Below are positions 1 to 64,000 of a DNA stretch of 64,000 bases, piece after piece. The first letter of the stretch is position 1, and each line of letters starts with the position of its first letter. A program made the position numbers and the translations under genes. The DNA comes from Diacronema lutheri (Eukaryota > Haptophyta > Pavlovophyceae > Pavlovales > Pavlovaceae), in assembly GCA_019448385.1 (NCBI GenBank), contig JAGTXO010000011.1, positions 710,001 to 774,000 on the forward strand. The letters run 5' to 3'. A model generated the notes under the pieces. The model was not told the origin of the DNA. It made no database searches and worked only from the letters and a program-made list of their open reading frames with translations.

Positions 1-1203
1 CAGGTACGGCCGCCGCCGGGCGCGGCCGCTTTGCTGCGCTCGCGCTGCCCGTAACGGGTGCATCGGCCGGCATGCGCTGCGCCGTAAGGACGTGCTCGTC
101 CGTTACGTCCGTTACGTCCGAGTCGGCGGTGCGCTTGGCGCCTGAGCACGCTCGGCGCAAAGCCTCGCAGAGCGGCGCTTGCTCGCGCTGCTCAACTGGC
201 CGCGCCGTCGCCTCGCCGCGCGCTGGATCGATGGCGGAATGCGGGCGCGCAATTGGCGCCGCCGGTGGCTGCGCGCATGGCGCGGACGCGGGCGCGCTTG
301 CCGCCGCCTCGCGCGCCGCCGCCGCCTCGCGCGCCGCTGCCGCCTCGCGCGCCGCCGCCGCCTCGCGCGCCGCCGCCGCCTCGCGCGCCGCCGCCGCCTC
401 GCGCGCCGCCGCCGCCGCCGCCTCGCGCGCCGCCGCCACCGCCGCCTCGCGCACCGTCGCCGCCTCGTCGTCAGACACGAGCTCGCCCTCCTCAATTTCA
501 CTTTCCGAGCTGCCCGTGCCGCCCATCCCGATCTCGCTGGCGCGCGACATGCCCGGATGTGCGACGCTGTGCGCGCCTGTAGCAGCCGCTCCGCCGCGGC
601 CAGCCCGGCCGTCCGTGGCGAGAGAAATGGCTGCCGTGAGGAAAGCGCCATCGCATCGCTGCGCGCGCGGCGCCGAGCATTGCTGCGCCCAGCCCGACAC
701 ACGAGCGGGCGCGCCGAAACGCATGGCGGTCTCGGGCGATGGAGGCGCAGACGGCCACACAGGCGACGTGGCCTCCGCGTCGCGACCAGGCCAACCGGCG
801 CGGCGGGCCGCGGCGCGCACGTCGACGCTTAGATGCGCCGCGTGGCTCGCCCCGTCCGGGCGAGCCTGCCGCCCGGACGGCTCCACGCGCGCTGTGCTGC
901 GGCCGTCCGGGCGACCCTGCCAATCGCTCTTCTGCGCGCGCGAGCCAGCTGCGGTCGGCTCCGCGCGCGCTGCGCGGGCGGCCGCCACCGCCGCCTGCGG
1001 CGCGGCCGCGCGCTGCGTGGCACAGTGCCACGCCAAGGCCTGCTGCGCCGCTGCGTGCTGTGCTGCGGCGTGCACTTCGGCCGCCTGCTGCGCGGCCGCC
1101 TGCTGCGCGGCCTGCATCGCCGCCTGCTGCTCAGCCTGCAACTGCCGCGCGTGCGCATGCGCCTGCTGCTGCGCATGGGCCTGCAACTGAGCCTGCAACT
1201 GGG

Positions 1204-1244
<41 letters not shown>

Positions 1245-1969
1245 GCATTGTGCGCCCACGCGGCCTGCGACGCGAGCGCGCCGAGCTGTGCGGGCGCCTG
1301 GCCGCTGTCACCGCCGCCACAAGCCAGCATGTACGGCGCGGCTGCCTGCGTGACAAAGTAGCATGGCGTCGCGGGTGGCGCGCTCGAGCGCTGCTGCGCA
1401 GGCGAGGCGGCGGGCGGAGGCGCGCAAGACTGCGCGCGCGGCCACGCGGCCGGAAGGTGAACTTGCTGCTCGAGGCCAGCGGGCTGGGCGCATGACCCAG
1501 GCGGCGCGTGCTGCTGCGCGTGCGCGTGCAGCAGCGGGGCTCGAAGCTGCGGAGCATGCGCCGGCTGCGCGTCCTGCGCTGCAGCGACCGCCGCGCTGTA
1601 TCCACCCGCGTGGCCGTCAAACATCGCGTGCCCCTGCCCGAAGCGCTGTGCGTGCGAGCCGATGGAGAACGGGTGCGCCGGGTAGGGCAACGCTGCGCAT
1701 GGAATGGGCGGTGGTATCGCGAAGGCGGCGCTGGTCGCAAGCGGCGCGGCAAGTGGCGGCGCGCCCGTCCAGCCCGCGCCGGCCGGCACGCCGGCCCATC
1801 GCCCGGCGACGGCCTGCGCATGCGGTTCGGCGGGCGTGTGAACGCTCGGCGGCTTGGGCGGCGCGTGCGGCAAGGTAGCAGGACAGGCTGCAGCGGACGC
1901 CCACCAACCCGGTTGGCCCTCGCGCGGCGGCTGCCCAGGCCCCTGGTCCGCGGAAGATGGCGTGAACAT
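1..1969 (-). CDS. Gln/Ala-rich low-complexity protein, C-terminus beyond the window
   Basis: An uninterrupted minus-strand frame runs from an ATG at 1967-1969 to the left edge (about 656 codons), so the stop is not seen. The first 250 residues are Pro/Ala/His-rich, followed by a run of about 12 Gln (the CTG repeat at about 1208-1242), a long AQQAA/LQAQ region, an acidic motif EEGELVSDDE at about residues 480-490, and then eight or so REAAAA repeats. The last part is basic (KRPRPAAA). Coding is supported by balanced Asp/Glu/Lys use and by absence of stops in this frame only. I recognise no folded domain. The acidic EEGEL-type motif and basic tail recall nuclear RNA-processing or chromatin proteins, but that is only an impression. 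The start lies 83 bp from the formin start on the other strand, so the two probably share a promoter. Confidence 0.7.
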
Positions 1970-2052
1970 GTCACGCGGCCATGTCCCGTTCGGCCCTTCC
2001 GACGTTGCACAGAGAGAGAGAGGGTGGGTTCAACCGCGGGAGTTCAACCGCG

Positions 2053-4031
2053 ATGCCGTCGCCGCTCGAGCCGAGTCACATGTCGCGCTCACCGTCGCGC
2101 AGCGCGTCGACTGACGCGGCCTCGCCGCGCCCGTCGGCCTCGACCTCACTCCTCGCCACAGACTCGCTCGCGTTGCGCACCGCCGGCCTCTCGTCCTACC
2201 AGTCGCACTTTCGCGCCAAGAAGGAGTACGCCGCGCGCGAGCAGAAGCGCACGACGGTGCAGCAGTCGCTGCTCCGGCTGCAGCGGCTGCAGCAGCAGCA
2301 GCAGGCAATCCACAACCCTCGCGCGCGCGCCGAGGTACCGGCCGCTGTGCTCGGCCGCTCGTCGCGTGGCGGCGGCTCGGCCACGTTTGCGTCGCCCAAC
2401 AGCGGGCGCGGCACGCCGACAGACGGCGGGCGCGGCACGCCGGCAGACAGTGGGCATGGCACGCCGGCAGACAGCGGGCGCGGCACGCCGACAGACGGTG
2501 GGCATGGCACGCCGGCAGACGGCGGGCGCGGCACGCCGGCAGGCGGCGGCGGGCGTGGCACGCCGATAGACGGCGGGCGCGGCACGCCGGCAGGCGGCGG
2601 CGGGCGTGGCACGCCGGCAGACGGTGGGCGCGGCACGCCGGCGTGCAGCGCATTCTCGCGCAGCCAACGCGGCGACACCGGTGAAATTGAAAGAGCACGC
2701 GCCGCGCAGAGCCGCGTCGACGCGCTCTGCGCGCTGCGCGATGGCGACGAGCTTGCGCTCTCGCTGTGGCCGGAAGCCAACTCAGACGGCGGCGACTCGC
2801 CGCCTCGCGTGCCCGACGGCGCGCAGTGCGACGCGCCGCCGCGCTCCGAGGCGGTGGAGGCGTCGCTCCGCTCCATCGACGAGCAGCTCAAGCTCCTCAA
2901 CGCGCTGCGCGCGCAGATCGCCAACGTCGGACACACGAGCGCCGCCGGCGACGGCGCGCCGGCGTGCGATGCAGAGGACGCGAGAAAAAACGGTGCGCAC
3001 AGCGTCACGGTCGCGGACGCGCGCGCCGCGGAGCTCGTGGGCGCGCTACTCCCGCTGCTCGAGGAGGCGCACGAGGCGCTCGCGCGGTCAGTTGGCGCGC
3101 CGCGCGCTGCTTCGGCCCGTCGCATCTACCGGCGGCAAAGTGCGGGCGCGGCGCCGCGGCGCGAGCGCGGGCGTGGTCCGCGTGTTAGACGCGTCGACGC
3201 GGACGCGGAGGTGGACGTCGACGTCGACGTGGACGTGGACGTGGACGTGGACGTGAGCGACAGCGCTGACGAGCGCAGCGGCGATGGGTCGGACACTGAG
3301 CGCGGCACAGACGCACCACAGTCAGCGCCATCGGCACTGTTACGCGCACGCGCACGCGCACGCGCAGCGGCTGCGGCCGGCTCGGCGCGCGCGCCGCTCA
3401 GTCGCGCGCTGAGTGTCGGTGCTGTCGACGTCTCGCGACCACACTGGCCAGTGCGCGAGCGGCGCGACGGCGACCTGGCGCACGCGCCGCGGCGCGGCCG
3501 CGACGGCGAGCCGCGCGCCGGCGCGAGCGGCGGCGCGCGCTCGCCGCTGGGCGGCGCGCGCTCGCCGATGGGCGGCGCGCGCTCGCCGCTCAGCGGCGCG
3601 CGCTCGCCGATGGGCGGCGCGCGCTCGCCGCTTTTCGGCGCGCCGGTGGGCAGTTACGCCTTGCGCGCCCAAGTGCAGGCGGCGGCCCAGTCGGGCGAGC
3701 CGCCGCCGTTTCTGAGCGGCGCGCCGAACGGAGGCGGCACGCTCCGGCGGCCATCGTTCGCCATGCTGATGCGCGCAGCGTCCAGTGCATCCGTTGTGTA
3801 TGCAATTGATGTCGACCCAGTCACGCTCGGAGGAGGCGGAGGAGGCGGTGGCGCAGGTGGCGGCGGCGGCGCGGGTGGCGGCGGCGGTGCGGGCGGCGAC
3901 GGCGATGACGGGGCGGCGGGCGCAACCCGAGGCTCGGCCGGCGCGGCCGCCGCCCAGGCGAACGGGGCGGGAGCTGCACCCGTGTCGCCCGCCGCCGCGA
4001 AACACACTGCGCCGCCGCCGCCGCCGCCTCC

Positions 4032-4071
<40 letters not shown>

Positions 4072-4088
4072 CCGCCGCGCACCGGCGG

Positions 4089-4131
<43 letters not shown>

Positions 4132-7100
4132 ACCGCCGCTGGTGGCCCCAACGCGCCTGCCGCGCCGATGCCGCCTCCCGTGCCGACCGGTCCCCGCCTC
4201 AAAGTGCGCGCCGCTTCTGAGCGCACGCCCCTCCGCCCCTCCCGTGCCCACTGGTCCCTGCCTCGAAGTGCACGCCCTTTCTGTGCGCACGCCCCTCCGC
4301 CCCTCCCGTGCCCACTGGTCCCCGCCTCAAAGTGCACGCCCCTCCTGAGCGCACGCCCCTCCGCCCCTCCCGTGCCCACTGGTCCCCGCCTCAAAGTGCA
4401 CGCCCCTCCTGAGCGCACGCCCCTCCGCGCTCCTCGCGCCGCCCGCGGCGCGCACGCGCGGCCTCCGCTGCGCGCCCGATGGATCTCCGCCGACCGCCGC
4501 GGCGCACGCGCCGTGCGCGCGCGCAGGCGGTGCATTGGCGCAAGATCCCGGCAGAGCGATTGCCGCCGCGCTCGGTCTGGCATGTGCGCGCCAACGCCCC
4601 GGCCGGCGGCAGGGCGGCGCCGGGTCGGCGCGTGCCGGCGTCGCCGCCGCCCGCCGCCGGCGGCGGCGCGGCCGGCAGCGGCACCGGGGCGGCCGGCGGC
4701 GGCGGCATGGCGGTGGTCGCGCGCGCACCGTGCGCGCCAATCGACGAGGCCGAACTCCGCGCCCTCTTCGCTTTGCGCCAGACGCGCGCGTCGACGGCGA
4801 CGGTGCCGTCGCCGCGCTGCGCGCCGCGCGCGTCCCTCCTCGACCTGCGCCGCGCCAACAACGTCGGCATTGCCCTGGCCAAGCTCTCGCGCCTGACGTC
4901 CGCGCAGATCGCCGCGTGCGCGGCGGGCTCGGACGTGCGCGCGCTGCTCACTGTCGACGAGCTTCTCACACTCCTGCGACTTGCGCCAACAGACACTGAG
5001 CGCACACTGCTGACTGAGTTGGACAGTGCCGCTCGCTCGCGCCTCTCACCGCCCGAGCAGCTTCTGTCCGCCCTCGCAGAGGTGCCGCACGTACGCGGCG
5101 CGCCGCCGCGCAGCGCGCCATCGTCACCGCGCGTCACCGCGCGTCACCGCGCGTCACCGTGCGTCACCGTGCGTCACCGTGCGGCGTCGCGCGCTGCGTT
5201 GCTTGCGCGGGGTGTCGCTGCGACCCGTGCCATCGTACAGTGGCTGGGCGGTCGCTGCGCGCGCACTGTGTCTGCAACCTGCCATCCTTTTGCCTCATAT
5301 CCCTCACTTTTTAAAAATGCACGCGCCGCCTCCTCGCGCCTCCGCGCGGCGCAGCTCGAGCGCAAGCTGCAGGTGGCGATCTCGACGCGCCTGTTCCCGC
5401 AGGCAGTCGAGCTCGCCGCCGCGGCCGTCTCCGCGCTCGCCTCGGCCGCGCAGTCCGTCCTCGCGTCCGAGGCGCTGCGCACAGTGCTACACTGGTTCCT
5501 CGCGACGGGCAACGTTTTAAACGCGGGCACGGCGCGCGGCGGCGCGGCCGCATTTGAAATCTTCGTGCTCCCGTCCACTCGCGACATCAAAGCGGCGAAC
5601 GAGCCGAGCCTTTCTCTCATGCACGTGCTCGCGCGCCAAATGCGCCGCACGGGCCGGCCGCCGCCCGCGGGCGCGCCCGCCGCGGGCGCGCCCGCCGCGG
5701 ACGGCGGCGCCGACGGCGCGGAGGGCGCAGCCACCACCGACGCCACCACCGACGCCAACGCCGACGCCGACGCCGACGCCGACGGGCTGCTCGACGCGCA
5801 CCTCGCGCTCGATCGGCTGGGAGACGAGCTTGCGCCACTGCCGCGCGAGTGTGAGGGCGCGGACACGCTCGCCGCCATCGAATTGCAGCTGCAGACACTC
5901 GACGTGCGTGCTCGCGCACGCGCGCTACCGCGCCGCATCCGCGCCGCGCGCTGTGCCCCACACAGCCGCCGACCGCGCGCTCGCCCTGCCCACACGCCGC
6001 TGCCCACCCGCCATTGCCCCCCCCCCCCCCCCTAACCCCTATAATCACCCATTACAACCACCCACCGCCACGTGGGTCCACGTACGGCCCTTCCCGGCCG
6101 GCGGCGCGCCGCGCGCGCGCGCAGGCCGAGCTCGCCGCCGTCCGCGCCGAGCTCGTCGCGCTGCCGCCGATGCCAAAAGTGCCGTGGCTGGAGCGGGAGA
6201 CGCCGCTCGCCGCCATGCTGCCGTCCGGCGCGCTGCGCGTGCGGCTGTGCGCATCAGAGCCATGCCGCGTGCACCTGCTGCTGCTACCGCGCTGGGCCTC
6301 GCCGCCCACGATGAGCACGCGCGGCCTCGTGCAGCGCACGCCGACGGCGGCGCAGCTCGTGCTCGGCCTCTCGCACGCCGGCAAGCCCGCCATCGCCAAA
6401 GTGGCAGTTACGCTCATGCGCGGGTACGACGAATTCGACCTCGAGGTGAGCGCTGTGCCGCGCGGCGCGCCCGGCGACCTGCGCGCATTCGCAGACGGCG
6501 AGCTGTGCCTCTTCGCCGTCGTCGAGGACGCGGCTCTCACGGCGGCGGCGGATGATGGCCCGCTCGGCCCGCTCCGCTCGCCCGACGCGCGCTCGATCTC
6601 GGTACGCCCGCGTTACGGGCGCGTCGTCGGCCCGGTCGCCGTCGAGTGCGATGCGCCGATCGGCGGCGGCGCGGACAATGGCGGCGACGATGCGTCGGTT
6701 TCGGCAATGTCGAGGTTGCGAAGGGTCGGGGGCGGCGCCCGCGCCGCGCCACCGGCGAGCACGCGCGTCGTGTACGCGCACCAGCCCGCCGCGGACGGCA
6801 GCTGCGCGGGCGCGCCCGTCCGTCCGTACGTGGAGGGGATGGAGGCGAGGCTTGCGCTTGAGGCGTTCGAGCGCGAGGCGGCGGCGCAGCTCGCCGAGCT
6901 GCGCGCGCAGCACGCGCTGATGCTCGAGGCGCTCGAGGCCGCGGCCGCGCACCTCGCCGCCGACACGACCGCCTCGGCCGCGGAGCACGTGGCGCTCCTC
7001 TCGTGCCTACGCGCGACGACGGACGCCTTGCTGCGGTGCGACGCGGACAACCTCGCCGAGGAGGCGCGCGTGCGCAAGCGGGCGGAGCGCGACGCCGCGC

Positions 7101-7534
7101 CGGCCAAGCGGTCGCGACGCAGGTGCGCTTCGCATGCCCCTGCCTCGGAAGGCGGGCCGGCGAGCGAGCGGCGCTCGGACGGCGCTTTCGACGCCGAGCC
7201 GACGCGCGACGGTGGTGGTGACGGTGCGCCGGCCGCAGCGGACGCCGCGCCGGCCGCAGCGGACAGCGCTGCGGCGCCCGGCTCGCACGGGCTCCTCTCC
7301 GCCCCGTCCAACGAAGTCGTCGATAGCGGCGCCGTTTCGGACCTGCGCGCGGTAGCTGGGGCGTGCTCGCCCCTGCCTGTGCGTGCCGCGCCCGCGCACG
7401 CCGCGACACATACGCCCGCGGCTGAGACATCGCGCGCGGAGGTCGACGAACAGCCAATGCCGGCGACGGTGCGCGAGGCGGCGCGCGCGCTCGCCGAACG
7501 CGCGGCGCGGCCGTCAGTGCGCAGAAGTCAGTGA
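2053..7534 (+). CDS. Formin (FH1-FH2 actin nucleator)
   Basis: Formins nucleate and elongate unbranched actin filaments: FH1 recruits profilin-actin and FH2 rides the barbed end. Proposed exons are 2053-4203, 4527-5090, 5355-5903 and 6125-7534 (about 1557 aa). The N-terminal half is low complexity, with a dozen GRGTPADG-like repeats (2403-2640) and GGARSPL/M repeats. FH1 is a Pro tract at about 4012-4135. FH2 begins exactly at the first junction, giving LK|AVHWRKIP, followed by SVWHVR, LLDLRRANNVGIALAKL, HWFLATGNVLNAG and, in the last exon, a FH2-like C-terminal helix region near 6840-7110 (DADNLAEEARVRKRAERD). Junction phases agree throughout. About 200 residues of non-FH2 sequence sit inside the domain. 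No GBD/FH3 region is recognisable. An in-frame ATG at 1981 would add 24 residues, but it lies in a GA-rich stretch that looks like leader. Confidence 0.88.
4174..4434 (+). repeat. Four 64-bp tandem repeats spanning the exon 1 / intron 1 boundary of the formin
   Basis: A 64-bp unit is repeated about four times. Each copy carries the exon end and the GTGCRC donor-like hexamer, at 4204, 4268, 4332 and 4396 (exactly 64 bp apart). The first copy is the inferred real donor; the rest lie in the intron. Confidence 0.8.
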
Positions 7535-7687
7535 TTTGAGTCTAGTGACACACTGAAATGGCTGGCACCCTGCCCGGAATGTAGGCGCAGGGCTGGCCAA
7601 AGCGACGCCGGGGCTGGCGCTCGCGCGTCCGCCGATGCAGCTTCAATCGATGTCGAGGTCTAAAGTCGTGACGAAGCGCGCCGGTCA

Positions 7688-8923
7688 TTAAGGGCCAACG
7701 CATGGTACGGACGACGCCGCGGACGCGAGCGAGCAGTCGTTGCCGAGGACAAAGCCCATCTCCGCCCAATCTTCGTCGCCGAGTATGTCGTGCGCCAGAT
7801 CAAAGCCGCACGGCGCGATCGACGCCGCCGTGTCACCGGCGCGCGTCGACATCGCCGCAGCGTCGACGCTATGCAGCAGAGGCGTGTGAAGCTGGTCCTC
7901 GGCGCGCGCGCGTGCAGCCAGCACCGCCTGCTGCTTAATCGCGCGCGCGTGCTGCAGCATCGCCGCCTGCTGCCGCACCGCGTCCACGTCGGGCGCGCCA
8001 TACAACCAACCAGTCTCCGCGTCCGCCGAGCGCGCGTGTGGTGCGTACGGCCACACCGTTGGCGGCGCCATGCGCGCCGCGGCGAGCGAGATCGAGTGGG
8101 CGCGCAGCCGCATAAAGGCAAGCGCGTGCTCGTCCGCGGACGCACGAGCGTATGCGCGCAGGTCGTGCATGTGCACGCCCGGCTGCGCGAGCGGCAGGGC
8201 CGAGTCGGCAAAGGTCGAGGGCGGCTCGTGCGCCGTGCGCCGCCCAAAGATGTCAGAGGGCGCACCGCACGGGCGCGCCATGCTGACAGTGCGCATCGCC
8301 GGCGCGAACACGGGGCCCGCAATCGGCGTGGCGATCACGGGCGGGTGCGTGCGCGCCGACGCGACGGCCAGCGCGCGGCCGCCGTCGACGGCCCAGTCCT
8401 TGGCGGTGCTGGCCGGCGGCGTGACCTCGACTTCGGGCGCGCACGGCGCCGTGGCGTGCGCCATGCCGCCAAACAACGGGTTGTACACGTGCGCCTGGAT
8501 GTGTGCGTTGAGCTGCTTCTCCTCGCGCGCGGCGTGAGCGCGCGCGTCAGCCGACGGTTCGAGGGCTATGCCCTTGCGCTCGGTCCGGCCGCGGTGCGCG
8601 GTACGCGTGAGCGCATGGAAGCGGTTCTTGACGGCGTGGCGGGAGCGGCCCGGGAGGAGCGCGGCGAGCAGCGACCAGCGGCCCGACTGAGTCGGATCCG
8701 ACGCGATGATCATCTTGTCCTCGCCCTCGGTCCACGCGTCCTTTTTGATGCCGGGGGCGAGCTGCGTCCGCCAGCGATCCGAGCACTGCGCCGGCGTGCG
8801 GGTCTGTAGGGCAGATGCAATTGTCGCCCACGAGTGCGCGCCGTATTGCTCGATGGCGGCCGCGAGCCGGGCGTCTTCGAGCGGCGACCACGAGTTTCGC
8901 GCGCCGCTGCTTGGCCTCCCCAT
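7688..8923 (-). CDS. R2R3-type MYB transcription factor
   Basis: This single-exon ORF of 411 aa starts at the ATG 8921-8923. Residues of about 10-110 form two SANT/MYB repeats. Repeat one has spaced aromatic residues (SWSPLEDARLAAAI, HSWATIASAL, QCSDRWRTQL). Repeat two follows directly (DAWTEGEDKMI, GRWSLLAALLPGRS, AVKNRFHAL), with Ile in place of its first Trp-equivalent helix position, as is common in plant-type R3. The remaining 300 residues are Ala/His-rich and unstructured, ending in an acidic patch (DILGDEDWAEMGF) that could be an activation domain. The protein should bind DNA in the nucleus; its targets cannot be inferred. It is tail-to-tail with the formin. A GTG codon upstream at 8968 keeps the frame open but has no Met. 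Confidence 0.88.
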   Translation of the reverse strand: MGRPSSGARNSWSPLEDARLAAAIEQYGAHSWATIASALQTRTPAQCSDRWRTQLAPGIKKDAWTEGEDKMIIASDPTQSGRWSLLAALLPGRSRHAVKNRFHALTRTAHRGRTERKGIALEPSADARAHAAREEKQLNAHIQAHVYNPLFGGMAHATAPCAPEVEVTPPASTAKDWAVDGGRALAVASARTHPPVIATPIAGPVFAPAMRTVSMARPCGAPSDIFGRRTAHEPPSTFADSALPLAQPGVHMHDLRAYARASADEHALAFMRLRAHSISLAAARMAPPTVWPYAPHARSADAETGWLYGAPDVDAVRQQAAMLQHARAIKQQAVLAARARAEDQLHTPLLHSVDAAAMSTRAGDTAASIAPCGFDLAHDILGDEDWAEMGFVLGNDCSLASAASSVPCVGP

Positions 8924-9688
8924 GTGCCACCTTGCTCGTACTCCCACTTGGGGCCCCGTTACTACCACTGGGATATTCTCAGGGCGCGGATAGGTTGATA
9001 TAGGGCCTTAACCTTAAATGGTTTTACATGCGAGCCTTAGCTTTAACGCATCGGTGGACGGCGCCTGCAAGCCGATGGGCACGGTGCCGCTGCGCGGGGC
9101 GCCATCGCCGAGCGCCGCGGCGAGCTGCGGTGGAATGACGCCACGATTGAGCAAGGCGCTCCTGCGGCATCCCTCGTGCGCTCCAAGATTGGGCTCTCAG
9201 TCCAGCCGACGGCCGTCGGCGGCACACGCCGCCGCGGTATCACTGCAGTGTTGCTGCGCCTCATGTGCCGCGCCGTGCCGCCGCATTGCGCGCTGGCTGC
9301 GCCGCGCTGCCACCGTCCGCTCCGCGCGCCGCCAACAGCGGTCGGCGCCAACAGCGGTCGGCGGCACGCCGCCGCCGCCGATTTTCTTCACCCCGCCGCG
9401 TGTCAAATCGCGCCAGAAAGGACTGCGTCCGCGCGCCGCGCCGCCGCCCCGGCCGTGCGCGCCACCAGGCCCATGCATCGCGAACCGATTCCGCTCTTTG
9501 GGCAACAGCCACGATGCGCGTCACATCATAAGGAGTCCACCGGAGGTGTCCGCACAAATGTGCGCTGGGTCGCTGGGTCCCAGCAACCCAGCGCCTACTC
9601 AGCCGAACGCGCCGCGCCATTGGGGTGCCGAACAAAGTCGCGCAGTCTTCTTACCCCACCTCCCCCGCCGTCCCCCCCCTCTATTACG
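8924..9688. other. Intergenic interval with a hairpin
   Basis: I find no convincing gene here. The MYB-proximal end (about 8985-9030) is relatively AT-rich and is the likely MYB promoter. The middle has several copies of a GCCGACNGCNGTTGGCG-like motif (about 9199-9365). A perfect 9-bp inverted repeat, GCGCTGGGT at 9562-9570 and ACCCAGCGC at 9586-9594, encloses a second short stem and lies about 100 bp downstream of the Tic110-like stop. It could be a 3'-end structure. Confidence 0.5.
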
Positions 9689-12515
9689 CTATACAGAAAA
9701 TCGTCCGACGAGCACGTCGCGCAGCCGGTCAATCCGCTTTGCGGCGTCGCGATCGTCGGCCGCCATCGCCTGCATGCGCGCGCGCTTGGCGAGCTGCTCG
9801 CACGCGGCCGTCTCCTCGTTGAGCCGCTGCAGCTGGGAGCGGCTCAGGTTGAGCTTGGCCACGAGCTCGGCGAGCGTGTCGAGCCGCGCCTCGCTCAGCT
9901 CGTCCGCCTCCGCGAAGCCGAGCACCTGCTCGTAGAAGACGTCGAGCCGCGCCTTGTCGCACAGCGGGCCGGGTAGCCGCAGGCTCTCCTCCAGCGAGCG
10001 CGCGGCCTGCGCGGCGCACGGCGTGGCGCGCGGCGCACGGCGCGTCGGCGGCCGCGGCGCGCGGCGGCGCGCGCGGCGCGCGGCGCAGGCCGCAGCCGCG
10101 CCGGCGCGCACGCGGAAGCCATCGTCCGAGCTGTCCGCGCACGCGCGCTCGAGCGCGCGCTTGAGCTGCTCGGCGCCCTCGCGCGCGCGTTCGGACTCGC
10201 GCGCGTCGGCGGGTAGCCCGAGCAGCTCGCCTAGCTGCGCGAGCTGCGTGCTCTCGAGCACGTCTGCGCCGGCGGCGGTGGAGAGGCGCGCGAGCGCGGC
10301 CTTCAGCCGGTTGACGAGATCGTCTGCGCCCGTCTGCACCGCGCCGCCGTGCACAAACGCGCGGCTCAGACCGGCGACGTCGTCGTCGGCGCCGACGAGC
10401 TCGATGCGCATCGCGCTCACGAAGCGCGCGCACGCGCGCGCGAGCTCGAGGAGTGCGCGCGCGTGCTCGAGCGCGCGCGCGTCGGCGCCCGCGTCGAGCT
10501 CATCGACGAGCGAGTCGACGATCGGGCGCAAGCGCCGGCCTATCTCAGCGCCGAGCACAGCGTCGGCGGCGGCGGGCGTGAGAGAGAGCTCGGTCTGGCG
10601 GACGGCGAGTGCGCCCCACAGCTGGAGCGGCGCCTTCGTGGGCTCGGCGAGCGTCCGGTCGAGCGCGTCGGACACGACCTGTGCGTAGAGCGGCGAAGTG
10701 ATGCCATCAACGATGGGTGCGGCTTCGCGCTCACGGAGCGACAGCCTGGAAGGGTGCATGGGACAAAGCGGAAGGGCGGGGGGGGTGGTTATGGCGGCGG
10801 CGAAAGGGCGAATGGGGTGTGCGCGTGTCGTGCGCGCGCGCGCGCGTGCGTGTGTGTGTTGGGGGGGGGGGGTACGGCAATGGCGGCGGCGGCGATGCGG
10901 CGCAGCGCACAAGGCGCCAGCCGTGCGGCGCGGCGCGCGCACGGCCGCGCGGCGCGGCGCGCACGTGTCGGCGATCAGCGCGAGCATCTGTCGATCGTCG
11001 GCGTCGAGCTTGCCCGACGAGACGAGGGCCCGCGCGATCTGCGCGTATGCGGCGCGGTGCGCGTCGGTCGTGTCCGAGAGGTCGAGACGGAGCGCCTTGC
11101 GCGCGCGCTCGAGCTGCGTGCCCGTGGAGTTGCTCATCCGGCCGATCGCCGCCTGCAGCGCGCGCTCGTAGAGCGGCAGCGAGGCGTCGAGGCAGAGCGC
11201 ACGCCCCTCCTCGTCGGACAGGCCCAGCGCCGTGTACAGCGCGGACGCGCTCGGCGGCGCGCGCGCGCGCGCGAGCTCGTCGTCGGACGGCGGGTCGAGC
11301 GTGGCGAGCGCGGCGCGCACGCGTCGACCGACGAGCGTCGCGACCGTCGTGCGCCGCTCGATCGCGCGCAGCGACCGGACGAGCCGTTCGCGACGCGCGC
11401 CGTCGGGCGCACGCGCGGGCGCGGGCGCGCCCTCGCCCTCGCCCGCCGCAGCGCCGGTGGCGGCGGCGGTTGGCGTGCGCGGCGCGTCGGCAAGCACGCA
11501 GTCGGTGAGGAAGGCGAGCTTGCGCACGCGCGCCCAGGCGTCGGCGTCTGAGCGCAGCGCGGCCGCCGGCCGACCGTTACATAACGCTAGGCCTGTCCGT
11601 ACGTGCCGCGCGCTTACGGTGGCCCACTTGAGCCGAAGCGCGCGGCGCGCGTGCTGCAGCTGCGCGAGCTCGCTGACCTGCAGCTCGGCGTCAGCGACGA
11701 TCTGCGCGAGCAGCGCGGCGTACACCTCCTCCTTTTGCGCCGAAAACAATGGAGGCGGAACGTTCATGTGCGAACCGACTCGGTCAACCTGCGCAAAGTG
11801 CGGCGGCGTGGCGGGCGCGAGCGAGCGAGCGAGCGTTGGGCCACGGGTGGTCGCGGCGCGCCGAAGCGCGCGTCGGCGTGCGAATGCGGACACGCGCGGC
11901 GCACGCCGCGCCGGCGCGCGCCGCCGCGCGCAATGTGCGCCATGCGCGCGCACCTGCGCCTGCGTCACGTTTGTGACACCCTCGGCGAGCAGCAGCTCGG
12001 CGAGCACGCCTGCAGCAGCCGCCTGTCGGCCAGACCACGTCTGCGCCGCCGGAGCGGGAGGCGGCAACGGGATGGAGCGTGGCACCCGCAGCGCGAGTCA
12101 GCGCGCACGCGTCGCGAGTGGGAATGGGTTGAGGGTGCGCGGCGGCTACCGCGCGCAGCACCTTTCGGGCGAGCGCGGCGCCGACACCCCCAAAGCCCGA
12201 CATGCCGGCAGTCCAGATGCGCCAGCCGAACACCTCGGGTACAACCGTCGAGCCCGCCCCCAGGACGGACGCGAGCACGGAGAGCGAGAGCAGCTTGGCT
12301 GGCAGGCCGGGCATCTCCTTCATCAGCCGCTGCGTGCGTGACATGTTGGCCGCGATCGCCTCGAGCGAGCGGTCGGGCGAGGCGAGCAGCGGCGAGGCGC
12401 GCACGTGCGACAGGCTCACGCGCGACGCGTGCAGCGAGCCGCCCCCACCCGGCACTGCGCCACGCATCGCGGCCGCCGATGTGGCTGCCCACAGGAGCAC
12501 GGGGACGACACGCAT
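9689..12515 (-). CDS. TIC110: Tic110-like plastid inner-envelope translocon subunit
   Basis: Tic110 is an inner-envelope protein of the plastid import machinery that binds emerging transit peptides and recruits stromal chaperones. Exons on the minus strand are 12515-12162, 12040-11954, 11788-10965, 10745-10112 and 10006-9689 (738 aa); all phases agree. The N-terminus (MRVVPVLLWAATSAAA) reads as a signal peptide followed by a Ser/Arg/Pro transit-peptide-like stretch, as in complex plastids. A hydrophobic, Gly-rich region at about residues 70-115 is the likely membrane anchor. The rest is the all-helical repeat region characteristic of the family: VYAALLAQIVADAELQVSEL, LYTALGLSDEEGRAL, RMSNSTGTQLERARKALRL and a closing LDTLAELVAKLNLSRSQLQ segment. 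It is shorter than the plant protein (about 1000 aa). The assignment rests on helical-repeat resemblance, so a divergent helical envelope protein is the alternative. Confidence 0.75.
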
Positions 12516-12729
12516 GTCTCCGCGTGGCGATTGGCACCTTTTTTGAATTGTGGGGCAGGGCGCGCTTGACACTCGTGCGACTGTCATGGTGCGACATGCC
12601 GACACTGACCTCGGACTGTAATCAGACAGAAGGCCACGTGTTGTCGAGCCATCAGTTGTCACCGGCTTCGGCCAACAGCGACGCGCCCGAGCGTCGCGGA
12701 CGGCACCGGTGCCATCACCTTCGACCCGC

Positions 12730-14847
12730 TCACGGCAAGCGCTCGCGGCTCGCCGGCAGCGCGCGGCGCGTCGCCTTGCCGAGCTCGACATCGCGCACGG
12801 ACGCGCCAAACTCGAGCGTTGCAGCCGTCTCAAGCGCAAGATGCGGCGCCGGGTTGACGTGCACGAGCATCACCATCTTGGTCTGCGCCTGCAGCGAGCC
12901 CTTGAGCAGCTGCGTGAGCGCGCTCGCGCCATAGTCGATCTGGTCGGCGGGCACGCGCCGCGCGTGTGCGCGCATCACGCGCCCGAGGGCCTCGAGCGAG
13001 CTGTTGATGTGTGCCGCTTCCTCCTCCACCGCGCCTCCGCGCCTCCGCGCGCCCGACCGGCCCGCGTCCTCCGAGCCCGCAAGATCGATCAGGTGCATTC
13101 GGCCGACCGTCTGCGCGCCCGTCAGCCGGTTGGTGCACGCCGCGCGCAGCACGAGCACCGCGTGCGAGCGCGACGAGAGGGTGTTCAGATCGGTGCTCGC
13201 GCGCGCGCGCAGCGAGTTGCCGATCGCCATCACCGTCATGATGTCGTCGACGGAGTGCACGCGCGCGGAGAACATGCCCGGCAGGCTCGCGCCGCCCACC
13301 GCCGACGCACTCCACTCGTCGAATGCGCCCGCGCTCAGGTCGAGCGCGTGCGCGCCGTCCGCGCCGCCGCCGCCGCTCGCTGCCGCGCCCGCGCCGCCCA
13401 TCAGGTCGCGCACAACATTGTTGTAAATTTCAAACATGCAGACGCGCAGCTCAACGTCCTCGTGCTCGCCCCGCCGCCGCTGCGCGTGCTCGAGCACGTC
13501 GTGCAGCGCGCGCGGGTTGATCCCGCGATCGCTGACAGGGCCCGCCATCGTGTGCGTCTTGCCCGAGCCCGTCGGACCGTACGCAAAGATGCACACGTCG
13601 TACCCGTCGAGGACGGACGGAACAAGCTCGCGCACCTCCGCGTAGAGCTGCGCCTGCGTCGACGCCGGGCCAAAGACCGCGTCAAAGTCGAAGGCCGCCG
13701 CCGTCGCCGCCGCCGCCGCCGAGTGCACGCCCTCGTCGGCGGCTCCGTGCACGGCGACCACCCCCGCCTCCGGGAACGAGACAGCCATCGTGCCGCCAAC
13801 CGCCGCGCTCGCGCCGCGCGACCAGCGAGACGCGGCGGCGCCGTGCGGCCACGGCGCGCCCACCACCGCCACCGCCGCGTCCGCCAGCGACAAGGCCGGC
13901 TGCGCCGCGGGCACGCCTGCGAGCAGCGGCCGCACGCGGCAGAGGACACGCACGTTGCCCTTCAGGTCACGTAGCCGACGGTCGAGCTGGCGGCGCAGGC
14001 CAACCTCCGATTCGTAGCGGCGCAGCGCGGTGGCCGTCGCGTCGCGTTGCGCCGCAAGCTGCGCCTCGAGCGTGCGCACGCGCCCGTCGCGCTCGACAAG
14101 GCCGTCGCGCAGCGCGACCGCGCGCGCGCGCTCGGCGGCGAGGTTGGCGCTCGCGCGCTCGTGCTCGCGGCGCACGCCGGCCAGCAGCTCGTCACGCTCG
14201 GCAAGCGCGGCGTGCAACTGCGAGGCGGATCGCCGCTCGTCGGCGAGCTCCGCGCTCAGCCGCGCGAGCTCCGCCGTGCGCGCGTCGAGCTCGTGCGCGC
14301 GCGCGAGCGCGTCGTCCGCGAGCGCGTCGCGCTCGGCTGCGAGCGCTTTGAGCGTGGCACGCTGCTCGGCGGCGAGCTGCCGGATCTCGTCGCGCTCACC
14401 GAGGACGACGCGCAGCCCATCGGCGTGCGCGCGCTCGTACTCCGCTTCATCGGCGAGCCTGTCCAGCTCCGCCTGTTGCGAGAAGCAGCGCTCGGCGAGC
14501 TCGTCGGCGCGCCGGCGCTCGGCCGCGGCCTCGGCACCGCGGGTCTCGGCGGCCCGCTCAAGGGCCTGAATATCTGCCTCGAGCGCCGCCACCTGCAGCG
14601 CGCGTGGGGCGGTAAGCGACCGGCGACCCGGCCGCGCGCGCGCGCGCATGCCACCCGCTCAGCACGCGCGCGGTGCCGCGCCGCGTGCGGTCGTCGCGCG
14701 CACCTGGCGGTGTGAGCGCGCGACAGAATCGTTCGAGCGGGTGAGTGCGTCGGTGAGCATAGCCACCTGCCGCGCGATATTCTCTGCAGCGAGGCGGTCC
14801 GCGACCGACAGGGCGCTTGGCGCGAATCCTCGCGGCGGCGTCGCCAT
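12730..14847 (-). CDS. Kinesin-14 (C-terminal minus-end-directed motor)
   Basis: Two exons, 14847-14704 and 14592-12730, encode 668 aa; the 111-bp intron joins HRQ to VAALEADIQ. The first 270 residues or so form a long coiled coil rich in Ala/Glu/Arg heptads. The neck LKGNVRVLCRVRP leads straight into the motor, the layout that defines kinesin-14. The motor has the P-loop GPTGSGKTHTM, switch I NTLSSRSH, switch II DLAGSE, and a final LLKGSLQAQTKMVMLVHVNP. There is a Gly/Ala-rich insert of about 20 residues near AGAAASGGGGADG. The chain ends shortly after the motor, as expected for a C-terminal kinesin. Likely roles are spindle organisation or minus-end transport. The first ATG (14847) is preceded by an in-frame GTG. 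Confidence 0.93.
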
Positions 14848-14986
14848 CACTTATTACGAGCGTTCGAACTTCGTGATGAAACTGTCATCGAAGTGTCCGA
14901 GTGAAGTCGCGCAAGTGCACGGTCTGACATTCCTGAAGTTCCTGAAGCAGGCACGGACGCATTCGCGGCTCGCGCCAACGACGGGC

Positions 14987-16300
14987 CTAAGGCGTGCAGT
15001 GCGGGATCGTTGCGGCCGCCGTCCCACCGACCGGCACAAGTTTGCGGGACGACGGGCATGGCGCCTCAATGGCGTCGCTGCCGCTGCCGATGAGGCCGCG
15101 GCAGCGCCCTTCCCGATCGAGCTCGACGATCACCACCGAGCGCGGGTGCGCGCCCTGCCACCTGCCAACGTGCAGCGCATTCGTGTCGAAGAGGAAGCCG
15201 CCTCCGCGCGGGCCGTCCATCGGGACCGCGTCAAAATGCGCCTCCACCCAGCCGCCATCAAAACGCGAGTCGACCATGCCCGACGCAGAGTACCACACGT
15301 AGTTGTGCGTGCCGCGCGCGACGACCGTCGGCCGCCCCTGCGCCGCATCGACGTCGTGCAGAAACACGAAGAGCTTGAGCCGCCGACCGACACGATCGTG
15401 GTGCCACAACGACGAGAGGTAGTTGATAGGCGACGTGCCATCATTTAAACGGAGCGCGCTGTAGCCGTATGAGCACGCGCGCGCACCGTCCGAGCCGACG
15501 TATGCGTCGACGGCGCGTCGGATGGAGAGATTGGCGAAGAGCGGCGCGAGCAGCGGCGCGAGCGCGGCCGGGCGCGCGACCACGACAGGAGCGGGCGAGC
15601 GAGCCGAGCCGCTCAGACGGCGCTGCTGCGCGTCGAGCGCCGCCATGGCGACGCGCGTGATCTCGGCGATGTCGATGCCCTCCCAGCGAGTGATGCGCAC
15701 GAATCCGTCGCGCGCCAGACGCTCGAAGAGCGAGCGCGCGCCGCCGCGGAGCGCGGGCGTGCGCGCGCGGTAGCGCGAGGGCACGTCGGCGTGGAGGAAG
15801 CGGAGAGGGTAGGTGGACGCGGGCAGGATGTAGTTGCATGCTTGCGCACCCTTCACGCGCTCGACGCCAAGGATGGCGAAGGTCTCCTCCCACCGCTGCT
15901 GCGAAAAGTAGGCGTCGCGCACCGCTCGGAACTGCGCGTGCGCGCTGAGCGTGTTGAGCGTCGGAGGCGCGCCTGGCGCGAAAACGACGCGCGCCCAGCG
16001 GTCAAAATCAACGCCGAGCGGGCCGACGACGAGGCCCGCGCCGACGGCGCGCTCAATCAGCTCCGCCGTTGTCCGGTTCTGCACCGCCACGCAGAACGCG
16101 CGGCGTCGCTGCTCGTATGCGACGGCCATGAAAGCTGCCGGCGTGGTCTGCGGCCGGGCGAGCGGCGCCTGTGAGAAGGCGAGCACACCGGTCGGCGTGA
16201 AGGGGAGTGGCAGGCCGTTGGTGACGCAGCCAGCCGCCCAACCCGGGCGAGCCAGAAACCCGACAACGACCACGGCCGTTGTCGTCAAAACCGCGACCAT
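14987..16300 (-). CDS. Phytanoyl-CoA dioxygenase-like 2-oxoglutarate/Fe(II) oxygenase
   Basis: A single-exon gene of 437 aa. It opens with a hydrophobic signal sequence (MVAVLTTTAVVVVGFL), so the enzyme is probably secreted or in the secretory/plastid route. The C-terminal half has the double-stranded beta-helix signature: SLWHHDRVGRRLKLFVFL (HxD metal ligands), a TVVARGTHNYV strand, then NALHVG with the distal His and HPRSVV with the Arg that would bind 2-oxoglutarate. That order and spacing match the PhyH family. The N-terminal 200 residues (DFDRWARVVFAP, QRWEETFAILGVERVKG) match nothing I know and resemble the FkbM/PhyH-associated regions seen in algal proteins. The substrate is unknown. 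It lies 139 bp upstream of the kinesin on the same strand. Confidence 0.75.
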   Translation of the reverse strand: MVAVLTTTAVVVVGFLARPGWAAGCVTNGLPLPFTPTGVLAFSQAPLARPQTTPAAFMAVAYEQRRRAFCVAVQNRTTAELIERAVGAGLVVGPLGVDFDRWARVVFAPGAPPTLNTLSAHAQFRAVRDAYFSQQRWEETFAILGVERVKGAQACNYILPASTYPLRFLHADVPSRYRARTPALRGGARSLFERLARDGFVRITRWEGIDIAEITRVAMAALDAQQRRLSGSARSPAPVVVARPAALAPLLAPLFANLSIRRAVDAYVGSDGARACSYGYSALRLNDGTSPINYLSSLWHHDRVGRRLKLFVFLHDVDAAQGRPTVVARGTHNYVWYSASGMVDSRFDGGWVEAHFDAVPMDGPRGGGFLFDTNALHVGRWQGAHPRSVVIVELDREGRCRGLIGSGSDAIEAPCPSSRKLVPVGGTAAATIPHCTP

Positions 16301-17068
16301 CCTTGGTTGGGGCGTGCCTCTTTTGGATTAATTTCATGATTCTGACTCCAGTCTATCTCCACCAGATCTCCACACAGCAAGTGGTCGCACGTGCGCTGCC
16401 CGGGGCAGCTCGGGTGCCCGGCCTTCATGGGCGCGCGCCAGCTATGCGACGCGCATGTCGTCCATACGAATCTCGACCTGCCCGTGTGCTGCTTTGCGTG
16501 CCATGTGCGCGCGGCCGAGGCGCTCGGCGTCGCGGCATTTTTGCTGTGGCACCGGTGAGCCTCAGCCGCAACTTTTGTTTTGGTGGGCGGAAGACACGTG
16601 TCGCACGGGTTAGATGCGCATGACCCTGGCAAACCTGACGCACCACGATGCTGCACGCCCTCGACGCCGTCCGGCGCGGCGCTCGCGTCGTTGCCGAGCG
16701 CCCAGCAAACGCGTCGTCGAACGATCTTGTTCTGGGCGTCTTCCTGTGATGACGCTGACCCCGCTGCCCGCATTGCTGATAGAGCTGCCCACACGGCCGG
16801 CTGCGGCTACCGGTGCGCTGTCGGGCAAGGCCGTGCGACGCATGCCGACGGTCGTGGCGCCGAATGAAAGGGCATTTGCGTCATGGGCACGCCGGCACGC
16901 GCTGGTCGCCTGCGTTTGTGCGCGATTTTCCGCTTGAGCACGGCATCAAGCAGCGTATGCCCTCGACGTCACGAGCGACCGTTCGTAAACTCCACCTCGG
17001 AGCGACCGTTCGTAGGGTCCACTGCGGAGCGCCCCACTGCCCCCATCCATCTGGATTCGTGTCACTGC
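16301..17068. other. Unresolved interval; possible short Cys-rich coding segment
   Basis: No complete gene can be built here. On the plus strand, a frame ending at a TGA near 16556-16558 reads, from about 16365, as Cys/His-rich sequence (CPGQLGCPAF, LCDAHVVH, LPVCCFACHVRAAEAL), which looks like real protein with zinc-ligand spacing but has no clear start or partner exon. Downstream, direct repeats of GGAGCGACCGTTCGTA (about 16973-17018) lie just ahead of the next gene and may be promoter elements. Confidence 0.35.
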
Positions 17069-18669
17069 ATGGAACTGACAGGAACTTGGCTCAAGCCCAA
17101 CCGGGCCCGCCAAGCATTTTTTGCGCCCAGCGCTTGCTCGAACGCGCGACTCGCCATGGTCGGCGCGTTCCCGAGCAACGAAGCATTTCGCGCGGAGCTT
17201 GCCGATCCGCTGGCATGCGGCTTGCCCTACCTCGAGATGATGCCGGCTCCAAACTCGCGCGCGTCGCCGCAGGCGTTCGTCGTGCGTGGCAATGGCGCAC
17301 CGTACGCCGGTTGGAGCTGGACGGGCCAGACCTTTCGCACCTTTGACGAGGATGCGTGTGGGCGCCGGCCAAGCCTCGTGAAGCTCGAGCGGATGTGGGC
17401 CGCAGATGATGAGGGCGACGATGTGGATGATGCCGCGGACGATCGTTACGCGCCGTGGGCCATCAAGGCGAGCGCGATGGTTCGCATTGCCCTGCCGGCG
17501 CAGTCTGGCGAGACATTCCAGGTCAACGACGTGATCGAGGTCGTGCAGATCGGATGGCCTGCTGCTCCCTGGGAAGGCGCGATGACTGACATGGCGTTCA
17601 ACCTGCGAGTGAGCCAGCTGCGCGCTGCCGAGGGCACCGCGTTGCTCGTGCCGGTGGGCGACCAGGCGTGGATGAAGACATGGAGACTGCGGTGCGACGA
17701 TGACGGCAGCCTCGTGGAGGTCAACGTGAGCAACCCGCTGATGCTGCCCGCCGAAGTGAGCCGGGCGGCCTCTCGCATCTCGATTGCTCGCTTATGGCGC
17801 GATTCGCCGCGGGTGTCGATCATCCATCTCAGAGCGCGCGCACGGCCCACGTACGAGTCGCCAAGACCGCCGACGCCGTTGGAGCCGATGCCGGCGCAGT
17901 CTCCCGTGGGCGATGAGCTCGACTCGTCACCACTCGCGTTTCGCGCCGACGTGCCGCTCTCCCTGCCGCTGCTCGAGGCGGTCCGCACGCTGCAAGACCG
18001 CGTCGCACGGCTCGAGCTCGAGCGCGCCGGCCTCCATGGCGAGATTCGCTCTTTGCGCGGAGAGCTGGCGAGAAGCGCGCCGCTCACGGGTGGCGATCTC
18101 GGCGCGGCGGTGGCGGTGCGCACGCAGCGCGCGAGCGAGCTCGACACGGAGCAGTCGGACTGCGAGCCGACCATCGCTGACGTTTCTTCCTGCCGCTTGT
18201 CGAGCGCTTCTGCAGAGGACGTGGGCGGCGCGGGCCCCTCATCAGCTTCACCGCTGCCGACGTCCGTGGCGCGCTCGATGGCGTCGCTCAGCGCCAAGAA
18301 TCAGGTGGGCCGTCACGCACGGGACCTGCGCACCTGCGGGAAAGAGGGACGCTGCCGTGCGCTCGCAGCTGATCATGCATTACGACTGATCCTGCGCCAC
18401 GGCTTTGCCCCGCGCCGCGTGCCTCGCAGCTGCAGGAGTGGTGCCGAGACCCTGCCCGACGATACGAGACACCGGACTACTCGGACTGTGCGCCAGACCT
18501 GGTCGCCGGTGGGTGGCGGTGCCGCGTGGAGATCAGGACAGGGGAAGGCGAGGTCGTCCTCACGGTCACGGGCGTTGCCGGGTCAAAGAAAGCCGCGTCA
18601 CTCACAGCTGCGGAGGTGGCGCTGCGCGCCATTTCGAGGCTCGACTCAGGGATGCGACTGCCTACTTGA
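17069..18669 (+). CDS. Double-stranded RNA-binding domain protein
   Basis: Two exons, 17069-18304 and 18430-18669, encode about 491 aa. The junction is supported by the family itself: exon 1 ends SAKNQ and exon 2 starts LQEWCRDPARRYETPDY, together giving the canonical dsRBM opening (KNQLQEW...P.Y). It continues with GGWRCRVEI and GVAGSKKAASLTAAEVAL, the last being the conserved basic helix that contacts dsRNA. The N-terminal 240 residues are a globular region I do not recognise (GWSWTGQTFRTF, DVIEVVQIGWPAAPWEGAM). A short coiled coil follows (ARLELERAGLHGEIRSLRGEL, about residues 310-335) and then a Ser-rich linker. The start is uncertain: ATG 17156 is also plausible. Likely an RNA-processing or silencing accessory factor, by inference only. 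Tail-to-tail with the next gene (39 bp between stops). Confidence 0.72.
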
Positions 18670-18708
18670 ACACCCTGTTCGCGTAGCGCGCGCTCCGGGC
18701 ACTTGCGC

Positions 18709-19636
18709 TTATGCAGGCGTGTCGTTGGGCGCAGCCGAGGTCCACGGCACGCGCGTCGTACCGGCTGGCTTCACCTTGTGCACGAAGCGCGCGATGGCGT
18801 ACGGCTGCGCGATGAAGTAGGCGTGCAGCCCTAGCGCCGTCCAGCACCACACCGATGCCGCCTCCATCGTGAAGCGGAAGCCCAGCAGGATGCAGCCGAA
18901 GAGCACGAGGTAGAATCCGACCGGGCCGCTCACCACGTGCAGCGGCCGTGCAGCGACGGCTGCGATGCCGAAGAGGAAGTAGGCGTAGGCATTTGGCGCA
19001 AAGTAGGCGGCCGGAAACTTCCACACCCAGTGGATGTGACCTGCGGGAGGCCGCACGTCGTGAAGCGGCGCCCCACGCGGTGTCAGCATCGCGTGTTGGC
19101 ATGCGCGGAGCAGCGGGCCGCGCGCACGCGGGCGCACCGTGCGTTCCAATCCACGAGCACGTGTGAAGGCCGTGGAAGCCGATCAGGTGAGAAACGGAGA
19201 TGTCGATGAGGTGGCGTTCAAAGACCTCACCCACAATGAGCGACCCGATCAGCGCGACGGTCGTGAGGGCAGCGAGGTGTTGCGGCACGCACAGCAGCTC
19301 CTTGTTGCGCTCGTTGCCCGTGTGCCGCGCGGCCCACACGGTGGCGAACGGCTGGCAGAAGAGGACGATTGCCGCCGCGCGCGTGAGGTGCGCGTTCCGG
19401 GCGGTGCACGTTGCGTGCGCCGCCTCGGCGATGTGCCGCAGCCCGGTGCTTTCCGCCCACGTGAACGCCTCGATCGTCTCGATCAGGAAGATGCTCGCGA
19501 GCAACGGGAGCACGTAGCGCTGCTGCACCTCGAGGCGCGAGGCGTCCTTCTTGATAAAGCAGCGCCAGAGCAGGAAGGCTAGGCACAGCGCCTCCAAGAG
19601 CGCGAACGAGACGGAGACGGGGAGTGACCAGCACAT
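18709..19636 (-). CDS. Multi-pass membrane protein resembling family DUF5765
   Basis: Exons 19636-19138 and 19040-18709 encode 276 aa; a 97-bp intron with a GTGCGC donor joins phase 1 ends (GTH|GHIHWVWKF). The N-terminus MCWSLPVSVSFALLEALCLAF matches the unusual MCWS opening I associate with DUF5765, known from algae, bacteria and giant viruses. Seven hydrophobic segments are visible, including YVLPLLASIFLIETIEAFTW, AAAIVLFCQPFATVWA, LAALTTVALIGSLIVG, FAPNAYAYFLFGIAAVAA and GFYLVLFGCILLGFRF. The function of the family is unknown. The start codon is 98 bp from that of the phospholipase on the other strand, so expression may be coupled. Confidence 0.72.
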
Positions 19637-19734
19637 TGACGGGAGCGCGGGTCGTGGAAGGGCGTTGGCACGAACGACGGTGCGGATCGGCTCCAGTCGT
19701 TGGGCCCGACCCAAATTGAAATTGAAGGCGCACG

Positions 19735-21273
19735 ATGGCCGGAATGGCGGGAATGTTGGCCGGCATGGCGTTCCTCCTGCTGGCCGCGGCCACCCCTCCT
19801 CGCAAGGTGGAGCACGTCGTCGTGCTCTTGATGGAGAACCGCGCGTTCGACCACATCTTCGGCTGCGCGTGGAAGGAGCTGCCCGGCATCGACGGCCTGC
19901 AGCGCGGGCACGAGAACTGGGTGGACCCGAGCGATCACTCGAAGGGCAAGGTCCGCGCGACGTGCGGCTCGGCGCCGTACGTGTGCAAGCACGATCTCGA
20001 CCATTCGTTCGGCGGGACGACCATCGAGATCTTTGGGCCCAACGTGACGGACGGCGCGCGCCCGCCCTACCCGCCGGCGCGCATGACGGGCTTCGCAAAC
20101 CGGAGCGGCGCGCACGCCCTGCAGGCCTTCTCACCAGCGCAGCTGCCCGTCAAGATGGCGCTCGCGCGCGAGTTTGGCGTGCTCAACAATATGTACGCCT
20201 CAATGCCCGGCCCCTCGCAGCCCAACCACATGTTCGCGCAGAGCGCCACGGCGTGCGGCGTGACCGAGACGGGCGTCGACTTCACTCAGTGTGGTGGCAA
20301 GCTGCCGCTCTTCCCTCAGCGCACAGTCTACGATGCGCTCCTCGAGGCGGGGCACGAGTTTGCGCTCTTCACGAACGGGACGGCGGGCGAGGGCTCGTTC
20401 GGCGACGTGTACTTGTGGGGCTTGCTTCGCCACCTGCCCGGTCGCGTACATACGTACGATGCGCCCACCCATGGGCTCTTTGCGCGAGCGGCTGCCGGCA
20501 CGCTCCCCGCGCTCAGCTGGGTCGTGCCGCGCGGTGGCGGCGAGCGCCCCAACGATGACCATCCGTGCCACGACTTGGCCTTGGGCGAGGAGCTGCTCAA
20601 GTCCGTTTATGAGAGCGTGCGCGCCGGTCCCGGCTGGGAGCGCACTGTGCTCCTCGTCGTATACGACGATGCCGGCGGCTTTGCCGACCACGCGCCCACG
20701 CCGCTCTATGCGCCCACGCCCGGCTCGCCGTGTGAGCGGAGCGATGGCTGCCCCGAGCCATTCCGTTTCGACCGGCTGGGCATGCGGCTCGCCGCGCTGC
20801 TCATCTCGCCGCTCGTGCCGCGCGGCACGATCATTCGCGATCCGCCAGGCCCGGCTGGCACGGCCACGCGCCCGTTCGCGAACTCAAAGTACGAGCACGC
20901 GTCGATCCCGGCGACGCTCAAGAATCTCTTCGGCATGCCAGGCTTTCTGACCAAGCGCGATGCGTGGGCCGGCTCGCTCCACGGCGAGCTCTCGCTCGAA
21001 GCGCCGCGGCTCGACACGCCAAAGCATCTCCCCGAGCCGCCCGCACCAGCGCCGGCCGGCGTGCGCACCGTGCATGGCTGCGGCGACCCCGCTCGGCTCA
21101 CGCGCCGGCAGAGGCGGCACATCGCGCTCTTTGCACGCCTCCTTGGCGAGCAGCCGCCCCGTCCGGACGCGATGGGCGCGCGCGAGGGCGACCAGTGGCT
21201 CGGCGCGCGCATACGCGCGCTGCTGGACGGCGTGCGCACGGGTGCGCTCGGGCGGCTCGCCGATGAGCTCTGA
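19735..21273 (+). CDS. NPC: Non-specific phospholipase C (phosphoesterase family)
   Basis: A single-exon gene of 512 aa with a Met/Ala/Leu-rich signal peptide (about residues 1-22). Plant-type NPCs hydrolyse phosphatidylcholine and phosphatidylethanolamine to diacylglycerol and act in lipid remodelling, notably in phosphate starvation. Diagnostic motifs are present in order: ENRAFDHIFG (ENRSFDH box), the GPSQPNH box, GGERPNDDHPCHD and YDDAGGFADHAPTP (the YDEHGGFYDHV box), followed by FDRLGMRLAALLISPLV and SKYEHASIPATLKNLFG. In the third box the usual Glu-His is Asp-Ala. The ENR Asn, the Asp/His of the DHP box and the final Asp/His are kept, so activity is likely. Tail-to-tail with the phosphatase gene (57 bp). 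Confidence 0.9.
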   Translation: MAGMAGMLAGMAFLLLAAATPPRKVEHVVVLLMENRAFDHIFGCAWKELPGIDGLQRGHENWVDPSDHSKGKVRATCGSAPYVCKHDLDHSFGGTTIEIFGPNVTDGARPPYPPARMTGFANRSGAHALQAFSPAQLPVKMALAREFGVLNNMYASMPGPSQPNHMFAQSATACGVTETGVDFTQCGGKLPLFPQRTVYDALLEAGHEFALFTNGTAGEGSFGDVYLWGLLRHLPGRVHTYDAPTHGLFARAAAGTLPALSWVVPRGGGERPNDDHPCHDLALGEELLKSVYESVRAGPGWERTVLLVVYDDAGGFADHAPTPLYAPTPGSPCERSDGCPEPFRFDRLGMRLAALLISPLVPRGTIIRDPPGPAGTATRPFANSKYEHASIPATLKNLFGMPGFLTKRDAWAGSLHGELSLEAPRLDTPKHLPEPPAPAPAGVRTVHGCGDPARLTRRQRRHIALFARLLGEQPPRPDAMGAREGDQWLGARIRALLDGVRTGALGRLADEL

Positions 21274-21330
21274 CGCGATGGAAGGAGGGGAGGCAAAGTT
21301 CGTCTTGCCTTCAAAAAGCGTGAGCACTGC

Positions 21331-22173
21331 TCAGGCACGGGGCGATGAATCGCGCGTGAGGAGCCTCGGCAGCATCTTCCACTTGCGCCCCTCGCTCCTG
21401 ACCACCGTCTCCAATTCGGCGAGCTGCGCGACGAAGCCCGTGTTCGGCTGCACCAACGGCCGCTTGGCCTGCACCGACTCAAGCGCCTCGGCGGCGGAGA
21501 TGTCACGCGTCGCCATGAGGTAGGCCGTCGCAAACGCGCCGGACCGCGACTGGCCTTGCGCGCAATTGACGAGCACGGGATTGCCCGCTTGCGTCTGCTG
21601 CCGCGCCCAGCGCAGCGCGTCGAGCAGCTCCTCCTCGTGCATCTTGTACTTCTCGCTGTCCTCCCACTCGAGGTCGCGCAGGCGGCCCGCCGTGCGCAGC
21701 GCGTCGAACGGCGCGGCGGTGCGCGGCATGAAGGCGTGCAGCCGCGTGCCCGCACAGTTGATGACAACGACGCGCTCGTCGTGCGCGCATTCGGTCGCGA
21801 CGGTCTTGAAGCCGCCGACCATGAGCTCGCCGTCAAGGATCACGCTCGCGCGCTCCTCGGCGGTTGCATCGAGGACGACGAGCAACGTCTCGTCCATGAC
21901 CTCGGCACGCGAATGCGCCTTGATGTCCTCGCCGCACGCCGCGCACTTGCGCGCGGTGACGCGCGAGATCGGCCGGCGGAGCTCGAACGCGTGGCCCACG
22001 CCCTCCGCCGAGAACTGGCTCGACGCCACCTGCACTTCGATCGCGGACAAGCGCGACGCTGCGAGTGGCGAGCATGGCGACTGCGCGCCAACTGCCGCGG
22101 GCGCCCCTGTCATCTGCGCGCGCCGGCCGCTGCCGACCGGCGAGCTGCAGGCGCCCACTCCGAGCCCGCGCAT
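21331..22173 (-). CDS. Dual-specificity protein phosphatase
   Basis: A single-exon gene of 280 aa. The C-terminal half has the Cys-based phosphatase fold: the general-acid region before AGRLRDLEWEDSEKY, then the loop VLVNCAQGQSRSGAFATAYL (CX5R: Cys, five residues, Arg, then Ser-Gly) and the closing SAAEALESVQAKRPLVQPNTGF helix typical of small DSPs. The usual His before the catalytic Cys is Asn. The N-terminal 120 residues include a possible metal-binding RKCAACGEDI (CxxC) and a segment FELRRPISRVTARK of unknown role, so this is a two-part protein and not a minimal DSP. The substrate is not predictable. ATG 22173 was chosen; ATG 22113 (MTGAPAAV) is an alternative. Confidence 0.83.
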   Translation of the reverse strand: MRGLGVGACSSPVGSGRRAQMTGAPAAVGAQSPCSPLAASRLSAIEVQVASSQFSAEGVGHAFELRRPISRVTARKCAACGEDIKAHSRAEVMDETLLVVLDATAEERASVILDGELMVGGFKTVATECAHDERVVVINCAGTRLHAFMPRTAAPFDALRTAGRLRDLEWEDSEKYKMHEEELLDALRWARQQTQAGNPVLVNCAQGQSRSGAFATAYLMATRDISAAEALESVQAKRPLVQPNTGFVAQLAELETVVRSEGRKWKMLPRLLTRDSSPRA

Positions 22174-22327
22174 GTTCCCCCCTCTCGTTGGTCCCTGTCA
22201 AGTCTAGGTCGCGAAAATGTGCCAGTCAATTTCCAAGCCCGTTGGGTCCTTGACTCCAACAGAACAAATACGAGCGCGTGACGGTGCGTATGTGACACCG
22301 ACCGGAACACTCTGCAGAAACGTCTTT

Positions 22328-25300
22328 TTAGGTGATGAACCACGTGTCGAGCTGCAGCACGCCCGAGAGGCCGAGCGCGACCGTCGCGCCCGCAGCCGCC
22401 GCAATGGCTAGCGCGAGCCGCGAGCGCCGAGCGTCGAGCACGCGCGCCGCAGCGCCGCGGGCGCTCGCGCTGCCTGCGCGCGCGCCGGCGGGCGGTCGGG
22501 CGTCGTTCCGCGCGCCACGTGCCAGGAGCGGCGTGCGCGAAAAGGTGCCGCCGAGCGCTTCACGCGGCGAAACTGACGGGTGTGCGCCGCTCGCCGCCGC
22601 GCCATTGAGCGACGCGCGGCGCGCGCGCGAGGCCGCGCCGGCCATCGTGCGGGGGATGGGCGTGAGGAGCAGCTCGGACGGGGGGCGCGGGATGTCGAGG
22701 GCGCGCAGCGTGGCGGCCGCCTCCTCGATGATGCGGAGCTCGCGAAGCACGCCCGCCTGCCGCGTGCGGGTGGAGGGCGCGGGGCGCAGGCAAAGGGCGC
22801 GGGGCGCAGGCAAAGGGCGCGTGAGCGTCGCTACGCTTGCGCGCACTCAAATGCGCGCACAGCCCGCGCGGCGGTGCTGTGCGGCGTATTGCGCTCCTGG
22901 CCGCACGGCGCGGCCGAACGGGACGGCGCGATGCGGCCGAAGGGTGTGGCCACGCGGCTGCGCGGCTGTGCGCACGCGCCTTGAAGCGCGAGATGTGCTC
23001 GTGCTCCTGCAGGAGCAGCGCCAGCTGCTCATCCGTGCGACCGTCCACCACGCGGCGCTGCAGCTCGGGCATTAGCGTCGCCTGCGCGGCGGCGCGGCGG
23101 CGCGAAGGGGCGCCAACGAGACTTGGCAATGGGCGCGCACGCGCGCGCCTGCCGCACCACGCGGCCTACGGCGCCCGCGCCCCACTCGCGCGCGCGTCAT
23201 CTCACCTGCAGTCGATGCATGAGGTGCCAACCGACGCATCGCGGCACCGCGTCGCTCAGCTGCGCACGCACGAGCTCGTCGTACGCGACCAGCTTTGCGC
23301 GCATCTGCGCGACGCGCCGCGCGCTCATCCGTGCGGCCGGGTCGCCGAGCAGCGCGCTGAGGATCGAGCCGCCGCCGCCGCCACCGCCGCTGCTGCCGCC
23401 GCCGCCGCCGCCGCGCGAGCCGGAAGCCGTTTCTGCGGCAAGCGCTTGCGCCGCGTACCTATCGGTTGGGTCCACGGCGCGCGAGGTGTGCGTCGGTGCG
23501 AGCGCGTCAACGAACGCGCGCACACGGCACACGGCACACGGCACACGGCGCGCGGCGCGCGGCGCGCGGCGCGCCGCACTGCTGGTCGTTCGTGTAGATG
23601 AAGCCGAGCTGGTCGACGAGCTGGTGCACCGCGCGGCGCGCGTCCGCCGCCGAGTCGGCAAGCGCGCCCTTCGCGGCGCTCGAGAGCGCGTCGGCGAGCG
23701 CGGGGTACGCCTGCGCGCCCGCCGCGCCGAGCGCCTGCGCGACGAGCGTCGAGCGCAGGTGCTCGGCCACCTCCTCGACGCAGCGCAGCGCGGGCGCGCG
23801 GAGCAGCGCGTGCTGGCGCATCACGAGCGCCTGGAACGCGTCGAACGAGTCGAAGCCGGGCACGGACGCGCCGTGCGAGCCTGCGAGCGTGCGCGCAATC
23901 TCGTCGTCCGTGAGGGCGCCGCCGATCGCAAAATCGGCGGCGATGCGCTCGCCGAGCGCGCGGAAGGAGCGTAGGACCGTCGCGAGGCCAACGTCGGAGC
24001 GCGCGGGCGGCTGCCGTCGGAGCGAGAGCGCCGTGCACGCGCGCCCGAGCAGCGCGTCGGTGAAGTGCGCCGCGAAGGACACCACACGCTCCGACACGGC
24101 CACACGCGCGTCGGCGAGCGCGGCGTCCGAGTCCGCGTCGGCCGCGCCCGCGCCCGCGCGGTCGGGCGCGCGGCGGACGGGCGACGGGCGCGAGGGCGAC
24201 GCGAGCTGCGCGAGCGCGTCCGTCAATTCGGACGCGCGCTCGTCGAGCGCGCGCCAGATCGCGGGCACGGCCGCGGCGACGCGGGCGGCGAGCGTCTCGC
24301 CGAGCCGCGCGGCGAGCGCGCCCACGCCGAGCTGCGCGCGCGGCAGGGCGGAGTAGGCGGAATGCGATTCAAAATAGGCGTCCTCTCGCGCGCGCGCCGC
24401 CGCGACCGTTACGCCGGACGCGACGTCCGCGGCCGAGCGGTTTCGCGTGCCGACGATGCCGAGGCCAAATTGGAAGGGATTCGCAACGAGCACGTCTGCC
24501 GCCGAACCACCGGAGCCGTCGAGCAGGTCGAGTTTCGTCAGCACGCCGAGCGTGCGCTCGCCGGTCGGGTCGAGCCGCCGGCAGGCGCGGATCGCGTCGG
24601 ACGTGGCCGGATCAATCGTAGCGGGCACGACGGCAATCAGGATGGCGGACGGCGACGCGCCGTACAACTGGACGAGTTCGAGTGTGCGCGCCTCAATGTC
24701 AGCGGGCTGGTCTGAGCCGGGCAGCGGGTTCTTCACCAGGCCGGGCAGGTCAACGAGCGTGAGCTCAGGGCAGCGCGGGCCCGCGAGCTCGACGTATCTG
24801 CAGGCAGGAAGAGGCGGTGAAAAACAGGGCAAGCGCGGGCGTGGGCAGGAATGGGGGCGGAGGGGACGGAGGAGAGTGGCTGAGTCGGCGCGAGTAAGAA
24901 GGCGGCGGAGCGGGGGCGGGCGGGCGCGAGACGTTGGCACGCGCGCGGCGCAGCTCGCCGGGCGCTGCCGGCGGGTCGCGCCGCGCTGGCGTGGGCGAGG
25001 CCGCACGCACAGCGGGCTGGACGAGATGCCCGCGTTCGCGCCGGCCGCGTTGTTGGTCATCGCAACGATGGCCGCCTTGAGCTCGACGAGAGAGGCCACG
25101 GGCTGCAAAGCGGACGCGCTCTCGCCCACGCGCGCGCGCGGCTCGGCCTCGTGGCCGGACGGCCCGAGAGCCGACGAGCTGGCGCACGCGCCGCCGGCAG
25201 GCAGCGCGCCCGTGGGCAGCGTCGACCGCGAGTCAGCCGCGCCCGCGGTCGCGACGAGGCGGAGGTACAACGGCCTGCGCGTGACGATCCCACCGCCCGT

Positions 25301-25792
25301 GGGGAGGACGTCGTAGCCGATGAGCGCTTCGAGCAGCGACGACTTCCCACTCGACTGCTCGCCCACGACCACGATGCGCGGCAGCGAGATGCCCGTCTCC
25401 TCGATCCCGGCCGCGTGCAGCCGGTGCACCGCGTCGAGCAGCGGCTGGACGCGTCCGAGTAGCTGGTCGCGCAACGTGCCGCCGCCGCGCGCAGACGAGG
25501 CGGCGGTGCCGGAGAACAGCCTTACGCTAGGCAGACACGCACCGCCGAGCTCCGCGGGTGGTTGCGGGGGCACGAGGCCGCGGTCGTCGCCGCGATGCGC
25601 GGCGAGCGGCGTGAAGCAATCGTACGATGTGACGGCGGTGCCACCGGGCGAGTAGGCGGTGGGCGAGGTGGGGAAATCGGGTGGCGCCGGCAGCTGCGCA
25701 GCCGCCGGCTTTGCGTGCGGCAGCCGCCGGCGCACCGAGATGTTCGGCTCGGCGTTCTCGGCCGTCCTCTGGGCCATCGGCACCAGAGGCAT
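22328..25792 (-). CDS. Dynamin-related GTPase with a C-terminal membrane anchor
   Basis: Five exons, 25792-25011, 24797-23580, 23458-23206, 23081-22980 and 22756-22328, encode 927 aa. Dynamins assemble on membranes and use GTP hydrolysis for fission or fusion. The GTPase domain shows G1 GEQSSGKSSLLEALIG, the TRRPLYLRL switch region, G3 LVDLPGL (just after the first junction), G4 TKLDLL and NPFQFGLGIVGTRNR. The middle domain follows, then a Gly-rich linker (about 23370-23420) and a GED with YDELVRAQLSDAVPRCVGW and LALLLQEHEHISRF split by introns. There is no PH domain. After a 70-residue Ser/Arg/Ala linker the chain ends with a hydrophobic segment (LALAIAAAAGATVALGLSG) and a short tail, a predicted TM anchor. 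The last intron uses a GC donor. Plastid or mitochondrial division are possible roles, by inference. Confidence 0.85.
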
Positions 25793-26163
25793 GGGCACGG
25801 GTTTGAAATTTTTCGCGGGTTGCGCGCGAAAGACGCGCAACCCAAAGGTCCTGTGTGCACTGATGAGAAGGCCGGCCGGGGGCGGGGGGCCGGCCGGGGG
25901 CCGTGGGGCCGTGGCCCAACGTGCGGCGCGCCGGTGGGCGGTGGCCCGGTGCGCACCCGCGTTTTGGCACGGCCAAGGTGCAGACAGCTGGCAAGGCCGA
26001 GGTCCGCGATCGGCCGAACCAACGCTGGAAAGGGCAGGTCGGCGCCGCGTCGGATCTCCAAGGTGTTCAACATGGGTGCGGGACACGCCGGCTGACGCAT
26101 TCGCGCGCGCTGTGCGCCCGAGCGCCACAGACGCTCCGCCGCACGGCGCGGCGTCAATCCGAC
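25793..26163 (-). promoter_or_regulatory. Dynamin 5' region with hairpin and E2F-like sites
   Basis: This 371-bp gap lies upstream of the dynamin ATG. A perfect 10-bp inverted repeat, GGGTTGCGCG (25817-25826) and CGCGCAACCC (25834-25843), has a 7-nt loop. On the minus strand the loop side reads TTTCGCGC, an E2F-type core, and a second GCGAAAAA lies beside it. A GGCCGGCC-rich G/C block follows at 25872-25902. The interval also holds the 3' flank of the SDR gene. Confidence 0.4.
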
Positions 26164-27066
26164 TCAATCGTACGCGCCAATCACCATCTGGTCCATGTCG
26201 ATGATGGCGCCCGTCATCACGCCCGCCTCGGGGCTGAGCAGATACGCGGCGAGCGCCGCGATGTCCGCGGGCTCGACGAGCCGGCCGAACGGCACGCGCG
26301 CCGCCGCGCGCTCGAGCCAGTCCTCACCGGCGCCCTGCGCGAGCTGTGTCGCGTGCTCGGCCGCTGAGTTTGTCCAGCCAATATTGATGCCGTTGACGCG
26401 GATGCGGTCGTGCCGGAGGGCGTGCGCCGTGTTCCTGGTGAGCGCGACGCACGCGCCCTTCGACGCCGCGTACCCGCACAGGTAGGGCTGGCCGCCGTGC
26501 GACGTGATCGTGATGATGTTGACTATCGAACCGCACGTGCCCGTCTCGCGCATGTAGTTGGATGCGGCTTGCGTGAGTAAGAAGGGCGCGCGCGCGTTCA
26601 CGGCAAAGAGACGGTCCCAATCCTCCACAGCCTGGTCGCCGATGCTCCCGCGCGCAGTGTCGCCCGCGCAGTTGACGAGGCCGTCGAGCGAGCCAAACGC
26701 TCGCGCGTGCGCCGGCACGACGGCCTGCACGTCCGCGACAGAGGCCATGTCGGCCTTGACGAAGAGCGCTTTGCAGCCGAGCTCGTCGAGCTGGGCGCAA
26801 ACGCGCGCACCGCGCTCTTCGCTCCGGCCGACGATGGTCACGCCCGCGCAGCCCTCGCGCGCGAGGCGCATCGCGACCGCCTCTCCCACGCCGCTCGTCC
26901 CGCCAGTGACGACAAACGTTTTGCCGACGAGGCGAGGCGGCGTGCCTGGCGAAGGGCGGGGCGCGCCGACGTCTGCGCCGGTCGCCTGGGCTTTGCACAA
27001 CGCAACGCCGCGGGAAGCCGCCACCGCGGACAGGCCGAGCGCGCTCGCGACCAGCGCTCTGCGCAT
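26164..27066 (-). CDS. Short-chain dehydrogenase/reductase (SDR)
   Basis: A single-exon gene of 300 aa. It starts MRRALVASALGLSAVAAS, a signal-peptide-like sequence, so the enzyme probably enters the ER or plastid route. The classical SDR pattern is complete: the nucleotide-binding TGGTSGVGEA motif, VKADMAS after beta-4, the NCAG strand, the catalytic Ser region in ITITSHGG, and YAASKGA with the catalytic Tyr and Lys. The C-terminal LVEPADIAALAAYLLSPEAG and TGAIIDMDQ are also typical. VGRSEERG after beta-2 carries a Gly-Arg that favours NADP(H). The substrate is unknown. It is head-to-head with the TMEM14 gene, 62 bp between start codons. Confidence 0.9.
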   Translation of the reverse strand: MRRALVASALGLSAVAASRGVALCKAQATGADVGAPRPSPGTPPRLVGKTFVVTGGTSGVGEAVAMRLAREGCAGVTIVGRSEERGARVCAQLDELGCKALFVKADMASVADVQAVVPAHARAFGSLDGLVNCAGDTARGSIGDQAVEDWDRLFAVNARAPFLLTQAASNYMRETGTCGSIVNIITITSHGGQPYLCGYAASKGACVALTRNTAHALRHDRIRVNGINIGWTNSAAEHATQLAQGAGEDWLERAAARVPFGRLVEPADIAALAAYLLSPEAGVMTGAIIDMDQMVIGAYD

Positions 27067-27128
27067 CTCGCACAGGACTTCCTCGAAAGACGGTCTCGAA
27101 TAGTTCGAGATCGACCTTCCTCCGCCAA

Positions 27129-27458
27129 ATGGCTGGCCAGGCGCATCTCGCGTTCGCGGTGGGAGCGGCGGTGGCAATCGGCGGGCTCGCGGGCTACGCG
27201 CGCGCGCGCTCGGTCCCGTCGCTCCTCGCAGGCCTCACGTTCGGCGCGGGCTACGTCGCCTGCGGCAAGGCGATTGAGCGCGGACAGGAGTGGGAGGGCC
27301 ACGCAGGGGCGTCGACGCTCGGCGCCGTGCTCGCGCTATCGATGGGCTACCGCTCGGCGAAGACGGGTAAGCTGATTCCCTCTGGTGCCGTCGCCGCCCT
27401 CGGCGCAGCGTCGTGCGCGTACCACACCAAGCGCGCAGTCGAGTGGAAGCCGTTCTGA
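27129..27458 (+). CDS. TMEM14 / FAX family small membrane protein
   Basis: A single-exon gene of 109 aa. The family (UPF0136) has four short helices rich in Gly/Ala and includes mitochondrial TMEM14 proteins and FAX proteins that export fatty acids from plastids. Visible here are FAVGAAVAIGGLAGYARARS, PSLLAGLTFGAGYVACG, a GHAGASTLGAVLALSMGYRS segment and KLIPSGAVAALGAASCAYH, with the conserved KTGKLIPSG motif before the last helix. There is no cleavable targeting peptide, which argues against a plastid location. The length equals the family norm. It is the divergent partner of the SDR gene. Confidence 0.9.
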   Translation: MAGQAHLAFAVGAAVAIGGLAGYARARSVPSLLAGLTFGAGYVACGKAIERGQEWEGHAGASTLGAVLALSMGYRSAKTGKLIPSGAVAALGAASCAYHTKRAVEWKPF

Positions 27459-27637
27459 GCGAATCCTTCAGGACGAGGTATCCCCATATGGCTCTACCCC
27501 GGTCAACCGCGCGCGCGCGCAGTTGAGCGCGTAGCAGCTCAGCAGCGGTCATTCACTTTCTGGAGGCGCAGGCCCCTACTCTCCACAGAACCGCAGGAGC
27601 GATCGCGCTCATGCAGCGAGGGTAGAACCCAAGAGGC

Positions 27638-28663
27638 TCACTCGTCACTGCGCCGGCACAGCGCGTGCTGCGCGGCCAGGCGAAAGTGCGCGTCGGTCGT
27701 CGACTCATATTGTAGGAGCAAGCCGCCTGCGCACACCACGCACAGGTCGCCGCGAGGCGTTGCGTGCAGCTCGAGCACCGCACCCGGTTCGCCCGGCAAG
27801 TCAAGCGGTGCGTGCGCACGCAGGCTCAACCGTGTGTCCTCGTCCCGTTCCAGCGCGTAGATTGCGACGCGCGAGCTCTCGGCTAGGGCGAGCGCGAGCA
27901 GCGCGCACTGCGCGCCCAGCCCCGCGCACACGACTCGCACGGCGCGCGGCGCCGGCGACGGAGGCGCTGCTGCCGAAGGCTCGGGGGCCGGCAGATCGGC
28001 GGCCGGGTGGACGAGCGCGAGGAGCGCGCCGGTAGCCGGGTCCCACGCGTGCAACGCGCCGTCCTCGCCACCAGAGAGCAGCACTTCGCCAAGCGGACCG
28101 TGCGCAAAGGCAAGCGCGGACGGCACCGCCTTGCTGCCCATGCAAAAGGCGTCAATGCAGTAGCCGGCAGGCCACGCGGAGACGCGAATCCGCTTGTCCG
28201 TGTCGGCCGTGACCAACCGGCGCTCGCGCCCCGGCAGGACGGCCATCGCGCTGACGAGGCTCACGTGACCAAGCTCAAAGCACGGCTCGGGGCCGATGCG
28301 CACCGCGTTGTCCGCAGCGCGCGTGCTGTCGGATGCCGCGGCCTCGGCGAGTGACCAGACCTCACCAAACTTGTCCGCAAAGATCAGCCGCGCGCCGTCG
28401 AAGACCATCGCATTCGGCCGCTTCGGAGCGACGGTGCGCCACAGCGCGCGCCGTGCCGCGACGTCCCAGAGCGTCAGCGCCTTGTCGTTTGCGGTCGCGA
28501 CGTGTGCGGCGGAGCTATCAAGCGCGATGATGGTGATCGCGCTGTCTGCAGAGCCCAGCTCGGCGGCCGCGCCTCCCGTCCGCCAGAAGCGCACGCTCCG
28601 CCCTTCCGCGAACGCGACGGCGACGTCGTCGCCGAGCGAGACGCACGCGGCGACGCCCGGCAT
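27638..28663 (-). CDS. WDR4: tRNA (guanine-N7) methyltransferase non-catalytic subunit, Trm82/WDR4
   Basis: A single-exon gene of 341 aa. Trm82/WDR4 is the WD40 partner that stabilises Trm8/METTL1 for m7G46 formation in tRNA. WD-type blades are visible throughout (VRFWRTGG, ALTLWDVAA, GALHAWDPATG). The family-specific stretch is LVTADTDKRIRVSAWPAGYC followed by IDAFCMGSK, which matches the RDEKIRVS...FCLG block of Trm82 and separates it from generic WD proteins. The catalytic partner is not in this window. The start ATG (28661-28663) is only 38 bp from the ATG of the divergent membrane-protein gene. Confidence 0.85.
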   Translation of the reverse strand: MPGVAACVSLGDDVAVAFAEGRSVRFWRTGGAAAELGSADSAITIIALDSSAAHVATANDKALTLWDVAARRALWRTVAPKRPNAMVFDGARLIFADKFGEVWSLAEAAASDSTRAADNAVRIGPEPCFELGHVSLVSAMAVLPGRERRLVTADTDKRIRVSAWPAGYCIDAFCMGSKAVPSALAFAHGPLGEVLLSGGEDGALHAWDPATGALLALVHPAADLPAPEPSAAAPPSPAPRAVRVVCAGLGAQCALLALALAESSRVAIYALERDEDTRLSLRAHAPLDLPGEPGAVLELHATPRGDLCVVCAGGLLLQYESTTDAHFRLAAQHALCRRSDE

Positions 28664-28701
28664 CGTTGCCGCGTACTCTCCAACTCGCAATCTGCTGCTC
28701 G

Positions 28702-29539
28702 ATGCGATCGGCGCCACGGGCGGCGTGGGCCGCAAGCCTGTGCGCGGTGCTCGGATGGCTGCACTTTTGCCTAGGTGTGGGCACGACCGACTTGGTTGTC
28801 ACGGTCGTCGCGCACGTGTGCGTGCTGCCCATGCTCGCAGCGCGGTTCGACCGCCGGCTGCTGCCCTCGTTCGGCTGCGCGCTGTGCGGCGTCTGCGTCG
28901 GCTTCAACCTGGTTGATCTGTGCTTCGACCGCTTGATCGTCCTCAACAGAGCCGTGCCTGATGGCACGGGCCACGGGGGCCACGGCTCGCTCACACCGCG
29001 CCACGTCGCGTGGTTCTATTATACGACCATGCTCAACTCGTCGCACATCAACTTGACGCTCCTCGTCTACGTGCTCGTCAGCTCCATCGGCTCAATGATG
29101 GGTCTCATGGACGGCTGCGCCACGGTGCGCAACTACTGGCTGGCGATGTGCAGCGTGGCGGCTGTCGGCAACACTTTCTGTGCGCCGCCAATCGCCCCGT
29201 GCGCGCACATGTTGGCAGCAGTTGGGCTCGCCATGTGCGCGCGCGCGCGCGCGCTCACGGCGCGACACCCTCCGTCCGCCCTCCCCCGCGTCTCGCGAAG
29301 ACGTCTCGTACGTCGTGCCGCGCTACGTGACGATCAGGGCGTCGACGACCTTCTCGCCGACCGACTTTGACAATTGGGAGGGCGTCTTCTTCGCGCGCAT
29401 TTTCCTGATCGGCGCGCTGCTCACGTGCATCTACCTCAGCTTCGCGTTGAACCTGACGCAGTCCTCAGCGCCGGCCGTAGCAGGCGCGCGCAAAGTCACT
29501 GACAGATCGGACGTTGCAGCGCCGCTCAAGCAATCCTAG
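28702..29539 (+). CDS. Multi-pass membrane protein of unknown function
   Basis: Two exons, 28702-29179 and 29301-29539, encode about 238 aa; the 121-bp intron has a GTGCGC donor and the phase-1 ends give NTFY|VSYVVPRYV. The protein is largely hydrophobic: SLCAVLGWLHFCLGVG, LVVTVVAHVCVLPMLAA, GCALCGVCVGFNLVDLCF, INLTLLVYVLVSSIGSMMGL, YWLAMCSVAAVGNTF and IFLIGALLTCIYLSFALNL, that is, six likely TM helices. The loop after helix 3 is His/Gly-rich (GHGGHG). I do not recognise the family. Tail-to-tail with the PRMT-like gene (57 bp). Confidence 0.65.
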
Positions 29540-29596
29540 CAGCGCCCTAGCTCGCGGGGGGGCGATCGCCGCGCGCGCGCGCAAAGACGCCGCACA

Positions 29597-30913
29597 TCAC
29601 GCCGGCAACAGGTCGGCGCGCAGGAGATAGCGCGGCGGCGTCGTGACCGCGCCGCCGAGCTCGACCGTGAGCGACGCCGTGAGCTGGTCGGCAGGCTTGA
29701 GCGCCACGGGCCTCGCCGAGAGCAGCGCGACCACGGTCGTCCAATGGCTCTTCTGCGCCTCGCCGTGGGGCCCGCGCGATTCTACAAAGATGGTGCCCTC
29801 GTCATCGAGCTGCAGCCGCGGCCACAGCGCGAGGCCAGAAAGATCGGACGCGACGCTCGCGCCGAGCGCCGCCAGGTCGGCGCTCCCATCCGTCCGGATC
29901 TCCGCGGCGTAGACTGCCGCGTTCGCTGCGAGCCGCGCGCCGTCGACTGCGAAGCGCACACGCGGATTTGCGACGCGGCCCGTAACAGGCAACGCTGGAT
30001 CGGCGAACCGCACCTCCTCAATCAGCTGCGGGTCTGCGAGGAGCTGCACCTCGCTCGCGCGGCAGTTGAGACGCACGGGCACGCCGTCGAGCTTCGCCCA
30101 GTCGAACTCAGGCGGGCCGAGCAGCGAGTGCAACGAGTAGGAGCACGGTGCTGCGAGCGTTTGTGCTGCGACGGGAATCCACGAGGACACGTCGTGCGGC
30201 CGCTTGGCGTGGCGCAGCTGCGCGTCGCGGATGGTCGCGTGCGCGCCCTCCTCCGACGCGACGCTGCCGATGATCTCGGCGATCACGAGGTCCACCTTTT
30301 CGGGCAGCGTGACCTCGGTCGAGAGGCCGTCGATCACCTCGATCTGGCCGGGCCGCACGTCACCATTCTTCTCCGCCTTTGCAACGAACAGCCGCGCGCG
30401 GCGCGCCGCCTCGGGCACGGCCTCGACGGCATACACCTTGCGCGCGCCAGCCTTCGCCGCGATGATCGCGAGGAGCGCGTACGGACCCGTGCCGATGTCA
30501 AGCACGCTCCACTCGCCCGCTTTGCCCTCGAGCCGCTTCTGGATGGCGCGCGCAAACTGCGGCGTCCGCCTGCGGTCCGAGGCCATCGCCTTGTACGCCG
30601 ACTCATCGAAAGCAATGAGGCCAGCCTGCGCCGATCGATCGCCAAAGCTGTCCGTCGCCGTCCACGACGCTTCGAGCGTGCCGGCAGGCCCGAGCGCAGC
30701 GGCCGCCGGCCGGACGCTGTTTGGGACGGGCGCGAGCGCGCAGAGCGCGCCGGCTGCAGCTGTGCTGAGCGCCATTGCACGCCTGGACATTGGCGATGTC
30801 ATGCGCGCGTGAGCGCGACGCGGGTGCGCTCGAGCGCTCACGAGCGGCGCGCTGCCGCCGAAGGCGGCGGCGAGCGCGCATTGGCACAACACCACGAGGG
30901 CCCTGGCGCGCAT
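29597..30913 (-). CDS. PRMT-like SAM-dependent methyltransferase with plastid-lumen-type targeting
   Basis: A single-exon gene of 438 aa. The N-terminus MRARALVVLCQCALAAAFGG is a signal peptide with an AAFGG cleavage region of the kind used in complex plastids. It is followed by a basic transit-like segment and a second hydrophobic stretch preceded by two Arg (SRRAMALSTAAAGALCALAP), resembling a Tat-type thylakoid transfer signal. The catalytic domain has motif I VLDIGTGPYALLAIIAAKAG, the acidic end of beta-2 VYAVEA, and DLVIAEIIGSVASEEG, which parallels the PRMT double-E loop (SEIIGS...E). The beta-barrel-like C-terminal half is present. By homology it would methylate protein Arg, but the target, and even Arg specificity, is unproven. 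Confidence 0.75.
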   Translation of the reverse strand: MRARALVVLCQCALAAAFGGSAPLVSARAHPRRAHARMTSPMSRRAMALSTAAAGALCALAPVPNSVRPAAAALGPAGTLEASWTATDSFGDRSAQAGLIAFDESAYKAMASDRRRTPQFARAIQKRLEGKAGEWSVLDIGTGPYALLAIIAAKAGARKVYAVEAVPEAARRARLFVAKAEKNGDVRPGQIEVIDGLSTEVTLPEKVDLVIAEIIGSVASEEGAHATIRDAQLRHAKRPHDVSSWIPVAAQTLAAPCSYSLHSLLGPPEFDWAKLDGVPVRLNCRASEVQLLADPQLIEEVRFADPALPVTGRVANPRVRFAVDGARLAANAAVYAAEIRTDGSADLAALGASVASDLSGLALWPRLQLDDEGTIFVESRGPHGEAQKSHWTTVVALLSARPVALKPADQLTASLTVELGGAVTTPPRYLLRADLLPA

Positions 30914-31411
30914 TTTTTGCGCAGTCACGACTGCAGAGCAAGTGCGACGCGACAGACCCGTGTCCTTGATTGGGAGGTCGGCACACGCACATCGTTCGGA
31001 CGTGAGCGCGCGGTGTGAAGTTCCAACATCTTGAGCCTGAGGTGAAGTCACGCTCGGCCTTGACCAGTGGGGGCCAGACTGAGCTCGGCACCCCGCGCGA
31101 GGGTCAAGGTGAAGGCGTGAGGGCACGGGATGATCGCCGCCCAGCGCCGTCGTTGTGGGCGATCGTCAGAGCTCTCGTCCTTTTCGAGGGCCAAAAGTCC
31201 AGGCAAATGACGCCTAACACCCCCTTCGTCCATGCACGGTGTTGTCGAGGCAGCAGCCGGAGCGCGAGGCGTGAGCATTCACCGATCTCGAGGCAAAATT
31301 CGCGCCGTCAATCTCGAGCGCAGGCAACGGAGCTGCCGTGCGGCCGAGCCGCGCGGTGGGCGAAAAAAACGGGATGCTGCAGGCGAACGGGAATGTGCTC
31401 GGCGCTGCGTA
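30914..31411. other. Intergenic interval between the methyltransferase and IF-1 genes
   Basis: I see no gene. A GATCGCCGCCCA / TGTGGGCGATC pair (about 31132-31164) can form a hairpin, and a short A-run lies at about 31363. It contains the methyltransferase promoter and the IF-1 3' end. Confidence 0.5.
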
Positions 31412-31801
31412 TCACTTGCGCGAGCGGAAGGTGATCCGACCTTTGGTGAGGTCGTACGGGCTGAGCTCGACCTTCACCTTGTCGCCGACGAGCACCTTGA
31501 TGAAGTTTTTTCGGATCTTACCGGAGATGTGTGCGAGGAGGATTTGATCGGTGTTCGCCACCTCCACGCGGAACATCGCGTTCGGCAGCTTCTCGATCAC
31601 GGTGCCGTCAAGCTCGATGACGTCTTCTTTCGACATTGCACTCACCCGCGCGCGCGCACCGGGTGCGCGCGCTCGTGCGGGCTGCGCGAGCCCGCGCGAA
31701 AGCGAGAGGTGCGAAAGGCACGAAGGCCGCTGAGCAAGAGGCTGAAAGCCATGCGCGCACGCCGCGAGGAGCGCCAGTCCGAGGAGCGCGGCGCGCCCCA
31801 T
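31412..31801 (-). CDS. infA: Plastid translation initiation factor IF-1, nuclear-encoded
   Basis: A single-exon gene of 129 aa. Residues 1-19 are a signal peptide ([18 protein letters not shown]) followed by FQPLAQRP: a Phe right after the predicted cleavage site is the hallmark of import into red-lineage secondary plastids. A transit peptide of about 35 residues leads to a complete bacterial-type IF-1 OB-fold: [33 protein letters not shown]-like [35 protein letters not shown] and the terminal TFRSRK. IF-1 occupies the ribosomal A site during 70S initiation. Its presence in the nucleus means the plastid infA gene was transferred. It is 230 bp downstream of the giant IQ gene on the same strand. 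Confidence 0.93.
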
Positions 31802-32031
31802 CACGTCTTCTCCTCGGCCACCCACGGGGTGACACGGGACCTTGGGAAGATGGAAGACTGCAATTTTGAAGCTATGAAGAATGTCCGAGGGATTGGGGAT
31901 GGGGGAACGACCGGCCAGGCATGGATGGCCGCGGGGCCGACCGAAATCCTCTCGATCTCGCCCCGATGCCGTGGTGCCAAAGGGAGGGGCCGTACGCGCG
32001 GTGTACGGCGCATTCGCACCCACCAGCCATA

Positions 32032-35000
32032 TTAACACGTCTCGGAGGGCGCAGCCGCATCTGCAGCCGCATCTGCACTGCCAGGTGCTGCCAGAGCCGC
32101 GCGCGCCTGCTGCCCGCGCGCAGTCGCCTGGATCAGCGTTGCAGCCGCCTTCGTCTCCGAGGGCGCAGCTGCATCTGCAGCTGCATCTGCACTGCCAGGT
32201 GCTGTCAGAGCCGCTCGCGCCTGCTGCCCGCGCGCAGTCGCCTGGATCAGCGTTGCAGCCGCCTCCGTCTCCAAGGGCGCAGCTGCATCTGCACTGCCAG
32301 GTGCTGCCAGAGCCGCTCGCGCCTGCTGCCCGCGCGCAGTCGCCTGGATCGGCGTTGCAGCCGCCTTCGTCTCCGACGGCGCAGCCGCATCTGCAGCTGC
32401 ATCTGCACTGCCAGGTGCTGCCAGAGCCGCGCGCGCCTGCTGCCCGCGCGCAGTCGCCTGGATCAGCGTTGCAGCCGCCTCCGTCTCCAAGGGCGCAGCC
32501 GCATCTGCAGCTGCATCTGCACTGCCAGGTGCTGTCAGAGCCGCGCGCGCCTGCTGCCCGCGCGCAGTCGCCTGGATCAGCGTTGCAGCCGCCTCCGTCT
32601 CCAAGGGCGCAGCTGCATCTGCAGCTGCATCTGCACTGCCAGGTGCTGCCAGAGCCGCTCGCGCCTGCTGCCCGCGCGCAGTCGCCTGGATCAGCGTTGC
32701 AGCCGCCTCCGTCTCCGAGGGCGCAGCCGCATCTGCAGCTGCATCTGCACTGCCAGGTGCTGCCAGAGCCGCTCGCGCCTGCTGCCCGCGCGCAGTCGCC
32801 TGGATCAGCGTTGCAGCCGCCTCCGTCTCCGAGGGCGCAGCCGCATCTGCACTGCCAGGTGCTGTCAGAGCCGCGCGCGCCTGCTGCCCGCGCGCAGTCG
32901 CCTGGATCAGCGTTGCAGCCGCCTCCGTCTCCAAGGGCGCAGCCGCATCTGCAGCTGCATCTGCACTGCCAGGTGCTGCCAGAGCCGCGCGCGCCTGCTG
33001 CCCGCGCGCAGTCGCCTGGATCAGCGTTGCAGCCGCCTCCGTCTCCAAGGGCGCAGCCGCATCTGCAGCTGCATCTGCACTGCCAGGTGCTGTCAGAGCC
33101 GCTCGCGCCTGCTGCCCGCGCGCAGTCGCCTGGATCAGCGTTGCAGCCGCCTCCGTCTCCAAGGGCGCAGCTGCATCTGCAGCTGCATCTGCACTGCCAG
33201 GTGCTGCCAGAGCCGCTCGCGCCTGCTGCCCGCGCGCAGTCGCCTGGATCAGCGTTGCAGCCGCCTCCGTCTCCGAGGGCGCAGCCGCATCTGCACTGCC
33301 AGGTGCTGTCAGAGCCGCGCGCGCCTGCTGCCCGCGCGCAGTCGCCTGGATCAGCGTTGCAGCCGCCTCCGTCTCCAAGGGCGCAGCCGCATCTGCAGCT
33401 GCATCTGCACTGCCAGGTGCTGCCAGAGCCGCGCGCGCCTGCTGCCCGCGCGCAGTCGCCTGGATCAGCGTTGCAGCCGCCTCCGTCTCCAAGGGCGCAG
33501 CCGCATCTGCAGCTGCATCTGCACTGCCAGGTGCTGCCAGAGCCGCTCGCGCCTGCTGCCCGCGCGCAGTCGCCTGGATCAGCGTTGCAGCCGCCTCCGT
33601 CTCCGAGGGCGCAGCCGCATCTGCAGCTGCATCTGCACTGCGAGGTGCTGCCAGAGCCGCTCGCGCCTGCTGCCCGCGCGCAGTCGCCTGGATCAGCGTT
33701 GCAGCCGCCTCCGTCTCCAAGGGCGCAGCCGCATCTGCAGCTGCATCTGCACTGCCAGGTGCTGCCAGAGCCGCGCGCGCCTGCTGCCCGCGCGCAGTCG
33801 CCTGGATCAGCGTTGCAGCCGCCTCCGTCTCCAAGGGCGCAGCCGCATCTGCAGCTGCATCTGCACTGCCAGGTGCTGCCAGAGCCGCTCGCGCCTGCTG
33901 CCCGCGCGCAGTCGCCTGGATCAGCGTTGCAGCCGCCTCCGTCTCCGAGGGCGCAGCCGCATCTGCAGCTGCATCTGCACTGCGAGGTGCTGCCAGAGCC
34001 GCTCGCGCCTGCTGCCCGCGCGCAGTCGCCTGGATCAGCGTTGCAGCCGCCTCCGTCTCCAAGGGCGCAGCCGCATCTGCAGCTGCATCTGCACTGCCAG
34101 GTGCTGCCAGAGCCGCGCGCGCCTGCTGCCCGCGCGCAGTCGCCTGGATCAGCGTTGCAGCCGCCTCCGTCTCCAAGGGCGCAGCCGCATCTGCAGCTGC
34201 ATCTGCACTGCCAGGTGCTGCCAGAGCCGCTCGCGCCTGCTGCCCGCGCGCAGTCGCCTGGATCAGCGTTGCAGCCGCCTCCGTCTCCGAGGGCGCAGCC
34301 GCATCTGCAGCTGCATCTGCACTGCGAGGTGCTGCCAGAGCCGCTCGCGCCTGCTGCCCGCGCGCAGTCGCCTGGATCAGCGTTGCAGCCGCCTCCGTCT
34401 CCAAGGGCGCAGCCGCATCTGCAGCTGCATCTGCACTGCCAGGTGCTGCCAGAGCCGCGCGCGCCTGCTGCCCGCGCGCAGTCGCCTGGATCAGCGTTGC
34501 AGCCGCCTCCGTCTCCAAGGGCGCAGCCGCATCTGCAGCTGCATCTGCACTGCCAGGTGCTGCCAGAGCCGCGCGCGCCTGCTGCCCGCGCGCAGTCGCC
34601 TGGATCAGCGTTGCAGCCGCCTCCGTCTCCGAGGGCGCAGCTGCATCTGCACTGCCAGGTGCTGCCAGAGCCGCTCGCGCCTGCTGCCCGCGCGCAGTCG
34701 CCTGGATCAGCGTTGCAGCCGCCTCCGTCTCCGAGGGCGCAGCCGCATCTGCACTGCGAGGTGCTGCCAGAGCCGCTCGCGCCTGCTGCCCGCGCGCAGT
34801 CGCCTGGATCAGCGTTGCAGCCGCCTCCGTCTCCAAGGGCGCAGCCGCATCTGCAGCTGCATCTGCACTGCGAGGTGCTGCCAGAGCCGCGCGCGCCTGC
34901 TGCCCGCGCGCAGTCGCCTGGATCAGCGTTGCAGCCGCCTCCGTCTCCAAGGGCGAAGCTGCATCTGCAGCTGCATCTGCACTGCCAGGTGCTGCCAGAG

Positions 35001-38000
35001 CCGCTCGCGCCTGCTGCCCGCGCGCAGTCGCCTGGATCAGCGTTGCAGCCGCCTCCGTCTCCAAGGGCGCAGCCGCATCTGCAGCTGCATCTGCACTGCC
35101 AGGTGCTGCCAGAGCCGCTCGCGCCTGCTGCCCGCGCGCAGTCGCCTGGATCAGCGTTGCAGCCGCCTCCGTCTCCGAGGGCGCAGCCGCATCTGCAGCT
35201 GCATCTGCACTGCGAGGTGCTGCCAGAGCCGCTCGCGCCTGCTGCCCGCGCGCAGTCGCCTGGATCAGCGTTGCAGCCGCCTCCGTCTCCAAGGGCGCAG
35301 CCGCATCTGCAGCTGCATCTGCACTGCCAGGTGCTGCCAGAGCCGCGCGCGCCTGCTGCCCGCGCGCAGTCGCCTGGATCAGCGTTGCAGCCGCCTCCGT
35401 CTCCAAGGGCGCAGCCGCATCTGCAGCTGCATCTGCACTGCCAGGTGCTGCCAGAGCCGCGCGCGCCTGCTGCCCGCGCGCAGTCGCCTGGATCAGCGTT
35501 GCAGCCGCCTCCGTCTCCGAGGGCGCAGCTGCATCTGCACTGCCAGGTGCTGCCAGAGCCGCTCGCGCCTGCTGCCCGCGCGCAGTCGCCTGGATCAGCG
35601 TTGCAGCCGCCTCCGTCTCCGAGGGCGCAGCCGCATCTGCACTGCGAGGTGCTGCCAGAGCCGCTCGCGCCTGCTGCCCGCGCGCAGTCGCCTGGATCAG
35701 CGTTGCAGCCGCCTCCGTCTCCAAGGGCGCAGCCGCATCTGCAGCTGCATCTGCACTGCGAGGTGCTGCCAGAGCCGCGCGCGCCTGCTGCCCGCGCGCA
35801 GTCGCCTGGATCAGCGTTGCAGCCGCCTCCGTCTCCAAGGGCGCAGCTGCATCTGCAGCTGCATCTGCACTGCCAGGTGCTGCCAGAGCCGCTCGCGCCT
35901 GCTGCCCGCGCGCAGTCGCCTGGATCAGCGTTGCAGCCGCCTCCGTCTCCAAGGGCGCAGCCGCATCTGCAGCTGCATCTGCACTGCCAGGTGCTGCCAG
36001 AGCCGCTCGCGCCTGCTGCCCGCGCGCAGTCGCCTGGATCAGCGTTGCAGCCGCCTCCGTCTCCGAGGGCGCAGCTGCATCTGCACTGCGAGGTGCTGCC
36101 AGAGCCGCTCGCGCCTGCTGCCCGCGCGCAGTCGCCTGGATCAGCGTTGCAGCCGCCTCCGTCTCCGAGGGCGCAGCCGCATCTGCAGCTGCATCTGCAC
36201 TGCCAGGTGCTGCCAGAGCCGCTCGCGCCTGCTGCCCGCGCGCAGTCGCCTGGATCAGCGTTGCAGCCGCCTCCGTCTCCGAGGGCGCAGCTGCATCTGC
36301 ACTGCGAGGTGCTGCCAGAGCCGCTCGCGCCTGCTGCCCGCGCGCAGTCGCCTGGATCAGCGTTGCAGCCGCCTCCGTCTCCGACGGCGCAGCCGCATCT
36401 GCAGCTGCATCTGCACTGCCAGGTGCTGCCAGAGCCGCTCGCGCCTGCTGCCCGCGCGCAGTCGCCTGGATCAGCGTTGCAGCCGCCTTCGTCTCCGACG
36501 GCGCAGCCGCATCTGCAGCTGCATCTGCACTGCCAGGTGCTGCCAGAGCCGCGCGCGCCTGCTGCCCGCGCGCAGTCGCCTGGATCAGCGTTGCAGCCGC
36601 CTCCGTCTCCCTCGCTGCCAGTGCATGTGAGGCGTTCTCGCCAAGCTGTTTGCTCGGGTGGTTCGCGATGGCGTCGCCCTTCGCTGTGCTTTGTTCGGAA
36701 GTGCGAAAATCTGACTCGCGCGGCGTGCTCTGCGCGGCGCCCAGCGCGCTCGTTGCGCGTGCGGCGGCGAGCCGGGCATCGCGGTCCGCAGCCGCTGCAG
36801 TAAGTCGCAGGTCTTGCGCGCTCAACATTGGGCTCTTGCGCAGCGCGGCTGCCTCGGCGTCCTCGTCCGCAGCCGCGAGCAGCCGCTCGAATGCGTCGTC
36901 GCGCTCGCGCGCGTCTGCGCCTCCGTCCGAGCTGCGCTCACCCCGCGCGGTCGTGCGGAGTTCGGCAAACGGTTGCGGCGGCTCGACGTCGCGCGCGGGC
37001 AGGCCCACAGCGCCGCGCAGCGTGGCGCGCTGCTTCATGCCACGCGCGTGTGCCTGGATGTAGGCAGCGGCCGAGTCGAAGTAGCGCATCGCCGCGTGCA
37101 TCTGCATCTCGTCCTCCTCCTCCTTCTCCTCGGCCGAGAGCACGGCAGCGTCCGACTGCACCGGCCCGCCCTCGCCATCATCGGCACCGCCGCCCTCCTC
37201 GGCGTCGGCCATGTCGGTGAAATCGACGCCCTCGGGCGGCGGCAAGCGCATGGGTGGCGGCTCGGGCGAGAGCGCGCCACTTTGGTCATCGACGGTTGCG
37301 TGAATGTCCGCAAACTGCGCGGCAAATGCAGCGCCGTTGAGCGTGAGCAACTCTTCCGACCGAGGCCGCCACAGCATGGACGGCGTTCGCCAGAGTTCGC
37401 TCTCCGCACCAGCGCCGGCATCGATGGCCCCGAACGGGTCGTCGGGCAGCTCGGTGCCCGAGCCGCTTTCCGCATCCTCGCCCGCCCAATCGTCGGCGAC
37501 GGCCGGCTCGCGCTGCTCGCGCTTGCGAGCGGCGGCCGCCGGCGTGTGCGACGCGCACTCCGGTGACGCTGGCACCGCGTGCGCACTGGCGCTTGTTACA
37601 TGTGCGTGCGCGTCACCGTAGTACTCGGCGGCGGACCCCTCAAAGCCGTGCGGTGGTGGCTGGTGGCCGAGCTGCGCCGCGTGTCGCAGCGTCGCGTCGT
37701 CTTCGCGCAGTGATGCGTCCATGCTGGTTTTGCGCGCCCACTGTGCCCCCTCGCTCTTCTGCGCGTCGGCCACCGCCTCGCGTGCGGGCACGAAGGCGCC
37801 GACGGCGGCCGGCGGCCGGCTGCGCTCGTCGGCCGCGGGCGGCGCACCCACAGTGGGCGGCGCACCCACAGTGAGTAGCGCACCCACAGCGGGCGGCGCA
37901 CCCACAGTGGGCGGCGCACCCACAGTGGGCGGCGCACCCACAGTGGGCGGCGACTGCTCCCGCGACTCCTTTGCGCGATACGGCACGCCGGGCGAGCGCG

Positions 38001-38042
38001 CGAGGTGCGCGAAACGGCGAGACATGGGTTCGGCATACTCGT

Positions 38043-38073
<31 letters not shown>

Positions 38074-41000
38074 GCTCTCGCCGTCCGCAGCGATGTGCAA
38101 CGCGGGCCGCGCGAGAGCCGGCGTGTCCGCCGGCGCGGGGCCGCGCGCGCGCGCAATGCCCGCTCGGAGCGGCGGCTGCGCGCGCGCCGGCGCCTGCGCG
38201 CGCGGTGGGTGCGGGACGAGCGCGAGCGGTGCGTGCGGCGGCGCGCCGGCGAGCGTGCCGCCGGCGGGCGCGAGGCTGCTTGTGCCGCCGAGGCTCGCGA
38301 TGTGCGGCGCGGCGGTGAGGCGCATGGCGCGTCCGCGCAGCGCGCCTTCGTCGCCGTCCACGCCGGCGTGCGCCGCACGCTCGCCGGCGGGCTGTGCGCG
38401 CTCCGCCACCGCCACGGCTGTGCGCGCGACCGCGGCCGCCGCCATCGCGCGCTCGCGCCGCACCTCGGCCGCGAGGAAGGCGCGCGCCGCGTGCACGCGC
38501 TGCGCGTCTGCAGGCGTCACAAAGGGCTCATATCGTCCACTCAGTGACACGGACGTGCCGCCGCCGCCCGCCGATGCCGTGGCGGACGCGGCGAGGCGCG
38601 CGTTGCGGAAGAGTGCGGCAGAGCCGGCAGCGGCGGGGAGGAGAAACGGCCCGAGCTCGGCCACCGAACGCTCTGCCAGCCTCGCCGCGAGCGCGCGCGC
38701 CGCGTCCTGCGCCGCGTCCGCCTCGGCGCGCGAAAGTGTTGCGCCCGCTCCCGCACCAGGCCAGAGACCGGCGTCGATCTCAGCTTCGGCGGGCGTGAGC
38801 CACCTGCCGATTGCCTCGGAGGTGGCGAGGAAGGCGAGGTCGTTGCTCGCCATCTTGGCGACGTACGACTCGCCCTCCCACAGCACCGCCGGGCCGCTCG
38901 CGCCGGCGGCGCCGCGTGGCGTATCCGCCGCGGCCGCCGCGACCATCGTCGCCGCCGCCGCGGCCGCGGCGGCCGCCGCGCCGCGCGCGTGGTATGCGGC
39001 GGGTGGCGCGAGCGGCGGCGCGCGGCCCTGCTCGGCAAGGCGCACCTCCGCCGCCGCCTCGGCGATCTCGAGCGCGTTCGCGCGCATCCGCGCGAAGAGC
39101 GCGGTGAGGTCCTTCTTGGCGCTGGCCATCGCCCGCGAGTACCGCGAGAGGCCTGCGCTGACGGCGGACACGGCGGTCGCGCGGCGCGTCTCAAAACGCT
39201 CCTCGATGGCGCGCACGTCGTCGAGAAGCGCGCGCGCCTTGCTGATCGCCGCCTCGCGCCCGCCGATCAGCCGCTCGAGCTTCGCCGCGAGAAGCTCCGC
39301 GCGGACTTGCGCGTGCGCGGCGGCGCGCGCCGCGGCCGTCTCCGCTTCGGCGCGGCGCGGCGGCGCGCCCGAGGCGGCCGCGGCGGCCGACGCGCTGGCC
39401 ACGTCGGCTCCAAGCCACGCGGCGCGGCACATGGCGCGCCCCTCGTCGCCCGGCGCGCCGCTGCTCGGCAGCAGACCACGCGCGCCGCTGCGCACGCCGC
39501 CGGGCGCCGCACGTGACGCCGGCAACGCCCCGCCGTCGGCGCCCGCGCCGGCACCGGCGGCGCGTGGCGAAGGCAGCGAATGCGCGGTGGGTGACGCATG
39601 GCCGCCGAGCGTTACGCCGCCGCCACCGCCGCCGCCCTCCGCCACCGAGCGCGACTCGAAGGTGCCGCGCGCGAGCCGGCGCGCACGCGCGCCTGCGGCG
39701 CCCGAGCCGGCGGCCTGCACGTTGAGCGGTGGCGGTGCGACGACGTGCGCGCCCGCGGCGATGGCGGCGGCGCCGGCTGCGCCTGGCGCGCGCGGCGGCA
39801 TGCCGTCGAGCCGCACCTCGACAGGCGCGCCCAGCACGCCGAGCGCGCCGCCCGCGTCGAGAACGTCGCGCAGGCTGCGTGGCACGAGGGCGCGAAGTCG
39901 CGCGCGCTGCCGCGCCGCTGTCCACTCGGCGAGGCGCGCGGACGCGTCCTCGTTGCGCAGGCGGTTCGAGACGACGCGCGCCGCGCTCGCCTTGCGCGCC
40001 TCCGCCGCACCCTGCCTGTGTGACCAAACCGCTGCGTACTCGTCTTGGCGCCCACCGCCAACCAACGCCCCCGTCGCAGCCACACCGCCGTTCGGCTGCG
40101 CGCGCGCGCCTGCGCGCGAGGCGCGGGCGCGCGCGACGGGGGCAGCAACGGCGCGTGGCGGGCGCGCGCGATGCGCGAGCACCATGGTCAGACGGCGTGC
40201 AGGTACGCGCGCAGGCGCGGAGCGGCGTGCGCGCGCGGCGCGCGCGGCGCGCGGCGCGTGGCGCGCGGCGAGCGGCGCGGCCGCGCCCGCGGCGGCGCGT
40301 CGCACGGCGACGCGGCGGAGCTTTGGACGGCGCATGCGCACCGTGCGCCGCCTCCTTGCGCTTCTTGCGCTTCAGACGTGGCGCCGTGGCAGGCGGCGCG
40401 CCATCGGCCGAGCTTGCCGCGCCGTCGTCCGCGCCTGCGCGCAGCAGTCGGCGTGGCCTTCGTGCGCGCGGCGCGCCGTCGCCAGAGGCCGCGGCCGCGG
40501 CCGCGTCGGCTCCCGACGCTGAACGCGGCGCGCGTGCGGGAGGCGGAGCGTCGGTCGCCTTGGACGCGGGCCGCGCCTGCGCGCCCGCGGCCGAGGCTAC
40601 GGCTGCCGCGCCGGCCACCGCCGCCGGCGCTGCGGCCGCGCCCGCGGCGTTGACGCGCGCGGACTGGGCGCGCGACGAGGCCACGCCAGCACCGCCGCCC
40701 GCCTCGCGATCATCGTGCTCGTCCCAGCCGCCAAGCGACTCGCGCGCGTCGTCGTCCGTGACAGATGCCTTGGCCGCTGCCGCCGTGACCGCCGCCGCCG
40801 CCGCCGCCGCCGCGCGCGCCGCGACGTGCGGAGGTACCGCGCTCCCGGCGATACGTGATGTGCCCCCGCTGCCCGCGCGCATGGCCGCGACGGGCACGCC
40901 CATACGAACCGGCGCAGCAGGCTTGCTGCGGAGCGCACCATCGGCCGGCGACTTGCGCGCGCTCGCGCGCGCGCCCGCGGATTGGGCCGCGCCGCCGGTG

Positions 41001-41539
41001 GCCGCCGCGGCCACGCCGCCTCTCGCCGGAGGCTTGGGCCTTGGCGGCGCGGGCGGCGGCCGATGAACCGCGGACGAAGCGGGCGGCGCATCGAGCGCAG
41101 CGGCGTCGTCGTCATCCATGCGCGAGTTGCCCCACGCGTCCGCGCCATTGCCGTGCTCGGCGGAGCGGTCGAGGGCAAGGAGCGACTCGGCAGCCTCATC
41201 CTCGCGCCATGCGCGCTCTTGCCCGAGCGCCGCGTCGGCGTCGGCCGCGGCGCACGTGGCGCGTGGCGAAACGGCTGGCAAAGCAGGCAGCTCGGCGGCA
41301 ATGGCTGCGCGCGGCGCCGGCGTTTCATCCACATCGTCGTCCACGAGCGGCGCGGGCGCCACCGCAAGCCGCCTCGCCTCCTCCGCCTCGGCAGCGGCCG
41401 CGCGCATCGACGCGCGAAGCGTCTGATCCTCTTCGACATCGTCGGCTGAGCCGAGATGGGCGGCGAGATCCAACGCGTCATCACCAGCCGATATGAAGCT
41501 TGGTTCCTCGTCGAGCACGTGCTCGTCGTCGTCGATCAT
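32032..41539 (-). CDS. Giant multi-IQ-motif (calmodulin-binding) protein
   Basis: Two exons, 41539-40342 and 40109-32032, encode about 3091 aa; the 232-bp intron has a GTGCGC donor and phase 1 ends. The N-terminal 400 residues are acidic and Ala-rich ([15 protein letters not shown]). The next 1150 mix helical segments ([40 protein letters not shown]) with Pro/Gly linkers and PPTVGA repeats (37845-37950), and include one solitary IQ motif ([15 protein letters not shown]). The last half is about 41 near-identical copies of a 34- or 38-residue unit centred on [18 protein letters not shown], matching IQxxxRGxxxR. Each IQ would bind calmodulin or a light chain along one helix. No motor domain is visible, so a scaffold of centrosome, flagellar or cytoskeletal type is likely. 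Upstream exons beyond 41539 cannot be excluded. Confidence 0.78.
32035..36615 (-). repeat. In-frame minisatellite, about 41 units of 102 or 114 bp
   Basis: Units are 114 bp, or 102 bp when a 12-bp block (CTGCAGCTGCAT on the plus strand) is missing. All lengths are multiples of three. Unit variants recur at 342 bp (GCGAGGTG variants at 33641, 33983, 34325) and blocks recur at 888 bp (34631/35519, 34733/35621, 34835/35723), showing higher-order amplification. Confidence 0.92.
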
Positions 41540-41689
41540 CGCTCGCTCGATGATCTGGGCCGCTCGCTGGCCGTTCAGCACCCCATCGCCGTTACAGCAC
41601 GTGAAAGGCCCATTTAAAATCCCCGAAAGTTCTTGGCATTCTGCAGGAGGCCGAGGCGGACGGAGGTGGTTGACGGGACGACACGGAGG

Positions 41690-42900
41690 TGCGGAACTTG
41701 TTCGGGCTGGCCAAAGCGGCGATACTCGAAGGGCTGGAGCGCGCCAAGAACACCGTTGTGCTCGTCCAGTGCTCGACGGCGGCAACGAGCCGATTTGCAA
41801 AGGAGCTTGGGACGGTGCACGCGCCGCGATGCGCCAGTGCGCGCACCGCGTGGATGCCGGGCGCGCGCTCCAGCGTGCCGAGGAGCGTGTGCACCCGACG
41901 GCCGGCGGCGGCAGCGGCGAGGGCTCGGCGCACGCCGATGCAAGGCAGACGGAGGCCAAGTGGCTGACGCGTTCGCGGCACGCGCTCGACGTTGCCACGC
42001 GCCAGATGGACCCGCGCGCGCGGCGCTCACGAGAGCGCCATCGGCCGAGCAAACGGCGCGCAGGACGGCGCGTTTGGCGTCGCGTTGCCACGCGTCCTGC
42101 ACGCGCTGCATGAGGCGGAGCGCGAGCAGATGAACCCACTCGCGCGGCGCGATGCGTTCGTCCGCCGCGGTGCTTCGCGCGCACGCTGACGAGCAGTGCC
42201 GCCCTGCCGAACGCATCGCGCAGGCCACGCTTGCCATTTGCCCGCCCATGGACGAGCGCATTTTCCTATCGGCGCGCGCGTCCACGCGCCACCGCCCACC
42301 GCCCGCGTTCGCATCACAGCCGTTGGAGGGCGGGCGAGTGGCGGACGAAGATCAGGCGCAGGCTGACGCGCTCAAGCGCGCGCGCGCCGGAGTGTTGGAG
42401 CAGGTCGCTCGCAGCAGGGCAAAGCTGTGCGACGCTGGCGGCCGCGGCACCTTTTCGCGCCTGATCAATGACCAGACCTGGAGTGGTGGCCGCAGGCGCT
42501 GCGCCATGCACGGTGCCAGGCCGCGCGTGGCGCCGCGTGCTCTCACCGCCGCACCCTCTCTGCCCGTTGGGCGGTGCTCGCTCTCCGAACTCGCGCGCTA
42601 CTGGGCGCGCGGCGACGTGCAGCAGGGCACGTGGTTTTGGTCGCCCACGATGGGCGGGTGGCGCGAGCTGAGCGCGCTCGGCGCTCGCTTGCCTCATGGG
42701 CACGCTCGTGCTGATCAGCAGCGCCGAGACCGAAGGCGGCGATGAGGAGGAGAGAGCGACGCCGAGCGGGCACAACGCGTCGCCCGTACGCCTCTCGCCG
42801 CCCTCGGTTGACGAGCTCGCGAGCTCGGTGCTCCAAGTGCGAGAGGCGAACAGCCCGCGCCGCGGGCATGGTAGACTGCCGAGGGCATGGTACCATCACG
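41690..42900 (+). pseudogene. Frameshifted relic of a plus-strand gene, possible GYF-like domain
   Basis: Protein-like sequence continues on the plus strand but changes frame several times with no room for introns. It starts near 41695 (LFGLAKAAILEGLERAKNT), moves to AWDGARAAMRQCAHRVDAGR, then to VLHALHEAEREQMNPLARRD (42080-42150), then to LRAHADEQCRPAERIAQATL (42172 onward), and finally, after 42690, to GTLVLISSAETEGGDEEE. The segment at about 42575-42680 (CSLSELARYWARGDVQQGT, then FWSPTMGGWREL) resembles the GYF_2/DUF4339 pattern (S..EL....G.....W..GM..W). A decayed gene is the simplest reading; assembly indels or very small introns are alternatives. Confidence 0.45.
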
Positions 42901-43058
42901 CGTCACAGCCCATCCATGACGCGTCACAGCCCATCCCCGCGTCACAGCCCATGACGCGTCACGCGTCATGACGCGCCATGACGCGTCACAGCCCATCCCC
43001 GCGTCACAGCCCATGACGCGTCACGCGTCATGACGCGTCATGCTTCACGCGTCACAGT
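42895..43058. repeat. 62-bp duplication with five palindromes TGACGCGTCA
   Basis: Perfect palindromes TGACGCGTCA lie at 42917, 42952, 42979, 43014 and 43031, embedded in a 62-bp tandem duplication with GTCACAGCCC spacers. The array ends 84 bp before the fucosyltransferase ATG and may be its promoter; the core resembles bZIP/ATF-type half-sites (TGACG). Confidence 0.7.
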
Positions 43059-43141
43059 AAAAATTGACGCTCACGCGGCAGGGCCTTGGGGGACTGGCGC
43101 CCAGCTCCGCTCTGCCTTCCCCGGCTGTCGATGCGCGCACG

Positions 43142-44377
43142 ATGGCGAACCCCGTGCGATGGGCGCTGATCGCGCTTGCTTTGGGCGCGGTGGCGCTCAT
43201 CGGGCGGGGCCTCGCGGCGGGCTGGGTGGTCATTCGGCAGCTCGCGCTCGAGCGCGTCAATTTTCCAGCCCGCTCGTCACGCGAGATCCTGGCGGTCACC
43301 GCCGCGCGCGCCGCCGGCGTGAGCCACCGCGGCGCGCGGCTGATCGCCGCGCACGCCGCTGCGCTGCGAGCGACGATGAACGCGACGACGTGGGCGGAAG
43401 AGCGCACGGTGGTGTTAGTGTGGGATACAATGCGCCTCTATGGCACGTGGTGGGAGCCGCCGCGCCCCGGCTGGCTCGCACCATGCAACGTGCAGTGCGA
43501 ATGGACAGCTGACCGCGCGCGCCTCGGCGAGGCCGACGCGATCGCGTTCACGCTCGACGCGCCGGTCCCCGCCGAGATGCTCGCGGCGCGGCGGGCGGGG
43601 CAGCGGACGATCGGCGTCTCTCTCGAGAATTTGCAGCAGCACGATCGCTTCCACGCCCTCGCCATCCAGCTGCGCTCCGTCGACATGCTCATCACGTACG
43701 AGCTCGACGCGCACGTGCCGCGCCCCTATTTTGAGCCGGGGTACTTTGAGCCGCGCGGGCTGCGCGGGCTCAAGCGGCCGAAGCCAAAGGTACACGGCGC
43801 GGCCGTCGCCGCCTTCATCTCCAACTGCGAGCGCCAGGGCGCGCTTTCGCGCCTCGACCTGCTCGCCGAGCTGAGCGCGCATGTCCGGGTGGACCACTAC
43901 GGCCGGTGCGGTCATAACACCGACTTGCCGCATACGCGCGGCGCGGCGGACTGGGGCGCGAAGAAGCTGGGCGTCGTGGGTAAGTACCGCTTCCTCTCCG
44001 CGATGGAGAACTCGCTCGCCCTCGACTACGTGTCCGAGAAGGTGTACCACGCGCTCCTCGTCGGCACCATCCCAATCTACCTCGGCGCGCCCAACGTGTT
44101 CGACTTTCTCCCATGCGATGCGGCGCAGCCGTGCATCGTGCACGTCGCCGACTACCTCGACGCGCGCGGCCGCCTCGACGCGCGCAGGCTCGGCGCCCAC
44201 CTCAACCACCTCGCCTCGAACGAGACGGCGTTCGCGCAGTACCTCCGCTGGCGCGACGGGCCGCTGCCGCAGCGTTTCGTCGACCTTGCCGAGCTTGGCC
44301 GGCATGCGGCGTCGTGCCGTGCGTGCCACTGCCTGCGCGGGCGGCTTGGCTGCGCTGAGTCGCCTGAAGGAAGATGA
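43142..44377 (+). CDS. GT10-family (alpha-1,3-type) fucosyltransferase
   Basis: A single-exon gene of 411 aa. It is a type II membrane protein: a short N-terminus, then one signal anchor (WALIALALGAVALIGRGLAAG, residues of about 6-25) and a lumenal catalytic domain, as for Golgi glycosyltransferases. The donor-binding GT10 signature is clear in YRFLSAMENSLALDYVSEK followed by VYHALLVGTIPIYLGAPNV, and upstream SNCERQGALSRLDLLAEL and VDHYGRCG belong to the same family. A Cys-rich tail (CRACHCLRGRLGC) follows. It would transfer Fuc from GDP-Fuc to GlcNAc-containing glycans. The nearest upstream ATG (43142) has a purine at -3. Confidence 0.88.
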   Translation: MANPVRWALIALALGAVALIGRGLAAGWVVIRQLALERVNFPARSSREILAVTAARAAGVSHRGARLIAAHAAALRATMNATTWAEERTVVLVWDTMRLYGTWWEPPRPGWLAPCNVQCEWTADRARLGEADAIAFTLDAPVPAEMLAARRAGQRTIGVSLENLQQHDRFHALAIQLRSVDMLITYELDAHVPRPYFEPGYFEPRGLRGLKRPKPKVHGAAVAAFISNCERQGALSRLDLLAELSAHVRVDHYGRCGHNTDLPHTRGAADWGAKKLGVVGKYRFLSAMENSLALDYVSEKVYHALLVGTIPIYLGAPNVFDFLPCDAAQPCIVHVADYLDARGRLDARRLGAHLNHLASNETAFAQYLRWRDGPLPQRFVDLAELGRHAASCRACHCLRGRLGCAESPEGR

Positions 44378-44478
44378 CGGCACACCCCCCACAGGCACGC
44401 TCGCTGAAAATAAATGCTGTTTGGGGGGGTGGGGGGGGACAGGCCACACAGTCACAGGCCGAGCCCCAGGTCACCTCC

Positions 44479-47400
44479 TCACTGCGACAGAATCTCGTCA
44501 AAATCCCACGCGCCATCACTACGCCCATCAGCGCGCGGCGATGCGCCCGCACGCGGGTCTTTCCCCCTCTTGGGCCCGCGGATCAAGTCGGTGAAGTCGC
44601 CGACCTGCGGCAGCGCAACGTGCGGGCACGGGTATGGAGTCAACGCCGCAGTCCACACGCACGCGCGCGTCTGCGCGCGTGCCGTCGAACGCGCGGCGCG
44701 GCTTGGGCATGCGGCTTCGCACCCATGGCGGAGGTGTGGGCGCCTGCTGGTGGTCGGGCGATGCCTCGCCCGTCTCGTCGTGCAAGCCGCTCGCGTCGTC
44801 CACGTCGCCGGCGCTGGCGACGTCGCGTCCGTGCCGCGCGGCGTGCCACTCGTCAAAGCCCTCGGACGCCGCGTCCTCGTGCGCGTCATCCGCCGCGTCG
44901 GCGCGCATCCGCTCCTCGGCCTCCACGCGTCGTCCGCCGTCCGCCGTGGCCGCTCGACCGTTTGAGCGTGCGGCGCGCGGCTGCTGCGCGTGAGCGCGCG
45001 CGGCGTTGTACCCGTTGATCTTGCTGTAACCGTCGTAACCGTCGTACCCGTCATCCGCCCAACCGCCAATGAGCGGCCGCGCAGCGCGCCGCGCGGGCGC
45101 GAGCGCGCCGTCGCGCAGGTCGGCCCTCTCGTCGAGCCAGACGAGCGCGTCGCCTGCGCCGCGTACGGCCCACTCGCCGCTCGGCTCGCCGCGGCGCGAG
45201 GCCGCCGCGCGGCTCGCGGCCTCTCGCGCTGCACCCTCGTCGGCGCCCTCGAACACGGCGCTGAGCGGCCTGAACAAGCACGCGCGCGCGCGCGTGGAGG
45301 GAGAAGTTGCGTGAGGGCGACGTGGGCGGGACGTATGGGGTTGCGTAAGGGCGACGTGGGCGGGACGTATGGGTTTGCGTAAGGGCGACGTGGGCGGGAC
45401 GTATGGGGTTGCGTAAGGGCGACGTGGGCGGGACGTATGGGGTTGCGTAAGGGCGACGTGGGCGGGACAAATGTCGGCCGCAGCGTGTGCGCGCCTCGCG
45501 GCGGTACCCGACCGGCGCTGCGGCCGGCGTGTGCCTCGGTCTGACGCATCGCTTTGCGGTGGCACTCGACCGGCGCTGCGGGGTGCGTGTGCGCGTGTGC
45601 GCGTGTGCGCGTGTGCGCGCGTGCGCGCGTGCGCGCGTGCGCGTAGGTGCGTAGGTGCGTAGGTGCAAATTAGCCACGCCGCCTTACCCGTTAAGCAGCG
45701 CGTCCGCTATCGCCACCGCCGAGCGCGCCGCAGGGGCGCGCTTGGCCAAGGCGCTCGCCGCGCCCGCGCGCGGCGAGCCAGCGCGCGAGGAGAGCGCAGC
45801 GCGCTCATCGGCGCCGACGCCCTCGCCGCCGTCCGCGCCGCCGTCGGCGCCACCGGCAGCAATGCCGACAACGGTGTGCGTCGTCTGCTGGTTGAAGTGT
45901 GCGTGGCGGGCCGCATCGGGCCACGGCCGCGCGGTCGTGGGCGTGACGCCATGCCAGCTCGCTGGCAGCGCCGCGCCCGCCGCCTGCCGCTCCGCCGCGC
46001 GTAGCCGAGCTTCCCTCTGCGCGTCCGCCCGTCGCCGTTCGAAGGCCTCGTCCACGGGGGTGACGCGTAACGGCCGGGCGTAACGGCCGATCACGCCTGC
46101 ACTCAGCTGCGCGTGCGCGCGCGGTGACGCCCACGCCTCCGCGCGCGGCGGGCGCGCGTCTGCGTGCGCCGCGCGGCGGGTGCGTGGCTGGCGCGCTGCG
46201 CCCGGCGCGACCCAGCGATGGCCGCTTTCAGCATGGCTTCCGCCGCGCGCATTGGCGCGCGCCGTCTCCCAGATGCGCGCGGCGGCGGACGACGTGAGCC
46301 GCTCCGTCACGGAGAGCGGCGGTCGCCCATCGCGCGCGTCGGCCGCGCCGCTGCCCGCGCCCGCGCCTGCGCGCGAAGGCGAATGCTTGCGCGGGAAGTA
46401 GGTACCCGTGCGCTCGCGCCCGTCTGCCGGCCCGCGCGGCGCGTAGCCCGGAGGTGCGCGCGAGCCGGCGCGCGCGGCGGGGGCGCTCGTCGGCCGCGGC
46501 TGAGGCTGCCGCGCGCTTGGCTGCGCTCGGCCGCCATGCGTCAGCTGTATTGGGCGGGGAAGGGAGGAAGGGGAGGCGTCACCGTAGGCGTCACCGTGGG
46601 CGTCACCGTAGGCGTCACCGTAGGCGTCGTCGTCGTCGGGGCCGAGAGCATGCGCGGCGCGCGCAAAGCGCAGCGGCACCTCGGGCTCCGTCTGCACCGC
46701 CTGGCTGCGCGGCGTCTGCACGCCGCGCGACGCGACGCCGACGGGCGCGTGGCGCGGGCGGCTGCGGCCGACAAGGTTGGCGTCGCGACGGTCATAGTCA
46801 TCGGCCTGCTCGTCGGCCTGCCCGCACGCCGAGTTGTCGCCATGCGCGCCGAGAAGGCTGGCGACGCGCGCGTGCGCGCGCACCGCCGCGCGCGCCTCGA
46901 TCCCTCCCATCTCCTCGTCCTCGTCGCCCTCGTCGGCGCCGTGGCCAGCGCGAGCCGCGCGCTCGCGCGGCGCGCCGTGAAGCGGCGGCGCGCGCGCGTG
47001 CGACGCACCACCTGCTGCGGGCGTGAAGTGGATGGCGGCGGCGCGTCTGGCGGGTTGACGCGGCCAATCACCTTCGCGCTCGGCCTCGCCATCCTCACTC
47101 GCAGGTTGGTTGCCGTCGCGCGCGCGTCGCGCGTGCGTCGCGCGCGCGCGCTCGTCGGCGTAGCCAATGGGGTCCGAGTGGGCAGGCGCGCGGGCGCGCG
47201 CCGTCGGCCGTCCGGCCGGCGGCTCTTTCCACGCCTCACGCGGCGGCGAGGGCGGAGGGCGCGGCTCGCGTGGAGCGACGTCTCGCCGCGACACCTCGTA
47301 TTCGGCGCGGTAGACGCGCAACGGCTCGCTCGACGGCGCGTGGTTGGGCGGGTACCACCACGCGGGGACGTGGCCTGAGCGCTCTTGCCACGGGCGGAAG

Positions 47401-47666
47401 TGATCCTCTCGCCCCGCGTCGCTCGTCCCCTGCTCGGCCTCGAGCGACTGCGCCTCGCCGAGCGGCCAGCCGTCGGCATTGACGAGGAAGCCGGCGCGCC
47501 AGGTGGACGACGGGCGGCTGCGGATGCGCGGCCGTGGCGGGGAGGCTGTGGGCGGCGGCGGAAGTGTGCCGGACGGCTGGGGCGGCGGAGCGCGGTGCAC
47601 GCTGCCCTTTGCCGGGAGCTTGACGTGCACGGCCCGAGCGACGCGCGCGCCGTGCGGCTCGACCAT
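44479..47666 (-). CDS. Large protein of unknown function
   Basis: Three exons, 47666-45688, 45269-44663 and 44604-44479, encode 903 aa. Intron 1 has a near-ideal donor (GG|GTAAGG) whose phase 2 matches the acceptor at 45270; intron 2 is only 58 bp. Without splicing, exon 1 would stop two bases into the intron. The protein has a tidy N-terminal segment (FLVNADGWPLGEAQSLEAEQ, HVPAWWYPPNHAPSSEPLRV) followed by Arg/Pro/Ala-rich disorder, an acidic DDDDAYGDAYGDA repeat, and RYARPLRVTPVDEAFERRRA. A GYDGYDGYSKINGY segment and an acidic EGFDEWHAARHGRD region sit in exon 2, and VGDFTDLIRGPKRGKD at the end. I recognise no domain. The start lies 54 bp from the inverted-repeat mobile element. Confidence 0.68.
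45311..45480. repeat. Five 34-bp tandem repeats in an intron
   Basis: The unit begins GTAAGGGCGACGTGGGCGGG on the plus strand and is repeated five times inside intron 1 of the 903-aa gene. A separate GTGCGC/GTAGGT microsatellite follows at about 45586-45666 in the same intron. Confidence 0.85.
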
Positions 47667-47720
47667 CCCGGAATTCAAAAGGCCTCCCTCCGGCTGGCAA
47701 CTGCTGGGAAGGACGCCGGC

Positions 47721-48165
47721 GGTACTGCCCGTTGGGTCTGAGTTCGCGGACGAAGGAATAATAGGAGAGACCCGCGCGCGAAAAAGCGAAAATGGCCGCG
47801 AGAGGTGCGCGCGCGCGTCGCGTCGGCCCCGCGGGAGGTGGCGCGGTGCGTGTCGCGCTATGCGTGTCGCCGCTGCGCGTGGGGGTTCCTGACATACCCG
47901 GGAACCCCGCTCTCATAACCGCGACACGTGCAGGCGGCGCGGCCGCAGCGCCGCGAGCGGCGTCATCATCGGCGTCGGTCGCGGGCTCCGGCTCTCGGTC
48001 GAGGTCATGAAGATCATCCTGTGGCGGCTATTTTCTCGGCAGGAGCGCGGTGAGGATCGCGGATGACCTCCACACATCCACCGACACGCTCACGGAGTCG
48101 ATCGTCCGCGCCACCATCGAGCGGTACGAGGCCACCGGCATCGTCGATTCCCAGCCGAACAAGCC
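47721..48165 (+). repeat. Left terminal inverted repeat
   Basis: Matches 50046-50497 in inverse orientation almost base for base. Contains a subterminal hairpin (GGGGTTCC ... GGGAACCCC, about 47882-47908) and the start of a HTH-coding frame running inward. Confidence 0.88.
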
Positions 48166-49835
48166 ACACGCTCGGTGAGCCGGCAGCGGACGGCGGCGTC
48201 GCGGACGGTGTCGCCGTGCCGGCCCCGGGTTCCCAAGATGGCCAGGACCCCGCCGCCGCAGCTGCGACATCCGCCGCGCCCGGCCCGCCGGCCGGCGCAG
48301 GCGCGCTCGCGGCCCTCCGCTTGGACGCGGACGCCGGCGCGCGCGCTGGCGTTGGTCGCGTCAAGGTCGCGCGCGCCGGTCCGTTGGACAAGGCGATAGC
48401 CGACAAGATGACGCGAGCGAAGCGCAAGGCCGACCAAGACGAGGCCAATCGCGCGCTCGAGACCTCGGCGCCGGCTGGCGCGCGACCCCGCGTGCCGAGG
48501 GTTACCATGTACTCGCCTACAACAATTGGCGCGCTGCCGCAGCGCTCGTCTCGCAAGCCCAGCGCTGGCGCAACGAAGCCGCCCGAGAAAGCGGCTCCAG
48601 TGCGCGCCCTCGCCGGCGGCGGGGCCGGCGCGAAGGCCGGTAGCTCGAGCGCGCTGCCGGCGGCCGAGCCGGACGAGCACGAGCCGGACGAGCACGAGCC
48701 GGCGCGTGGGCTTGCGGCGGTGCCCGCGCAGGATTCGCTCAAGTCGTGGCGGACGACTCCGAGGAGGAGGGGAAGCCTTTGGAGACGCTGCGCGTGTACC
48801 TCGTGTCCTTTGACGCGTACGTTGATGCCCTCTACGTTGATGCCCTCAAGCCGGGCGAGCCATTGTGCGTCAAGCTGGGCGCCAACTCGGGGGACAACGA
48901 TGCGATCACTCGCGTGCAAGCTTTAAAAAGGGCCAAGCTCCTCTTCAGTATAGCGCGGAGGCCGCGGAGCTCGCCAAGTCGGAGGCCGCGCGCACGCAGA
49001 GGAGAACAAGGTGCACTTTGCGCCTGCGCTCGGGGAGAAGGCGCAAGCGCAGGCCCGGTCGGCTGAGACGCGCGCCAACAAGGACGAGGCGGCCGCAAAG
49101 GCGGCGGAGATCAAAGCCGCGCAGCTTGAGGAGCGCACGGCGGAGACGAGCGATGTGTCGGCGCGCCGGCCCGGCGCGCGAGACGCGTCGCGCCGCTAAT
49201 CGCGCTCGACCGGCGAAGACGGTGAGGATGACGAAGCAAGCGCTTCCGCGCCGCTACGCGCTCTCGTTGGTCTACAAGCAGCCGACGGCTTTTTCGCGCT
49301 GGTCGAGAGCCGCGACGTGCTCACCACGCTCCTACGCTCGACGCACGACTCGACTCACGGCAACCTGCCGCAGCCGCCTCACTCCCTTCGGCTCTACCGG
49401 ATCGGCATCAGCGAGAGGTCGGCGCGCCCGCAGTGTTCGTCCGCCTGACGCTGATCACCGACGATGCCGACGTGGCGCGCAGGTTTTACGCGCCGAGCGG
49501 CGCGCAGCAGGACTTGGACATCTGCATTCTTTACCTTGTCGTCGAGGTGACGCCCCCGCCCAAGCACCCTGGCAAGGTCGGTGGCGGCGGCCTCGTGGCG
49601 TCGGGCGGCTGGGCCGGCGCGTTCGATGCCTACTCCGCGCCCGTGCCGGCGCCGCAGTCCATTGCTCCCACTATGCCGGCCGCTCAGAGCGTGGCGCTCG
49701 CGCAGCAGGTCGCGCAGGCGCTCGAGTTGTGCAAAGTTGGCTGGGATGCGACCGCGCAGGCGTGAATCAAGGCTGCTGAGCACATCAACAGCAGCGTCGA
49801 GCGCGCGCAGCTGTTCCTCAGCATGCCCGAGGTGT
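48166..49835 (+). pseudogene. Frameshifted passenger ORF inside the TIR element
   Basis: Protein-like sequence runs on the plus strand through several frames. It begins as Ala/Gly-rich sequence (LDKAIADKMTRAKRKADQDE) from the left repeat to about 48740. It then shifts to VADDSEEEGKPLETLRVYLV and continues to about 48930, then QYSAEAAELAKSEAARTQ, then a coiled coil (ANKDEAAAKAAEIKAAQLEE), then AADGFFALVESRDVLTTLL, and then VFVRLTLITDDADVARRFYA, reaching a TGA at about 49763 before IKAAEHINSSVERAQLFLSM. The shifts have no intron-like boundaries. The identity is unknown. It is either a captured host gene or a decayed element-encoded protein. Confidence 0.5.
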
Positions 49836-50200
49836 TCTTCTTCGTCGCGGGCCGCTTGGACGCGCTGCATCTTCTTGAGCGAGAGGCCGGCGGCGCAGAG
49901 GTTGTAGTGAATGTACTCGCGCGTGAACGCCTTGAGCGTGACGGCCTGCAGCTCGGCCGCAATCTCGCTTAAGTGAAGTCACGGTTGCTCCGCCATGATC
50001 GCGAGCATCAGCTCCTGGTCGAGCTCGCTCATGAGCTTCGCGCACGGCTTGTTCGGCTGGGAATCGACGATGCCGGTGGCCTCGTACCGCTCGATGGTGG
50101 CGCGGACGATCGACTCCGTGAGCGTGTCGGTGGATGTGTGGAGGTCATCCGCGATCCTCACCGCGCTCCTGCCGAGAAAATAGCCGCCACAGGATGATCT
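49832..50200 (-). pseudogene. Truncated transposase N-terminus (IS630/Tc1-mariner-like)
   Basis: Reading inward from the right repeat on the minus strand: LGRSAVRIADDLHTSTDT (HTH), RATIERYEATGIVDSQPNKP, LMSELDQELMLAIMAEQP, then a TGA at about 49979-49981. The same frame resumes with LSEIAAELQAVTLKAFTREY and LCAAGLSLKKMQRVQAARDE. This is the usual order of HTH, second helical module and GL..KK..R.A..RDE before the DDE core. Similarity ends near 49835 and no catalytic Asp residues follow, so it is dead by both truncation and an internal stop. Confidence 0.6.
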
Positions 50201-50497
50201 TCATGACCTCGACCGAGAGCCGGTGCCCGCGACCGACGCCGATGATGACGCCGCTCGCGGCGCTGCGGCCGCGCCGCCTGCACGTGTCGCGGTTATGAGA
50301 GCGGGGTTCCCGGGTATGTCAGGAACCCCCACGCGCAGCGGCGACACGCATAGCGCGACACGCACCGCGCCACCTCCCGCGGGGCCGACGCGACGCGCGC
50401 GCGCACCTCTCGCGGCCATTTTCGCTTTTTCGCGCGCGGGTCTCTCCTATTAATTATTATTCCTTCGTCCGCGAACTCAGACCCAACGGGCAGTACC
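50046..50497 (-). repeat. Right terminal inverted repeat
   Basis: Inverse copy of 47721-48165; it carries an extra AATTAA-type insertion in the AATAATAATTAATAG stretch (about 50449-50462). It ends 65 bp before the PP2C start codon. Confidence 0.88.
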
Positions 50498-50562
50498 ATA
50501 CCCACTGTCCGTCGAGGTGGCGAGGGAGGGGTTGAGCGAGCCGCTCGGATCGTGAGAAACGA

Positions 50563-52080
50563 ATGACGAGGGAGGGATTGAGCGAGCTGCAGCTCGAGGC
50601 GAGTGTGAGTCGGCCGTCGAGCGCCTCAACCGCTCGCTCCGAAGTGCCCTGCAACGCTGAGGTGGCGCAGTCGCCGCTGCGCGGCGGTGGCGGCCACAGC
50701 GCGCGCTCGCCGCGGCCGTCGACGCCAGTTCGGCTGACGCTCGAGGAGGCGCTGCGCACGAGCCGGCAGGTGAGCATCAGCCTGCGCGAGGGTGAGCTCG
50801 ACACGGCCGGTCTGGCCGACGACGCCCCTTTCGACGCTCCCGCGGGCGCGTGCGGCTCGCCGATGGGGCAGCAGTCGCCGTCGCCCACGCGCGTCGTCGC
50901 CGACTGCGGCGTCACGTCGGAGATCGGCGCGCGGCCAGAGAATCAGGACGGCTGGATTCTGCGCGACCAGTTTGGCGGGCACGCCGGCGCCGTCTTCGCC
51001 GCCGTGCTCGACGGCCACGGCCCCGACGGCCGGCGCGTCTCGCAGTTCGTACAGGCGGAGCTACCGCTGCGGCTGAGCGCGCAGCCAGGGCTTACGACCG
51101 ACCCTCCCGAGGCGCTGCGTCGCGCGTTCGCGGAGACGCAGGCGGCGCTGCTCGCACCCGAGTCGGGGCTGCAGACCGAGTGCAGCGGCGCCACCGCCAC
51201 GTGCGTCCTCGTCGTCCGGCGCAAACTCCACGTGGCCAAGTGCGCGCGCCACACGCGATGCGCGACCCGACACGCGACATGCGACGCGCGGCGACCCCGA
51301 CCGCGTCCGTTCCCTCGCGCGCGCGCGCGAGGCGGCTCCTCACGTCGCCTTCGGCGCGCTGCGCGCCGTATCCGACGGGCGCCACCGCGGGCGCCTCCGC
51401 TCCGCACCGCCGTCCGCAGCCTCGGCGACTCGCGAACGGTCCTTGGATTTCGGCGCGCGCGGCCGCCCGGCGCGGCCGGCGCGGGCGGAGGTGCGGGCGC
51501 TCCTGCAGGCGCAGAGCCGGCTGTCGCGACGGGCGCGAGCGAAACGGCACTGGCTGCACGCCGACTGACAACGGACCACAAGCCGGACGAGCCCGCTGAG
51601 CGCGCGCGCATTGAGGCGAGCGGCGGGCGCGTGTGCCCCTTCATGCTGCGCGGCAAGCCGCTCGGGCCCCCGCGCGTGTGGTCGGCGGCGGACTGGACGC
51701 CGGGGCTGGCGGTCGCGCGCTCGTTTGGCGACTCCGCCCTGGCGGCGCTCGGCGTGAGCGCGGTGCCGGAGATTGGCACGTACGAGCTGGACAGCAGCTT
51801 CGACCATGTTGTCCTTGCTTCGGACGGCGTCTGGGACGGCATCACGGACGACGAGGCGGTGGCCATCGTTGCGCAGAGCGCGCGCGCGGGCTCGCCGCAG
51901 GCCGCGTCGGCGGAGCTCTGCCGCAGGGCGCTCGTGGCGCTGCATTCGGCGACGCGCAAGGACAACGTGACGGCGCTTGTCGTGACGTTTGCGTCAGGTA
52001 CTAGCCGGCGCGCGGCGGCTGCGCGCAGCGCGCTCAGTCTGATGGACACGCCTGCGGCCGTGGATGCGGCGAGAGCTTGA
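50563..52080 (+). CDS. PP2C-type protein phosphatase
   Basis: Two exons, 50563-51239 and 51420-52080, encode 445 aa. PP2C enzymes are Mg/Mn-dependent Ser/Thr phosphatases. Motifs in order: RPENQDGW (residues of about 125-130), VLDGHGPDG (148-156), SGATAT, then across the 180-bp intron HVAN|LGDSRTVL (the GDSR motif restored only by splicing), TTDHKPDEPAERARIEASGG, LAVARSFGDSAL, ASDGVWDGITDDEA and RKDNVTALVVTF with the final metal-binding Asp. All metal ligands are present, so it should be active. The N-terminal 110 residues are Ser/Pro-rich and unstructured. Its 5' flank is the right end of the mobile element. Confidence 0.93.
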   Translation: MTREGLSELQLEASVSRPSSASTARSEVPCNAEVAQSPLRGGGGHSARSPRPSTPVRLTLEEALRTSRQVSISLREGELDTAGLADDAPFDAPAGACGSPMGQQSPSPTRVVADCGVTSEIGARPENQDGWILRDQFGGHAGAVFAAVLDGHGPDGRRVSQFVQAELPLRLSAQPGLTTDPPEALRRAFAETQAALLAPESGLQTECSGATATCVLVVRRKLHVAKCARHTRCATRHATCDARRPRPRPFPRARARGGSSRRLRRAARRIRRAPPRAPPLRTAVRSLGDSRTVLGFRRARPPGAAGAGGGAGAPAGAEPAVATGASETALAARRLTTDHKPDEPAERARIEASGGRVCPFMLRGKPLGPPRVWSAADWTPGLAVARSFGDSALAALGVSAVPEIGTYELDSSFDHVVLASDGVWDGITDDEAVAIVAQSARAGSPQAASAELCRRALVALHSATRKDNVTALVVTFASGTSRRAAAARSALSLMDTPAAVDAARA

Positions 52081-52142
52081 CTCGGCCTTGATCAACTCTG
52101 CTGGTCTTGTTTCAAATTCGGCCGGCCGCCACGGCGCGAACG

Positions 52143-54593
52143 ATGCCCGCGGCGGCGAGACTCGTGGCCGCGTTTTGTTGTGGCAAGGTGGTGGGGAGAT
52201 ACCCAGGCGAGGTGCTCCGCTGGCTGGACGCGGAGCGCGTGCCCTGGCGGCCGGTCGACCTTCCGCGCGCGTCGGCGCCGATCGTCCTGCTCGACGGCGC
52301 CGCCGCGCCTGGCCTCGCGCTCCACCTGCTCGCCTCGCCGCGCGCGGCCGAGGACGTCGCGCCGCCGTGGGAGAACGCGAGGCTCACGGACGCGTGCGCG
52401 CAGCTTGCTCCGCACGTAACGCTCGTCCACCTGCACGAGGACGTGTGGCGTTCGCGCGGGGACATTGCGCGCGCGCGGCTGCTTGCGCGGCTCGGACGCA
52501 CGCGCTCGCGCCTCTTCGCGCGCAAGACGATCGCGCGGCGCATCGACGCGGCGACGTGCGTGCCCTTTCTCGAGGCGAATCACCTGTGGGGAGCGACGCG
52601 CGCCAAGTACTATTACGGCCTCTTTGATGCTGCGGGCACGCTCGTCGCAGCCGCCTCGTTCTCGCACGCGCGCACCGTACTGCGCGATGGCATGCCGCAC
52701 CGCTCCCACGAGCTCCTCCGCACGTGCACCGCGCGCGACGGGGCGGTCGTCGGCGCGATCTCAAAGCTCGTCGGCGCATTCTGCCGCGCGCACGGCGCCG
52801 ACGATATCGTCACCGTCATCGACCGCGACTGGGGCATCGGCGTCGGCTGGCGCTCCATCGGCTTTGAAACCGTCCAGACGATGCCGCCCCTTACAATGCT
52901 CGTCGGCAGCGACGGGCTGCGCAGGCACCTCATCGGCGCTGGACTCGCGCACACGCCGTTAGAGGATGAGTCGCCATCGTGCGGCGAACTTGGCGACGCG
53001 ATCGACCGGCCGGCTACGGTGGGCAGCAGCCGCGCGCGAGCGGACGGTTGCACGCCGGGCGCGGGCGCGGGCGAGCATGGCGTCGGCGCGGCGCGCGTGC
53101 CCTCGTCGCGTCTCTTGCGCGCGGCATTGCCTGCCGAGCTGATGCGCGCGCTCGACACGCACGCAGCCGACGAGCCGCTTGCCCTGCTCGCCGCGCACGG
53201 CTACCTCGCCGTGCACGACGCAGGCGTTGAGCGCCTCGTATTTCTCGTTGACTCGACGCGCCGCCAACAGCCCGGTGACACGCATCGCCTGTGGACGCGC
53301 TCCATCCCGAGCTATGCACCCACGCACTACTCGTCGAACCAGGGCGTGCATGGCCTCCTGCGCCGTGTCGCGGCCGCCGGAGCGCACGCGCACGCCGAGA
53401 GCGCGCATGCCTACGACGTGGCGCGCGCTCTCGCGTCCGGCGCGTCCGGCACGTCCGGCACGCTCGCCGCGCTCGCGTCCGGCGCGCTGCCGCCGGCCGA
53501 CCCTGATGACGTGCGCGGCGCGCTCGACTCTTGGCGAGCGGCAGCGCGCGCCAGCGCGCCGGACGCAACTGTTTCTCCGTACATCTTCTCCGCGCCGTCC
53601 GCGGTGGCTGACGGCGGCGACTCAACGGTCGAAGTGCACGCACGGCCGGACGGGTGGCGAACGTTACGCGTGGTCACTGGCAAGCGGCACGTGCTGCAGG
53701 CCGTCGTTCGGCTCGACGCGCACGGCGCGCCCGTGCCAGGCGCCATCGCTTCTGAGTACGTGCGCACGATGGCTGCCCTCGCGCTCGCCGCGCTAGAGGC
53801 GGCCGCGCCGCGCGCGCGCGCCGGCGCGCGCGCCCCCGACGCGCACGGTGGCGGAGCGCCGGCGCTTCGATGCCTTCACCTTGGCCTGGGCGGGGGCGTG
53901 CTGGCGCGGCTTTTCGCCACGCTCGAGCCGCGCAGCGCGCACGTGGCCGTCGAGATCGACCGCACCATCGTCGCCGCGCTGGCGGAGCTTGGTGGGCTCG
54001 CGCTCCACGCGCACGCCGACAATGCGGCTGGCGAATGCGCGGCCGATGCGTGCGCGAGCGACGACGTGGCGAGCCGGCAGATCGAGGCGCACGTCGCCGA
54101 CGCGGCGAGCTGGGTCGCGCAGCTCGCCGCGACGCCGCACGCGAGCCGCGCGCGCTTCGACGCCGTGTTCGTCGACTGCTTTGACAACAGCAACGACTGT
54201 CCGCCATCATTGCTCACGCGCGCGTTCGCTGAGCACGTGCGCGCCATATTGACGCCGCGCGGTGTGGTGGTACACAATTTGCACTTTGGCGCAAGCAGGC
54301 ACCAGCCGACGGTCGCGGCGGCCGAGGCCGCGTATGCGCACGTCTTTGGCAGCGCCGTGCGCGTGGACTCGCTCGACAGCAAGCCGTGGGCGGGCAACAC
54401 GCTCATCCTCGGGACGCGGCACGGGCACGTGGCCGCATCCGCTGGTGCGCTCGAGGCAAGCGCGGCGTTGGCGCAGGGCCGTCTCGAGGCGGCGCGCGCG
54501 TCGGACGCGCAGTGCATCTACGACCTGCGTGCGCGCGTGCGCGGCGCTCGTCTTCTCAGGCCACAGGCCCGGCAGGGCGTCCACTTGTTGTAG
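52143..54593 (+). CDS. Fusion of a phage-type endonuclease-associated domain with a spermidine-synthase-like domain
   Basis: A single-exon gene of 816 aa. Residues of about 95-255 match a domain known mainly from tailed phages and giant viruses, usually next to homing or Vsr-like endonucleases. Signatures are LHEDVWRSRGDIARARLL, RLFARKTIARRI, PFLEANHLWGATRAKYYYGL, SHELLRTC, VVGAISKLVGAFCRAHGADD and VIDRDWGIGVGWRSIGFE. Residues of about 280-560 are an unfamiliar middle region. Residues of about 575-755 form a Rossmann methyltransferase fold of spermidine-synthase type (LHLGLGGGVLARLFATLEPR, HVAVEIDRTIVAALAELGG, FDAVFVDCFDNSNDCPPSLL). The polyamine-site residues are not all recognisable, so a general SAM-dependent or aminopropyl-transfer role is open. 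The first domain was probably acquired from a virus. Confidence 0.75.
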   Translation: MPAAARLVAAFCCGKVVGRYPGEVLRWLDAERVPWRPVDLPRASAPIVLLDGAAAPGLALHLLASPRAAEDVAPPWENARLTDACAQLAPHVTLVHLHEDVWRSRGDIARARLLARLGRTRSRLFARKTIARRIDAATCVPFLEANHLWGATRAKYYYGLFDAAGTLVAAASFSHARTVLRDGMPHRSHELLRTCTARDGAVVGAISKLVGAFCRAHGADDIVTVIDRDWGIGVGWRSIGFETVQTMPPLTMLVGSDGLRRHLIGAGLAHTPLEDESPSCGELGDAIDRPATVGSSRARADGCTPGAGAGEHGVGAARVPSSRLLRAALPAELMRALDTHAADEPLALLAAHGYLAVHDAGVERLVFLVDSTRRQQPGDTHRLWTRSIPSYAPTHYSSNQGVHGLLRRVAAAGAHAHAESAHAYDVARALASGASGTSGTLAALASGALPPADPDDVRGALDSWRAAARASAPDATVSPYIFSAPSAVADGGDSTVEVHARPDGWRTLRVVTGKRHVLQAVVRLDAHGAPVPGAIASEYVRTMAALALAALEAAAPRARAGARAPDAHGGGAPALRCLHLGLGGGVLARLFATLEPRSAHVAVEIDRTIVAALAELGGLALHAHADNAAGECAADACASDDVASRQIEAHVADAASWVAQLAATPHASRARFDAVFVDCFDNSNDCPPSLLTRAFAEHVRAILTPRGVVVHNLHFGASRHQPTVAAAEAAYAHVFGSAVRVDSLDSKPWAGNTLILGTRHGHVAASAGALEASAALAQGRLEAARASDAQCIYDLRARVRGARLLRPQARQGVHLL

Positions 54594-54616
54594 TTACTGT
54601 TGAGTGACTGAGGGGT

Positions 54617-54649
<33 letters not shown>

Positions 54650-54659
54650 CTTCATGCAT
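54617..54659 (+). repeat. Uninterrupted run of 43 G
   Basis: A G homopolymer in the 97-bp gap between the convergent fusion gene and methylmalonyl-CoA mutase. It can form G-quadruplexes and is on the C-rich strand for the mutase transcript. Confidence 0.85.
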
Positions 54660-54690
54660 ATTTTGAAGAGCTCGCGCGACTGTGACCTTC

Positions 54691-55730
54691 TCACGCCACG
54701 GCCACGGACGCTCGCTTGGCGTGCAGTGCTTGCGCGAGTTTGTCAATCACCTCGCACGCGGCGATCGGAATCCGCGTGCCCGGTCCGAAAATGGCCGCAA
54801 CGCCCGCCTTGCGCAGGACCTCATAGTCCGCCTCGGGAATGACGCCGCCCGCGACGACCATCGTCCCGTCCGCGTCCTCCGCGCGCAGCGCGTCGATCAG
54901 CGCGGGCACGAGCGTGCGGTGCGCGGCCGCCTGCGACGAGACGCCGACGACGTGCACGTCCGCGTCGACCGCCTGGCGAGCCACCTCCTCGGGCGTCGAG
55001 AAGAGCGGACCAACGTCCACGTCGAAGCCGAGGTCGGCGAACGCGGTCGCGATCACTCGCGCGCCGCGGTCGTGGCCGTCCTGCCCCATCTTCGCGACAA
55101 GGATGCGCGGGCGGCGGCCAAAGGCGGCGGCAAATTCTGCGGCCTTCGCGCGCGTTCGGCTGATCTGTGCGTCCCCGTCGGTGTCGCACGCGCCCTCCGC
55201 TGCGGCGCCGCCGCCGTGCCCATCCGCGCCGCCGCCGGCGTGGGCCGCCTGTGCGACCGCAGACCATTCCGCAAGGTAGATGCCGGACTGCAGCGAAACG
55301 GCGGGCGAGTAACGGCCCCACGCGGACTCGAGCGCCGTGGAAATCTCGCCCACGGTCGCGTCGGCGCGTGCCGCGTCGAGCGCGAGCGCGAGCAGGTTGC
55401 CGCCTTCGGAGCTGGCGGGCGGCGGCGGCGTGCCCGGCGTCCACGCCGGCGGCTCCGTACCCGCCGCGGCGCGCAGCGCCTCGAGCGCGGCCGCCACCTT
55501 GGAGCCGTCACGCCGCGCGCGCACGCGCTCGAGGCGCGCGACCTGTTGCGTGCGCACCTGCGTCGATGCGCGCGCGAACGGGGGGCGGACGGACGGCGCG
55601 GACGGCGGTGAGCGGGCGCTGGCGCGCGGCGGCGGCGGCGGCTCGCACGAGCGGCACGGCCAAGCGGCGGGGGGCACGTGCCCAATTGTGTTTTGGGTTT
55701 TTTGGTATTTTGGGGGGGTTTGGGGATTTT

Positions 55731-55763
<33 letters not shown>

Positions 55764-57982
55764 TCACGCGCCAGGCGGGCGCGGGCGGGTAGGCAGCCGC
55801 GCAACGCCATTGGGCGGCGAGCGTGGAGGACGCACGGGCCGGCGCGGTGTGGCGAGCGCGCGCGTTCGCGCACGGAGGGCAGGCGCGCGCCTGTTCATTA
55901 TCAATGAGCCGCGCAGGCGCAGCGTTTGAGCCGGCGCCCCCACGCGCGTCCACAAATTTGTTGACGCCGACAATCACGTCCGCAGCCGCGTCGATGCGTG
56001 CCTGCTTGCGCGCGGCGCACGCCTCGATCCGCGCCTTGGGCGTGCCCGCGCCCACCGCCTTGGCCATCCCGCCCGCGCGGTCGACCTCGACGATCACGGC
56101 GGCCGCCGCGTCCGCGAGCTGCGCGGTCAGCGCCTCAACGGCATACGAGCCGCCAAAGGGATCGGCAACGGTTGGGATGCCCGTCTCCTGCGACGGCCAG
56201 CGGTCGCGCGGGCGCGGGCGCGCGAAGACGCCGTCAGCGCGACGATCGCACGCGACGAGAGCCACACGCCGCAAGACTGCAGCAAGTGCGACTGCAAGAG
56301 CTGCTGCGACGATTGCACGCGCGTGCGGGGACAGGTGGGACAGGTGGGACAGGTGGTGCGGAGGGAGGCGGCGGGGGTGGAGGGGGTGGAGTGGACCAAG
56401 GACCAAGGGGGAGGGGGGAGGGGAAGGGGGTGGAGTGGACCAAGGACCAAGGGGGAGGGGGGAGGGGAAGGGGGTGGAGTGGACCAAGGACCAAGGGGGA
56501 GGGGGGAGGGGAAGGGGGTGGAGGGGGTGGAGTGGGGGTGGAGTGGACCAAGGACCAAGGGGGAGGGGGGAGGGGAAGGGGGTGGAGGGGGTGGAGTGGA
56601 CCAAGGACCAAGGGAGAGGGGGCGGGGGGCGGCGGAGGGCAAAGGGGGCGGAGGGGGGCGGAGGGGGGGGGGGGGGGGGGGGGGGCACGCGCAAGCTCAC
56701 GTGCTGTAGGATCAGCTGCGTGTTGCGCGCGATCTTTGCAGAGAGCTCGGTGGGCAGGCCGACCGCCTCGTCATACGAGTTGGTGTGCAGCGACTGCGTG
56801 CCGCCGAGCACCGCCGCGAGCGCCTCGACTGTGGTGCGGACGACATTGTTGAGTGGGTCCTTCTCAGTGAGCGACCATCCCGATGTCTGGCAGTGTGTGC
56901 GGAGCAGGAGCGATTTGGGGTTGGACGGCTTGAACTCGGCCTGCACGAGCTCCGCCCAGAGCTTGCGCGCCGCGCGCAGCTTGGCCACCTCCGTCAAAAA
57001 GTCCATCCCAATGCCGAAGAAGAAGGAGAGGCGGGGCGCGACCGCGTCGACGGGCACGCCGCGTGACGTGGCCGCGCGCAGGTACTCGAGGCCGTCGGCG
57101 AGGGTGTACGCGAGCTCGGTGATGGCGTCCGCGCCCGCCTCCTGCATGTGGTAGCCGGACACCGAGATCGAGTTGAAGCGCGGCATGTGCGCGGCCGTGT
57201 ACGCCATCACGTCGGCGACGATTCGCATTGACGGAAGCGGCGGGTAAATGAATGTGTTGCGCACCATGAACTCCTTGAGGATGTCGTTCTGCACCGTACC
57301 GCTCAGCTGCGCGGCGGGCACGCCGTGCCGCTCGGCCGCCGCGATGAACATGGCCATGACGGGCAGCACCGCGCCGTTCATCGTCATCGAGACCGAGACC
57401 GAATCGAGCGGGATCTGGTCAAACAGAATCTCCATGTCCTCGGTGCAATCGATTGCGACGCCAGCCATGCCCACGTCGCCGCGCACGCGCTCGTGATCCG
57501 AGTCGTAGCCGCGGTGCGTCGCCAAATCGAAGGCCACCGACAGACCGGTCTGCCCCGCCGCCAAATTGGCGCGGTAGAAGGCGTTGGACTCCTCAGCCGT
57601 CGAGAAGCCGGCATACTGGCGGATCGTCCACGGCCGGTTGGAGTACATGCTCGCGTGCGGGCCGCGCGTGTACGGAAACTCGCCGGGAAGCTGCGCCGGC
57701 GGCGTGCGGAGCGCTGCCACGTCGTCCGCCGTGTAAATCGGCTTGCTGCGCGCGCGCGCGCGCGCCGGGAGCAGCGCGCGTGAGCGCCGGCGGCCGCGCA
57801 CGCGCGCGCGCGCGCGCGCGCTTGCGCCGAGGCGCGCACATGGCCACGCCCTCGGCAAGTGGGCGCGCCAGCTGCTTGAGCGGGTCGTCCTTCTTCGTCT
57901 CCTTTTTCGCCAGCGCTACCCACCTCGACACCGTCGAGCTCGCGCGCGCGCCGCGCCTGATGGCGGCACGCATCGCTCTCAT
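54691..57982 (-). CDS. MUT: Methylmalonyl-CoA mutase, mitochondrial
   Basis: Four exons, 57982-57840, 57745-56701, 56187-55891 and 55557-54691, encode 783 aa. The adenosylcobalamin enzyme interconverts methylmalonyl-CoA and succinyl-CoA in propionate metabolism. The N-terminus ([20 protein letters not shown]) is a mitochondrial presequence. Junction 1 gives [13 protein letters not shown], the family's start of the barrel. The barrel has [33 protein letters not shown] and [13 protein letters not shown]; junction 2 gives [19 protein letters not shown]. Junction 3 gives [16 protein letters not shown] and uses a GC donor. The B12 domain has [13 protein letters not shown] with the cobalt-ligating His. 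Fused alpha-type layout and length match eukaryotic MUT. The enzyme implies a cobalamin requirement. Head-to-head with a methyltransferase gene, 50 bp between ATGs. Confidence 0.95.
56381..56690. repeat. Minisatellite and G23 tract in mutase intron 2
   Basis: About five copies of a 45-bp purine-rich unit (GTGGAGTGGACCAAGGACCA...) at 56381-56625, followed by G-rich sequence and a run of about 23 G ending near 56685. The run lies close to the intron 5' end; on the transcript the whole block is pyrimidine. Confidence 0.8.
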
Positions 57983-58032
57983 TTACGGCGGACGGCCGGG
58001 CTTCGCTCGGGGTGCGTCAAAAAGTTGATGCC

Positions 58033-59196
58033 ATGTCTCCCATGGCTGCACGTCCACTCGCATCAATGCTCGGACTCGACACGGACGATCGGCCGGCACA
58101 GGTCGAGGCGGCCGTGCTCGCCGCGTTTCAAGCGCAGCACGACGCCGCGCCAGGCGCAGCCGCCGCACGCCGCGCGCCGCGCGCGCTTCTCGCGCCTCCG
58201 CGCCCCACCTACGTCCTGTGGGCGGACGGGTGGGACGAGAGCACCCGCAGGTTCCAGCCGTGCGCGCTGCTCGATGCGAGCGAGCTGCTACGCGCCCTCG
58301 TAACCTCACGCGGGCGGCACGTAAGCGTGCTCGACCTCGGGTGCGGCGACGGCGCGTTCCTCGCCGACGCGCACGAGCGCCTCGGCCTGCCGTGGGCGCA
58401 GCTGCACGGCGTGAGCGCAGAGGACGAGCGGCTGCGGCGCGCGGACGGCTCGCCGCTCGTGCCCGATACCTCCTTTACGCTCTGCAACATCGAGACGCTC
58501 ACCGAGCCGCCGCCTGGCGCGAGCGGCCCGTTTGACATGATCGTGTCCTTCTCGACCTGGTGGCACCTGGTCGACCCGCTCGGCACCCTCGCGCGCGTGC
58601 ACGACTCGCTGGTCGCGGCGGAGGGCGTGCTGCTGATCCATGCCGTCCCGCTCTCGCACCTCGCGCCCGAATGCGAGGCAGTTGGCGCCGACGGATGCGC
58701 GGCCGATCTCGCGCTCGCCGGCCGGCTGCAGGGGGAGCTGAACGTCGCCGGTGAGCGCGTGCATCTGCTTGTGCAGCACGAGAGCGCACAGCCGGCGTGG
58801 ATTCGCAGGCTGTGCGTCACGTGGCTGCACGCCAAGCGCGGCGCGCCTGACGCACGGTCCGACGCGCGGTCCGACGCGCGGTCCGACGCGGTCTCCGACG
58901 CGCGTCCCGACGCTAGGCCGATCGTCGGCGGCGCCCTGCGCTACGCCGGCGGGCTCGTGCGCGCGCACAACGGCGAGCGCGCGGCCTATGTGCCCGCGGC
59001 CTGGCTTGCCCGAAGCGCCGACGGCTGCATTGGCGGCGCGCTCTCAGCCCCGCAGCCGGATCCGGAGTCCGGCCGGCAGTCCGGCAGGCAGCTCATCTCC
59101 ACCGCGGGCATGAAAGGCACCAGCGCGGACGCACTGCGGGCTGGCACCGCGCGCGCGCTCTTCGAGTTGTGCGGACTGCTGCCTTTTGACCACTGA
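58033..59196 (+). CDS. Class I SAM-dependent methyltransferase
   Basis: A single-exon gene of 387 aa. Motif I (VSVLDLGCGDGAFLADAHER) lies at about residues 97-115, followed by the acidic post-strand HGVSAEDER, motif II-like FDMIVSFSTWWHLVDPLG and LVAAEGVLLIHAVPL. The arrangement is that of small-molecule methyltransferases of the Methyltransf_11/25 type. A DARSD repeat (four GGTCCGACGCGC-like units at about 58855-58900) interrupts the C-terminal part, which is otherwise unrecognised. The substrate is unknown. There is no targeting peptide. The start ATG 58033 shares a 50-bp divergent promoter with methylmalonyl-CoA mutase. Confidence 0.8.
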   Translation: MSPMAARPLASMLGLDTDDRPAQVEAAVLAAFQAQHDAAPGAAAARRAPRALLAPPRPTYVLWADGWDESTRRFQPCALLDASELLRALVTSRGRHVSVLDLGCGDGAFLADAHERLGLPWAQLHGVSAEDERLRRADGSPLVPDTSFTLCNIETLTEPPPGASGPFDMIVSFSTWWHLVDPLGTLARVHDSLVAAEGVLLIHAVPLSHLAPECEAVGADGCAADLALAGRLQGELNVAGERVHLLVQHESAQPAWIRRLCVTWLHAKRGAPDARSDARSDARSDAVSDARPDARPIVGGALRYAGGLVRAHNGERAAYVPAAWLARSADGCIGGALSAPQPDPESGRQSGRQLISTAGMKGTSADALRAGTARALFELCGLLPFDH

Positions 59197-59480
59197 CGTA
59201 TACAGGGGGGGACCGGACCACTGCGCGCGCCTCGGCCCTGTTGCTGTTTTTGCCCTCCTGCTTGACTCGCCCTCCCTCCCGCGCGGCAAAAGCTGCGCGC
59301 GGCAAAAGCTGCGTCCTGCTCGCTGCTGCTGGTCGGCCGGACAAAATTCCACGAGCCTCGCGTTCTCCCGCGGCGGCGCGACGTCCTCGGCGGGCGCTGC
59401 AAAAAGCCTCACCGGGCCCGTTTCGGACGTTACAAGGCTCTTGGAAATTTCGACCTGCGTCCGGTCGGCGAATATTGGGG

Positions 59481-60741
59481 ATGGAGGGCATCGCGCAGGC
59501 GAGCGCCGCGCTCTCCGTGCTCACAGAGTCCACGGAGCCTCTGCAAAAGGCCTCGACCTCCGAGTCTGGCCAGCTTGGAACGGTGCCTTTCGTCTATCCA
59601 TCTGACTGGGAGCTCGTGCTGCGGATGGTCGCCGGGGCGATCTATATTTCCTCCACGGCGTTATCGCTCTTCCTGATCTCGCTCCTCGCCGCCGGCAAGA
59701 AGCTCGAGGTCTTCATCCACAAGCTCGAGTCTGAGTGGGCAACAGCCGTGTACATCCTCCTTGCGATTAACGCGGCGCTCTTCCCCCTCGTTGCGATGGT
59801 GCTCATCGTGCGAATGACGTTTGAGTGAGCCGCCGCGCCTGGGCGTGCCAACGCGCCCCGGCTCGCCCTGCCATGCTGCGCGCGATCGCTCACGCGCGCG
59901 CGCGCCTGCCAGGTACGTGATGCGCGAGTGGATCTACTACCGGCTGCTGACAAACCACTGCTTGCTCGACTTTGTGAACCGCGAGACGCCCTACTCCTTT
60001 GCGCGGCATTCGCAGGTCTTTTGGTACATCACGCTTTCGACGCTCGTGCTCCTGTTCTTGATTGGCCTGCAGCCGGGCGCGCTCCTCGCCGTGGGCGTGC
60101 TGAGTGCAAAACTGCTCGCACAGATCTTCACGCAGCGCAAGCTCGAGCTGCGATTGCTCACCGTCAACAAGCTCGTCGAGGACCACCCACTCAAGGCGCT
60201 CGACTACGTGCAGCGGATCGTGACCGAAGGGCGCATCGTCAAGGAGGCGCGCGTGCGCCTCACGTTCCGAACGCTCAAGCTCGTGCACTTTGCCGAGCAG
60301 GACAAGCGGCTCACGATGGCGGACGCGCCGCTCGAGCTCGCAAACCTCGCGCCCGTGCCGGGCGCGGACGGGCGCGGCAAAGTGCACTTTGCGCTTCTCG
60401 CGCAGGAGCTCGTCAAGCTTAAGCGCGGCGGCGCAGGCCGGCATGCGCTGCTGCCGACAGACTCGGGCTTCGACCACTTTGACGCGCAGGAGCTGATGCC
60501 GACGGACGACGAGTTTGAGCGCTTAAACGTGGAGAACCGTAAGCTGCAGTGGCCGCACCGCGTGTTCCGCCACCTGATGTGGCCGGCGGAATGGGCGACG
60601 CTGCAACCGGAGCTCTTTGAAAGCGGGCGGGACGCAGGGTTCGTTTTCCGCATGCAATTTGCCTTCCGGTTGTGCATGGCGGGCGCCGTGCTCATCTATG
60701 TGTACGGAACGTTCACAGTCTTCGCTCTCTCACAATCCTAG
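59481..60741 (+). CDS. Four-TM membrane protein of unknown function
   Basis: Two exons, 59481-59824 and 59913-60741, encode 390 aa. The 88-bp intron (GTGAGC donor) joins phase-2 ends to give MTFE|YVMREWIYYRLL; without it exon 1 stops at once. Four hydrophobic helices are visible: AGAIYISSTALSLFLISLLA and YILLAINAALFPLVAMVLIV in exon 1, and VFWYITLSTLVLLFLIGL plus FRLCMAGAVLIYVYGTFTVF in exon 2. Between helices 3 and 4 lies a 180-residue basic/acidic soluble domain (RQKLEL-like QRKLELRLLTVNKLVEDHPL, DEFERLNVENRKLQWPHRVF). I do not recognise the family. Stops of this gene and the Hsp33 gene are 20 bp apart. Confidence 0.72.
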
Positions 60742-60761
60742 CATCCCTAGCGTCGCGAGCC

Positions 60762-61793
60762 TCAAAGCAGCGGCGGGCTGTCCATCGCGAGCCGCTCGCG
60801 GATCTGCTCGTGCGTGAGCGTGCGCGTGGTCGTGCAGAACTCGCACCGGATTTCAATCTTGTCGTTCTCGCGCATGATCTGCGCGACCTCGGCGCGCGGC
60901 AGCAGCGCGAGTGTTCGCCACGCGCGCTCGTCGGAGCAGCACGGCTGCGCCGTGGGCTCGCGCGCGTCGAAGAACTCGGGCTCGAGCCCGTCGAGCAGTG
61001 CGCTGAGGATGTCCGACGGCCGCATGCCCGCTTGCACCATCTTGGTTGGGCTTAGGTCGGCGAGTGCGGCGAGGTTTTGCTCGAGGCGCGCGACGGTGGC
61101 CTCGTCGGCGAAGGGCAGCAGCTGCACCTGCCAGCCGCACGCGGCCGAGACGGCCTGGTCCCCGCCGACGAAGACGCCCGCCGCGAGCGCGCCCTGCTTC
61201 TGCTCCGACTCAGCTAAGTACTGGTTGACGTCCTCGGCGATCTCCGACGATGTCAACTCCGTGATCGACGAGTAGATCGACGGGTCATCCTCGCCGGGCA
61301 GCTGTTTGGTGCGCACGACGAAGAGCTGGCCCTTCCCGACGCCCGCGCTCACGTCAATCTTCCCGTTGGGCTTGGGCGGCAGGGCGACGCGTGGGTTGCC
61401 CACGTACCCTTTCACCTCGAGGTTGCCGTTTGCGATGGCGAGTACGCCGCGCAGCGGGCCGTCGCCGTTAAAGCGGAGCTGCACGCTCTCCTCGCCCTTT
61501 ACCCCGTCGGCGCATAGCAGCGCGCAGATCATCGCGCGGCCGAGCGCCGCCGACGCGAGCGGCAGGCAGCCCTGCTTGCCCGTCAGGTCGGCGACGAGCG
61601 TCGTCGCCACGATCGCCTTGGCGCTCACGCTGCCGTCGCGCGAGATGCAGCTGCGAAACTCGTCGCCGGTCGTCGTAGCGCCAGTCGCGCGGAGCAGCAT
61701 CGGGTGTGCTCGCCGCGCGGTGCCCACCCGACTGCCCTGGCTGGCGTGCGCGAAAACCGCGATGAGCACCGTCGCCTTCATCATCGACGACAT
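60762..61793 (-). CDS. hslO: Hsp33 redox-regulated chaperone, organelle-targeted
   Basis: A single-exon gene of 343 aa. Hsp33 is a bacterial-type holdase activated when oxidation releases zinc from four C-terminal Cys. The N-terminus (MMKATVLIAVFAHASQGS) is a signal peptide followed by a basic transit-like segment, suggesting plastid import. The body shows the family core: LTGKQGCLPLASAALGRAMI, GDGPLRGVLAIANGNLEVKG, YVGNPRV, GKGQLFVVRTK, SEIAEDVNQYLAESEQKQGA and SDILSALLDGLEP. The zinc switch has CEFC near the end, but the first pair is adjacent (PCCSDERAW) and not the usual CxC. ATG codons at 61793, 61784 and 61781 are all possible starts. Confidence 0.92.
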   Translation of the reverse strand: MSSMMKATVLIAVFAHASQGSRVGTARRAHPMLLRATGATTTGDEFRSCISRDGSVSAKAIVATTLVADLTGKQGCLPLASAALGRAMICALLCADGVKGEESVQLRFNGDGPLRGVLAIANGNLEVKGYVGNPRVALPPKPNGKIDVSAGVGKGQLFVVRTKQLPGEDDPSIYSSITELTSSEIAEDVNQYLAESEQKQGALAAGVFVGGDQAVSAACGWQVQLLPFADEATVARLEQNLAALADLSPTKMVQAGMRPSDILSALLDGLEPEFFDAREPTAQPCCSDERAWRTLALLPRAEVAQIMRENDKIEIRCEFCTTTRTLTHEQIRERLAMDSPPLL

Positions 61794-61905
61794 CGCTGCC
61801 GTTCACGTGGAAAAGGCGAAAAATATCGAGAAGTTTTTCTGTCATGCAGTCATCAAGGCTCTAATCTCGACTGCGAGGCAACACCCGCGCCCTGCCTACA
61901 CGCGC

Positions 61906-63588
61906 TCACGACGAGCGACGCGCGTGCGCTGCTGCTGCGGCCACCGCAACCGCCAAGACGGCGACGGCAGCCACCGCGCCCAGCACGCCGGCGGTGGGCT
62001 CAGTCGGCGCGGCGGCGGGCGCTTGCTCGGCGCGCTCCTCACGCGGCGGGCTGCCCTCGGCGTCGTCGCGAGCGTCGCACATGCGCTCGCGACCGCACGC
62101 CTGCCGGCAGCACGCGCACTCGCACTCGAGCCGCTGCGTGCCCTGCGGGTCGGTGAAGCCCCACCGCGACGCGCACTTGTTGCCGCCCCACAGGCTGCAG
62201 CGGTGGCGCAGGCACATGCCGCACTCGGGCTGCTCGATCGGAGCGCGCGCAAGGACCGCCGCCGATAGGCAGAAGCTCGCGCTCGCCTCGACGCGCGCCT
62301 CGCAGCGGCGCGACGTGTTGCGCGCGGCAAGGCAGGAGCACATCTCCTCGCACGGCAACGAGTGGCCCGCCCGACCGTCGTCGCAGCGATTGCAGTAGAT
62401 GAGCGCCTGCGATTGCGCATCGTGCGGCACGCACTGCGCGTACTCGTGCGACGTGCGGCCCAGGTCGGACCAAAAGACACTTGCGCAATGGCGGCCATCG
62501 CCGGTTCCGTTGGGCAGCAGCCGGCTTTGGATGATGGGAATCGAGTCCATAGTGAGCTGCGCGACCGGCACGTTGCGCAGCGCGAGCACCCCCTTCAGGT
62601 GGTTCTCCGCGTTGCCAGGCCGCCTCGTCGTCGACGTCGAGACGCGCCACTCCGTCGCCCACAGCTGCTCGAAATTGAAATACCAATCGAGAAGCTGCGC
62701 GCCAAAGTATGCGTAGCCGTGCGCAGCGTCCATGATCGCCCAGCGGTCGGCGTACCCGCCTTCGGACCGGCACTCGGGCACGATCACGCGCCCCTTCCAC
62801 AGCGCCGACAGCTTCGGCGTGCCGAGCGCGATGTCCGAGACGACCCAGCCGTCGTCGCGCACCTTGACGAGCATGTCGTAGGGCGCGCCGTTCGCCTGCT
62901 CGAGGCGGGTGAAGTGCTGGTAGCACAGCCAGTAGCCAGACCACATCTTGACCGCGCTGCGCGTCCACGCCGGCCCGCGCTCGAAGTAGGCGCTTTGCAT
63001 GTAGAGCGGTTGCAGCATCGGGTTGGCGTACTGCGGCGTGTTGTCAATCACGACCGTCCCATTGCCGACTGAGTCGCCGAGCGCCTCGTAGATGCCGTCG
63101 ACGGTCCAATTCTTCCGGCCACCCTTGTTGTTCGCCGCGTACGCAAAGTTCAGCGAGTGCACGGGTGCGAGCGCAAAGACAACGTCCATCACAAAATCAT
63201 CTCGGTTGGGCTTGAAGAGGTGCTCCACCTTGCGCTCGAGCTCCAGGCGCGCCATCTGCCCGCTGACGCACACGCCAAGCCGGCGCGGTCCGGCGCTGGA
63301 GTTGCGACCGGCAAAGGCCTGCCGGTTCGCCTCACGCAGCTCGTCGTTGAGCCGCATCTGCTCGCGCAGCTCGTCCGCCTGTCGCTTCCACTCAACGAAG
63401 TCTTCGGCCGTCGGCTTGAAGCGCGCGTGGCTCAGCCGACGTGCGCGCGCTGCCACGGGCACGGGCGCAGCATCGAGCAACGGCTTGGCATGCAGCGGAA
63501 CGGCAACCACGAACAACGCCGCGAAGGCGACCCACCCGCTTACCGCCGCCGCACGCCGGCGCGCGCGCGCCGGCTTGTCCCTTGCCAT
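61906..63588 (-). CDS. Golgi-type membrane protein, glycosyltransferase-like
   Basis: A single-exon gene of 560 aa. A basic N-terminus (MARDKPARARRR) and one signal anchor (VSGWVAFAALFVVAVPL) indicate type II topology. The lumenal region starts RRLGVCVSGQMARLELERKV, a pattern typical of algal and plant glycosyltransferase-like proteins whose first strand reads LCVSGQ. It continues with MLVKVRDDGWVVSDIALG (a DD pair that could bind metal-nucleotide sugar), WAIMDAAHGYAYFGAQLLDW and AENHLKGVLALRNVPVAQL. The last 150 residues are Cys-rich (about 24 Cys) followed by a second hydrophobic helix (VLGAVAAVAVLAVAVAAAAA), which is unusual for a type II enzyme. Activity is inferred only. An in-frame GTG at 63627 lengthens the frame but is not a likely start. 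Confidence 0.65.
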   Translation of the reverse strand: MARDKPARARRRAAAVSGWVAFAALFVVAVPLHAKPLLDAAPVPVAARARRLSHARFKPTAEDFVEWKRQADELREQMRLNDELREANRQAFAGRNSSAGPRRLGVCVSGQMARLELERKVEHLFKPNRDDFVMDVVFALAPVHSLNFAYAANNKGGRKNWTVDGIYEALGDSVGNGTVVIDNTPQYANPMLQPLYMQSAYFERGPAWTRSAVKMWSGYWLCYQHFTRLEQANGAPYDMLVKVRDDGWVVSDIALGTPKLSALWKGRVIVPECRSEGGYADRWAIMDAAHGYAYFGAQLLDWYFNFEQLWATEWRVSTSTTRRPGNAENHLKGVLALRNVPVAQLTMDSIPIIQSRLLPNGTGDGRHCASVFWSDLGRTSHEYAQCVPHDAQSQALIYCNRCDDGRAGHSLPCEEMCSCLAARNTSRRCEARVEASASFCLSAAVLARAPIEQPECGMCLRHRCSLWGGNKCASRWGFTDPQGTQRLECECACCRQACGRERMCDARDDAEGSPPREERAEQAPAAAPTEPTAGVLGAVAAVAVLAVAVAAAAAHARRSS

Positions 63589-64000
63589 CGTATGAATCTT
63601 GAGCGCTTCGCTGTTTAACAGCGCCACACAGTAGTGTGATCATCATGGATACCGGGATCGGCGCCCGGGCTTCCCGGGACGCTCGCGTTGTGAAGGCGAA
63701 AATACTGCTACTAATACAACTGCTACTATTACGACTTGTACACTAACGACGCTTACAGGCGGGTCGGCGGAGGGGCGTGCACGGGGTCGAGGCGTGACGA
63801 ACGGAGCGAGCGAAAGGGCGCACGCAACGTCGGGCCAAAGTCAGGGCGTCGACCCTGTGCACGCCGGCAGCGGGGACGGCCGGGACGGCAAGGACGCGGC
63901 TGGACGCGGCATGGGCGGACACCCACACACGCCTAGCCACCCCTCACCGGCCCTTGTCGGTCGCCGCCGCCGTTGCCGCGCCGGAAGCAGACGCCGTCCA
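63589..64000. other. Right-edge intergenic interval
   Basis: I see no gene. A GCCCGGGCTTCCCGGG inverted motif lies at 63664-63679, and an unusually AT-rich island (about 63700-63752, CTACTAATACAACTGCTACT) follows; both are probably promoter or 5' leader for the glycosyltransferase-like gene or a gene beyond the edge. Confidence 0.45.

What the first reader, a model, noticed from the sequence alone, without database searches (positions are those of the whole stretch)
52143..54593. Phage/giant-virus-type domain fused to a spermidine-synthase-like enzyme in a nuclear gene
The N-terminal 95-255 region has nearly every landmark of a domain otherwise linked to phage endonuclease ORFs (FLEANHLWGA, SHELLRTC, VVGAISKL, DRDWGIGVGWRSIGFE). 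It is joined, without introns, to a C-terminal spermidine-synthase-type Rossmann domain. I know of no described protein with this pairing. The phage-type domain may act as a GNAT-like or substrate-recognition module.
Basis: partly seen in the sequence, partly recalled or inferred. Interest (0 to 1): 0.75.

Follow-up and report, generated by a model that had tools for sequence, protein, structure and literature searches.

The report
Phage-like double enzyme in algae
A nuclear gene of a marine alga makes one protein that joins a disarmed, phage-endonuclease-like acyltransferase to a methyltransferase-like enzyme; the same fusion recurs in diatoms, and bacterial relatives of its first half often sit beside a tRNA-modifying gene, which hints at a new kind of nucleic-acid modification.

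Summary
Window 52143-54593 (+) is one 816-codon frame. Residues 93-250 match phage homing-endonuclease family PHROG 3339 (E 9.5e-26); residues 577-771 match a spermidine-synthase-like family (E 6e-10). The fusion is conserved: of 135 collected proteins with the first domain, 64 have the second and 71 do not; one fused protein is an MMETSP transcript. The first half folds confidently (pLDDT 85); its top PDB match is phage Mu Mom, and it aligns along most of its length with phage endonucleases. Residues invariant in the viral nuclease region are not conserved. The closest non-algal sequences found are Bacteroidota proteins, not phages. A second miaA lies directly downstream in 44 of 64 such loci; in one order, 127 of 128 genomes with the gene have two or more miaA, against 1 of 73 without. 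The second half resembles METTL13 and lacks the aminopropyltransferase GGGDG aspartate. Best reading: a domesticated Mom-type acyltransferase plus SAM methyltransferase that modifies nucleic acid, perhaps plastid tRNA. The architecture is well supported; the chemistry is inferred.

The parts
52143..54593 (+). whole open frame, 816 codons; in-frame stop upstream at 52089, alternative TTG start at 52107
52197..52448 (+). residues 19-102: degenerate restriction-endonuclease-like remnant (predicted order helix, three strands, helix, strand), ending in HLHEDVW; residues invariant in the viral nuclease region not conserved
52419..52907 (+). residues 93-255: Mom-type GNAT acyltransferase domain
52908..53372 (+). 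residues 256-410: conserved tail of the first half (RRHLIGAGL ... VHDAGVERL), colinear with the C-terminal tail of the phage proteins; disordered insert about 278-319
53373..53573 (+). residues 411-477: Ala-rich linker region, low confidence at 415-449 and 472-477
53574..54557 (+). residues 478-805: spermidine-synthase-like, METTL13-like class I SAM-binding domain

Best explanation
It is a nuclear algal gene for a three-part protein: a dead restriction-endonuclease-like remnant, a Mom-type GNAT acyltransferase, and a SAM-dependent methyltransferase-like domain of the SpeE/METTL13 type. SHOWN by sequence and prediction: this architecture, its recurrence in other algae, the loss of the viral nuclease signature, and the link of bacterial relatives of the first half to a second MiaA. 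INFERRED: the remnant now serves as a nucleic-acid-binding platform; the GNAT domain adds an acyl-type group to an amino group of a base (adenine, as Mom does); the fused domain methylates the product or a nearby site. The most likely target is tRNA, because in Bacteroidota the unfused relative goes with a paralogue of the tRNA-A37 enzyme MiaA. Many related algal proteins have signal-peptide-like leaders, so plastid tRNA is the favoured substrate.
Against: No activity, substrate or localisation was tested. The Mom match is tied with Naa10 in VIA (13.0 against 12.8), so the fold alone does not favour bases over proteins. 18 of 64 bacterial loci show no miaA in the held flank. In the quick tree the algae lie, with weak support, on the side of the viruses and of seven bacterial rows without a miaA neighbour, and algae plus 25 bacterial rows, nearly all miaA-linked, as one clade scored p-AU 0.0365; so the miaA link may not carry over to algae. 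The own genome has one TIGR00174 hit, 28-31% identical to the bacterial second copies, so the partner is not shown in the alga. The window protein's own leader is under the threshold used (1.93 against 2.2). 71 of 135 relatives lack the second half, so the first half can probably work alone. The co-occurrence counts are not corrected for shared ancestry.
Confidence: 0.45

Rival explanations
1. Protein-modifying enzyme: the GNAT domain acetylates protein N-termini or lysines, and the METTL13-like domain methylates the same or another protein.
Against: Foldseek ranks Mom first; the sequence relatives with names are nucleic-acid enzymes; bacterial relatives pair with a tRNA enzyme.
Confidence: 0.2
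2. DNA-modifying enzyme in the manner of Mu Mom, acting on plastid or nuclear DNA adenine.
For: Top-ranked solved structure is Mom; viral relative L010 passes Pfam Mom PF25680 (31.6 bits, cut-off 27.1).
Against: The bacterial partner is miaA, a tRNA enzyme; no restriction gene was noticed by eye in the short bacterial flanks printed (not searched); the nuclease signature is lost.
Confidence: 0.13
3. Polyamine enzyme: aminopropyltransferase joined to a polyamine acetyltransferase.
Against: The Asp of the GGGDG motif (role recalled; alignment) is A or G in 19 of 19 fused sequences, and the second motif Asp (681) is D in 16 of 19; far below curated cut-offs; two strong PF01564 matches lie elsewhere in the genome.
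Confidence: 0.08
4. A functioning selfish homing-endonuclease gene recently acquired from a phage.
For: Colinear with Hef-like phage proteins.
Against: The residues invariant in the viral nuclease region are not conserved; algal sequences form one clade; the gene is fused and conserved; only one strong match to the domain in the genome.
Confidence: 0.02
5. Two neighbouring genes misread as one, or an assembly artefact.
For: No transcript of this very gene was identified with certainty; the surrounding DNA is G+C rich and open in many frames.
Against: 62 other fused proteins besides the window protein and P0002, among them P0003, 58% identical over the alignment, and a complete MMETSP transcript (P0061); an ENA contig of 2091 bases encodes a protein (P0002) that carries the window protein's sequence to its C-terminus at 100% identity over 81% of the query.
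Confidence: 0.02

Closest known systems
Phage Mu Mom (PF25680, PDB 8bv8)
   Same: GNAT fold; top-ranked PDB match of the first half; a phage relative of the domain (L010) passes the Pfam model
   Different: no Pfam hit for the window protein; here fused to a methyltransferase-like domain and preceded by a nuclease remnant; Mom is free-standing (recalled)
Hef-like phage homing endonucleases (PHROG 3339)
   Same: remnant, GNAT and tail in the same order
   Different: zinc-finger cysteines and nuclease signature absent; extra C-terminal enzyme
Bacteroidota free-standing relatives, many beside a second miaA
   Same: same loss of the nuclease signature, similar tail; up to 43% identity to the window domain among 64 rows, against 36.6% for the best of 93 phage rows
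   Different: no C-terminal enzyme in the frames read; a second miaA was not found in the alga
METTL13 C-terminal domain (5wcj), 3gjy and PRK04457 SpeE-like proteins
   Same: fold and sequence profile of the second half
   Different: METTL13 has another methyltransferase in front (recalled), not a GNAT domain

Membership tests
GNAT superfamily | GNAT fold | tested here: met
GNAT superfamily | acyl-CoA binding and transfer | not testable with these tools
   needs assay
Mom family PF25680 | Pfam gathering score in the window protein | tested here: not met
   no Pfam family at E <= 10; bacterial relative L099 22 bits, cut-off 27.1; phage relative L010 31.6 bits
Mom family PF25680 | Mom structure as nearest fold | tested here: inconclusive
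Hef-like homing endonuclease (PHROG 3339) | shared GNAT-containing C-terminal region | tested here: met
   E 9.5e-26
Hef-like homing endonuclease (PHROG 3339) | nuclease signature residues and zinc-binding cysteines | tested here: not met
   conserved in viral rows, not in algal rows
Spermidine synthase | fold | tested here: met
Spermidine synthase | GGGDG aspartate (role recalled) and curated model cut-offs | tested here: not met
   A or G in 19 of 19; speE 12 bits against 249.55
METTL13-type methyltransferase | SAM-binding fold close to 5wcj | tested here: met
METTL13-type methyltransferase | methylates eEF1A (recalled) | not testable with these tools
   needs assay
Bacteroidota miaA2-linked family | second miaA paralogue in the genome | tested here: inconclusive
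   own genome has one TIGR00174 hit, 28-31% identical to bacterial second copies; introns could hide others

The most novel reading that the evidence does not exclude
A two-component adenine-modification route: MiaA2 and a Mom-type acyltransferase jointly make an undescribed tRNA hypermodification in Bacteroidota. Chromophyte algae took up the acyltransferase, directed it to the plastid and in many lineages fused it to a methyltransferase, so that a phage weapon's fold became a translation-tuning enzyme.
Probability: 0.25. Interest if true: 0.9.

Novelty: new variant of a known kind. Interest (0 to 1): 0.72.

Why it matters
A conserved algal protein family whose window member has no Pfam match links phage endonuclease biology, Mom-type base modification and tRNA modification. 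The near-perfect co-occurrence of its bacterial relative with a second miaA in one order gives a concrete, testable lead to an unknown modified nucleoside. A homologue of the first half exists in the model diatom Phaeodactylum tricornutum (P0087), so the question can be tested by gene removal.

Tried and rejected
Giant-virus origin: an IMG/VR scan with the algal alignment matched 48 pattern stretches and gave no relative. Those 80 loci bear no annotation; their best frames mostly hold the domain near the C-terminus of a protein of about 400-700 residues.

Direct descent from phages or from the miaA-linked bacteria: not decided. Algae form one clade (0.988; 99) and viruses form one (100), but the bacteria may also be one clade (p-AU 0.756). 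With three clades and no root the order is open. Algae plus 25 bacterial rows that I chose, nearly all miaA-linked, as one clade scored p-AU 0.0365, which counts against that grouping. In one search one row labelled EUK (P0040) is in fact the phage KARL-1 protein.

The alignments place one viral histidine (of YWH) differently: it falls on H61, on a gap. The other losses agree.

Full-length model: pLDDT 69.5, pTM 0.52, too weak to judge how the two halves face each other. Its fold matches covered almost only the second half, so the first half was predicted alone.

Print: ten searches of the open-access library showed no listed paper whose title or abstract start describes this fusion, an algal Mom-like protein or the miaA2 pair. 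Beyond listings I saw passages of PMC2988022, PMC7824862 and PMC8379373. The Iyer 2009 paper on base-modifying enzymes (cited in PMC7824862) and the Hef paper are not held, so prior mention cannot be excluded.

Full report
OBSERVATION. The frame 52143-54593 (+) is complete: ATG to TAG, 816 codons, no internal stop, with an in-frame stop upstream at 52089. The genome (43.49 Mb, 103 contigs; 66-80% G+C per 2 kb in the window) matches the published Diacronema lutheri assembly (43,502,671 bp, 103 contigs, 73.25% G+C; passages of PMC8379373), so the host is very probably that haptophyte; the identification is an inference. At this G+C long open frames arise easily (475 aa on average and 632 aa at most as the longest run in 20 shuffles), so the case rests on homology.

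FIRST HALF. Residues 93-250 match PHROG 3339 (homing endonuclease) at 9.5e-26, with weaker matches to PHROG 559 and 29804. tblastn with residues 92-270 found matches in 180 of 50,697 phage records, best E 1e-16.

NUCLEASE LOSS. I compared 16 algal sequences with 60 of the 91 distinct viral frames that have at least 100 residues before the domain, and again 45 viral, 45 bacterial and 45 algal rows. Residues invariant or nearly so in the viral nuclease region (E, D, E, parts of GxYWH, YH, K) are not conserved in algae or, in bacteria. D100, H96 and W102 are kept. One histidine (H61) coincides with a viral histidine but not. The AlphaFold2 model of the first half (38 rows, pLDDT 85.1, pTM 0.83) shows helix, three strands, helix, strand at residues 19-98, the order of a restriction-endonuclease-like core (comparison recalled). 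Of the 20 best BFVD rows, 18 span 361-382 alignment columns, gaps included (best E 7.8e-21); the named ones are endonucleases.

DISTRIBUTION. Protein searches gave 38, 147 (120 listed) and, for the second half, 20 relatives, each from just under 8,000 scored candidates. Named holders are diatoms: Cylindrotheca closterium, Skeletonema and Mediolabrus (fused), Attheya and Phaeodactylum tricornutum (first half only). P0061 is a complete 778-aa fused MMETSP transcript; MMETSP being a transcriptome project (recalled), this is RNA evidence for the fusion in a relative. For the window gene itself the independent support is P0002, from an ENA contig of 2091 bases, 100% identical over 81% of the query up to its C-terminus; whether that contig is a transcript is not known. 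In the own genome there is one strong match to the domain family.

BACTERIAL RELATIVES AND miaA. A GTDB contig scan gave four Bacteroidota loci with a relative not fused to a nuclease signature. A draw of 395 genomes of that phylum had 7 with it, the starting genome included (alignment A4). One order had 36 of 194 and another 128 of 201, both searched with the bacterial alignment A7 and both including starting genomes. As sampled, bacterial proteins score higher against the algal profile (64 rows, median 145.6, best 187.4 bits) than viral ones (106 rows, median 120.3, best 149.0). For neighbours I read 64 loci: 4, 6, and the non-duplicate ones among the best-scoring 30 of 36 and 30 of 128 (six duplicates dropped). 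46 of 64 have a miaA-like frame in the held flank, always downstream on the same strand: 44 directly next, mostly overlapping or within a few bases (one gap is 356 bases), and two about 1.2 kb away. 18 show none in the held flank, mostly about 1.5 kb and 181 bases in L128; the neighbours in those loci vary. The six full-length neighbours tested pass TIGR00174; a seventh, cut by the locus end, does not.

CO-OCCURRENCE. Twenty chosen genomes with the gene all have two TIGR00174 hits and twenty chosen without all have one. In 18 of the first 20 the weaker hit is the one near the gene (16 adjacent, 2 within about 1.3 kb); in 2 (G465, G547) it lies elsewhere. Over the whole draw of 201 genomes of one order, 127 of 128 with the gene have two or more hits against 1 of 73 without (Fisher p 1e-52, not corrected for ancestry). 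The exceptions are G677 (gene, one hit) and G617 (no gene, three hits). 24 of the 40 genomes are among these 201. This couples the bacterial family to MiaA2, a divergent paralogue that keeps the P-loop and a KRQ motif.

PHYLOGENY. Algal sequences are one clade (FastTree 0.988, 129 rows; IQ-TREE SH-aLRT 99, 24 rows) and viral ones another (100, 24 rows). The bacteria may be one clade too (p-AU 0.756), so the order cannot be read without a root. In the quick tree the algae lie, weakly, on the side of the viruses and of seven bacterial rows without a miaA neighbour, and grouping them with 25 nearly all miaA-linked rows scored p-AU 0.0365. This weakens the transfer of the miaA link to algae. The shared loss of the nuclease signature suggests a common nuclease-free ancestor of algal and bacterial forms, but independent loss is not excluded.

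LOCATION. 50 of 108 proteins that begin with Met have a strongly hydrophobic 12-residue stretch within the first 60 residues, against 0 of 108 internal control stretches (threshold chosen by me). Leaders such as VAFSLPSA resemble plastid-type leaders of chromophyte algae (recalled). The window protein reaches only 1.93 against the threshold of 2.2. The single TIGR00174 protein of the own genome also begins with a hydrophobic stretch (read by eye).

MECHANISM. Shown: the architecture, its recurrence, the loss of the nuclease signature, the GNAT and SAM-type folds (predicted), and the miaA2 link of bacterial relatives. Inferred: nucleic acid binding by the remnant, acyl transfer to a base amino group, methylation by the fused domain, tRNA as substrate, plastid as site. 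Rivals are protein modification, DNA modification and polyamine chemistry.

VERDICT.

Noticed in passing
46 of 64 Bacteroidota loci, e.g. L090, L097, L099, L137-L162: Gene pair: a Mom-like protein without the nuclease signature upstream of a second, divergent miaA; near-perfect co-occurrence in one order.
   Followed up: yes
P0029 (563 aa, 36 member sequences): The first half is joined to a different C-terminal region that by eye resembles an AlkB-like oxygenase; Pfam gave no hit at E <= 1.
   Followed up: no
P0018 (1223 aa): Fused protein with an additional arylamine N-acetyltransferase domain at its C-terminal end (PF00797, 7.6e-21).
   Followed up: no
L163 (own genome C9:1035309-1036205): Single TIGR00174 (miaA) hit of the algal genome, with a hydrophobic leader, possibly a plastid enzyme.
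   Followed up: partly
window 54691-57858 (-): Frame that by eye looks like methylmalonyl-CoA mutase, interrupted by a long Pro-rich low-complexity stretch that may be intron sequence.
   Followed up: no
window 50563-52080 (+): Frame that by eye looks like a PP2C-type protein phosphatase, just upstream of the finding.
   Followed up: no
L007 (own genome C75:337159-337440): Weak match (E 0.0017) to the nuclease part of PHROG 3339 in a 950-aa open frame.
   Followed up: no
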